This document shows positions 1 to 46,968 of a stretch of DNA of 46,968 nucleotides, one piece after another (position 1 is the stretch's first letter; each line of letters opens with the position of its first letter). The notes beneath the pieces were generated by a model that searched no databases, was not told where the DNA came from, and saw only the letters and a list, made by a program, of their open reading frames with translations. The stretch is from Actinomycetota bacterium (GTDB taxonomy: Bacteria; Actinomycetota; Acidimicrobiia; Actinomarinales; Actinomarinaceae): the NCBI GenBank assembly GCA_014239265.1, contig JAAZZH010000008.1, forward strand, positions 1 to 46,968, written 5' to 3'. A program made the translations under genes and the position numbers.

Positions 1-676
1 CTGCCATATTATCTGTCATCTCTGCAATTACAGCTATATCGTGAGAAATATAAATTAGACTTAAGCCCAATAGTTCCTGAACTTTTTTTATCTCTTTCAA
101 AATTTGGTCTTGAATAACTACATCAAGTGCTGTTGTCGGTTCATCTGCTATTACAATTTTTGGATCACAAGATAAAGCGAGTGCAATTACAGCCCTCTGT
201 TTCATTCCTCCTGATAATTCATGTGGGAATCTATCCATAATTGAATCCTCAAGACCTACTATTTTAAATAATTCAGATATTTTTTCTGTATTCTCTTTTT
301 TAGTATTCTCAGGATGATGCTCTCTTATAGCTTCTCTAATTTGTTCGCCTATTTTTATTACTGGATTCCACGCATTCATAGCTCCTTGAAATACGATACT
401 TATGTCGTTCCAACGTACCTTACGTAATTCAGATTCGGACATACCTACAAGTTCTTGATTCTCTAGAAGTATGCTTCCTGAGGAAATTACTGCATTGTCT
501 GATTGAAGTTGTAATAAAGTAGAAGCAACAGATGACTTACCACAACCTGACTCACCGACTAAACCAAATGACTCACCCTCTTTTACTGTAAAAGATACAT
601 TATTTACTGCCATCACGTTTCCTTCAAGGGTTTCATAATGCATATTAAGATTATCTACAACTAGAATATCTTTCAT
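1..676 (-). CDS. Oligopeptide/dipeptide ABC transporter ATP-binding protein (OppD/DppD-like), C-terminus cut by window edge
   Basis: Reverse-strand reading from ATG at 676: MKDILVVDNLNMHYETLEGNVMAVNNVSF...GLVGESGCGKSS (Walker A)...HELSGGMKQRAVIALAL (signature)...IVIADEPTTALD (Walker B)...LIYISHDIAVIAEMTDNMA. Open through base 1. Confidence 0.95.
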   Translation of the reverse strand, partial: MKDILVVDNLNMHYETLEGNVMAVNNVSFTVKEGESFGLVGESGCGKSSVASTLLQLQSDNAVISSGSILLENQELVGMSESELRKVRWNDISIVFQGAMNAWNPVIKIGEQIREAIREHHPENTKKENTEKISELFKIVGLEDSIMDRFPHELSGGMKQRAVIALALSCDPKIVIADEPTTALDVVIQDQILKEIKKVQELLGLSLIYISHDIAVIAEMTDNMA

Positions 677-680
677 CGAA

Positions 681-1760
681 TTACCGCTTCCTTAAACGAG
701 GATTGAAAACGTCATCAAGTCCTCGGCCAACTAAATAAAAGCCACCTGCGAGAAAAGTTACAGAAAGACCAGCTGGAAGTATCAACCACCAGTATTCCAA
801 ACCAGAAAATATAAATCCATCAGTCTGTGAAAGGTATATCATTAATCCCCAACTCATATCTATGTTTAATAATCCTAGAAATGATAGAACTGATTCTGAA
901 GCAATAGCACCAGTAACACTAAAGACCATAAATAGTAAAGCTAGCGGGGCTACGTTTGGTAATACATGTGAGAACATAATTTTTCTTTGTGAGCCACCTG
1001 TTATCCTTGCTGAATCTACAAATGGTTTTACTTTTACCTGAAGTGCTTGTGACTTAATAGTTATAACTGAGCCTCCAAGACCACCAAGTACTCCTAAGAC
1101 AACAGCAAGATGCCAAATCTTCAACTCTGCAAAAGCAGAAATAATAAATAGTAATGGTAAAGTTGGAAGCATGAGGACTAGGTCTGATTGTCTCATTAAA
1201 TATGCATCGATCCTACCACCAAAAAAAGCGGCAATTGTTCCAAGTATTGTTGATATTCCTACACCTAAAGTTGCACTGAGTAAGCCCAAAACAAATGCTA
1301 CTTGACTACCTTCCATTATTTGAGAGAATACATCTCTACCTAGTGAATCTGTTCCAAGTATATGTTTAGTTGATGGAGGTGCTGGCTGTAAATAAACATC
1401 ATACATATCACCAACTTCTACACCTTGGGCAAGATATAGCATTTTTTTCTGGACCTCACCGTCTCCAGGACAATCAAGATAAGTTTCATATTTAGGAGTT
1501 GGATAATCCTTAGGGCATTCAACAACTAATTTGTTTTCAATAATTTGATCATAACCAACTACAGGATGATAAATACTTTCATTCCATAATCCAGTCATGA
1601 AAAGGAAAGGTTGTAACAATGCCAAAACAAGAAAGAATAGTACAATTCCCAATCCAATCATTCCTAATTTGCTTTGTGAAAATAATTTCCAATTTCTTCT
1701 GATAGCTTCTTTTCTGAGCTGTTTTTGTAAATTCTTTTCTTTTAATTCATCAATTTCCAT
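681..1760 (-). CDS. Peptide ABC transporter permease (OppC/DppC-like)
   Basis: 359 aa; ILGTDSLGRDVFSQIMEGSQVAF and ESVLSFLGLLNIDMSWGLMIY motifs typical of OppC/DppC; next to OppB, OppD and SBP genes. Confidence 0.93.
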   Translation of the reverse strand: MEIDELKEKNLQKQLRKEAIRRNWKLFSQSKLGMIGLGIVLFFLVLALLQPFLFMTGLWNESIYHPVVGYDQIIENKLVVECPKDYPTPKYETYLDCPGDGEVQKKMLYLAQGVEVGDMYDVYLQPAPPSTKHILGTDSLGRDVFSQIMEGSQVAFVLGLLSATLGVGISTILGTIAAFFGGRIDAYLMRQSDLVLMLPTLPLLFIISAFAELKIWHLAVVLGVLGGLGGSVITIKSQALQVKVKPFVDSARITGGSQRKIMFSHVLPNVAPLALLFMVFSVTGAIASESVLSFLGLLNIDMSWGLMIYLSQTDGFIFSGLEYWWLILPAGLSVTFLAGGFYLVGRGLDDVFNPRLRKR

Positions 1761-1763
1761 ATT

Positions 1764-2936
1764 TTATCCCTGTGATTTAACTCTAATTCTTGGATCTAAA
1801 TATGAATATGAAATATCAGCAATTAAGTGAGCAATTAATGCAAATACGCCTACAAAAGAAAATGCTGCCATTGCAACTGGTATATCCTCTTCCAAAACAG
1901 CTTGAAGAAGTAACTGCCCCATGCCAGGCCATGAAAAGATTTGTTCTGTAAGAACGGAACCATCGATTATTGTAACTATTGTGAAAATGAAAGACGTTAC
2001 GACTGGTAAAAGTGCTGTTCTAGCGGCATGTCTATCCCTAATTCTTTTTTGGCTTATACCCTTTGCTCTTGCCGTGAGTATATAGTCTTCCTTTAAAACT
2101 TCCATCATCGTTGTACGCGTAAGAAGAGCTGTACCGGCAAAAGCTACAATTGTAACTACTAGAACTGGAAGTATCATATGATAAGCGATGTCTGCTGCAT
2201 ATGGCTTTCTAGCTAAGGCTTCTCCTGTATTCCAATAAAAATAACTTCCAATAAATATTGCTATCAAACTTGCAAACCGTACATTCCTTCTAGAGGAGAG
2301 TGCTTCTATACCTCTAGTTGCTGTGTACGCTGCGAATTGTAGCAAAGAAATTATCACTACAAATTTAATCATCATTGAGAATATAACATCACTATCAAAA
2401 GGAGCGTCATACCATTTTTCAGGATATAAGAATTTACCGATTGGAAACCAACCCATTTTATATCCAAAGAACCATAACATCATTAATGCAAACCAGGGAT
2501 AAAAAACAGTGTAAGAAAATACTGAAGTGATAGTAATCCATGTTTCAGACTTTGAACCTCTTCTCCAAGCAAGTACTTTACCAATAAAAAAACCGGTATA
2601 GAAAGCAACGATGTTTACAACAGAAAACAACATAAGAGTACGAGGTAATCTTTCTGCTATTAATTCAATAGGAGTTTTAGGGAAATATTTATATGAGTAT
2701 CCGAAATCACCTTTAAAAAAGTTAACTACATAAAGCTGTACTCTTTCAAAAAGAGGTTTATCTAAGCCATAAGTTTCTAGTACTTTTTGATAGGCATCTG
2801 GAGGAAGATTTGGATTCAGAAGTAAATTAGAAAATGCATTACCAGGAATAGCGTTAAATAAAAGATATGAACTTACTAAAAAAATAAAAAACACAACAAC
2901 CATTTGTAATGTTCTTCTAATTATGTATTCAACCAT
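1764..2936 (-). CDS. Peptide ABC transporter permease (OppB/DppB-like) with extended central region
   Basis: 390 aa; MVEYIIRRTLQMVVVFFIFLVSSYLLFNAIPGNAF N-terminus and YILTARAKGISQKRI EAA-loop typical of OppB/DppB. Confidence 0.93.
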   Translation of the reverse strand: MVEYIIRRTLQMVVVFFIFLVSSYLLFNAIPGNAFSNLLLNPNLPPDAYQKVLETYGLDKPLFERVQLYVVNFFKGDFGYSYKYFPKTPIELIAERLPRTLMLFSVVNIVAFYTGFFIGKVLAWRRGSKSETWITITSVFSYTVFYPWFALMMLWFFGYKMGWFPIGKFLYPEKWYDAPFDSDVIFSMMIKFVVIISLLQFAAYTATRGIEALSSRRNVRFASLIAIFIGSYFYWNTGEALARKPYAADIAYHMILPVLVVTIVAFAGTALLTRTTMMEVLKEDYILTARAKGISQKRIRDRHAARTALLPVVTSFIFTIVTIIDGSVLTEQIFSWPGMGQLLLQAVLEEDIPVAMAAFSFVGVFALIAHLIADISYSYLDPRIRVKSQG

Positions 2937-2960
2937 ATTAGTACCCTATTTTAGACTTTT

Positions 2961-2994
2961 AAAAAACATAGGTAGGCCGAAGCCTACCCATGTT
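2961..2994 (-). terminator. Intrinsic terminator/attenuator hairpin between SBP and permease genes
   Basis: On the minus strand: AACATGGGTAGGC-TTCG-GCCTACCTATGTTTTTT. 13-bp stem with one mismatch, C(UUCG)G tetraloop, followed by a T-tract. Confidence 0.85.
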
Positions 2995-3006
2995 CAAGTT
3001 ATATTA

Positions 3007-4998
3007 TTAGCTCTGTACTTTTACAAGTGAAGCGTAACCGCCACCTGTTCCAGTTAATCCGTCTAATACGTCTGTGAATGGAAATTCTACAGTATCTTTA
3101 TATACCTCTAGTGTAGGTACGTTGAATAATACCAAATATGGCATTTCTTCAAATAAAATAGCTTCCATTTTTTGCGATAGGACAATAGCATCACTTATTG
3201 TTTTAGCAGCTTGGAATTCAGCATCTAATGCGTCAAATTCTGCGTTGTTAAAACCAGGTGTGTTATAGCCACCTTCGCATGTGTCGTTCTTGGAATTGAA
3301 GAAATCTCCAGGGTGATTAGGGAATGCACTTAAACCCCAACCAAGCATGTAGAAATACCAATCCTCACAAGTTTCTGGTGTGAACACCTTGTCAACGATA
3401 ACGTTGAAACCAGTAGGTCTCGCTGTTACGTCAAGTCCAAGTTGTTGCATCCAATCAGCAATAAATAAGGACATTGTTGATCTCAATGGATCATAACCAG
3501 CACCTGGTGCATAAAGCAACATGTCTGATGGAGGTGTTTCTCCTCCTGGTCCTTTAATTCCTGTTGGAGCGACTGCTCTTTCAGCACCACCAGCATGGGA
3601 ACCCCAGTCTGAAGCTGTCCAACCACCTGCTTGAAGAATTTCAACTGATTTGTTGAATCTTTCTTCTGCATTAAGGCCAGCACAATCAGCAAGGACACCT
3701 GTTACAGGTGCAACCCAGGCTGTTAACGCTTCAGGCATTTGACCATCCATATTTACAGCAACACCTTGAAGAATGTTGTTTAACACGAATTCTTTATCAG
3801 AAATACATGCAACAGCTTGTCTAAAAGATTTGTCGCTTCCAGGGAAAACCCTAGTGTTGAATGCCATGTATCGCATACCGTTACCTAAGTTGGAAACAGT
3901 TTCGACACCTGGAACTCTGGATAATTGGTCAAAAAGATTTCTCTTAACGCCTAGTGGGTTAAGAACGAAATCAACTTCGCCATTTTGGAATGCAAGATAA
4001 GCAGCATCTTGATCACCATATAATGTGAACTCAACAGTTCCTACATAAGGTCCTGCTGTGTATGAGAATGAATCGCCAGTTGTATCACCAAATGAATTGT
4101 TGATTGCTGGAGCTTTTCCATTATCCCATTCGACTGTGGTACCACTCTTATAAATTGTGGTAGTTCCACCATCCCACATTGTATTAGCATCATATGTCCA
4201 TGTGTAAAAAGCACCTTGTTCTACTTTGTTATAGACAAATGCGCTAGCTACTGGAGCGTCTGCTCCCGAGGCTGCTAATAGGGTTTCTCTGTCAGTAGCA
4301 TATTGCGCCCAATAACTTTCTGGAAGTATTGGTGCTTGTGCAATTTGATACTGCCATGAAGCTAACCCGGCATCAAAGTTTAGAGTTATCTCTACAGTGT
4401 AAGCATCACTAGCAACGAGGGTTAAAATACCCTGTGCATATCCCTCAGCAGCTGAGTCTGTTCCACTACCTTGTGGGTAGTTTGTTTCCCAGTTACTTAA
4501 GAGGCCAAGATCTTTAGCGGTATTATATGTAAATACCATATCGTTGGCTGTGATAGCTGAACCATCACTCCACTCATAACCTTCAGTTATAGGAACACTA
4601 TAAGTCCATGTTCCGTCACCGTTATCAGTTGAGGCTTCGACAAGTTCGTCTGCGATTCCTGTAACTAACTGATAGTTAGGATATGAAATAGAGAATAATG
4701 ATACAGCTTGTCCGGACATCACGTATTGTGTCCATACATCTGTTTCTGTATCAAGATAATTCCAGTAATTTTGTGTTTGTGGATCTGAGAAGATCGCCAT
4801 CTTATAAACACCATCAGGTCCTGATGGAGCTGCTTCTTCAGCTGCCGCAGCAGTTGTAGCAGGAGCTTCAGTTGTTTCTGTCTCTTCGACAGCAACTTCT
4901 TCTTCTGCTGTGTCGCCTCCGCAGGCAACAACAACTAATGCAAAAACTGAGAAAAGTAAGATAAGGCGCCAACTTCTGGATCCTTTGAAATTACTCAA
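3007..4998 (-). CDS. Extracellular solute-binding lipoprotein of peptide ABC transporter (SBP_bac_5 family)
   Basis: Signal peptide and lipobox (LLFSVFALVVVACGG), Glu/Thr/Ala-rich linker, SBP_bac_5-like body. The tracked ORF starts at 5028, but TTG at 4998 is preceded by AAAGGAG at good spacing (aaaaggagaaaaaTTGAGT), so I prefer the shorter start. Confidence 0.9.
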   Translation of the reverse strand: MSNFKGSRSWRLILLFSVFALVVVACGGDTAEEEVAVEETETTEAPATTAAAAEEAAPSGPDGVYKMAIFSDPQTQNYWNYLDTETDVWTQYVMSGQAVSLFSISYPNYQLVTGIADELVEASTDNGDGTWTYSVPITEGYEWSDGSAITANDMVFTYNTAKDLGLLSNWETNYPQGSGTDSAAEGYAQGILTLVASDAYTVEITLNFDAGLASWQYQIAQAPILPESYWAQYATDRETLLAASGADAPVASAFVYNKVEQGAFYTWTYDANTMWDGGTTTIYKSGTTVEWDNGKAPAINNSFGDTTGDSFSYTAGPYVGTVEFTLYGDQDAAYLAFQNGEVDFVLNPLGVKRNLFDQLSRVPGVETVSNLGNGMRYMAFNTRVFPGSDKSFRQAVACISDKEFVLNNILQGVAVNMDGQMPEALTAWVAPVTGVLADCAGLNAEERFNKSVEILQAGGWTASDWGSHAGGAERAVAPTGIKGPGGETPPSDMLLYAPGAGYDPLRSTMSLFIADWMQQLGLDVTARPTGFNVIVDKVFTPETCEDWYFYMLGWGLSAFPNHPGDFFNSKNDTCEGGYNTPGFNNAEFDALDAEFQAAKTISDAIVLSQKMEAILFEEMPYLVLFNVPTLEVYKDTVEFPFTDVLDGLTGTGGGYASLVKVQS

Positions 4999-5020
4999 TT
5001 TTTCTCCTTTTGTATACAAA

Positions 5021-5040
5021 ATCCACACGTAAATGTGGAT
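5021..5040 (-). promoter_or_regulatory. Inverted repeat in SBP 5' leader (5' mRNA hairpin or operator)
   Basis: ATCCACA-cgtaaa-TGTGGAT, perfect 7-bp arms, between the candidate -10 and the Shine-Dalgarno sequence. Confidence 0.5.
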
Positions 5041-5046
5041 GTATTA

Positions 5047-5074
5047 ATAGTAGATATATATATTGACATTTCAA
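5047..5074 (-). promoter_or_regulatory. Candidate sigma70-type promoter of the SBP gene
   Basis: Minus strand TTGAAA (5074-5069), 16-nt spacer, TACTAT (5052-5047). Confidence 0.5.
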
Positions 5075-5208
5075 TCTAAAATTTAAATTTTATTAAAAAT
5101 ATGTTGTTTTCATGTTATATGACTAAGTTGATTAAAAACTGAAATAACCGCAATATAAGATAAAAGCCAAACAGGAATACTCCTATTTTGAAGCCAAAAT
5201 TTTCCATT

Positions 5209-6513
5209 TTAATTTTTAAATTTTATATTTAAACATATATTGTCAAAATTATATGTGTCACGAAGTCTATTATCTATAAAGTTCTGATAATTAATTGGGA
5301 CTCTACCACTTAATATAAAACTGAACGAAGGAGGGTAAACATCGTACTGTGTCACATATTTTAGCTTCGCTCTCCTACCTCTAAACGGATGAGGTGGTTT
5401 TTTTGTCCATATTTCTCTGAAAAGTATATTTAATTCATGGGTTGTAATACGAGTTGAAAGCTGTTTCTGTAAATCATAAATCACCGTATTAAGATTTTTT
5501 ACACCTTTGCCATTAAGTGCTGAAATTCTTAAGATCTTTAACCATGAATATTTCTTTAGCAATGAAGTAATGTTTTTGTTTATAAAAAGTTTCTCATCTT
5601 CTTTTAGAAGATCCCACTTATTCATAATTAATATTGGTGTTACTTTATTTTCAATGCATTCACTAATTAACCTCATATCTTCAAAATTAATTCCCTGTTT
5701 TGCATCTACAACGAGAAAAGCTATTACAGAATTCTCTAATTGACCAACGGCTAAAGATGATGCATATCTATCTATCTGGTTTTTTTGTTTTTTACGTGGC
5801 ACCCCAGCGGTATCAATAATGTTATAAGAATCTGAATCGAATTTGATTGTCTCTTCTAATTTATCTCGGGTCGTACCCGAAATATTTGAAACAATTGCTC
5901 TTTCCTCATTCAAGAGCTTATTAAATAATGTAGACTTACCCGAGTTAGGCTTTCCAATAATTGCTATAGACTTATAGGTATTTTTAATTGAATCCGTATT
6001 AGATGACATGCTTTTTGTAATTGACTCCATTAATTCTTCAGTACCCAATTTATGAATAGATGAGACGTAATAGTCTGAATCGTAAATGTATTTATACAGC
6101 TCTGTATTCAATTCAAACTTTTTAAAATTTTCACATTTATTAAATACTGTTATGACTTTTTGTTCTTTATTTATATTTTTTTGCAAAAGACTGTGTATTT
6201 TATCTAATCCAGAATAATTTGTTGTGTGTACGTCAATTACAAACATGATTAACTTTGCATCATTAAGATACGCTTTTAGCTTATTTTGAAACTTTTCATT
6301 TAATTCATCTGGGTCTTCTAGATAACCAGGTAAATCAGAAATATTAAAAACTTTATCATTTCTCTTAATTGTTGAAGAGACTTTATCTCGTGTTGTATTT
6401 GGCGTAGAACCAATTATTGATACTTTTTTTCTGGACAACGCATTTACTAATGAAGACTTACCGGAGTTTGGTAATCCAACTAATAAAACTTCATCAATAT
6501 TGTTTTTAGTCAT
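5209..6513 (-). CDS. der: Ribosome biogenesis GTPase Der (EngA)
   Basis: Two tandem GTPase domains (GLPNSGKSSLVNAL, DLPG; GKPNSGKSTLFNKLL, DTAG, NKWD) plus C-terminal KH-like domain. Confidence 0.97.
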   Translation of the reverse strand: MTKNNIDEVLLVGLPNSGKSSLVNALSRKKVSIIGSTPNTTRDKVSSTIKRNDKVFNISDLPGYLEDPDELNEKFQNKLKAYLNDAKLIMFVIDVHTTNYSGLDKIHSLLQKNINKEQKVITVFNKCENFKKFELNTELYKYIYDSDYYVSSIHKLGTEELMESITKSMSSNTDSIKNTYKSIAIIGKPNSGKSTLFNKLLNEERAIVSNISGTTRDKLEETIKFDSDSYNIIDTAGVPRKKQKNQIDRYASSLAVGQLENSVIAFLVVDAKQGINFEDMRLISECIENKVTPILIMNKWDLLKEDEKLFINKNITSLLKKYSWLKILRISALNGKGVKNLNTVIYDLQKQLSTRITTHELNILFREIWTKKPPHPFRGRRAKLKYVTQYDVYPPSFSFILSGRVPINYQNFIDNRLRDTYNFDNICLNIKFKN

Positions 6514-6539
6514 AATTTAAATATAGCTATCCTACTGAT

Positions 6540-7571
6540 ATGGTAAACAATCTTTATTTAGTTACTCCAAGGGGCTTTTGTGCTGGTGTTGAGATGGCGA
6601 TTAAAGCATTGACATGGATGTTGAAAATATATGATGAAACTATTTATTGCTATCACGAAATTGTTCATAATGACTGGATTGTAGAAAGATTCAAAACTAA
6701 AAACATTAAATTCATTGAATCACCTGAAGAACTTCCAAAAAACGCCATTGTAATGCTTTCGGCCCATGGAACTTCGCCAAAAATAGAAAATGAATTTAAT
6801 TCTCTCTCATCCATTCAAGTTAATGCGGTATGTCCACTAGTAACTAAGGTACATCATGAGGCAAAGAAATTTAGTGAAGCAGGGCAACAAATTATTTATG
6901 TAGGTCATAAAAATCATGATGAAGCGCTCGGAGCTTTAGGCGTTGCACCAGACTCAATGTTTTTAGTAGAGAAGGAGGATGATTTAGAAGAAATAAACAT
7001 ATCCAGTGATAAAGTAGCATTACTTGCTCAAACAACCTTAGCTATGTCAGAATGGAAACCAATAATGGAATCTGCCCAAAAAAAATATCCCAATTTAAAT
7101 ATGCCAAGAAAGAGCGATCTCTGTTATGCAACAACAAACCGCCAAGAAGCTGTAATCAACGTTTCAAGTATGGTTGATATAGTCTTAGTTGTAGGTTCAG
7201 ATACATCAAGTAATACTAAGGCGCTTGTATCAACAATAAAAAACTTAGGTAAAGAAAGTTACCGAGTGAACACAACTGAAGAAATAGATAATTTAGACTT
7301 AAAAGATAAAAATGTTGCTGTGACAGCTGGAGCTTCTGCACCTGATCATATAGTTCAAGAAATTATCAATAAACTTCAACCAAACGAAACAATATATTTT
7401 GAAAATACGAATGAAACAGAATATTTTCCGCTTCCTAAAGAGCTAAGGTCAAGCATTACAACAGTAAGTAATTTTTTACTGGCATTATTTCCAGAGAATA
7501 AAGTGGAGCCCGTAAGAAGTGTTAATAAAGATAAGCAATGGTCTGCTACAGAAGCTTTAACTTCTCTTTAA
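6540..7571 (+). CDS. ispH: 4-hydroxy-3-methylbut-2-enyl diphosphate reductase
   Basis: 343 aa; PRGFCAGVEMAI, HEIVHNDWIVERF, VCPLVTKVHHEAKKF and SDLCYATTNRQEAV (three conserved Cys). Confidence 0.97.
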   Translation: MVNNLYLVTPRGFCAGVEMAIKALTWMLKIYDETIYCYHEIVHNDWIVERFKTKNIKFIESPEELPKNAIVMLSAHGTSPKIENEFNSLSSIQVNAVCPLVTKVHHEAKKFSEAGQQIIYVGHKNHDEALGALGVAPDSMFLVEKEDDLEEINISSDKVALLAQTTLAMSEWKPIMESAQKKYPNLNMPRKSDLCYATTNRQEAVINVSSMVDIVLVVGSDTSSNTKALVSTIKNLGKESYRVNTTEEIDNLDLKDKNVAVTAGASAPDHIVQEIINKLQPNETIYFENTNETEYFPLPKELRSSITTVSNFLLALFPENKVEPVRSVNKDKQWSATEALTSL

Positions 7572-8160
7572 CCAACTCAAGAACTTCATCCATATTTATA
7601 TCAGAATTATCAATATAAAGTGCATCGTCGGGAATTACTAAGGGTGATTCTGCTCTATTTTTATCATTATCATCCCTTTTCAATAAATCTTCTTTTGTCT
7701 CAGAATCGTTAGATTGCTTTAATCTTCTTTTTGACCTTACTTCAATGTCTGCATCAAGATAGATTTTTAAATCAGCATTTGGAAAGACTATAGATCCCAT
7801 ATCTCTACCTTCAATAATTAAACCATTTGAAAGTTTTTTGGATAAATTAGTTAGGGATTCTGAAACAATTTGTCTGACTTCTTTTATTTTTGCAATTTCA
7901 GAACTTTTAGAATTGATATTTTTTATATACAAATCAGAATCAGAATAAGAATAACTATTTAAAGTAATTTGTAATTCCTCGTTAATTTCTATTTGTAAAT
8001 TGCTAGTGTCAGAAGTTGAGTGATCAATGAAGTATTTAGCTATAATTCTGTATAGTTTTCCACTTGAAAAAAAATTTGAATTATATTCTTGTGCCAAAAG
8101 ACTTCCCAATGATGTCTTACCAACACCTGAGGGTCCATCAATAGTTACGATATAATTCAT
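7546..8160 (-). CDS. cmk: Cytidylate kinase
   Basis: IDGPSGVGKTSLG P-loop, SSGKLYRIIA, EGRDMGSIVFPNADLKIYLDA; syntenic with der and rluB. Confidence 0.95.
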   Translation of the reverse strand: MNYIVTIDGPSGVGKTSLGSLLAQEYNSNFFSSGKLYRIIAKYFIDHSTSDTSNLQIEINEELQITLNSYSYSDSDLYIKNINSKSSEIAKIKEVRQIVSESLTNLSKKLSNGLIIEGRDMGSIVFPNADLKIYLDADIEVRSKRRLKQSNDSETKEDLLKRDDNDKNRAESPLVIPDDALYIDNSDINMDEVLELVKEKLKLL

Positions 8161-8166
8161 ACGTAA

Positions 8167-8853
8167 CTATGTTAATTTAATTTTTTTTAACTGACCAATT
8201 TTCATTTTACCAATTTTAAATTTGTCAACTTGAATCCTTTTAAGGTTTTTAATTGGAATGTTGTTAACATCAAAAATCCTTCGTATTTCACGATTTTTAC
8301 CAGTTTTAAGAACTATTTCATAAGTTAATTTTTTAATCTCAGTTAGTTTATGAATTTTTAATTGTTCGTCATTATCTTTTATAGATTTTCTAAATGTTTC
8401 AAAATTAATTTCTTTACTTGTAACAACAATGTATTTTTTAGAAATATTACTTTTTGGATGCGAGTATTTATTTAGCCACACGCCATCTGTGCTTAGCAGC
8501 ATTAAGCCTTCTGAGTCCTTATCCAGACGACCACCAAATTTTAATGATTTATTGTGGATCAAGTCGTAGATAATTTTCGACTCCCCTTGTCTTTTGTGAG
8601 ATGATACATATCCATAGGGCTTATAGAAAAGAAAATATTCATGTTCTTTTATGGCTTGGATAACTTGATTCTTATGCATGACTATATCGTCATCATCTAC
8701 AAGGTCACCATGATTAGCTATAACCCCGTTTATCTTGATAGATTTATTCTCTACGAGAATATCACTATCTCTACGTGAAACATTAAGATTCAATGCAAGA
8801 AACCGATTAATTCTCAATAATTTACTCTTCTTCTGCTTTATTAAAATACTCAC
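8167..8853 (-). CDS. rluB: 23S rRNA pseudouridine synthase, RsuA/RluB family
   Basis: S4-like N-terminus (RINRFLALNLNVSRRDSDILV), GGRLDKDSEGLMLLSTDG catalytic motif, KTGKNREIRRIF. Confidence 0.9.
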   Translation of the reverse strand: MSILIKQKKSKLLRINRFLALNLNVSRRDSDILVENKSIKINGVIANHGDLVDDDDIVMHKNQVIQAIKEHEYFLFYKPYGYVSSHKRQGESKIIYDLIHNKSLKFGGRLDKDSEGLMLLSTDGVWLNKYSHPKSNISKKYIVVTSKEINFETFRKSIKDNDEQLKIHKLTEIKKLTYEIVLKTGKNREIRRIFDVNNIPIKNLKRIQVDKFKIGKMKIGQLKKIKLT

Positions 8854-9346
8854 CGATGGTCGGCAGATTATTTATTGAAGATAAATCTAGTTTTTGTAAA
8901 AACAATTCTGTCGTTGTATACAGAATTGGATTACCAGGAACGTCGAGTTCGCCACCTTTTTCTATGAGACCCCTTGATTCTAAAGTTTTAATGGAGGACT
9001 CAGATTCAACCCCTCTAATTTCTGAAATTTTCATTTTTGTAACTGGCTGTTCGTAAGCAATTATTGCAAGAGTCTCTAACGCTGGCGTGGAAAGACCTCT
9101 TAGAATTGCTGGAGGTTTTACATCACCAAGTAGCTCTGAAATTTCTGATTTAGTCACAATGTCAGATTTAAAATCATTATATTTTATAAAAAAACCAATG
9201 TCTGCATTTTCAAAGTTGGCATTAATTTCATCAATTAAGTTTATAAGTTCCGAATTATTTATTGTTAGTAGTTTTTCGAAATATTCGTGTTCTACCGGTC
9301 CATCACTTACAAGTAGTACTGCAGATATAACTTTTTTGCTATTCAT
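8822..9346 (-). CDS. scpB: Segregation and condensation protein B
   Basis: TLAIIAYEQPVTKMKISEIRGVESESSIKTLESRGLIEKGG. Start trimmed to ATG at 9346 (MNSKKVISAVLL), overlapping the scpA stop; the tracked ORF extends to 9421. Confidence 0.93.
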   Translation of the reverse strand: MNSKKVISAVLLVSDGPVEHEYFEKLLTINNSELINLIDEINANFENADIGFFIKYNDFKSDIVTKSEISELLGDVKPPAILRGLSTPALETLAIIAYEQPVTKMKISEIRGVESESSIKTLESRGLIEKGGELDVPGNPILYTTTELFLQKLDLSSINNLPTIGEYFNKAEEE

Positions 9347-10046
9347 AGTTTTTCTCAATAATAATCTCTTTATTAACATTTGTTTGCTCAGCTTTAATAA
9401 AGCCCCATCGAACAGCTTCAAGTAACGCTAGGAAAAATGCTACAGCCTCTTGTGAAGAATTTACTGAGGAGACTAATTCTTCGAATGTTGTATTTAATCT
9501 TTTATCAACAAGTTTTAATAAATCATCTATTGCAACTTGTAAATCAGGGAGTTCTTTGTCAATATGTGAAAATCCCTGTATTGTTTTATATCTACTGAAA
9601 ACTTCATTTGCTGTTTCTGTAAATTTAGTAATGTCAATGTTGTAACGAATTTCGGGCTTTACTGATAATGAACTTGTTTGATAATATTTAAATGCGGGTA
9701 CTTCACGTTCGGTTTGTTTAACTTTTATAGCTAGAGCCAGTCCAACTTCAGTAAAAGCTTTAAATTGGAGCAATCTGGCAAATGCAAGATCTTTGTCTTT
9801 TATTAGTTCAACTTCATCAAGCCAATCTACTTCCTCATCTTGGGGAAGTAATCTTTTTGCTTTTAACTCAAATAGTGATGCACCAAGTAGAACAAACTCG
9901 GCATAATTGTCTATATCTTCTTTTAATGATTTATTTTGGAAACTCTGAAAGATCATTGTGAGATTATTAGCAATTTGTGTTTCTGTATTTGATGTATATT
10001 CAACAAGAAGACTTTTTAAATTTTCTATTACTTGTATATTTTCCAT
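9339..10046 (-). CDS. scpA: Segregation and condensation protein A
   Basis: YAEFVLLGASLFELKAKRLLP and VAFFLALLEAVRWGFIKAEQ typical of ScpA; adjacent to scpB. Confidence 0.93.
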   Translation of the reverse strand: MENIQVIENLKSLLVEYTSNTETQIANNLTMIFQSFQNKSLKEDIDNYAEFVLLGASLFELKAKRLLPQDEEVDWLDEVELIKDKDLAFARLLQFKAFTEVGLALAIKVKQTEREVPAFKYYQTSSLSVKPEIRYNIDITKFTETANEVFSRYKTIQGFSHIDKELPDLQVAIDDLLKLVDKRLNTTFEELVSSVNSSQEAVAFFLALLEAVRWGFIKAEQTNVNKEIIIEKNYE

Positions 10047-10486
10047 TAGTAATCAGTTTTATCTAGTATTTGATGCTTATTTTGAAGAAGATTTGTTTTA
10101 TATTGATCAACTAAAGAATCTATATCCCCAATTTGAGACAATACTTCAAGTCCTATTAATTCATGATCGAGATATTTCTTAGATTTATATGAAGAAACTA
10201 TTTTTAGGTCAGAAAGTATTCTTAAGAGCCATGAATAATGCCCAGTATTTTTACCAATATCATGGAGTAGGGAAAGTTGTAATAATTCTAAATCATCAGA
10301 GAATCTTAGGGTTCTATTCATAACCTCAATAGAATGATGTCTATCAGCTTTGTTTAATAACCAGTATTGTTTTATTAATTGATTATTTTTAAGTGTATTT
10401 GAGATTACCAATTGTTCATCTATAGAAAGATGCTTATAAAAAAGAAATCTTATGGCTCTTTTTGATTTTAAATAAATTTTATTCAT
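10046..10486 (-). CDS. HD-domain phosphohydrolase-like protein
   Basis: 146 aa; ADRHHSIEV...LLHDIGK HD motif. Confidence 0.7.
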   Translation of the reverse strand: MNKIYLKSKRAIRFLFYKHLSIDEQLVISNTLKNNQLIKQYWLLNKADRHHSIEVMNRTLRFSDDLELLQLSLLHDIGKNTGHYSWLLRILSDLKIVSSYKSKKYLDHELIGLEVLSQIGDIDSLVDQYKTNLLQNKHQILDKTDY

Positions 10487-11307
10487 GCTCTTGGGTGACT
10501 TTCGTTAAAAACTTCATTAAGAAATTCTTTTGTTAACTTAGTATAGATTTGCGTTGTGGATACAGATGAATGTCCTAAATATTCTTGAAGTGTTCGAAGG
10601 TCACAACCAGCTTCAAGCATATGAGTTGCAGCGCTATGCCTTAATGTATGGGGATGGATATTTAGAGTTGTTGAGGTTTTAAGAGCTGTTGATTTAATTA
10701 TCCTAAAAATAGCGGTACGTTCTAGCGGATTGTCGGTACGGGAAATAAACAAAAAAGGATTATTTGATATATCTTTTACAAGCTTTAGGTCGAGATAAGA
10801 TAGTAAATTAATTTTAAGTTTGGAACCAATCGGGACAATTCGTTGTTTTGAACCTTTTCCGGTTAATTGAATATAATCTTCATCAAAATCAATATCGGCA
10901 ATTTTAACATCACATAATTCACTAACACGACATCCGGTTGAATACATAAAATCGATTATGGCTTTATTTCTCTTACTTATAAAGGTTTCCTGATCATGAA
11001 AATTTATTAATTGTTCAATTTGTGTAATAGAAAGTGTTTCAGGAAGTCTTTGACCAGACTTAATTGTTACATCTTCAAGAATAACTGTTTTAGTATCTTC
11101 CCTAAAGTTATACCATTTTACAAACTGTCTTAATACGGAAACTTTTCTTTTTTTTGTATTAGGACTGTACTCTTTTGTAGAAATTAACTTTATTAATTTG
11201 TTGAGTGCATCACTAGATATATTTGTTACTAAGTTTTCTTTGAATAAGTTTAAAAGATCAGTTCTATATGCTTCAACTGAATTTTTTGATAATCCTTTTG
11301 AGTACAA
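10483..11307 (-). CDS. xerD: Site-specific tyrosine recombinase XerD; true start probably upstream of 11307
   Basis: Conserved R...HxLRH...Y residues (STGCRVSELCDV, HPHTLRHSAATHMLEAGCDLRTLQEYLGHSSVSTTQIYTKL). TTG at 11307 gives an N-terminus missing the first helix. Confidence 0.92.
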   Translation of the reverse strand: MYSKGLSKNSVEAYRTDLLNLFKENLVTNISSDALNKLIKLISTKEYSPNTKKRKVSVLRQFVKWYNFREDTKTVILEDVTIKSGQRLPETLSITQIEQLINFHDQETFISKRNKAIIDFMYSTGCRVSELCDVKIADIDFDEDYIQLTGKGSKQRIVPIGSKLKINLLSYLDLKLVKDISNNPFLFISRTDNPLERTAIFRIIKSTALKTSTTLNIHPHTLRHSAATHMLEAGCDLRTLQEYLGHSSVSTTQIYTKLTKEFLNEVFNESHPRA

Positions 11308-11350
11308 TAAATAATCTTGGTAATCGTCAAGTAAGTATTTAATAGAATTA

Positions 11351-12976
11351 TTAATCTTTTACTTTCATTTTAGTAGAAGTTATTTTCTCAGTATTTTGAG
11401 AAAAAGCTGCGCTTTGTATGAATCTATCAAACATTGGAGCCGGTTCCCAAGGACGAGACTTGAACTCAGGATGGAATTGAGAGGCAACGAAGAAAGGATG
11501 GTCTTTTAATTCAATCATTTCTACTAAGTTATTATCTGGAGACAAGCCACTGAAAATTAAACCGTTTTTCTCTAAAACTTCTCTGTATTTGTTATTCACT
11601 TCATATCTATGTCTATGACGCTCGTATATAACTTCCTCTTTATATATTTCAGAGGTAATAGTATTTTTAGTAATTTTACAAGGATATGTTCCTAATCTCA
11701 TAGATGCACCAACATCATCTTTATCTAGGTCTTGATTCGGTAAAAGATCAATAACAAAATCTTTTGTATTTTGTGAAAATTCAGAAGAATTAGCTTCATT
11801 AATTCCACATACATTTCTTGAATACTCTATAACGGCACACTGTAATCCAAGACAAATCCCAAGAAATGGAATTTTATTCTCTCTTAAATACTGTATGGCT
11901 GAAATTTTACCTTCGATCCCCCTCACTCCAAAACCACCTGGAACTACAACCCCATCAAGGTTAGAAATGTCTTCAGCATCATAATTGTCAGCATCAATCC
12001 ACTGAAGGTCTAAATTAACTTTATTTTGAAGACATGCATGTTTTAATGATTCAACAACAGACATGTAGCTATCCGGTAAGCCGAAATATTTACCAAGGAT
12101 CGCAATCTTAACATCTTTAGTCGATTCTTTTTTTAGAGAAAGCATATTTTTCCATTCATTCAACTCCGGCTCTTCTGTGTTGAGGTTTAACCTTTTATTA
12201 ACTGCTACATCTAAGCCCTCGGAGTGCATTTTAAGAGGTACGTCATAGATGTCATCAAGATCTGGAGCGTTAATTACATTCTCATAACTTACATCACAAA
12301 ATAGTGAAACTTTGTTTTTGATATCTTCATCTAGTTTTCTATCTGAACGAAGAACAATTATGTCTGGACTAATTCCATACCCTCGTAACATTGAGACTGA
12401 GTGTTGAGTAGGTTTTGTTTTCAGTTCTGTACTTGGTCCAATAAAAGGAACCAAAGTTACGTGAATAAACATAACATTTTCTTGACCAAGCTCTTTACGC
12501 ATTTGCCTAGCTGCTTCTAGAAATGGAAGTATCTCTATATCACCAACAGTACCTCCTATTTCTGTAATCTGGACATCTACATCATTTGAGATACCTTTAA
12601 TTCTTCTCTTTATTTCATCCGTGATATGAGGAATAACTTGAACCGTTGCTCCTAGGTAGTCACCTTTACGTTCTCTTTCTATTACTTTTCTGTAAATGCT
12701 TCCAGTAGTCACATTTGCATCTTTTCGTAGATTCACCCCAGTAAACCGTTCGTAGTGACCAAGATCTAGATCAGTCGTTGCGCCATCCTCAGTTACAAAT
12801 ACTTCACCATGTTGAAAAGGATTCATGGTATCTGGATCAACATTGATATATGGATCAAGTTTTTGATTAACAATTGTAAGTCCACGTGATTTTAGAAGGT
12901 TACCAAGGGATGCAGAGGTAATCCCTTTACCAAGACCAGAGACTACACCACCAGTTACAAATATGTATTTGGTCAC
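11351..12976 (-). CDS. pyrG: CTP synthase
   Basis: 541 aa; TKYIFVTGGVVSGLGKGITSASLG N-terminus and C-terminal GATase (FLGICLGLQ). Confidence 0.98.
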   Translation of the reverse strand: MTKYIFVTGGVVSGLGKGITSASLGNLLKSRGLTIVNQKLDPYINVDPDTMNPFQHGEVFVTEDGATTDLDLGHYERFTGVNLRKDANVTTGSIYRKVIERERKGDYLGATVQVIPHITDEIKRRIKGISNDVDVQITEIGGTVGDIEILPFLEAARQMRKELGQENVMFIHVTLVPFIGPSTELKTKPTQHSVSMLRGYGISPDIIVLRSDRKLDEDIKNKVSLFCDVSYENVINAPDLDDIYDVPLKMHSEGLDVAVNKRLNLNTEEPELNEWKNMLSLKKESTKDVKIAILGKYFGLPDSYMSVVESLKHACLQNKVNLDLQWIDADNYDAEDISNLDGVVVPGGFGVRGIEGKISAIQYLRENKIPFLGICLGLQCAVIEYSRNVCGINEANSSEFSQNTKDFVIDLLPNQDLDKDDVGASMRLGTYPCKITKNTITSEIYKEEVIYERHRHRYEVNNKYREVLEKNGLIFSGLSPDNNLVEMIELKDHPFFVASQFHPEFKSRPWEPAPMFDRFIQSAAFSQNTEKITSTKMKVKD

Positions 12977-13013
12977 TCGAAAATTTTAGCATGATAAATC
13001 CTTATTAAAAGGA

Positions 13014-13814
13014 TTATCTAAGAATTTGATTTAGAAATAAATCTAATCTGGGAGAATTATCTGTTCCTATTATGTGTAAAGACTTTTCTGATAACGTATA
13101 GTCAAGTTTGTTATCTTTATCGCTTTCTACTTCCGACTCAACAACACCATCAAATTGAATTGCATAATTTTGCTTTTTTTTGATTTCAATCTGAATTTTC
13201 GACTTTTGATCTAAAACAATTGACCTGGGAAATTTAGAAAATGGTGAGATAGGTGTAATGATAATTGAATTAAGACTATTTTGTACAATTGGTCCACCTG
13301 CTGAATAATTATATGCTGTTGAGCCTAAAGATGTTGAAATAATAATTCCGTCAGCTCTTAGTTTTACTGTTTGGTCATGAGTTTTAAATACAATATCAAG
13401 AATTCTTGTTGGAGAATTTTTAATTAATACGATTTCATTAAAGGCTGGGGATTTTAAATTATTATCTTGTATTATTGCTTTCCTATTGTTGATGTGGCTC
13501 TTGCCTTCAATCCACTCGTCAAGTATTTGCTCTATATTTTCAGATTTGTTTACAAGGTATCCAACTCGTCCAGTTCCTAAGGGCATGAATAATAAATTAT
13601 AGGTCCAAGATATTTTCATAGCCTTAAGTGCAGTACCATCTCCGCCAAAACTGATGACAAGTGTATCTTTGTTTAAATAATTATCATATTGTTCTACATC
13701 TTCAACAAATGAAATATGGAATTCTAATTTTCTTGATTTTATCAAACTAACAAAATCTGTATAATTTTTTAATTTGGTATATTTCTTTGATGAAATAATT
13801 AATATATTCTTCAC
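13014..13814 (-). CDS. nadK: NAD kinase
   Basis: SFGGDGTALKA, RADGIIISTSLGSTAYNYSAGGPIV motifs. Confidence 0.95.
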   Translation of the reverse strand: MKNILIISSKKYTKLKNYTDFVSLIKSRKLEFHISFVEDVEQYDNYLNKDTLVISFGGDGTALKAMKISWTYNLLFMPLGTGRVGYLVNKSENIEQILDEWIEGKSHINNRKAIIQDNNLKSPAFNEIVLIKNSPTRILDIVFKTHDQTVKLRADGIIISTSLGSTAYNYSAGGPIVQNSLNSIIITPISPFSKFPRSIVLDQKSKIQIEIKKKQNYAIQFDGVVESEVESDKDNKLDYTLSEKSLHIIGTDNSPRLDLFLNQILR

Positions 13815-13850
13815 TAGGATATATTATACGCAACTTGGAGTCAGTACAAC

Positions 13851-14546
13851 ATGATACCTATATCAGATATAAACCCTGCTGAGAACACTCCATATATAAC
13901 ACGGTTTTTTATATTTTTTACCATTGCTGTATATATACTGTTGCAACCAAAAAATAGTACAGATCTATTCAACTTTTTTTATGAATTTTCGGCAATCCCT
14001 TGTGAAATTCAAAAAGGTGTACCATTAAGTGCTAATCAATTTTACTCAAACGACTGCATGGTAACTATTGATAATGTTATATTTGCTAATAAAAACTTAA
14101 TGCTAAGTCTCATAACTGCAAATTTTCTTCATGCTAACTTACTTCATCTTGTTGGCAACCTTTGGAGCTTCTGGATATTTGGTAACAATATTGAGGATAA
14201 GCTAGGAAATTTAAAATTTATTATATTTTTAATGGTTGCCGCTGGAGGTAGTATCGGTACTCATATTTTTTTGAATTACTCAGATTTGAATCCAATAGTT
14301 GGAGCATCAGGAATTGTCTCTGCTTTAATGGGTGCATATTTGTACAGATTTCCAAATGCAAAACTTTTAGTTTTAGTTCCTTTCGGTATTATATTTCCGA
14401 CAACTATAAAAGCTAAATATTTTATGGCATTTTGGTTTGCTTCACAAGTATTAATATCTCTACAAAATAATAATATATCCTGGGAAGCGCATATTGGTGG
14501 ATTTTTTGTTGGCTATCTCACAATGAGATTAATTAATAATAGATGA
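13851..14546 (+). CDS. Rhomboid family intramembrane serine protease
   Basis: HANLLHLVGNLWSFWIFG, NPIVGASGIVSALMGAYLYRFPNAKL (GxSG) and AHIGGFFVGYL. Confidence 0.92.
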   Translation: MIPISDINPAENTPYITRFFIFFTIAVYILLQPKNSTDLFNFFYEFSAIPCEIQKGVPLSANQFYSNDCMVTIDNVIFANKNLMLSLITANFLHANLLHLVGNLWSFWIFGNNIEDKLGNLKFIIFLMVAAGGSIGTHIFLNYSDLNPIVGASGIVSALMGAYLYRFPNAKLLVLVPFGIIFPTTIKAKYFMAFWFASQVLISLQNNNISWEAHIGGFFVGYLTMRLINNR

Positions 14547-15278
14547 TACAAAAGTAGCAAAATCTGTAAATTTACTATCTGCAAAGTCTTCACTCATAAA
14601 ATTATCAATGCTAGATTCCACTAATATTGAAGTTGCGCCAAGCTTGTTACCAAACATAATATCCGTGTCTACCCTATCACCAATCACATAATCAACTTCA
14701 ATATTCTTATTTAGAAAATACTGACTGTACAACTCACCTTCTTTTCCAAATGATTGAAGTTCTTTTTGTGATTTCGATTCAATATATTTTGCAATTTGTC
14801 CATTTCCAGGTTTAAACTCTGATTCACTTATTGGATAGGTAAGATCTTTATTCAATGTCGCACCCTCTTTTCCAGATTTAATTGATTCTGCAATTAAATC
14901 GAGTTCACTTTCAGATGGTGATTCGACTCTACCCATTATAATAAAATTGCTGTCCTCTAATTTTGTGACAGTATTTGAAATACTGCTAATAAAATCTTTT
15001 ACATCATTGGATCCATAAACAAAGATAGATAGTTTCTTGTTACTTAAATATTCTTTTAAAACTACAAGCGGAGTAACTATTGAAGATAAGTCAATATCGA
15101 CATTTAATAAATTACTTAATTTTTTAGCTAACACATCAGTTGATTGAGAGCTGTTGTTAGTAGTATGAAATATTTTATAATTATCAAGTATTAAAGATTT
15201 ATAAGCAGATTCAACACCCTTTATGAGTACATCATCAAGATACAGTGTTCCGTCAAGGTCTGTAGCGAGAGTTTTCAC
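14529..15278 (-). CDS. HAD-superfamily hydrolase (NagD/HAD-IIA-like)
   Basis: LATDLDGTLYLDDVLIKG, HTTNNSS, YVIGDRVDTDIMFGNKLGATSILV. Confidence 0.9.
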   Translation of the reverse strand: MKTLATDLDGTLYLDDVLIKGVESAYKSLILDNYKIFHTTNNSSQSTDVLAKKLSNLLNVDIDLSSIVTPLVVLKEYLSNKKLSIFVYGSNDVKDFISSISNTVTKLEDSNFIIMGRVESPSESELDLIAESIKSGKEGATLNKDLTYPISESEFKPGNGQIAKYIESKSQKELQSFGKEGELYSQYFLNKNIEVDYVIGDRVDTDIMFGNKLGATSILVESSIDNFMSEDFADSKFTDFATFVSSIIN

Positions 15279-15705
15279 GCTTTTCCTCCATTATTAAGGC
15301 ACGCGCAGTTATTAGATTACTTTCATAAAAGTTCTTTCCTGTTCTGTCACTTGGTAAAGTGACAGACCTTATTTTAAGATCTAATGACTTTGTATATTTT
15401 CTAATTTCATTAAATATCCTTGTGCCAAAGCCAAGTTCTCTATATTTTGGTGAAACAAATAGTTCATAAATTGTTATAAAACCATTTTCTTCAGTTGCAC
15501 TACCATAACCAATTTCAATATCATCTTGAGAAAGTATAAAATAATTAATTTTTGAGAATTCTAATTCTTTGTAGTGGTTTATTAAGATATTGTCGATGGC
15601 GGACATTTCAGCAATAAACTCTTTATGAAGGATATGTGGCTTTGAACTACTTTTTTTTATCGAAAATTTGTAATTTAAATCATCAAACTCATGCACAGTC
15701 TGCAC
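15253..15705 (-). CDS. GNAT family N-acetyltransferase
   Basis: YELFVSPKYRELGFGTRIFNEIRKYTKSL acetyl-CoA binding motif. Confidence 0.75.
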   Translation of the reverse strand: MQTVHEFDDLNYKFSIKKSSSKPHILHKEFIAEMSAIDNILINHYKELEFSKINYFILSQDDIEIGYGSATEENGFITIYELFVSPKYRELGFGTRIFNEIRKYTKSLDLKIRSVTLPSDRTGKNFYESNLITARALIMEEKRENSRYRP

Positions 15706-16051
15706 ACACTTTAGACCTTGGCTTAGCGAGTTGAGTATTCTTGAGAACTAAGAAACAGACAGAACAAGTAAACTCATCATCTTCTTTGTCCGCAGCAGCT
15801 TCATCTAGCTTTAAATCAGATTTTTTAACATTTCTTTTTTCAGCTGCGTCAACACTCATAAATGAGCCCTCTGCATCATCAGGTTCTTCTACTGTTTTCT
15901 TTTCATTTTCAACACGAGCTTCTAAAGATTCGGTTTCAACCTCTTCTTTTTCCTCTTCTTCATCAGTAGGCGTTTCTGAATCTTCTAGATCGTCTTCATC
16001 AAGATCTTCTAAATTAGGTTCTTTAATTTCATCTACTTCTTTTTCTGCCAT
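15689..16051 (-). CDS. DUF4193-like acidic protein with C-terminal Cys4 putative zinc-binding motif
   Basis: 120 aa; highly acidic N-terminus, C-terminus DDEFTCSVCFLVLKNTQLAKPRSKVCADCA resembles actinobacterial DUF4193. Confidence 0.75.
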   Translation of the reverse strand: MAEKEVDEIKEPNLEDLDEDDLEDSETPTDEEEEKEEVETESLEARVENEKKTVEEPDDAEGSFMSVDAAEKRNVKKSDLKLDEAAADKEDDEFTCSVCFLVLKNTQLAKPRSKVCADCA

Positions 16052-16081
16052 GATTCTCCTTAAAGTGCTTTTAAAATCATA

Positions 16082-16957
16082 CTAAATTTTTAGCTGTATG
16101 GAAGCTTTTTTAACAAATATCTCAGCTGGGCCCTTATCGAAATAATCACCATCAATTTCTATTGATTGACGTGATAAAAGCTGTATCTCTCCACTTCTTT
16201 TTAAAAGAACATCTGGTTCTGTTAAATGTAAACCCTTCTTTGCTAGAAAAAATAATTTCATAGCTTTCTTTTTTGTTACTTTAAAAATTTGAATATTAAG
16301 TAGACCGTCTTGAAGACTGGATTTAGGTGATATATTCCAACCACCTCCAAAAAACTGACCATTACATACAGTAATAACGAAGGCATCGGCATTAAATTCA
16401 TAATTGTGTGTTTTAATAGACATCATTCCAGACCTAGCAGGAAGTAGCTTTAGCCAGAAGCTAATCGGATATCTAAATCTTCTAAAAATCTTTGGTAATT
16501 TTTCACTCATTTCAACTGTATCAGCAAGAAAACCAAAGTTTAAAATATTAACAAAATGTCTTTCTTTTTCGGAAGTGGACACAACTGCTGTGTCAATAAG
16601 GTAGGTAGAATCTCCTTTGAGGTGTTCTATTGCAGTTTCTATATTTTGAGGGATTGCAAAAGTTCTTAAAAAATCAGAACCACTACCTGATGGAAGACAT
16701 CCTACAATAGGACGGTCTAGACCTTTTCTTAGAAGACTATCTATCAAAGAATTAATAGTGCCATCTCCCCCAATTGCACAGTAATTATATTTTTTACTGT
16801 CCTTATGTTGTTCTATTATTTGATCAATTTCTGAAACATTAGAAGTCATAAAGATTTTGGATTTCAAATTATGCTTTTCAAAAAGTGTGGTCAAGTAGCT
16901 TTCGGTTAATTTTTTACCTCTAGAATTTAGGTTATAAACTACAACATATTCTTTCAT
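16082..16957 (-). CDS. Diacylglycerol kinase-like lipid kinase
   Basis: VVYNLNSRGKK, CAIGGDGTINSLIDSLL, GCLPSGSGSDFLRTF catalytic motifs. Confidence 0.88.
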   Translation of the reverse strand: MKEYVVVYNLNSRGKKLTESYLTTLFEKHNLKSKIFMTSNVSEIDQIIEQHKDSKKYNYCAIGGDGTINSLIDSLLRKGLDRPIVGCLPSGSGSDFLRTFAIPQNIETAIEHLKGDSTYLIDTAVVSTSEKERHFVNILNFGFLADTVEMSEKLPKIFRRFRYPISFWLKLLPARSGMMSIKTHNYEFNADAFVITVCNGQFFGGGWNISPKSSLQDGLLNIQIFKVTKKKAMKLFFLAKKGLHLTEPDVLLKRSGEIQLLSRQSIEIDGDYFDKGPAEIFVKKASIQLKI

Positions 16958-18825
16958 CGCATAGATTTCTGGATTAACTCATCATTAAAAATATCAGTAA
17001 TCATTTTAAATTCCTTAATACGATATATATTAAAGAGTTTAGTTGAGAGTTCAGAAGCTTCCTTACCAGCACGAATAAAATCACCGATACTGATATTGAA
17101 TTTAGATAATACTGATTCAACGTCTTCAGATTGCAAATATTCATTAAAAATACTGAACCAGCCAATTTCAATTGAAGTTATTTTTTTGACCCCTGCAAAT
17201 GATTCCATCTTATTAATCTTTTCCTCCATAATTTGAAATTTAATGAATGTATCCACATACAACTCATTAAGGGACAAGTCATGCCTGGTTGTGGATAAAC
17301 CAGAGCATACAAGCATCAAGTAGAAATTCATATCTTTATCAAAATCACTCTCTAGTAATTCAAGTCCAACGATTAGATTATCCCTATAGGTTTCGGTTAA
17401 AACCATGGATTTCTTATTGTCATTCTTGAAATTTAACAACTCAAGGACTTCGAGCTTGGATGTAAATGTATTTTGAAGCTTTTTGATATTGAAGTTATTT
17501 TGATAAGAAAAGAAACTTTTTTCAAGGAGTTCTATGGCTTCCTTTAGTGAGTATTTGCTTAACATATTCAATATTGAAGAATACGAGACCGAATATGCAG
17601 AATTTAAATTACTTGATTTGAGGGTAAATAAGTTGTTATACCAAAAATTTTCAATATTTCTGTCATAATTTATAAATGCAAATCCCTTTGTGTCAATGCC
17701 TCTCCTTCCTGCTCTCCCAGTCAATTGTAGAAATTCTGATTGATTGATTAATCGTGTTTTTATTCCATCGTATTTGTAAAGTCTATCGATAACAATAGAT
17801 TTCGCAGGTAGGTTCAGACCAAGTGATAGTGTTTCTGTGGCAAATAAATATTTTATATATCTATTTAGAAATAAAAATTCAATAAATTCTTTTACAATAG
17901 GTGCGAGCCCTGCATGATGATATCCGATTCCTCTTACCCACATCCAGAGTAGTTCATCCAAATTTAAAAGATCATATTGAGTTGAATCTAGAGAACTAAA
18001 AACATCATTAAAAACATCTTTAATCTCATTTGCTTTTTTAATTTTATTTCTATTTGTCGCTGCCTGCCTAGCCTTTGTTTCAACTCTATCTCTTGAAAAA
18101 TAAAAAAATATTGAAGGTGTAAGGTTTTTACTTTCGAGGTAGTCAAGTTGAAAGCCTAGATGAGGTCTCTTGTACTTTCTATATTGTTTTTCAAATTTAA
18201 AGATTTTATTATTACGCTTATCTTTTGAAGATTTAATTATTTTTAATTGCTCACTGTGAGGGTTTAAACCAACTAAGGATATTTCTAGTGGGACGGGCCT
18301 TATATTGGAGTACACCAATGATGTTTTTCCTCTTAATGAAACTATCCAGTTATGGAATTCTTCTTTATTTCTAATAGTGGCTGATAGAAAAAGAAACTTG
18401 ATGTTTTTTGGGGCATGAATAATTATTTCTTCCCAAGTTGTGCCTCGCTCAGAATCAGATAGATAGTGAACTTCATCAAGGACTATGAGTCCAATTTTTT
18501 TTAATCTTTTGTCATCTGAATAAATCATATTTCTTAATATTTCTGTAGTGGCAACAATTAGATTTGAATCTGGGCTGATGGTCCTGTCTCCTGTGAGCAA
18601 TCCAGTATCAATGTTCAAATTTGTGAAATCATTAAATTTTTGATTCGATAATGCTTTAATGGGTGTCGTATAAATTACATTTTGGTTCTGGTTAGTATAT
18701 TTTTCAATAGCTTTTTCGGCTATATAGGTTTTTCCTGATCCCGTAGGTGCAACGACTAATACATTAAAATCTTTATTAATGGAGTCAATTGCCTCAACCT
18801 GAAATTTATCTAAATTAAAATTCAC
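16954..18825 (-). CDS. helY: Ski2/Mtr4-type DEAD/DEAH-box helicase (HelY-like, short)
   Basis: APTGSGKTYIAEKA, DEVHYLSDSERGTTWEE, LSATIRN, ATETLSLGLNLPAKSIV, QLTGRAGRRGIDTKG; directly downstream of tatC. Confidence 0.9.
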   Translation of the reverse strand: MNFNLDKFQVEAIDSINKDFNVLVVAPTGSGKTYIAEKAIEKYTNQNQNVIYTTPIKALSNQKFNDFTNLNIDTGLLTGDRTISPDSNLIVATTEILRNMIYSDDKRLKKIGLIVLDEVHYLSDSERGTTWEEIIIHAPKNIKFLFLSATIRNKEEFHNWIVSLRGKTSLVYSNIRPVPLEISLVGLNPHSEQLKIIKSSKDKRNNKIFKFEKQYRKYKRPHLGFQLDYLESKNLTPSIFFYFSRDRVETKARQAATNRNKIKKANEIKDVFNDVFSSLDSTQYDLLNLDELLWMWVRGIGYHHAGLAPIVKEFIEFLFLNRYIKYLFATETLSLGLNLPAKSIVIDRLYKYDGIKTRLINQSEFLQLTGRAGRRGIDTKGFAFINYDRNIENFWYNNLFTLKSSNLNSAYSVSYSSILNMLSKYSLKEAIELLEKSFFSYQNNFNIKKLQNTFTSKLEVLELLNFKNDNKKSMVLTETYRDNLIVGLELLESDFDKDMNFYLMLVCSGLSTTRHDLSLNELYVDTFIKFQIMEEKINKMESFAGVKKITSIEIGWFSIFNEYLQSEDVESVLSKFNISIGDFIRAGKEASELSTKLFNIYRIKEFKMITDIFNDELIQKSMR

Positions 18826-19516
18826 GATTACTTTTTTTATGAATAAAAATCATTATTTCTATGAGTAAATACATAGGCAGAGTGAAGATAAAAAGCGAAA
18901 TAGGATCACCCGTTGGTGTTATTACTGCTGAAAAAATAAGTATGACTATAAACATTTCAGCCCGTTTATTGGTTAGGCTCTTTACGTTTATTATTCCTTT
19001 GTTAAGGAGAAAAAGCATGATTAATGGTAATTGAAATGAAACTCCAAATAACAAAGAAATTCTCGTTATGAATTGATAATAGTTTTGAGATCTTAGAATA
19101 ATTTCATTCTCATTAAATGAAAGGAGGAACTCAATACCGACATGAGCAATGCTTAGTGAAGAAAATATACCTGAAAAAAATAAGAGAGTAAAGAAGATGA
19201 AATATAAAGAAAAGCTTAATGTTCTTATCTCTAAAGCTGGTTTAACGAAATAACCTAATATTAAAAGTATTAATGGAAATGTAATAATTATGGATATCCA
19301 AAAAGTATTCTGTAGCTTTACTTGGAAACCTTCATAGATTGTTAATGCGAATATATTAGAGTCATCATATCCAGCATTTATGAGAGGTTCTAATAAAATA
19401 TCACCAAAAAATGAGTACTGGTTATATACAAATATTGCAACTATCCCAACTAAAGTAAAAGAAAATAATATTCTGTTATTTAACTCTTGAAGGTGCTCCA
19501 TGAATGGTTTTTTCAT
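18815..19516 (-). CDS. tatC: Twin-arginine translocase subunit TatC
   Basis: MKKPFMEHLQELNNRILFS..., FVKPALEIRTL, AVITPTGDPISLFIFTLPMYLLIE. ATG at 19516 preceded by AGGAGG (gaggaggaataatATG); tracked ORF extends to 19537. Confidence 0.93.
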   Translation of the reverse strand: MKKPFMEHLQELNNRILFSFTLVGIVAIFVYNQYSFFGDILLEPLINAGYDDSNIFALTIYEGFQVKLQNTFWISIIITFPLILLILGYFVKPALEIRTLSFSLYFIFFTLLFFSGIFSSLSIAHVGIEFLLSFNENEIILRSQNYYQFITRISLLFGVSFQLPLIMLFLLNKGIINVKSLTNKRAEMFIVILIFSAVITPTGDPISLFIFTLPMYLLIEIMIFIHKKSNREF

Positions 19517-19517
19517 A

Positions 19518-19697
19518 TTATTCCTCCTCATTTTCATCTAGCCAGATCCAATTTTCATCAATTGAATTATCTCCAATTATTTGGCGACTTTGCCCATTTT
19601 GGAATTTAGAAATTTTATTAAAGTAATATAAAATTTTGCTTTTATCAAATATACCAAGAGAGATTAGGACTATAACTAGTAATTCAATAATGCTCAT
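19518..19697 (-). CDS. TatA/TatB-like short membrane protein (degenerate), absent from the ORF track
   Basis: 59 aa MSIIELLVIVLISLGIFDKSKILYYFNKISKFQNGQSRQIIGDNSIDENWIWLDENEEE. Short TM helix, hinge, amphipathic helix layout; starts in an ATGA overlap with pafC and ends just before tatC, the tatA position in actinobacterial pafBC-tatAC-helY loci. Confidence 0.7.
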   Translation of the reverse strand: MSIIELLVIVLISLGIFDKSKILYYFNKISKFQNGQSRQIIGDNSIDENWIWLDENEEE

Positions 19698-20515
19698 GAT
19701 AAAAACTCAGCAATCAATTTATTTTTTCTTTTTTCAATTTCAACTCTAACGGAGTTTGGAGCAATAACATTTTGAGAATCTATATTCTTTATGAAATGCT
19801 CTACAGCAATTTCCTCTGAACGGAAATGCTGTTGATGTCTTTTTAATGCTAGGTCTTGATAGGTAACTGAAATCTCATTATCATTTTTTGAAAACCTTTC
19901 TTTAAGATTTTTTTCCTCTGGAATGTTAACAATTCTATCTATTAAAAAACTTTTTATTTTGTCGTCTTCATAGTCATACGCTTCAAGAACATCTCCATCA
20001 TTTGTAATATTGAAAGATAATGGCTTAATTTTATAGATATTTGAAATATTGTGCCCTAATTTAATGTACTCTATATACAGCTCATCGGATACAAACACTC
20101 TATTAAAGTCAAGTTTGGCACTGCTTGCTGCACTTTGGTGAGATTTAAAATAATTATTTAATGTGTTATATAGGTAAATAAGATCTGACTTATTATCAAA
20201 TAACTTTTCAACATTTATCTTAGGATTATTTAGAACCGTATATATTTTAAATAAGTCTAAATCAGTAATTGTAGGGATACTTGATAGAGATTCATTGAAC
20301 TCGAAGGTAATGACATTCTTTTCCAAATTTACTTCAAAGTTTATAAAGCTGTCGCCATCTGAAGAGTACACTTCCGATAAGATTGTTAATGAATACAACA
20401 GTTTGTCGGAGCTTAAATTAACATTTTCTGCTAAGTCTTCTAAGTTAAATGATCTTTCTTTTTTAATGAGTGAAAGAATGTGAATTATATTACCTAGGTT
20501 TATTTTAAATTCCAT
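19694..20515 (-). CDS. pafC: WYL-type transcriptional regulator PafC-like
   Basis: 273 aa; wHTH-like N-terminus (FNLEDLAENVNLSSDKLLYSLTILSE) and WYL-type C-terminus; second of a tandem WYL pair upstream of tat/helY. Confidence 0.8.
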   Translation of the reverse strand: MEFKINLGNIIHILSLIKKERSFNLEDLAENVNLSSDKLLYSLTILSEVYSSDGDSFINFEVNLEKNVITFEFNESLSSIPTITDLDLFKIYTVLNNPKINVEKLFDNKSDLIYLYNTLNNYFKSHQSAASSAKLDFNRVFVSDELYIEYIKLGHNISNIYKIKPLSFNITNDGDVLEAYDYEDDKIKSFLIDRIVNIPEEKNLKERFSKNDNEISVTYQDLALKRHQQHFRSEEIAVEHFIKNIDSQNVIAPNSVRVEIEKRKNKLIAEFLS

Positions 20516-21338
20516 TTATTACTCTCTTTAGTGCCTCTTTGTCTTGGTTATTTATATTTAGTAATTTTGGGTCAACCAACAATAAATACTTGATTAATCC
20601 ATGATGATCATTCGTTTTTAATTTTATGGTAATATTTTCTTCATTTTCCTCCGAAGAGACTTCAGTAAAATTGAAAATCCTACTGTGCACTCTATGTAAG
20701 TCGTTATCTGAAATTATCTCGACCGTAATAAAAGTTGACATGTTTTCCCATGAAAAGTTAAATTCTGAAATATTTTTAGTGTGAAGATTCTCTTTGTTAC
20801 CTATTTTTAGATTTTCTATAGTGTTTATTTTAAATGTTTTAACAATATTTCCATCATCTGCTCCCAGGTACCATATTCCAGCATGGAACCTCAGGCCTAA
20901 AGGATATACTTTTCTTAGTTTGTCATTGTAAATAAATGAAACTCTTCTCCGCTCCTTTATGGCTGTATTGAGTATTGGTATAACTTTTAAATCTTTATTG
21001 AGTTGTAAATATGGTGATAAGTATTTCTTAATAACAGAATATGTGTTGATAAACCTTTCAATGTCAAATCCAGATTTACTTTGTAGGTCTAAAATTATAT
21101 GTGTTCCTTTAAGCTTATAACCATCCTCAACACTCCATTTGTCATTTTCATATTCTAAATTGAACCCGACCTCTTTTAGGAGTGCTTTATCTCTCTCAAA
21201 AGATCTTTTGTACGCTGCATCATTCAAATTACGATACTCGGGTATATTGTCTTTTATGTAATTACTATCGAGATTGAATGTGTTTGAGCTATCGAAAAGA
21301 GCGATTAACTTTAAACACCTTTTAAATACATTTTTCAT
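20505..21338 (-). CDS. pafB: WYL-type transcriptional regulator PafB-like
   Basis: 277 aa; RRRVSFIYNDKLRKVYPLGLRFHAGIWYLGADD (WYL motif); first of the tandem pair. Confidence 0.82.
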   Translation of the reverse strand: MKNVFKRCLKLIALFDSSNTFNLDSNYIKDNIPEYRNLNDAAYKRSFERDKALLKEVGFNLEYENDKWSVEDGYKLKGTHIILDLQSKSGFDIERFINTYSVIKKYLSPYLQLNKDLKVIPILNTAIKERRRVSFIYNDKLRKVYPLGLRFHAGIWYLGADDGNIVKTFKINTIENLKIGNKENLHTKNISEFNFSWENMSTFITVEIISDNDLHRVHSRIFNFTEVSSEENEENITIKLKTNDHHGLIKYLLLVDPKLLNINNQDKEALKRVINGI

Positions 21339-21438
21339 AAATAATTAGTTTTAGCTTTATAAGTATCTTACAAAATATTAGATATAAATTTTATATTCGA
21401 AGATTTGTGTAAATCTATAACAAGGTAAAATACTACTT

Positions 21439-21684
21439 ATGAAAGTATGGATTGATCAAGATTTATGTACCGGTGATGGCCTTTGTGAAGAGATCGCACC
21501 AGATGTATTTGTCGGATTAGATGATGGCCTTTTTTATGTTAAAGAGGGTGATAAAGTTTTTTCAGAAGAAAATGGGAATGTCGGTGGTGCTGAAGGCCTA
21601 GCTGTTGTTCCTAAAGGTCAAGAAGATGCAGTTGTTGAATCGGCAGAGGAATGTCCTGGCGAATGCATAATGATTGAACCATAA
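21439..21684 (+). CDS. Small ferredoxin (3Fe-4S/4Fe-4S type)
   Basis: 81 aa; WIDQDLCTGDGLCEEIAPDVF ... AEECPGECIMIEP. Confidence 0.88.
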   Translation: MKVWIDQDLCTGDGLCEEIAPDVFVGLDDGLFYVKEGDKVFSEENGNVGGAEGLAVVPKGQEDAVVESAEECPGECIMIEP

Positions 21685-21685
21685 A

Positions 21686-22459
21686 TCATAAAATATACCT
21701 ACCACTCACTATAAAACCCGTGTGACCCACCATTGTGTGCTTAGGTCTTGAAATATTACCTCGTATCGTCCACTCTCTCTCCATTGTCTCTTTAATCTCA
21801 ACATCTTTAAAGCTATTGTCTTGCAAAACTTCAGCTAACTTAGACACTTGAGATATTGAGGGTAAATATGAAACCCAGTAAAGATTACTATTTATATGAT
21901 TATTTTCGAAGAATACCCATGGTTCTGGGACATCTGTAATAACAGTATCAAATTTAAAAGGAACAGTATCAATTTTAAAATCAGACAGATCTGTATTAAT
22001 AAATTGAATATCATTTATAAAATCAGATGAATAATTAGATAAATATCTTGATATTGTCTTTTTAGCTCGATATTGATTTTTTTTACTGATATCTAAAGAA
22101 TAAAATTCAGAATTATTACCTAAAATTGAGGCTAAAAAAAGAGTTAATGCTCCAGACCCAGTACCAATCTCCAAAACTTTACTATTTGCATTTATATTCC
22201 CTGAAATGAGTATTGAACCCACATCTTTGGGATATATTATTTGAGGCCCTCTCTTCATAAGAAGAATAAATTCTTTATAAGATGGAACATAAATTGTAAA
22301 TATTTTTCCGGTTGATGATTCAATTTGAGTAGGAAGGGATTTTATTTTATCAAATTCTATTTTGCCATCATTAGTTATGAATTCTTTGCCTTTTGTTATT
22401 ACGCTTAAGTACTTTTTTGATTCAGATGAAATTATTACGAGTCTGTTGTCAATTTCCAC
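21686..22459 (-). CDS. trmI: tRNA (adenine-N1)-methyltransferase TrmI-like
   Basis: RGPQIIYPKDVGSILISGNINANSKVLEIGTGSGALTLFLAS typical of the TrmI/Trm61 family; GTG start at 22459. Confidence 0.85.
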   Translation of the reverse strand: MEIDNRLVIISSESKKYLSVITKGKEFITNDGKIEFDKIKSLPTQIESSTGKIFTIYVPSYKEFILLMKRGPQIIYPKDVGSILISGNINANSKVLEIGTGSGALTLFLASILGNNSEFYSLDISKKNQYRAKKTISRYLSNYSSDFINDIQFINTDLSDFKIDTVPFKFDTVITDVPEPWVFFENNHINSNLYWVSYLPSISQVSKLAEVLQDNSFKDVEIKETMEREWTIRGNISRPKHTMVGHTGFIVSGRYIL

Positions 22460-22463
22460 AGAT

Positions 22464-22553
22464 TTATATTAACAGTAAAAAATAGGCAATCGTAGAAAAT
22501 ACAACACCAGCAGCTAAGACGATTGCTACGAATTTTTGTAGTGACTTATTCAC
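22464..22553 (-). CDS. 29-aa single-TM peptide, GTG start, absent from the ORF track
   Basis: MNKSLQKFVAIVLAAGVVFSTIAYFLLLI (GTG initiator). The GTG overlaps the TGA of the upstream ORF (GTGA), suggesting translational coupling. Confidence 0.5.
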   Translation of the reverse strand: MNKSLQKFVAIVLAAGVVFSTIAYFLLLI

Positions 22554-22705
22554 GAACGTTTTTTAAGGATTGATTTTTTAATCTTGCGATATTTTTCGTA
22601 AGCTCTACCAACTAGTATTCCAAAAAATAGGAAAGAAATGACTTTTGAATTCTCTGAATTAATATTTTTCTTCAGTTCGTTATATGTTTCTCTATATTCT
22701 GTCAT
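22550..22705 (-). CDS. 51-aa small basic membrane-associated protein, absent from the ORF track
   Basis: MTEYRETYNELKKNINSENSKVISFLFFGILVGRAYEKYRKIKKSILKKRS; ATGA overlap with the upstream holin-like ORF. Confidence 0.6.
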   Translation of the reverse strand: MTEYRETYNELKKNINSENSKVISFLFFGILVGRAYEKYRKIKKSILKKRS

Positions 22706-22995
22706 TTCAATATTCTCCATACAATTAATCCGAAGGCAATCAAGGATAATAGAGCCATAGAAAAATATGTCATAGCTTGTAGGAAATAGTTTCCAATAAA
22801 CATCTGACTTAAAATAGACGCTACACCAATAATGATAAATAATGTCGCAAGAGCTAAATAGTTACCTGCTTTGAAGTTTCTTTTTAATGACTTTATTGAG
22901 TTCTCAACCTCATCAACAGTCTCCTCTTTAAAGTGTTGGAGAAGATTATCAATAGATTTCACAGCATTAACAGGTATATTTATAAAATTATTCAT
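22702..22995 (-). CDS. Small two-TM protein resembling actinobacterial 'Holin-X'/phage holin superfamily III proteins
   Basis: 97 aa; amphipathic N-terminus, then two TM segments separated by a short loop; overlaps the AI-2E transporter stop by 8 bp. Confidence 0.55.
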   Translation of the reverse strand: MNNFINIPVNAVKSIDNLLQHFKEETVDEVENSIKSLKRNFKAGNYLALATLFIIIGVASILSQMFIGNYFLQAMTYFSMALLSLIAFGLIVWRILK

Positions 22996-24022
22996 TTTTG
23001 CTATTCTCTATAATAGTTCCTACTACACCTTGAATTGTTGCAGCAACTGGCAATGCTAAGATTGCGCCAACAGCACCCACCGTATAAGCTCCAAATATTG
23101 TTGAAAATACTGCAACAGCCGGATGGATCTCCATTGTTGACTGAGTAACTTTTGGACTTATGAAATAGTTTTCAATTAACTGATACACAGATAAAACAAT
23201 CAATGTATATAGAACATAGTTAACACCAAGTGATATAGAGGCTAAAACTGGAACAATTCCACCTAGGAATGTTCCTATCACAGGGATTAGTTGTGAAAGA
23301 ACACCTGCAGCAATACCCAAAGCTACAGCAGATGGTAACCCAATCACAAGAAAAGATACTGTGAACACAATACTTGCAAGTATCCCAAGAATTACTCTTG
23401 CCACAATAAATCCACCAGCTTTAGAAACTCCGATTGTCCATACTTGTTCAATAAGATTTGAGTATTTCGGTGCGATATTTTTCTTTAGATTTTCTCTCCA
23501 ATGTTCACCTTCACTAATCAAATAAAAAGAAAAGAAGAAAATGATAAAGAAATGACCAAGAGCACTTAAGACGCCTTGACCAGCAAAAACTACTGTTTCT
23601 CCGACTGTTCCTCCATAAGTGTTAACAAATGTACTGAATTGTGACTCCAAATCTAGAGACTGGTTGGATATTGTAAAGCCTTCTCTATTGAAATAGTCTA
23701 AAAGGTTATCTAAATATGTTGGTAATTGTGTAGAGATATAGTAAATCTCTTGAACCATTATTGGAATAAGAGAAAAAATAATTCCAAATATTACAAGAAG
23801 TAACAGTGCTACAGAAATGAGTGCAGATATCTTTCGACCGAATTTCTTTGAAAGTCTATAAACAACTGGTTCTGCCAATGCTGCTAAAACTACAGCTACA
23901 AAAAGATCAAAGAGCAGAGGTTTAACTCTTAAAAATATTATTACCGAAATGCCAATAAATAGTACATAAATAAATGCTCTATTTAACAATTCTTGTCTAG
24001 ATTCATTTTTTTTCATATTCAT
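22988..24022 (-). CDS. AI-2E transporter family (PerM/UPF0118) protein
   Basis: 344 aa polytopic; IPVIGTFLGGIVPVLASISLG...YQLIENYFISPKVTQSTMEIHPAVAVFSTIFGAYTVGAVGAILALPVAATI. Confidence 0.92.
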   Translation of the reverse strand: MNMKKNESRQELLNRAFIYVLFIGISVIIFLRVKPLLFDLFVAVVLAALAEPVVYRLSKKFGRKISALISVALLLLVIFGIIFSLIPIMVQEIYYISTQLPTYLDNLLDYFNREGFTISNQSLDLESQFSTFVNTYGGTVGETVVFAGQGVLSALGHFFIIFFFSFYLISEGEHWRENLKKNIAPKYSNLIEQVWTIGVSKAGGFIVARVILGILASIVFTVSFLVIGLPSAVALGIAAGVLSQLIPVIGTFLGGIVPVLASISLGVNYVLYTLIVLSVYQLIENYFISPKVTQSTMEIHPAVAVFSTIFGAYTVGAVGAILALPVAATIQGVVGTIIENSKNE

Positions 24023-24032
24023 ATATTATGAC

Positions 24033-25586
24033 TCAAGCTATTGATTTATAGTTACGATTATTAAATATCAGTATCAGAAAAAACCCTATTAAAAAAACAC
24101 TCATATAGAGTTCGAGTGTAGTGACTGAGTTATAAAGTTGATACCTAACAACTAATGTAATAATCTGAGATAGAATACCAATTACAAGTAACTGGTTTTT
24201 TAAATCTTTTCGTCTTATCGTAACATTAAGTAATAACAGGCCAATAATGATCTTAACAAATGCTTCAAATGTATTTCCTGAAAACAAATATAACTGCCTT
24301 AAAGAAAAGAACCCTGATAAACCAATGCCACCAAGAGTTATTTGAAAAATGCCAATCAATATCAACATTGAGGATATCCAGGCAAGAAGAAAATTACTAT
24401 ATGATAACCTTGCTTTTATTGGGGTAGGCCATGGTTGTAGTGGGTTCACTCTCTTGATTAAAGAACGGGAAAGTCTAAAAGTTTGTCGTTCGTAATTACC
24501 AAAACAAAAAATAATTAAAAATATAACTAATGGGTAATAGATTGTAAAAGTCGGGAAATAGCTAATGAAAAAAAATAAAACAACGTGCCAAAGAAACAAA
24601 GTATAGATATTTGCATGTATTGTCGAGAAAATAGACCAAATAATTGACTTATTTAGCAAAATCTCGACTTGATCACGAAATAATAGAAACAGTGAAATTA
24701 GCCCTATAGATGAGATTAAATATACAGTGGTTGGAGGGTCTTCATTTGAAAAAGAAAGTAACCGATAATTCGAAACTGATAAATACTGTTCTGTTGTTGT
24801 GTGCATATAAGCTAGATAGCTATAAGAAAAAAAGGTTATTCCTGCAAACAGCGATTTCCTTAATGCAAAGATTTTTCCATCAGCTAGAAAATAACCAAGC
24901 TGGTGTATTGTTAACCAAAAAATTAGATAATTAAATAGCTTTATATAAGAAAGTGATAAATTGAATTCAATATTATCTATTAAAATCAAGCTAGATATCA
25001 AAAAAGAAAGAGTTAAATATGGATTCTTTTTATGTAGATATATCGTTAGCGGGCAAAACAATACAACTACTAAATAAATTGAGACAAGCCATAGTGGCCA
25101 CATGATAAATTCTGTAACCGTGAGAATACCATCTTGTTGATTTGTTATATATTTAGGAAAATAAATAATTCTGGTTGCTACGTTCAAAGACACTGTAATG
25201 AAGAATATCCAAACAAGAACAGATCCCATCAATCCATCTACCCTATCTGTTAAAAATTTCCACTGACTTCCGTCTCTGCCAACATTTGAATACCAAGCAA
25301 TCTTATTGGTGAAACCTGTAGAAAAGAAAAACAGAGCCATCCCTGCTGTCAACCAAGTAACAGGAGTTAACGAGCCATCTAAAACAGTACGATTGTAAAT
25401 AATAAATTCTCCACTTGATTTCTCAAAATTTAGAAAATAGTTTGTATTAAAAATAATTAGCAACAAACCAGAAACTTTAACAAAATCGATAAACCTAACT
25501 CTAGAATTTGAAGTTTTAGATACTTCGTCAAGAGCTCTTTTGAAGCTTCTCAAAGACGGCAGAAATAAGCCTGTAAATTGTTTCAT
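24033..25586 (-). CDS. Acyltransferase-3-like polytopic membrane protein
   Basis: 517 aa; RVRFIDFVKVSGLLLIIFNTNYFL...TWLTAGMALFFFSTGFTN resembles acyltransferase family 3 N-termini; about 12 hydrophobic segments. Confidence 0.65.
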   Translation of the reverse strand: MKQFTGLFLPSLRSFKRALDEVSKTSNSRVRFIDFVKVSGLLLIIFNTNYFLNFEKSSGEFIIYNRTVLDGSLTPVTWLTAGMALFFFSTGFTNKIAWYSNVGRDGSQWKFLTDRVDGLMGSVLVWIFFITVSLNVATRIIYFPKYITNQQDGILTVTEFIMWPLWLVSIYLVVVLFCPLTIYLHKKNPYLTLSFLISSLILIDNIEFNLSLSYIKLFNYLIFWLTIHQLGYFLADGKIFALRKSLFAGITFFSYSYLAYMHTTTEQYLSVSNYRLLSFSNEDPPTTVYLISSIGLISLFLLFRDQVEILLNKSIIWSIFSTIHANIYTLFLWHVVLFFFISYFPTFTIYYPLVIFLIIFCFGNYERQTFRLSRSLIKRVNPLQPWPTPIKARLSYSNFLLAWISSMLILIGIFQITLGGIGLSGFFSLRQLYLFSGNTFEAFVKIIIGLLLLNVTIRRKDLKNQLLVIGILSQIITLVVRYQLYNSVTTLELYMSVFLIGFFLILIFNNRNYKSIA

Positions 25587-25637
25587 ACTAAATATTTTAC
25601 ATACTATATGGTTCTTGAATAGGAATATAATTACATT

Positions 25638-26081
25638 GTGGAAATTGTACTTTATCAGCCAGAGATTGCGGGAAATGTTGGAGCTTGCATACGACTCTCG
25701 GCCAATACGGGTGTTCCATTAAATATAATAAAACCCCTTGGTTTTAGCTTTCAGGAGAATAAGATTCGGCGTGCTGGTTTGGATTATCACGATTTAGCTA
25801 CTGTCAGTAGTTATGAAAATTGGGATGAATTTATTCAAAAAAACCAAAACAAATCAATCGCATATCTTTCTGCAAAGGGAAACAAAAACTATTGGGACTG
25901 TAACCTCCTATCATTTGATTACTTAGTTTTTGGTCCGGAATCTGTTGGATTACCACAAGATATTATCTTGGATCAAAAATATCTTTTGACAATACCAATG
26001 GATGATAATTCGCGAAGTATAAATTTAGCTAACTCAGTTGCAATAGTTGGGTATGAATACCTGAGGCAGAAAAATGTATAG
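25638..26081 (+). CDS. trmL: tRNA (cytidine/uridine-34-2'-O)-methyltransferase TrmL-like (SPOUT)
   Basis: VLYQPEIAGNVGACIRLSANTGVPLNIIKPLGF, RRAGLDYHDL, FGPESVGLPQDI, SRSINLANSVAIVGYE; GTG start. Confidence 0.92.
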   Translation: MEIVLYQPEIAGNVGACIRLSANTGVPLNIIKPLGFSFQENKIRRAGLDYHDLATVSSYENWDEFIQKNQNKSIAYLSAKGNKNYWDCNLLSFDYLVFGPESVGLPQDIILDQKYLLTIPMDDNSRSINLANSVAIVGYEYLRQKNV

Positions 26082-26436
26082 TAAAGTTTTACTAGTTTTT
26101 CTTGGTGGTGGGATAGGTACAGTCTTAAGGTTTTTGTTAAACACACTAATAAATGTATCTTCGTTACCACAGTTCTCGACATTATTTATAAATGTACTTG
26201 GATCATTCTTATTTGGAATAATATATTCAATAGTTGCAGAAAATAGTTTGGTTAGTATCTTCCTACTTACAGGCATACTTGGAGGTTTTACTACCTATTC
26301 ACAATTTACCTTTGACCTAATAGAATTAAATACCCAATCGCAATTATCTACACTTGGTTATTTTTTTTCAACAGTACTTCTTTCAATCTTTGGTGCATTA
26401 ATAGGTGTATACATAGGTAGTAAAATGGTAAATTAG
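26074..26436 (+). CDS. crcB: Fluoride efflux channel CrcB/FluC
   Basis: 120 aa; GGGIGTVLRFLLN, FINVLGSFLFGI, TGILGGFTTYSQFTFD. Confidence 0.92.
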   Translation: MYSKVLLVFLGGGIGTVLRFLLNTLINVSSLPQFSTLFINVLGSFLFGIIYSIVAENSLVSIFLLTGILGGFTTYSQFTFDLIELNTQSQLSTLGYFFSTVLLSIFGALIGVYIGSKMVN

Positions 26437-26439
26437 ACT

Positions 26440-26628
26440 ATGGAAAATATATTTTGGGTAGGTCTTTTAATAATAATAGTTTTTTTACTAATCAGGTATA
26501 GGTCGTTAGAAACCAAGATAAAACTCTATGAGAACTTTGATAAAGTTGAAGAAATCAAAGTTTTAAAAAAAAGTATTAATAAGATTGAAAGTGAACTTAA
26601 CTATATTAAAGAAAAATACGGGAGTTGA
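26440..26628 (+). CDS. Short membrane-anchored coiled-coil hypothetical protein
   Basis: 62 aa; N-terminal TM then charged heptad-like segment; packed between crcB and yajQ. Confidence 0.55.
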   Translation: MENIFWVGLLIIIVFLLIRYRSLETKIKLYENFDKVEEIKVLKKSINKIESELNYIKEKYGS

Positions 26629-26630
26629 TT

Positions 26631-27113
26631 ATGCCAAGTTTTGACATTACCTCAGAATTCGACAAACAAGAAGTTTTAAACGCTGTAGACCAAAGCAAAA
26701 GAGAAATTGTTAACAGATATGATTTTAAAAATACGAGTACTTCTATTAATAGTTCAGAGTCAACTGTAAGTATTAATAGTGCCACGAAAGATCGACTTTT
26801 AGCCGCAGATCAAGTATTAAGAGAAAAATTTGCAAAAAGAAATATTTCTATAAAGTTTTTATCTGACTTTTCAGATGAAGAAACACCATCCGAAAACAAA
26901 AGAGTTTACACCCTAAAAACTGGGATTGAGACTGTCGATGCTAAAGAAATAGTTAAATTTATTAAAGAAAAAGATAAGAAAATGCAAGCCGCTATTCAAG
27001 ATGGTTCGATACGTGTAACTTCAAAAAAAAGGGACTCTCTGCAGTCAATTATGAACGAGATTAAAGATAAAAATTATGATATACATCTATCATTTGGAAA
27101 CTTTAGAGATTAA
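26631..27113 (+). CDS. yajQ: YajQ family nucleotide-binding protein (UPF0234)
   Basis: MPSFDITSEFDKQEVLNAVDQSKREIVNRYDFKNTSTSI typical YajQ. ATG at 26631 preceded by GGAG; tracked ORF begins at 26625. Confidence 0.95.
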   Translation: MPSFDITSEFDKQEVLNAVDQSKREIVNRYDFKNTSTSINSSESTVSINSATKDRLLAADQVLREKFAKRNISIKFLSDFSDEETPSENKRVYTLKTGIETVDAKEIVKFIKEKDKKMQAAIQDGSIRVTSKKRDSLQSIMNEIKDKNYDIHLSFGNFRD

Positions 27114-27312
27114 ACCTTTTTTTTAATCTTTTAAAAATTTGCCTTGATAGAAGAATGGAAACGATTAAATAGAGTATATAAACTTCAAAACCTACATTTG
27201 CTTTATATCCAAAGTAATAAAAGACTATTAGAACAACAACGCCATGTATGGCCCGGAATATAGAAAACAACACAAATGTTTTAAATGTTTTTGTTTGAAT
27301 TAGTTTATTCAG
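27103..27312 (-). CDS. Possible small membrane protein with non-ATG start
   Basis: Open frame LNKLIQTKTFKTFVLFSIFRAIHGVVVLIVFYYFGYKANVGFEVYILYLIVSILLSRQIFKRLKKRFNL; follows the DCC-like ORF with a 1-nt gap, two TM segments. Start codon (CTG) uncertain. Confidence 0.35.
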   Translation of the reverse strand: MNKLIQTKTFKTFVLFSIFRAIHGVVVLIVFYYFGYKANVGFEVYILYLIVSILLSRQIFKRLKKRFNL

Positions 27313-27313
27313 T

Positions 27314-27622
27314 TTATTTATAAAAAAACCTTTTTCTATTTTTAGAAATTAACTTATAAATTGAGTTTCTAATAAATTTCGGGATTATATATGAAATTTT
27401 AATAATTTTATAAAATGCACCCAGATCGGCGACAGACTCAATAATTGCATCAGAAGCATAAAATTTTTCTTGATTCTTTACATAAACAACTTCATCTCTA
27501 GCTATGTCCTCATTACTAAGATCAAGCTGATTAGACACGCTTACATTTTTATTTTTTTTATTAATAAATTTTCCATAAGCACTACAAACAGTACAGTTTT
27601 GGTCTACAAAAATTTCACTCAT
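27314..27622 (-). CDS. DCC1-like thiol-disulfide oxidoreductase family (DUF393)
   Basis: IFVDQNCTVCSAYGKF N-terminal Cys motif, FYASDAIIESVADLGAFYKIIKISYIIPKFIRNSIYKLISKNRKRFF matches the DUF393 layout. Confidence 0.75.
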   Translation of the reverse strand: MSEIFVDQNCTVCSAYGKFINKKNKNVSVSNQLDLSNEDIARDEVVYVKNQEKFYASDAIIESVADLGAFYKIIKISYIIPKFIRNSIYKLISKNRKRFFYK

Positions 27623-27986
27623 TTACTTGAAACTCTAAGCTAAGACTGTTGACACAATACCTTTTCCCCGTAGGTTTTGGACCGTCAGGAAATATGTGGC
27701 CAAGATGGGAAGAACAAATTTTACAAAGTATTTCAGTTCGTATCATGCCTAGAGTTGTATCTTCTTTAGTGTCTATTTTTTCTGCAACTGCATCAAAAAA
27801 ACTTGGCCATCCTGAGCCTGATTCATATTTTGTTGAGGAATCAAATAATATTTCTTTGCAAACTGCGCATACATAATTACCAATTCTTTTTTCATTAAGA
27901 AGTTTTCCAGAAAATGGAGGCTCTGTCCCACAAAATTGTGTAACTTGTATTTGTTCTGCGGTTAAATGGTCTTTATTTATTGTCAT
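27615..27986 (-). CDS. msrB: Peptide-methionine (R)-S-oxide reductase
   Basis: CAVCKEILFDSSTKYESGSGWPSFFDA, CKICSSHLGHIFPDGP, GKRYCVNSLSLEF. Confidence 0.96.
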   Translation of the reverse strand: MTINKDHLTAEQIQVTQFCGTEPPFSGKLLNEKRIGNYVCAVCKEILFDSSTKYESGSGWPSFFDAVAEKIDTKEDTTLGMIRTEILCKICSSHLGHIFPDGPKPTGKRYCVNSLSLEFQVNE

Positions 27987-28000
27987 AGAATTATTTTATC

Positions 28001-28903
28001 TTATTGAGGATTAAAGTAAATTTCTGTGATTGTAGACTCTGTTTCTACTATTTCATTCTTAAGAGCTGTATTAATTTCAACTATGTCTACATCATCTAGG
28101 GAGTCTTTGTAATCAAGTTTTACTAACGCTAAATATTGCTTACTTCCTATTGGTAATATTTTTAAGTTTGTTAAATTAGATATATTTTTATTTTTATTAA
28201 TTATATTTTCAATTAACTTAAGTTTCTGTTGTGAAATACTTTCTCCAGTAATTAAATGTTTCATTTCATACCCTAAAAATAAACCAGACACCATGAGTAG
28301 AACTCCAATAGAAATTGCAGATATTGAGTCATATATCGAATTTTGGGTAAGTGATGAAAGTATGGTTCCGACTAATGCTATAAAAAGTCCTAAAGTTGCT
28401 GCAAAGTCTTCCACTACAATCGCTATTAAGGGTCCATCTGTTGATTCTTTTAATAGTCCAACAACACTTTTTTTATTATCTTGTCCCTTTTTTAGCTCTG
28501 TAATGGCTTTTTTTAAGACATAAGACTCGAGTATTATCGAAACAATTAATAACGTTATTGAAATTGCTAGGTTTTCAAGCTTTTTAGGATGTGAAAGAGA
28601 TTCTATTCCGTGTTCTAAAGAAACAAGTCCTCCAATAGTGAAGATAAGCACAGCTACGACAAGTGTCCAAAAATATTCTTCTCTGCCTCTCCCTAAGGGA
28701 TATATTCTTGCATCTACCTTTTTTGATTGCTTTATTCCAAACCATAAGAGAAATTGGTTACCAGTATCTACAAATGAATGTATAGCTTCTGAAAACATAG
28801 CACTTGACATAGTTATTGTTGCAATGATTGATTTAGCAATACCTATAGAAAAATTGACAGACATTGCAAGAAAAACTGTTTTAGATGATTCGTTAGTTGC
28901 CAT
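28001..28903 (-). CDS. Cation diffusion facilitator (CDF) family transporter
   Basis: SEAIHSFVDTGNQFLLWFG, YPLGRGREEYFWTL. Start trimmed to MATNESSKT (28903), overlapping the glutaredoxin stop. Confidence 0.9.
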   Translation of the reverse strand: MATNESSKTVFLAMSVNFSIGIAKSIIATITMSSAMFSEAIHSFVDTGNQFLLWFGIKQSKKVDARIYPLGRGREEYFWTLVVAVLIFTIGGLVSLEHGIESLSHPKKLENLAISITLLIVSIILESYVLKKAITELKKGQDNKKSVVGLLKESTDGPLIAIVVEDFAATLGLFIALVGTILSSLTQNSIYDSISAISIGVLLMVSGLFLGYEMKHLITGESISQQKLKLIENIINKNKNISNLTNLKILPIGSKQYLALVKLDYKDSLDDVDIVEINTALKNEIVETESTITEIYFNPQ

Positions 28904-29126
28904 CACCAAACCATCTAACAAGTTCCTGAAAACCACCAATACGTTTGTTGTCTATAAAGATCTGTGGAACAGTTTTCACGTCTTCACCTAATTTTGAATA
29001 AAATTCAAATCTAACTAAGTCATCAGATAAATCGATTTCAGTAAAGCTGAGGTTTTTTGACTCCAGCAAGGATTTTGCTCTGTCACACCAAATACAGAAA
29101 TCTTTTGTATATATTTCTATATTCAA
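28893..29126 (-). CDS. Glutaredoxin-like protein (Grx3-like or mycoredoxin-like)
   Basis: 77 aa; IYTKDFCIWCDRAKSLLESKNLSFTEIDL...VKTVPQIFIDNKRIGGFQEL. Confidence 0.9.
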   Translation of the reverse strand: MNIEIYTKDFCIWCDRAKSLLESKNLSFTEIDLSDDLVRFEFYSKLGEDVKTVPQIFIDNKRIGGFQELVRWFGDGN

Positions 29127-30169
29127 TTGTTTTCAGATCCTGTAAATATTTCATTTGTTGTTTGAGTAACTCTTATAAAAGTGGTACTTTTTGGCAAGTC
29201 CTTGAGAGTCTTTGCACCTACATAGGAACATGCTGATCTGATTCCACCGAGGATAGATTGAACAGTAGAATCAATCTCACCTTTGTATTTAAGTCTTACT
29301 TTTTTGCCCTCTGGTGCGCGATGTTCTGCTAGGTCACCATAATATCTCTCTTGAGCTTTTCTTGAAGACATTCCATAAAAATCTTTGTACTGAACACCAT
29401 TCTTGTCGGTGACAAGTTCTCCTCCCGATTCTTTGTGACCAGCAAATATTCCACCAAGCATGACATAATCAGCACCAGCTCCAAAAGCTTTAGAAACATC
29501 ACCTGGGTACTTGCAACCACCATCTGCAATTACATGACCGCCAAGGCCGTGAGCAGCATCAGAGCATTCAGAAATTGAAGAAAGTTGAGGGTAGCCTACC
29601 CCTGCTACTTTTCTAGTAGTACAAACTGATCCCGGACCAATACCTATTTTAACTATATCAGCACCAGCAAGAATTAGTGCTTCTGTCATTTCTCTTGTAG
29701 CTACATTCCCGGCAATAATTATTTTGTTTGGAAATTTTTCTCTATATGTTTTAACTGATTCTACAAAATCTTCGCGATAGCCATTTGCAACATCCAAGCA
29801 TAAAAATTTTATTCTATCATCAAGATTGAAGACATCTACAGCTTTCTGAAAGTCTTCTTTTGAAGTGCCCACAGTCACAGCAAGATAGTCTGGATTTAGA
29901 TTTTTTAGGTTTTCTTCCCATTCATTTAAAGTATAAAATTTATGAACTGCAGTAAGCATGTTGTGACTTTGAAGTACCTTAGCTGTTTCAAAGGTACCTG
30001 TTGTATCCATATTTGCTGAAAAGATAGGTATTCCAGTCCATTTTTCGCTTGAGTGACGAAATTTAAACTCTCTATTTAATTCAACCTCGGCTCTTGATAC
30101 AAGTGTACTTCTTTTTGGTCTTATTAAGACGTCGTCAAAAGTTAACTTTATCTCATCTTCTATTCTCAT
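29123..30169 (-). CDS. guaC: GMP reductase (IMPDH/GMPR family without CBS domains)
   Basis: MRIEDEIKLTFDDVLIRPKRSTLVSRAEVEL, VKIGIGPGSVCTTRKVAGVGYPQLSS. Start placed at ATG 30169; tracked ORF begins at 30184. Confidence 0.9.
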   Translation of the reverse strand: MRIEDEIKLTFDDVLIRPKRSTLVSRAEVELNREFKFRHSSEKWTGIPIFSANMDTTGTFETAKVLQSHNMLTAVHKFYTLNEWEENLKNLNPDYLAVTVGTSKEDFQKAVDVFNLDDRIKFLCLDVANGYREDFVESVKTYREKFPNKIIIAGNVATREMTEALILAGADIVKIGIGPGSVCTTRKVAGVGYPQLSSISECSDAAHGLGGHVIADGGCKYPGDVSKAFGAGADYVMLGGIFAGHKESGGELVTDKNGVQYKDFYGMSSRKAQERYYGDLAEHRAPEGKKVRLKYKGEIDSTVQSILGGIRSACSYVGAKTLKDLPKSTTFIRVTQTTNEIFTGSENN

Positions 30170-30205
30170 AATGTTGTATATCACTTATCCTAAATAACAA
30201 AGATT

Positions 30206-30784
30206 ATGATAGTTGAATTTCCTTTTTTTGCCGCTGGTATTAATTATTTTCCAGATGAAATATCAGTTTTACGTATATTTGAACCAAGATATCTTCTTCT
30301 AATAGGTGACAGTATTCAAAATAACAGTACATTTTGTGTTGGTAGATCTTTGGATAAATTAAATGAAGTAGCTTCAGAAGTTAGGATTATTGATCATCAA
30401 GACACATCAAATGCTGAACAAGTAGTAGTTGTAGAGTGTGTCAATCTAGTAGACATTGCAAAGATCAATCTTAAAAATGAATATCCAAAAGTGTCGGGTG
30501 AGTTAGTAATAGATATTGGGCTACCACCAACTGAGGATGAGCTTTTAGTACTTGAAGCAGATATCAAAAGAGGCATTGGAAAATTGATAGAACAAGGTTT
30601 AGATATTGAACTACCAATATTTGAAATAGACTCAGCTAATAGAATTCTTAAACTTTGGGAGCTATCAGCAAAGTTGCCAATGGCTGAGGAAACAAGAAAT
30701 TATCTAATTTCCGAAAGAGAAATTGTAAAAAGATACTCAATATTAAAAAATTATGTTCAGAAAATAAATGATATAAATTTTTAA
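30206..30784 (+). CDS. LON N-terminal (substrate-binding/PUA-like) domain protein
   Basis: FPFFAAGINYFPDEISVLRIFEPRYLLLIGD typical of stand-alone LON-SB domain proteins. Confidence 0.85.
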   Translation: MIVEFPFFAAGINYFPDEISVLRIFEPRYLLLIGDSIQNNSTFCVGRSLDKLNEVASEVRIIDHQDTSNAEQVVVVECVNLVDIAKINLKNEYPKVSGELVIDIGLPPTEDELLVLEADIKRGIGKLIEQGLDIELPIFEIDSANRILKLWELSAKLPMAEETRNYLISEREIVKRYSILKNYVQKINDINF

Positions 30785-31437
30785 ATACTCTTCCACTTTT
30801 TATATATGGAATTAATTTCATACTTAAGTTGTTCTGTATTAGTAATTAAATAATTCAATGTTGAAGATACATCATAATCTACTAACTCTTTTCTACTTAC
30901 GTCACTGTTATACCAGTCTTGAAAAAGGGTCTCTGTAACCTCTGGATGGAATTGTATGGCGATAGAGTTCCTAATTGTAAAGATTTGAGGATATTTTGTA
31001 GAAGCAATAAGCTCTGCTGATGGAGGAAGAGTGAATGTATCCCTATGCCATAAAAAGACTTTAGAATTTTTTAATCCTGAGAAAATTTCAGAATCTTTGT
31101 GAAAATTTAACTGTTTAAAGCCAAACTCAATCTCTTCAGAAAGAAAAGCCGTGCCCCCCATTGCATCAGCAATGAGTTGTGCGCCTAGGCAAATACCAAA
31201 AACTTTAGTTCCATTATTAATAACTTTATTGAGCCATTCCTTTTCTTCTCGCAAGTATGGATAGGTTTCTATCTCATATGCACCCATGTGTCCACCTAAT
31301 ATAATATATTCATGCTGTTCTGAAAGGGATCCCCAATTAACATCCCATGCATACTTTTCTTCTATGTCAATATTTGATAATGATCCGAGAGTTACTTTCG
31401 GATCATTTATGATTGCAATTGTTTTTGTAGTTTCCAT
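30781..31437 (-). CDS. Type 1 glutamine amidotransferase
   Basis: VFGICLGAQLIADAMGG nucleophile elbow, AIQFHPEVT. Confidence 0.88.
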   Translation of the reverse strand: METTKTIAIINDPKVTLGSLSNIDIEEKYAWDVNWGSLSEQHEYIILGGHMGAYEIETYPYLREEKEWLNKVINNGTKVFGICLGAQLIADAMGGTAFLSEEIEFGFKQLNFHKDSEIFSGLKNSKVFLWHRDTFTLPPSAELIASTKYPQIFTIRNSIAIQFHPEVTETLFQDWYNSDVSRKELVDYDVSSTLNYLITNTEQLKYEINSIYKKWKSI

Positions 31438-31442
31438 ACTTG

Positions 31443-31526
31443 TGCGCGGAAGAGGACTCGAACCTCCACGGGTTTTACCCCACAGGATCCTTAATCCTGC
31501 GCGTCTACCAGTTCCGCCACCCGCGC
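31443..31526 (-). tRNA. tRNA-Leu, anticodon read as AAG
   Basis: GCGCGGGTGGCGGAACTGGTAGACGCGCAGGATTAAGGATCCTGTGGGGTAAAACCCGTGGAGGTTCGAGTCCTCTTCCGCGCA. 7-bp acceptor stem, anticodon stem CAGGA/TCCTG enclosing TTAAGGA (34-36 = AAG), long class II variable arm; CCA not encoded. Confidence 0.9.
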
Positions 31527-31530
31527 TAAA

Positions 31531-31767
31531 TCAGTCAAGAAACCAAAAAAGTAACAACGTTGTTACAGAAAATAAAAGAGCAACAGCTGCGGTGATTCTA
31601 CTCAAATTTCTTTCAGCTAATGTTTGCCCAATATTTCCAGATGCGCCTGGTCCACCCAACATATCCGATAAGCCACCACCTTTTCCACTATTTAATAGTA
31701 CAAGTCCAATAAGTGCTATCGAAATAACTATATGTACTGCAACTAAACTCGCTGTTAATGTATCCAT
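31531..31767 (-). CDS. secG: Preprotein translocase subunit SecG
   Basis: 78 aa; two TMs with LVLLNSGKGGGLSDMLGG...RNLSRITAAVALLFS. Confidence 0.95.
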   Translation of the reverse strand: MDTLTASLVAVHIVISIALIGLVLLNSGKGGGLSDMLGGPGASGNIGQTLAERNLSRITAAVALLFSVTTLLLFWFLD

Positions 31768-31772
31768 AAAAA

Positions 31773-32516
31773 TTACTCTTTCAATCTAGATTGTTGTTTA
31801 ACTTCTTCTTCTAGTTCTCGTATCTTTTTTTCATTTCCAAGATACCCAATTCTAGTTATTTTATCATCATTAATGTTAAATGCGAGAGGAATTCCAGTCG
31901 GAATATTTATATCCACAATATCATTGTCAGAAATTTTTTCTAGAATTTTAAGTATTGCTCTAATGCTATTTCCATGAGCAACAACTAATACATTTCCTTT
32001 TTTTGTTTCTGATTTAATTAAATTTAGAGTTTCTTTAACTCTTGCGACCACATCTTCTAATGACTCCCCTAAAGGTAACTTATCATTGATTTCACTATAA
32101 ATCGAATCATTGTTTGGGTTATATTTTGAATCTTCTTCAACTAAAGGTGGTTTTATTTTGTAACCTCTTCTCCATTGTTGAACTTGATTTTCCCCATACT
32201 TATTTGCTGTTTCAATCTTATCAAGTCCCTGAAGAGCTCCATAATGTCTTTCGTTAAGCTGCCATAAATTCTTTATCGGAAATTCAATTGATTCATCAAT
32301 AGATAATTCAGATAAAATATGATTTGCTGTATCTTTAGACCGAGTTAAATATGAGGTGTAGCAAATATTTGGAGCAAAACCAGCGTTTAACAATAATTTA
32401 CCTGCTTCGACTGCTTCATTTGTCCCTTTTTTAGAAAGCCCTACATCTACCCAGCCAGTAAATTTATTTTCTTTATTCCATTCACTTTGACCATGACGAA
32501 CAAATATTAAGTTCAT
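31773..32516 (-). CDS. gpmA: 2,3-bisphosphoglycerate-dependent phosphoglycerate mutase
   Basis: IFVRHGQSEWNKENKFTGWVDVGLSKKG, NERHYGALQGLDK, VVAHGNSIRAI. Confidence 0.95.
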   Translation of the reverse strand: MNLIFVRHGQSEWNKENKFTGWVDVGLSKKGTNEAVEAGKLLLNAGFAPNICYTSYLTRSKDTANHILSELSIDESIEFPIKNLWQLNERHYGALQGLDKIETANKYGENQVQQWRRGYKIKPPLVEEDSKYNPNNDSIYSEINDKLPLGESLEDVVARVKETLNLIKSETKKGNVLVVAHGNSIRAILKILEKISDNDIVDINIPTGIPLAFNINDDKITRIGYLGNEKKIRELEEEVKQQSRLKE

Positions 32517-33277
32517 AATTTAACTGACTTAATAATTTGTACAAATTTATCTACATCTAAGGAAGCACCCCCAACGAGCGCTCCATCAATAATTTTAGTA
32601 TTAAGTAACTCCGATGCATTTGTGGGTGAAACGCTTCCACCATATATGAATCTTATTTTTTCTTCATCATAGAAAGGCTTTGTAGAAATCTCCTGCTTTA
32701 CAGAGGAGATAACTTCTATTGCATTTTCAACTGAAGCAACTTTACCGGTACCTATTGCCCAAATTGGTTCATAAGCAAAGATAATTTCTTCGACTTTGTC
32801 TTTTCGAAGACCTTTAACAGCAATATTGACTTGATTTAGAATATAAGATAAATATTCATTAGTGTCTCTCTGTTCTTCAGACTCGCCGAAACAAACTATC
32901 GGTATAATGTTGTTATTCACTGCATTATGAACTTTTAGGTTAATTGTTTCATCTGTTTCATTGAAAACTGTTCTTCTCTCTGAGTGTCCAATAATTGAGT
33001 GTGTAATATTTAATTTACTCAATTGAAGAGCAGATACCTCACCAGTGTAAGCCCCTTCTATGAAAGCTGAAACATCCTGAGATGAAATTTTAATTTTTAA
33101 ATTGTCAGCATCAATAATTGTTTGAAGTGATCTTAAAGATGTGTATGAAGGAGCTATAACAATATCGATATTGTCTTCTATATTAACTTCAAGAGAATAA
33201 TTGAGTTTTTGTAAAAGCTGTATGGCTTCTAAATGCTCTAAATTAAGTTTCCAATTCCCAATAATAATCTTTTTCAT
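32513..33277 (-). CDS. tpiA: Triosephosphate isomerase
   Basis: IGNWKLN, IGHSERR, FAYEPIWAIGTGKVAS, YGGSVSPTNASEL. Confidence 0.97.
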   Translation of the reverse strand: MKKIIIGNWKLNLEHLEAIQLLQKLNYSLEVNIEDNIDIVIAPSYTSLRSLQTIIDADNLKIKISSQDVSAFIEGAYTGEVSALQLSKLNITHSIIGHSERRTVFNETDETINLKVHNAVNNNIIPIVCFGESEEQRDTNEYLSYILNQVNIAVKGLRKDKVEEIIFAYEPIWAIGTGKVASVENAIEVISSVKQEISTKPFYDEEKIRFIYGGSVSPTNASELLNTKIIDGALVGGASLDVDKFVQIIKSVKL

Positions 33278-33281
33278 ATTT

Positions 33282-34436
33282 TCAAAGTATAAGGGGTTTG
33301 TAGATATTTACACCAGGCAATTCGTTGCCTTGTAAATATTTAAGCGAAGCTCCACCTCCTGTTGAAATATGATTAAATTTTGAAAGCTCGGAAAAAATTC
33401 TTATCGCACTCACGGAATCTCCCCCACCAACAACAGTGTAAGCATCTAAATTAGAAACGATGTCAGTTATCGATTGTGTACCTTTTTTAAAATTATCAAT
33501 TTCAAAAATACCCATTGGACCATTCCAAAATACGGTATTAGAAGTAACTAATACTGATGCAAATTCTTTTATCGTTCTTTCTGATATGTCAACACCTATG
33601 TCATCATCTGAAAATTCAGAAATATCTTTATCAACCCTTATGCCTGATTCTATAGATTTAGTTACTCCAAAATCTGATGGTAAATATATCTTTTTACCAT
33701 TATCTGAATCAAGCAATTCTTTAGCTTTTTGTAAATAATCCTCTTCATACAGTGATTTTCCAATATTGTTACCTAGTGCTTTTAGGAATGTGAAACACAT
33801 GCCGCCACCAATTAGAAGATTGTCAACACTCGGCAATAGTTTGTTTATTAACTGTAATTTATCAGATATCTTTGCTCCACCAAGAATTACTGAGAAAGGC
33901 TTTTTAGGTGAATTTGTGAGTAGCTCTAGGTTCTTAACTTCATTTGTCATTAATTTTCCTTGGTATGCTTCTATAAAATTTCCAAAAGAAACAATAGATG
34001 CATGATTTCTATGTGCTGCCCCAAAAGCATCTAAAATAAAGGAGTCAAAATTTTCTGTTACTTTTTTGGCGAAATCAAAATTATTTTCTGTTTCTTCATT
34101 GTGAAATCTTAGATTCTCAAGAAGAAAAACTTTCCCAGGATTTTCATCAATGTGATTCTTGACCTCTGGGCCATGAAGAGAATTAATAAACAGGACTTCC
34201 TCGTTCAACAATAATGACATTTCCTCTGCCACAGGTTTAAGTGAATAGTCAAGATTTATTCCATCTGGCCTTCCAAGGTGACTGAGAAATGTTACTGATT
34301 TTGAAATTTTACGAAGATCTACTAAATACTCAATAGCCTTAATTATTCTAAAATTATCTTTAACAACCTTTCCATGCATAGGGACATTTAGATCAGCTCG
34401 TATGAGTGTGTTACCAAGTTGTGATCCAGAAGACAA
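33282..34436 (-). CDS. pgk: Phosphoglycerate kinase
   Basis: LIRADLNVPM, LSHLGRPDG, ILGGAKISDKLQLI, VVGGGDSVSAI, ISTGGGASLKYLQG; TTG start near the rapZ stop gives a short N-terminus. Confidence 0.96.
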   Translation of the reverse strand: MSSGSQLGNTLIRADLNVPMHGKVVKDNFRIIKAIEYLVDLRKISKSVTFLSHLGRPDGINLDYSLKPVAEEMSLLLNEEVLFINSLHGPEVKNHIDENPGKVFLLENLRFHNEETENNFDFAKKVTENFDSFILDAFGAAHRNHASIVSFGNFIEAYQGKLMTNEVKNLELLTNSPKKPFSVILGGAKISDKLQLINKLLPSVDNLLIGGGMCFTFLKALGNNIGKSLYEEDYLQKAKELLDSDNGKKIYLPSDFGVTKSIESGIRVDKDISEFSDDDIGVDISERTIKEFASVLVTSNTVFWNGPMGIFEIDNFKKGTQSITDIVSNLDAYTVVGGGDSVSAIRIFSELSKFNHISTGGGASLKYLQGNELPGVNIYKPLIL

Positions 34437-34438
34437 TA

Positions 34439-35302
34439 CTATTCTTTCATATCTCGGTGGAGAATTACTGCATCTTTACCTTCGTTAATCAACCAACCAC
34501 CAACCTCTTCTGTCATCACAACACTTCGATGCTTTCCACCAGTACAACCTATCGCTATACCTACGTAAGATTTTCCCTCAGATGTGAATCTAGGTAATAA
34601 AAAGTCAATTAAGTCTTTTGTCTTCTCAAGAAAGATTTCTGCATCTTCGAATGATAGAACATAATTTCTCACCATTGGAGATTGTCCCGTAGAGGAACGT
34701 AATTCCTCTCTCCAGTGAGGGTTTGGTAAAAACCTTACATCTAATACAATGTCTGCATCTCTGGGTGCACCATTTTTAAAACCAAATGATGTAACGGATA
34801 TCTTTAAATCTTGATTGGTTGCTTCACCCTGGAATCCCTCAATAATTCTTTTTCTTAGCTCATGTACGTTCATATCTGTTGTATCTATAACTAAGTCTGC
34901 AAGTTCTTTTATCGGCTTTAATTGATCTCTTTCATTTTTTACTGATTGAGATAGTGAATCCAGACCCATTGGATGAGGTCTTCTATTCTCCTCATACCGC
35001 TCTATAAGGGTTTCATTATTTGCATCTAAAAATATTACTCTTGTTAATACACCTGATTGACTTAACCTTTCAAGACTTTTGTTAAGTGCTTCTTGTGCTG
35101 TCCCATCTCTAGCATCAATTGTTAGGACAAGTTGTTTATTTGATTCAGCAACATCATTAGATTCAACAACAGACTCAACCAACTCAGGTGGTAAGTTTTC
35201 AATGACGTAATACCCAAGGTCTTCGAAAACATTAGAGCTTGCAGAGCGACCAGCACCAGACATGCCTACCAGTAACAAAACTTCGGGTCTTTTAGAAACC
35301 AT
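34439..35302 (-). CDS. rapZ: RNase adapter/nucleotide-binding protein RapZ (YvcJ)
   Basis: LLLVGMSGAGRSASSNVFEDLGYYVIENLPPEL, IAIGCTGGKHRSVVMTEEVGGWL. Confidence 0.95.
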   Translation of the reverse strand: MVSKRPEVLLLVGMSGAGRSASSNVFEDLGYYVIENLPPELVESVVESNDVAESNKQLVLTIDARDGTAQEALNKSLERLSQSGVLTRVIFLDANNETLIERYEENRRPHPMGLDSLSQSVKNERDQLKPIKELADLVIDTTDMNVHELRKRIIEGFQGEATNQDLKISVTSFGFKNGAPRDADIVLDVRFLPNPHWREELRSSTGQSPMVRNYVLSFEDAEIFLEKTKDLIDFLLPRFTSEGKSYVGIAIGCTGGKHRSVVMTEEVGGWLINEGKDAVILHRDMKE

Positions 35303-35370
35303 TTTTACCTTTCATAGATATTGTAGTTGCCATGTAATGAGATGGAAGCCATTTTTAATAGGGTGAATCT

Positions 35371-37179
35371 CTATAAGCCGTTGAAGTGTGTAAAGATTTT
35401 TCTTGCTATGCTAGGGCTTACTATCTCTTCTAAGTCTTGATAGGTAGCCTTAGAAAGTTTTTCAATAGTTTTAAATTTATCTAATACTTTTTTTGAAGAG
35501 ATGGATCCCACCCCTTCAATGGTTAGGAGTGTTTGTTTATCAAAGTTCTTTATTCTTAATCTTCGGTTTTCATTAATTGCAAACCTATGTGCTTCGTCTC
35601 TAATATTTTGCAATGTAAAAAGGGCTTCAGAGTTTTTATTTAACATAATCGACTCTTTTTTAAAAGGTTTAAAAATTTCCTCTTCTCTTTTTGCTAGACC
35701 AACAATATCAATATCCAGCTGGAGATGATCTATTACCCCTTTAGCAGATGATAATTGCCCCTTTCCCCCATCAATTAATATTAAATCTGGCTTTCTCCTG
35801 AAGCTAGGGTCATTTTCTGTATTCTTTGTTAACCTTTTGAGTCTTCTAAAAAGAACTTCCTCCATTGATTTAAAATCATCCTGTCCTTGAAATGATTTGA
35901 TGTGGAATTTTCTATACATTGATGGTTTTGATAAACCGTCCTCCATTACAACCATTGAACCGACTCTGTAATCAGGTCCTAAATTTGAAATATCGTATGC
36001 TTCTATTCGGTAAGGAATGTTGTTCAAACCTAATTTATTTTTTAACTGCTCTAAAGATCTTGATCTAAATTCTAAATCTGTCCTTCTTCTGAAATTAACG
36101 ACTCTTCGTAGCTCTTTTGCGTCAATAATTGCAGTGTCTAAGAGTTCTTTTTTCCACCCTTGCTTGGGAGTTTTTAGTACAATTCTGCGACCCCATTTGT
36201 GTGTCAGTTGTTCTTGAATGAGATCTATATACGGAAAACTGTGGCTAACAAGGATTTCTTCAGACGGTTGATTTTCAGAAAATATGGATAAGATAATCTG
36301 AGGTAAGTATTCGTCATGTTTTTTTGTATCTATAGGTTCAAATGTTTTCTTCACCTCTCCAATAATTCTTCCATTTCGTATCAGCAGACAAGATATAACT
36401 ACATCCAAATTACTTACATCTATACCTATTACATCAACAGATTTAGTATTTGAAACCATTAATGTTTGAGTTGAACGTGCATTTTCTAGATGCTCTATCA
36501 ACTTTTTAGCTTCATTAGCTTTTTCATATTCCTGATTAGAAGAATATTTTTTCATATCTGATATTTTATTGTTCACGTATACATCTGATTTCCCAGAATA
36601 AAAATTTTCAATGTTATTTAACATTTCTTTATATTCATTAGGTGGAACTGCGTCTATACATGGTCCAGCACATTTTTTTATATCATAAAGCAAACATGGT
36701 TTATTAAGTTTTTGATGTCTTTCAAAAACATTTTTAGTACAAGTTCTTACAGGGAATATGTTAATTAAATGATCTAAAGATCTTCTTGCAGCGCCAATAA
36801 ATGGGAATGGCCCAAAGTTAATATTATTTGTATGAATTTTTCTTGATACATATGCTCGTGGCCATTCTTCATTTGTGAGCGTTACATATGGATAAGATTT
36901 ATCATCTTTTAGGCGAACATTATATTTTGGCTTGTATTGCTGAATGAAAGAATACTCAGCCAGTAGCGCATCTGCTTCATTTTTTGAAGTAACGAAGCTT
37001 ATTTGTGTTGCCTCTGAAGTTAATCTTTTTATCTTCCAAGTCGAATTCTCACGAAAGTAGGAGGGAACTCTTTTACGAAGATTTTTAGCTTTTCCTACAT
37101 AAAGTGGATCATTGTATTTATCTTTAAATATATATATTCCAGGATTTTCTGGAATCTCATTTGTTTTTATTTTATCCAT
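35371..37179 (-). CDS. uvrC: Excinuclease ABC subunit C
   Basis: 602 aa; GIYIFKDKYNDPLYVGKAKNLRKRVPSYF GIY-YIG, RIEAYDISNLGPDYRVGSMVV, LILIDGGKGQLSSA, C-terminal HhH. Confidence 0.98.
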   Translation of the reverse strand: MDKIKTNEIPENPGIYIFKDKYNDPLYVGKAKNLRKRVPSYFRENSTWKIKRLTSEATQISFVTSKNEADALLAEYSFIQQYKPKYNVRLKDDKSYPYVTLTNEEWPRAYVSRKIHTNNINFGPFPFIGAARRSLDHLINIFPVRTCTKNVFERHQKLNKPCLLYDIKKCAGPCIDAVPPNEYKEMLNNIENFYSGKSDVYVNNKISDMKKYSSNQEYEKANEAKKLIEHLENARSTQTLMVSNTKSVDVIGIDVSNLDVVISCLLIRNGRIIGEVKKTFEPIDTKKHDEYLPQIILSIFSENQPSEEILVSHSFPYIDLIQEQLTHKWGRRIVLKTPKQGWKKELLDTAIIDAKELRRVVNFRRRTDLEFRSRSLEQLKNKLGLNNIPYRIEAYDISNLGPDYRVGSMVVMEDGLSKPSMYRKFHIKSFQGQDDFKSMEEVLFRRLKRLTKNTENDPSFRRKPDLILIDGGKGQLSSAKGVIDHLQLDIDIVGLAKREEEIFKPFKKESIMLNKNSEALFTLQNIRDEAHRFAINENRRLRIKNFDKQTLLTIEGVGSISSKKVLDKFKTIEKLSKATYQDLEEIVSPSIARKIFTHFNGL

Positions 37180-39990
37180 TTAAAGCAAAGATTTTAGATA
37201 TTTGCCAGTAAGTGAATTCTTGTCTCTTACGATACTTTCGGGTGTTCCAGTAGCTACAATTTTACCACCATTCTCGCCCCCCTCTGGACCCAGATCAATT
37301 ACCCAATCAGAGTTTTTCACTACATCAAGGTTGTGCTCAATAACTACTACTGTATTTCCCTTATCAACAAGCATGTGCAACACTTCAAGTAATTTTTGGA
37401 CGTCCGCAAAGTGAAGTCCTGTTGTGGGTTCATCTAGGATATACATTGTTTGACCTGTAGAACGTTTGCTTAATTCCTTAGCAAGCTTAACCCTTTGAGC
37501 TTCTCCCCCAGAAAGTGTTGTAGCTGCTTGCCCTAATGTAATATAAGATAGCCCAACATCATCTAATGTTTTGATTATTTTAAAAATTGAGGGCTGGTTT
37601 TCAAATATCTTCAATGAATTTTCAATAGTTGAGTCCAGAATATCGGCAATGCTGTAGCCTTTCCATTTTATACTCAATGTTTCCGGATTGTATCTTGAAC
37701 CATCACAGTCTTCACATTTAACATAAACATCAGGTAGGAAATACATTTCGACTTTAATTGTGCCATCACCCCTGCATACTTCACACCTACCACCAGGCAC
37801 ATTGAACGAGAATCTTCCAGGTTTATATCCCCTGATTTTAGACTCTTCAGTCATGGAATATAACTTACGAATCATATCGAAGACACCAGAATAAGTGGCT
37901 GGGTTTGAGCGAGGTGTTCGTCCAATGGGTGATTGATCTATTTCAATTAACTTATCCAGGTAATTTAATCCTGAGATACTTTTGTGTATACCAGGAGGTA
38001 TCCAATTCTTTCTTGTAAATTCATTTTGAATAGCTTTAGATAAAATTTCGGTTACAAGTGTCGATTTTCCACTTCCAGAGACTCCTGTAACGGAAATAAA
38101 TTTACCAAGAGGAAACTCAACTGTGAGGTTTTTTAAATTATTTTCTTGAGCTCCTCTTAATACAATTTTTGACTTGTTTCCTTGCCTTCTTACTTTTGGG
38201 TATGGAACTTTAACTTTTCCAGAAAGGTATCTACCTGTTATAGATTTCTTAACTTGAGCAACCTCTTCCCATGTTCCAGATGCAACAATATTTCCACCTT
38301 GTTCACCAGCTCCCCAGCCAATATCGATTAGGTGATCTGATTGCTTCATGGTTTCTTCATCATGCTCTACAACCAGTACAGTGTTTCCTAGATTTCTTAG
38401 CCTTATTAGTGTTTCGATTAATTTGTTATTATCCGATTGGTGTAATCCTATGGAAGGCTCGTCTAGGACATACAAGACTCCAGTTAGACCTGAGCCAATT
38501 TGTGTGGCTAATCTAATTCTTTGAGCTTCTCCACCTGAGAGTGTTGCGGCTCCTCGATTTAATTGAAGATAACCCAGACCTACTTCGTTTAAAAAGTTTA
38601 ATCTTTCTTTTATTTCTCTAAGAATAGCTTCAGCTATCTCTTTAGAGTTTCCTGTAAGTTTTAATTTGTCAATTACATCATGAGCCTTCGTTATTGACAG
38701 TTTATTGAACTGTCCTAATGTTAATGATTTTACTTGCACCATTCTCGATCGTTCATTAAGTCTCTCACCTTCGCAACCACCGCATGGAAGTTCACGCATA
38801 AATTGCATATAGTAGTCACGAGCATGGTCTGATGTAGTTTCTTCGTAAAGTCTTTTAAACATTGGGATTATTCCAGGATATGGTCTCTCCCAAGTTCTTG
38901 AATTACCAAATCTATTTGTATATCTAATAGGAGTCTTAATTCCGTCACTTCCATTTAGTAATATATGCTTATCATTCTCGGAAAGATCTTTATAGGAAAT
39001 ATCCATTGGTATCTCAAAAAATTCACAGACACCATAAATCTGTGCTCTAAAGTATTTTCTAGTAGACATATCTGGAAATACATTTTCACCTATGCTTAAT
39101 TCTCCATTTTTAATCAATAGTTTTTCATCAATTTCATAATTTATACCAAGACCATTACACGTATTACAAGCACCAAAAGGTGAGTTGAATGAAAAGTCTC
39201 GTGGCTCAAGTTTTTCATAAGATGTTCCACATTCTAGGCAGCCTAGATTCTGACTATAATTCTGGATATTTTCATTAAATCTTATATCAAGAGTTCCCCC
39301 AGTAAGCTTTAATGCTGTTTCTATAGATTGAGGTAGTCGTCTTCCTGGTGTTTTTTTAATTTTAACTCTATCTACAAGAACAGATATATCATGATTGAAG
39401 TACTTATCAAGTCTTTTTGCCTCATCAAGTCTTGTGAGTTCACCATCTATATAAACTCTTGTAAATCCATCTTTTAATAAATCCTTAAAAAGTGATTCAA
39501 ACTCACCCTTCCTGGATCTGACCACTGGAGCTAGAATCTCTATGTCTACATTTTCGCCAATAGACATGACTTGATTTACAATAAAGTCAACTGACTGTTT
39601 TTCAATTTTAGAACCACATATTGGACAGTAACTTATACCAATTCTCGCCCATAACAAACGAAGATAGTCGTGCACTTCGGTAACTGTACCTACAGTTGAT
39701 CTTGGACTTCTTGAAGATGTCTTTTGGTCAATCGCTATAGCAGGTGATAATCCCTCAATACTTTCAACATCTGGCTTTTCCATTTGTCCTAAAAATTGTC
39801 GAGCATAAGCTGATAAACTTTCAACATACCTACGCTGTCCTTCTGCATATATGGTATCAAAAGCAAGTGATGATTTACCGGATCCTGACAAACCAGTAAT
39901 TACTACAAATTTATTTTTTGGTATATCAAGTGAAATATTTTTTAAATTATGCTCTTTTGCGCCTTTTACTTTTAAATAATCTTGAGACAT
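37180..39990 (-). CDS. uvrA: Excinuclease ABC subunit A
   Basis: 936 aa; two ABC ATPase halves, zinc-finger CxxC motifs, TTLSGGEAQRIRLATQIGSGLTGVLYVLDEPSIGLHQ. Confidence 0.99.
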   Translation of the reverse strand: MSQDYLKVKGAKEHNLKNISLDIPKNKFVVITGLSGSGKSSLAFDTIYAEGQRRYVESLSAYARQFLGQMEKPDVESIEGLSPAIAIDQKTSSRSPRSTVGTVTEVHDYLRLLWARIGISYCPICGSKIEKQSVDFIVNQVMSIGENVDIEILAPVVRSRKGEFESLFKDLLKDGFTRVYIDGELTRLDEAKRLDKYFNHDISVLVDRVKIKKTPGRRLPQSIETALKLTGGTLDIRFNENIQNYSQNLGCLECGTSYEKLEPRDFSFNSPFGACNTCNGLGINYEIDEKLLIKNGELSIGENVFPDMSTRKYFRAQIYGVCEFFEIPMDISYKDLSENDKHILLNGSDGIKTPIRYTNRFGNSRTWERPYPGIIPMFKRLYEETTSDHARDYYMQFMRELPCGGCEGERLNERSRMVQVKSLTLGQFNKLSITKAHDVIDKLKLTGNSKEIAEAILREIKERLNFLNEVGLGYLQLNRGAATLSGGEAQRIRLATQIGSGLTGVLYVLDEPSIGLHQSDNNKLIETLIRLRNLGNTVLVVEHDEETMKQSDHLIDIGWGAGEQGGNIVASGTWEEVAQVKKSITGRYLSGKVKVPYPKVRRQGNKSKIVLRGAQENNLKNLTVEFPLGKFISVTGVSGSGKSTLVTEILSKAIQNEFTRKNWIPPGIHKSISGLNYLDKLIEIDQSPIGRTPRSNPATYSGVFDMIRKLYSMTEESKIRGYKPGRFSFNVPGGRCEVCRGDGTIKVEMYFLPDVYVKCEDCDGSRYNPETLSIKWKGYSIADILDSTIENSLKIFENQPSIFKIIKTLDDVGLSYITLGQAATTLSGGEAQRVKLAKELSKRSTGQTMYILDEPTTGLHFADVQKLLEVLHMLVDKGNTVVVIEHNLDVVKNSDWVIDLGPEGGENGGKIVATGTPESIVRDKNSLTGKYLKSLL

Positions 39991-41987
39991 TAGCTTGGTA
40001 ACTCCATAATTTCTTTTTTAATCTCTTTAAGTTCGTCCCTTAATCTAGCAGCTAATTCAAACTCTAATAAATCTGCGGCAACCTTCATTTCTTTTTCAAT
40101 ATTTTTTGAAATTTTGTATAGATCTTGCTTTGAGGCATTGCTCAAATCTATATTTGATTTGAAATCGATATCATCCCTTGATGGTCTATTTTTCTCAACC
40201 ATTTCAAGAATGTCGGTTATCTCTTTTGATATTGTTGTAGGGGTAATGCCATATTTTTTATTGTGGGCAATTTGGATTTCTCTTCTTCGCTCAGTTTCGT
40301 AAACTGACTTTGCAATTGAGTCAGTTTTTCTATCAGCATACATAATTACATAGCCATCCTTATTTCGAGCTGCTCTACCTATTGTTTGTATAAGGCTTGT
40401 CTCTGATCTTAAGAATCCTTCTTTATCTGCATCCATAATTGCTACGAGTTCTACTTCTGGTAAATCTAATCCCTCTCGTAAGAGATTTATACCGACTAAG
40501 ACATCGAATTCACCTTTTCTTAAATCGCGCAGTATTTCAATTCTTTCAAGGGTGTCTATGTCTGAATGTAGATATCTAGTTTTAATTCCCATCTTTAAAA
40601 AATAGTCACTTAAAGCTTCACTCATTTTTTTAGTTAAAGTTGTAACTAAAACTCTATTACCTCTGCCAATAACTTGATTTATCTCTTTTAATAAATCCTC
40701 AATTTGATTTTCAGTAGGCCTAATAATAATATTCGGATCTATTAATCCTGTTGGTCTAATTATTTGCTCAACAAAGTTACTTGAATTTGCATTTTCCCAC
40801 TTACCTGGAGTAGCTGAAACAAGTACGGTATTTTTAATTTTTCCTAGCCATTCTTCAAATTTTAAAGGTCTATTATCTAAAGCAGCTGGGAGTCTAAAAC
40901 CATAATCGACTAATGTTGTTTTTCTAGATTTATCACCTGCAAATTGTCCCCTTATTTGAGGTATCGCAATGTGGCTCTCGTCGACGACCATTAAAAATTC
41001 TTCCTGAAAGAAATCTAGTAATGTGTATGGAGGATCACCTGGATTTCTTCCATCAAAATATCTGGAATAATTCTCTATTCCTGAGCACACCCCTAACTCT
41101 CTCAACATCTCCAAATCAAACATAGTTCTTTGTTTAATTCTTTGAGCCTCTAATAATTTATCTTGTTTTTCAAACTTTTTTATCTGTTTATTCATATCTT
41201 TTTCAATTTGATTTAAAGCATTGTTCATGACATCCTCAGATGTTACGTAATGTGAAGCAGGAAGAATTGCTAGTTCTGTAAGTTTTTCTAATATTTCACC
41301 AGTAACAGGATCTATTCTGAGAATATTCTCGATTTCGTCACCAAAATATTCAACTCTAAAAATTGTTTCCTCATACACGGGAAATATGTCCAGGGTGTCA
41401 CCTTTAAGCCTGAATGTTCCTCTTGTGACTACAAGATCATTTCTTACGTACTGTTGTCGAATGAGTTCTTCTAACAGTTGGTCAAGTTCAAATTCCTCAC
41501 CTTTAAAAAGAGGTATAATTTTATTTTTATACTCTTGTGGAGACCCCAGTCCATATATACAAGACACAGATGAAACTACTATGACGTCTTTTCTTAGTAA
41601 CAATGCACTTGTGGCTGAATGTCTTAATCTGTCAATCTCTTCATTTATATTTGAATCTTTTTCTATAAAAGTATCTGTCCTTGGAACATAAGCTTCAGGT
41701 TGATAGTAGTCGTAATATGATACAAAATATTCAACCCTATTTTCTGGAAAAAATTGCTTAAACTCATTAGCTAGTTGAGCAGCTAATGCTTTATTTGGAG
41801 CAAGTACAAGGGAGGGCATTTGCAACTCTTCGATAAGCCAAGCTATCGTTGCAGACTTTCCAGAACCTGTAATACCCATTAAAGTTTGATAATCTAATCC
41901 ATTTGTAACACCATTTTTTAGATTTTGTATTGCTTTAGGCTGATCTCCTTGTGGTGTAAAATCAGAAATTACTTTAAACTTATTCAT
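39990..41987 (-). CDS. uvrB: Excinuclease ABC subunit B
   Basis: FTPQGDQPKAI, MGITGSGKSATIAWLI, YFVSYYDYYQPEAYVP, C-terminal UVR motif. Start set to ATG 41987 (MNKFKVIS), overlapping the coaE stop; tracked ORF extends to 42011. Confidence 0.98.
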   Translation of the reverse strand: MNKFKVISDFTPQGDQPKAIQNLKNGVTNGLDYQTLMGITGSGKSATIAWLIEELQMPSLVLAPNKALAAQLANEFKQFFPENRVEYFVSYYDYYQPEAYVPRTDTFIEKDSNINEEIDRLRHSATSALLLRKDVIVVSSVSCIYGLGSPQEYKNKIIPLFKGEEFELDQLLEELIRQQYVRNDLVVTRGTFRLKGDTLDIFPVYEETIFRVEYFGDEIENILRIDPVTGEILEKLTELAILPASHYVTSEDVMNNALNQIEKDMNKQIKKFEKQDKLLEAQRIKQRTMFDLEMLRELGVCSGIENYSRYFDGRNPGDPPYTLLDFFQEEFLMVVDESHIAIPQIRGQFAGDKSRKTTLVDYGFRLPAALDNRPLKFEEWLGKIKNTVLVSATPGKWENANSSNFVEQIIRPTGLIDPNIIIRPTENQIEDLLKEINQVIGRGNRVLVTTLTKKMSEALSDYFLKMGIKTRYLHSDIDTLERIEILRDLRKGEFDVLVGINLLREGLDLPEVELVAIMDADKEGFLRSETSLIQTIGRAARNKDGYVIMYADRKTDSIAKSVYETERRREIQIAHNKKYGITPTTISKEITDILEMVEKNRPSRDDIDFKSNIDLSNASKQDLYKISKNIEKEMKVAADLLEFELAARLRDELKEIKKEIMELPS

Positions 41988-42540
41988 TTTTCGAATCAAG
42001 GAAATTATCAAGTTGCTCTTGTAATTCTTTAAATGAAATATTTTCTACAACCAACCCAAGTGATTTCCACCAAGACTCATCTTGTTGAGTTTTAATTCGA
42101 TTATCTATATCAGTTAATGACATACCTCTTTTTTTAAGTCTGGTTCTACGTGTTTGTTCGTCAGCAAAAATAACCACAGTAGGATAAAGTTTAGAAATAT
42201 TTTTAGGGGCTGAAGCTTCTATGAATAAATGTTCTTTGGTGTCCTGTATTACTTCTAATACTCGTTCTGTTACTAAAGGATGTAGATAGTTTTCAAGTAA
42301 TCTAAGTTTTTCAGAATTTGTAAAAACATTATCTGCTAACAACTGTCTATCAATAACATTTCCTTTTAAACAATTGCTGAACTCTTCTTTTAAAAACGGT
42401 AAAGAATCATGACTTTGTAAAATTTCATTTGAAATCTGATCTAAATCAATTGTTTTAAAGTTTTTGGTTGCTAAATATTCACAAGCAGTGGATTTCCCGC
42501 TTCCTATTGGGCCTGTAATAATTGTTACTCTTGAATCCAT
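41980..42540 (-). CDS. coaE: Dephospho-CoA kinase
   Basis: ITGPIGSGKSTACEYLATKNFKTIDLDQISNEIL; between rpsA and uvrB as in other actinobacteria. Confidence 0.93.
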   Translation of the reverse strand: MDSRVTIITGPIGSGKSTACEYLATKNFKTIDLDQISNEILQSHDSLPFLKEEFSNCLKGNVIDRQLLADNVFTNSEKLRLLENYLHPLVTERVLEVIQDTKEHLFIEASAPKNISKLYPTVVIFADEQTRRTRLKKRGMSLTDIDNRIKTQQDESWWKSLGLVVENISFKELQEQLDNFLDSKNE

Positions 42541-42570
42541 ATGCTTAAGGATAAAGAATATTAGGAACTA

Positions 42571-43848
42571 TTAGGAATTTCCTATTCCTCTTTCTTTGAG
42601 TTCTTGAAGAATATTTTCTAAAGACTCATCTACACCTTCAACAGTTTGACGTTCTTGTTTTTGTTCCTGTTTTTCTTCAGATTGTGACGAGTGAGTTTTA
42701 GGAGCATTTTTCTTTTCTGCTACATCTTTCCAATTTGGGTCAGCTTGTTTGATTGAAAGATTAACTCTCCTTTTAGGTATATCAAGTTCAGTAATTTTAA
42801 TTTTGACTTTTTGACCTATAGCAAGTGCTAATTCTGGAGAATCAACTTTATCAACTGAAATCTCTGAGACGTGAACTAAGCCCTCTACACCGTTTCCAAT
42901 AGTAACAAATGCACCGAATGGAACTACTTTGGTAACTTCGCCGTCCACAATGTCATCTTGTTTGTACTGTAGTTCAAAATCTGACCATGGATCTTCTGTT
43001 ACTTGTTTAATAGATAAAGATATTCTCTCTTTGTCGTTATCTATTTCAAGAACTTTTACAGTAACGGTATCTCCAACTTTTACTACTTCATTTGGATTCT
43101 CTACGTGCCTCCATGATAATTCTGAAACATGAACTAGGCCATCCATACCACCAATATCAACGAATGCACCAAAATTAACAATTGAAGATATCTTACCTTC
43201 TTTGATATTTCCAACCTCTAAATTTTCTAAGAAACTCTTTCTTTCTCCTGATTGTTCTTGTTCTAAGTGAGCTTTTCTTGAAAGTACGATGTTATTTCTT
43301 TGACGATCTAATTCTAAAATTTTAGCTTCTATCTCTTCTCCAATATAAGAAGTTAATTCCTTTACTCTCCTTACATCAATTAAGGAAGCGGGAAGGAAAC
43401 CTCTTACACCAATGTCTACAATTAACCCACCTTTTACACTTTCAATTACTGTTCCTTTGACAGATTTGTCATTATCTGAGATCTCTTGAATATCCCCCCA
43501 GGCTTTTTCATAAATAGCTCTTTTAACAGAAAGAATAAGTCTTCCTTCATCATCCTCTTTATCTAATACAAGGGCTTGAATCCTGTCACCTTCATTTACA
43601 AGATCTTTAGGGTTTACTGATTTTCGAACTGATAATTCTCTGGATGGTATTACTCCTTCTGATTTGTAACCCACATCTACCATAACTTCGTTTCGGTCGA
43701 TACGGACAATAGTCCCCTCAATAACGTCACCATCATTAAATGTTATGAGTGTTTTTTCTAGTAAATCTGGGAAATCTTCAGGCTTGATGTCGTCTGGGAG
43801 TTCAACAACGTTTGAAGGTTCAATTACCTTCTCTTGATTATCTGTCAT
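42571..43848 (-). CDS. rpsA: 30S ribosomal protein S1 (four S1 repeats)
   Basis: 425 aa; repeated S1 motifs (GDVIEGTIVRIDRNEVMVDVGYKSEGVIP, GKISSIVNFGAFVDIGGMDGLVHVSELSW, GEVTKVVPFGAFVTIGNGVEGLVHVSEIS). Confidence 0.97.
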   Translation of the reverse strand: MTDNQEKVIEPSNVVELPDDIKPEDFPDLLEKTLITFNDGDVIEGTIVRIDRNEVMVDVGYKSEGVIPSRELSVRKSVNPKDLVNEGDRIQALVLDKEDDEGRLILSVKRAIYEKAWGDIQEISDNDKSVKGTVIESVKGGLIVDIGVRGFLPASLIDVRRVKELTSYIGEEIEAKILELDRQRNNIVLSRKAHLEQEQSGERKSFLENLEVGNIKEGKISSIVNFGAFVDIGGMDGLVHVSELSWRHVENPNEVVKVGDTVTVKVLEIDNDKERISLSIKQVTEDPWSDFELQYKQDDIVDGEVTKVVPFGAFVTIGNGVEGLVHVSEISVDKVDSPELALAIGQKVKIKITELDIPKRRVNLSIKQADPNWKDVAEKKNAPKTHSSQSEEKQEQKQERQTVEGVDESLENILQELKERGIGNS

Positions 43849-43921
43849 ATAGGTTAATTTTTTCCAATCATATTATTTTCGACTTTTAGCATAACATATC
43901 TACAGTTTTTACAAACGAATA

Positions 43922-46423
43922 TTAATTATTTGCTAAATTTTTATTATTTTTAATATTAACAAATAATGGTACTTTAAGTTGGGTTGCACTTTCCATTTCG
44001 GTGCTTATGATGTTTGTGACCTCTTCAATGTTTGCAATAGGTGTCTGAACAATAATCTCATCATGGATCTGTAGCAATAAATCTGTAGACTCTAAATCTG
44101 ATATTTTACTTTGCACCTTGAGCATTGCTATTTTCATAATATCTGCCGCTGTTCCTTGGATGGGAGCATTCATTGCAATTCTTTTTCCCATGGCTTTTAG
44201 TTGAAAGTTAGAAGAACCTAACTCTTTTATAATTCGTTTTCTTCCATAAAGTGTTTTTGTAAATCCATTTTTTTCAGCATCCGATACTATTGTGTCCAAA
44301 AAACCTTTTATTTTTGGAAACTGAGAAAAATATGCATCTATAAGTTCTTGAGCTTCATTTTTTGTAATATCAAGACTTTTGGAAAGTCCAAACGATTCCA
44401 TTCCATAAATAAGACCGAAGTTAACTTCTTTAGCCTTTCTTCTCATATCTTTTGTTACTGAATCTAAATTGATGTTAAAAATTCTAGATGCAGTTTCAGT
44501 ATGAATATCAGAATCAATAGAACTTAGGATTTCAATCATATTTTTATCAGAACTTAAATGGGCAAGTACTCGTAATTCAATTTGTGAATAGTCAGAAATA
44601 ATAAAAGTATGATTGGTGTCAGCAATAAAGAATTCGCGTATTTTTTGGCCAATATCTGTTTTATTAGGAATATTTTGGAGATTTGGTTTTTCTGAAGATA
44701 ACCGACCTGTTGTGGTTCCAAAAAGATTGTAAGTTGTATGAATTCTATTTTTAGCTGTAATTTCTGTTTTTAAACCATCAATATAGGTTGATCTTATTTT
44801 TTCATATTCTCGATATTTCAATATATATTTAGGAAGTTCGTAATCTTTTGAGAGTTCTTCAAGAACTGAACCATCCGTTGACGGGGCTCCTTTTGGAGTT
44901 TTTTTAATCACAGGAAGGTTCATGTCTTCAAATAGAACCTTAGCTAATTGTTTCGGAGAATTTAAATTAAACTCTTGCTTGGTTATCTCGATTATTTTTT
45001 TTCTATAATCAGAGATTTCTTGATTGATAATTTTTGAAAGAGTATCAATTTTTTTATTTGAAACTTTAACTCCTTTAATCTGCATAGAGTTAAGTACAGA
45101 TACAATTGGGAAATCTAATTCTTCATAAAGTTTTATTAAAGTTTTATCAGATTTGAAATTCTTTAAATCATTTATTATTTGGTTGTAATTTAAATTAAAG
45201 AATTTAATAAAGTCTTCAATTGTAGATTTTTTATTAAGAAGATTAGCTTGTTCTATATGTTTACAAACATTTAAGAGATTATCGGGTCTTTTATTGGGAT
45301 CATGTAAAAATAAGAGACAATCGTAAGCCGTAACATACTTAGTATCCAATTTAGGTAATGAAGTAAACAGTTTTTGAGTTGTTAGCGAAATGAAATCTTT
45401 ATCAATGACTACATCATCAACTAATCTTCCTGCTATTTCTTTATTAACAACATAAATATTATTCTCAAATTTAAAAAGTAATGAATTTAATGGAAAGTTT
45501 TTTGAGCTAATTTCATTTATAGTTAGGTCTGTAGTGTCAACATCAGTAGTCTCTTGTTGAGATTTATACTTTCTTATATATTTATTAAGTTCGAGCTTTG
45601 TAACTTGATCTTGTGAATCTTTCAGAACATTATCAGAGTAAAATATAGTATCTTCAATTTTGATATCAGGTATCTTAAGTTTTAAATCAGTACGAATTGT
45701 TGCTAGGTCTTTACTCATCAATAATATTTCTTTATTATCTTCAAATGAACCCTTTATTTTGGGAGTTAATTCATCTAAATTTTCATAAATAGTTTTAATA
45801 TCTTTATGTTTTTGTAATAAATTAATAGCCGTTTTTTCACCAACACCTGGTAAACCTGGGATGTTATCAGAAGGATCACCCTTTAAGGCAAGATATTCAA
45901 CATATTGCTTAGTGTTTATTCCAAATTTATTTACAAAGAATTTTTCATCGACCAAATCAACATCTGAGATACCACGTTTTGTATATAGTATTTTTGTCTT
46001 ATTAGAAATCAATTGATATGTATCTCTATCACCTGTAACAATAAGAACTTCTTTATTTTTCTGATTTAGCATCACAGAGAGAGATCCTAAAACATCATCA
46101 GCTTCATAACCTTCTTTTGAAACTTGTGGAATGTTAAACGTATCTAACAGATTGTGTAATAGAGGTACTTGAATGTTAAAATTATCAGGTGCCGACGTTC
46201 GGTTGGCTTTGTAATCTGTATATATATCATTTCTAAAAGTATTTCCTGGTAGATCCCAAGTTACGATTAATTGTTCTAATTTATAGTCTGATGTTATTTT
46301 ATTGAGCATTGATAAAAAACCATGGATAACATTTGTTGGAGTACCCTTGGAAGTCATCAGAGTTTCAGGCAAAGCATAGAAGGCCCTGAAAGCAATGCTA
46401 AAACCATCAATGAGAACAATCAT
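43922..46423 (-). CDS. polA: DNA polymerase I
   Basis: 833 aa; N-terminal 5'-nuclease (GFSIAFRAFYALPETL, VTGDRDTYQL, GLPGVGEKTA) and pol A domain (SDYSQIELRVLAHLS, RRKAKEVNFGLIYGM, LQIHDEIIVQ). Confidence 0.98.
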   Translation of the reverse strand: MIVLIDGFSIAFRAFYALPETLMTSKGTPTNVIHGFLSMLNKITSDYKLEQLIVTWDLPGNTFRNDIYTDYKANRTSAPDNFNIQVPLLHNLLDTFNIPQVSKEGYEADDVLGSLSVMLNQKNKEVLIVTGDRDTYQLISNKTKILYTKRGISDVDLVDEKFFVNKFGINTKQYVEYLALKGDPSDNIPGLPGVGEKTAINLLQKHKDIKTIYENLDELTPKIKGSFEDNKEILLMSKDLATIRTDLKLKIPDIKIEDTIFYSDNVLKDSQDQVTKLELNKYIRKYKSQQETTDVDTTDLTINEISSKNFPLNSLLFKFENNIYVVNKEIAGRLVDDVVIDKDFISLTTQKLFTSLPKLDTKYVTAYDCLLFLHDPNKRPDNLLNVCKHIEQANLLNKKSTIEDFIKFFNLNYNQIINDLKNFKSDKTLIKLYEELDFPIVSVLNSMQIKGVKVSNKKIDTLSKIINQEISDYRKKIIEITKQEFNLNSPKQLAKVLFEDMNLPVIKKTPKGAPSTDGSVLEELSKDYELPKYILKYREYEKIRSTYIDGLKTEITAKNRIHTTYNLFGTTTGRLSSEKPNLQNIPNKTDIGQKIREFFIADTNHTFIISDYSQIELRVLAHLSSDKNMIEILSSIDSDIHTETASRIFNINLDSVTKDMRRKAKEVNFGLIYGMESFGLSKSLDITKNEAQELIDAYFSQFPKIKGFLDTIVSDAEKNGFTKTLYGRKRIIKELGSSNFQLKAMGKRIAMNAPIQGTAADIMKIAMLKVQSKISDLESTDLLLQIHDEIIVQTPIANIEEVTNIISTEMESATQLKVPLFVNIKNNKNLANN

Positions 46424-46492
46424 CCTTTCATTGTAAACTTAAATTATTTTTCTCTCTTTGGATTAAATATGAAATATAATCATAGAAGTAAA

Positions 46493-46574
46493 GCCCGGAT
46501 GGCGGAATTGGCAGACGCGCTGGATTCAAAATCCAGTATCTTCGGATGTGGGGGTTCGACTCCCCCTCCGGGTA
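46493..46574 (+). tRNA. tRNA-Leu(CAA)
   Basis: GCCCGGATGGCGGAATTGGCAGACGCGCTGGATTCAAAATCCAGTATCTTCGGATGTGGGGGTTCGACTCCCCCTCCGGGTA; anticodon stem CTGGA/TCCAG, loop TTCAAAA. Confidence 0.95.
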
Positions 46575-46614
46575 CTTTTTATATACAAAAAAACTCTTTG
46601 TCTAGAATGGTTAC

Positions 46615-46968
46615 TTGAAGAAGATACCTACTTTTAGTTTTACAGTTTTTATTGTATTGATTATTTCTTTTATTATTGTTTTCATAAATAGCGATGATAC
46701 TTTTGGTCAGACTTTTATAGAACAGATCAGGGTTGCTGATAGTGATGACACATTAGATACTCTATCCGATGAACAACTTGTTTCATTAGGAAAAGCAGTA
46801 TGTCAATCAAGCGCTGAATGGAAAGATGAAAATAACTCCTTGATAGTAATAAATAATATTGTTTCAGATGTTAGCTTCGACCAAACCTTAAATATTTTCT
46901 TGTCTGATCTAGTAACGTTGAAAACAGGATGGGAATACAAAGTATTGTATATGGATTATATCTGTCTC
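46615..46968 (+). CDS. Putative secreted/membrane-anchored small protein, C-terminus cut by window edge
   Basis: TTG start: MKKIPTFSFTVFIVLIISFIIVFINSDDTFGQTFIEQIRVADSDDTLDTLSDEQLVSLGKAVCQSSAEW...YKVLYMDYICL, open to the window end. Signal/TM then a weakly DUF732-like pattern (LVSLGKAVC). Confidence 0.6.
   Translation, partial: MKKIPTFSFTVFIVLIISFIIVFINSDDTFGQTFIEQIRVADSDDTLDTLSDEQLVSLGKAVCQSSAEWKDENNSLIVINNIVSDVSFDQTLNIFLSDLVTLKTGWEYKVLYMDYICL

Follow-up and report, generated by a model that had tools for sequence, protein, structure and literature searches.

In Candidatus Actinomarina, a TANNNT hexamer is concentrated 12 to 13 nt upstream of the start codon of those genes which can stand first in a transcript, and leaderless transcription is the best explanation of these boxes, to which we assign a probability of roughly 90% as judged from DNA sequence. 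Counted with the first base of the start codon as +1, a hexamer spanning -12 to -7 falls into the canonical -10 register. With a box at this distance, transcription would set in on the start codon itself, and the corresponding messages should have no leader. The boxes would accordingly represent -10 elements recognized by the housekeeping sigma factor, with the first base of the start codon as the likely +1 and an mRNA devoid of a 5' UTR. Translation would start from the 5'-terminal AUG or GUG, as in mycobacteria, where an RTG at the 5' end is both required and sufficient (PMC4633059), probably by a 70S-type initiation. This mode would operate alongside ordinary Shine-Dalgarno (SD) initiation, which would mainly serve operon-internal genes and first genes with a leader.

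Position of the TANNNT hexamer across the genome

The window, i.e. the whole stretch of 46,968 nucleotides analysed here, is the complete contig C88 of a genome (G000) of 1,049,390 bases in 96 contigs belonging to the lineage Candidatus Actinomarina; its ispH gene has relatives of 60-96% identity in records labelled Candidatus Actinomarina, Actinomarinales or OCS155 (marine Acidimicrobiia). Genome-wide counts were performed on 1,005,982 bases (1.006 Mb, 33.6% GC) stitched from stretches of G000. Gene starts were taken from a home-made gene caller using coding score and start codon as sole criteria; as this caller ignores upstream sequence, upstream motifs are unable to bias the choice of starts. 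A gene was counted as carrying a box if the first T of TANNNT was located at -12 or -13 of the start codon, with expectations obtained from dinucleotide shuffles. Comparisons included a second Actinomarina species (G006, median protein identity of about 66%) and a 68%-GC relative from another family of the same class (G046), while E. coli K-12 and the AT-rich phage T4 were passed through the same pipeline as negative controls.

The original prediction had expected a positional TANNNT peak at -12/-13 compared with shuffled sequence, and such a peak is present and sharp. Its summit is at -12, a shoulder at -13 comprises 48 of 217 boxes (about a quarter), and other positions are without comparable signal. 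The proposed split by operon position holds as well, as the box is enriched in divergent genes (99 of 258, 38.4%; 26.5 in shuffles) and in genes 11-40 nt behind a same-strand neighbour (41 of 96, 42.7%; shuffles 7.4), but nearly absent at gaps of 10 nt or less (40 of 424, 9.4% with about 6% expected; shuffles 24.4). With unambiguous starts alone, the box is found in 38.2% of divergent genes and 9.2% of those at gaps of 10 nt or less. A motif-free EM search in divergent genes likewise returned TANAAT at -12/-13, part of the weight falling on -14 and -16; for same-strand genes with gaps above 10 nt, it returned SD motifs of the AGGAGA type. No clear signal of a -35 element was detected, TTG at a spacing of 16-18 bp being only mildly raised. 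The TANNNT peak was found again in G006. Among orthologous divergent genes with aligned starts, the box is common to 33.7% of G000/G006 pairs versus 17.5% if it occurred independently, and sequence identity climbs over positions -13 to -7.

TANNNT is common in this DNA because the genome has only 33.6% GC; upstream of divergent genes it occurs at about 4% per position, so that an artefact of AT-rich sequence or of start choice has to be considered. This explanation is contradicted by the dinucleotide shuffles, the internal-gene control and the unambiguous starts, as well as by a start choice blind to upstream sequence. Furthermore, the 68%-GC relative does exhibit the peak (13% of divergent genes with a box at -12 versus a background of 0.5%), while the AT-rich phage T4 has none (0% versus 7.8% expected); E. 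coli K-12 shows no peak either (2.4% versus 2.5%). The positional peak already refutes the artefact, whose probability is practically nil.

Over all genes of G000, the box is present in 22.4% versus about 7% expected, corresponding to about 15% above expectation. Assuming that TANNNT detects 73% of the -10 boxes, the figure for M. tuberculosis (PMC3898074), this excess would rise to about 20%. Such a level of about 15-20% is ordinary for the phylum, in which TA-led (leaderless) genes make up about 20% in Actinobacteria (Zheng et al. 2011, PMC3160421). Among possible first genes, about one quarter to two fifths seem to carry a -10 box placed for a start on the start codon. The claim that leaderless transcription is widespread is supported by the peak, the bases at -1/+1, the scarcity of TTG starts and the conservation, while a box at 'nearly every' first gene was overstated, as the box is carried by 7 of the window's 12 divergent genes and by about 38% of those in the genome.

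Bases around the start codon and the nature of the signal

Further signatures were compared between the 176 possible first genes of G000 with a box and the 364 without. A T at -1 is present in 120 boxed (68%) versus 136 unboxed genes (37%, p = 2e-11), and a TTG start in 2 versus 34 (p = 1.4e-4), both with the same direction in G006. Boxed genes typically combine an RTG start with a pyrimidine at -1 and a purine at +1, as seen again in G006 and, for the -1 position, also in G046, where a pyrimidine, mostly C like in M. tuberculosis, precedes 30 of 32 boxed versus 104 of 191 unboxed genes. In G000, but not in G006, T at -1 is also faintly associated with TANNNT at an off-register position (-20/-21, p = 0.04). 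SD4 motifs were found in 6 of the 176 boxed versus 97 of the 364 unboxed genes (p = 2e-12, same direction in G006), a deficit which arises in part automatically, as the box takes up some of the SD window. When SD outside the box is considered, boxed and unboxed genes do not differ significantly (OR 0.66, p = 0.23 in G000; OR 0.47, p = 0.06 in G006), and SD in boxed genes corresponds to the background level, which is again partly forced by box position. SD initiation nevertheless persists, with SD4 upstream of about 30% of the genes whose gap is 10 nt or less. The 3' end of the 16S rRNA, read from relatives as no 16S was found in G000's own sequence, is GGATCACCTCCTTTCT with an intact anti-SD.

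These signatures also bear on the question whether the A/T-rich motif might be a translation element within a 5' UTR, i.e. an AT-rich non-SD site as in Bacteroidetes, with transcription starting further upstream. Such sites do exist in the FCB group (PMC9581028), and a DNA signal and an RNA signal are not separable by position alone. The motif, however, matches the TA...T consensus of -10 elements and stands in precisely their register, is accompanied by initiator bases at -1/+1 and by avoidance of TTG, and is nearly missing from operon-internal genes, although translation is needed there too. In addition, the der/ispH spacer described below holds two opposite copies within 26 bp, so that leaders could be accommodated only if each promoter were located within the gene on the other side. 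A UTR element is therefore very improbable. Somewhat less remote, yet still unlikely, are very short leaders of 1-6 nt instead of strictly leaderless messages. The boxes at -13 and the EM mass at -14 and -16 would fit such leaders, and in work on S. coelicolor leaders of less than 10 nt were counted as leaderless (PMC4681348). In contrast, the main mode lies at -12 and the step from T at -1 to a purine at +1 coincides with the codon, which favours transcription beginning on the start codon itself.

Regarding the factor that would recognize the boxes, a search for sigma region 4 in G000 yielded one primary sigma factor of the SigA/HrdB type and one ECF-like factor. The primary sigma matches SigA/HrdB chains with E values of about 5e-79, and its region 2.3-2.4 is nearly identical to that of an actinobacterial SigA; most likely, it is this SigA/HrdB-type sigma that would read the -10 box.

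The der/ispH spacer and other boxes in the window

In the window, 12 of the 27 genes that are divergent or more than 10 nt behind a same-strand gene carry a box, versus 8.7% expected (binomial p = 9e-7). The nine boxes initially read by eye (der, ispH, pyrG, nadK, ferredoxin, acyltransferase, trmL, coaE and polA) are all present with the spacings given for them, whereas three more strict matches, at the starts 2936, 22459 and 27986, had been missed. Nine of the twelve are kept in G006, those lost being 2936, 22459 and the acyltransferase start 25586.

The most compact arrangement is formed by der (EngA GTPase; 5209..6513, minus strand; Pfam MMR_HSR1 twice and KH_dom-like) and ispH (LytB; 6540..7571, plus strand; Pfam LYTB), both predicted to be leaderless. 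As had been noticed, their -10 boxes stand back to back in a gap of 26 bp. The der box TATATT (6520..6525, minus strand) ends 6 nt before the ATG at 6513-6511, the ispH box TATCCT (6528..6533, plus strand) 6 nt before the ATG at 6540-6542, and a GC dinucleotide (6526..6527) separates the two. In all 23 spanning Actinomarina loci the gap measures exactly 26 bp with both boxes kept. Throughout the aligned spacers (24 sequences including the window, 23 of them distinct), the der box is identical at -12 in 23/23, the ispH box reads TATCCT, TATTCT or TAATCT at -12 in 23/23 and the GC dinucleotide is invariant in 23/23; T at -1 is invariant for ispH and reaches 96% for der. Between species, the codons at the expected sites of -35 boxes are variable, as judged by eye. 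According to this geometry, two promoters would lie back to back in 26 bp with each start codon serving as a +1, so that two polymerases could presumably not sit there together. A divergent der/ispH pair also occurs in another family of the class (L134), where about 190 bp separate the two genes and an in-frame GTG near the ispH start has TACCAT at -12 (by eye).

The der/ispH spacer is the extreme of the general pattern and not a class of its own. A gap of 26 bp as a preferred divergent distance was rejected, since only 2 of 127 divergent pairs of G000 have it, der/ispH being among the tightest; likewise, no clear excess of two-sided boxes at divergent pairs was found (22 versus 18.7 expected). 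Bidirectional promoters in which both strands use one symmetrical -10 element (Warman/Grainger; PMC12825309) are similar in their tightly packed divergent starts and in the polymerase exclusion that is presumed for der/ispH, but the geometry of der/ispH differs because its boxes are separate, with 2 bp (GC) between them. Two other divergent arrangements were observed in passing. At 30169/30206, between an IMPDH/GMP-reductase-like gene and a gene without Pfam match, one overlapping -10 box is apparently shared (TATCCT on the plus and TAGGAT on the minus strand) and conserved in G006; the leaders would be about 8-11 nt here. At G000 C11:99093 and G006 C1:408352, divergent pairs (151/137 aa and 139/151 aa) have start-to-start gaps of 22 and 19 bp, respectively. 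The two pairs are apparently orthologous, judged by size and gap only, and at C11:99093 both -10 boxes overlap by a self-complementary TA.

Elsewhere in the window, the pyrG box TAAAAT (12983..12988, minus strand) precedes the GTG at 12976 and corresponds to TAAAGT with the same 37-bp gap in G006, and the nadK box TAATAT (13821..13826, minus strand; GTG at 13814) recurs there as TAATAT with the same 36-bp gap. Ferredoxin (ATG at 21439) has TAAAAT at -13 (21426..21431, plus strand; TATTAT at -13 in G006). For the acyltransferase-like gene (ATG at 25586), TAAAAT at -13 (25594..25599, minus strand) belongs to a start that is not conserved in G006, while the TATAAT of the trmL/SpoU methylase gene (25626..25631, plus strand; GTG at 25638) is kept there even though the divergent gap is 177 bp instead of 51 bp. 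Also kept is the TAAAAT (27993..27998, minus strand) before the ATG at 27986 of the msrB/SelR gene, which encodes a SelR domain. The coaE box TATCCT at -13 (42548..42553, minus strand; ATG at 42540) reads TAATCT at -13 in G006, and the polA box TACAAT (46430..46435, minus strand; ATG at 46423) reads TAAAAT. Possible boxes that are lost in G006, and may be chance, are TAGGGT (2943..2948, minus strand) before the ATG at 2936 of an ABC permease gene and TAATAT (22466..22471, minus strand) before the GTG at 22459 of a methyltransferase gene.

Two of the genes initially listed as necessarily first in their transcripts, pyrG and coaE, need not be so, as they lie 37 bp behind nadK and 30 bp behind rpsA, respectively. 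Both fall into the gap class with the strongest signal, so that short same-strand gaps probably often hide new promoters. Of the genes named as exceptions, rhomboid indeed has GGAG upstream (AGGAG in G006), and rpsA is without a box at -12/-13 in both the window genome and G006. The idea that an upstream stop codon supplies the first bases of the box at a 9-nt gap was dropped, as the cases (6/10 in G000 and 2/2 in G006) are too few, are partly forced by TAA/TAG and may be due to chance.

A gene start close behind a tRNA and the relation to known systems

A different configuration is found at the GatD-like GATase gene of the window (30781-31437, minus strand), whose ATG follows 4 nt after a tRNA-Leu(AAG) gene (31442..31526, minus strand). 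The same kind of tRNA precedes the GATase gene in 30/30 Actinomarina loci, with the ATG 4-13 nt, mostly 4-7 nt, behind it and no room for an SD. Excision of the tRNA by 3' processing would leave a GATase message with a leader of only a few nucleotides, which suggests a second, processing-based route to a near-leaderless message. Literature on such tRNA punctuation, in a search that was not exhaustive, mainly concerns mitochondria. That two near-leaderless routes, one with the -10 box set on the start codon and the other by mitochondria-like tRNA excision, exist here together with a fixed 26-bp two-way promoter at der/ispH is a tentative combination, which we rate at slightly less than even odds. 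Genome-wide, 6 of 33 tRNAs in G000 and 6 of 27 in G006 have a same-strand gene start within 40 nt downstream. Examples in G000 include tRNA-Gln (C1:25487-25567) followed by a glmU-like gene after 7 nt, tRNA-Trp (C8:4309-4396) followed by a secE-like gene after 12 nt (both gene names by eye), and tRNA-Thr (C77:3602-3678) followed by a 281-aa gene after 3 nt.

The leaderless signal of Actinomarina is real and conserved and matches a known general habit of actinobacteria. TA-led genes of Actinobacteria and Deinococcus-Thermus likewise show a TA-like -10 signal, located some 10 bp upstream of the start, and their trend toward TAtAAT at low GC fits the TANAAT of Actinomarina (PMC3160421); compared with that data set, Actinomarina adds an uncultured, streamlined marine member of the Acidimicrobiia with 33% GC. 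In M. tuberculosis, TANNNT is located 7-12 bp upstream of transcription start sites without a -35 motif, with a purine at +1 and a pyrimidine at -1 (PMC3898074). The likeness to M. tuberculosis and M. smegmatis (PMC3898074, PMC4633059) covers this spacing, the lack of a strong -35, both predicted initiator bases, RTG starts and commonly close divergent promoters. The base at -1, however, is T in low-GC Actinomarina and C in mycobacteria. In Deinococcus, a member of another phylum, TANNNT a few bp before the ORF was shown by mutation to be the promoter of a leaderless gene (PMC12340547). Our literature search found no paper linking leaderless genes to Actinomarina or leaderless promoters to Acidimicrobi*.

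As Actinomarina is uncultured and streamlined, sequence is the main handle on its expression. If at least a quarter of its first genes lack a leader, as is probable, this helps to fix gene starts and operon limits, and same-strand gaps of 13-40 nt often resemble new promoters rather than operon links. The claim can be checked in existing marine metatranscriptomes, and experiments would be most worthwhile on the der/ispH spacer and on the joint between tRNA-Leu and GATase. Because the same signal is present in a 68%-GC member of the class, the data suggest that leaderless expression persisted while the genome shrank and its base composition changed greatly.
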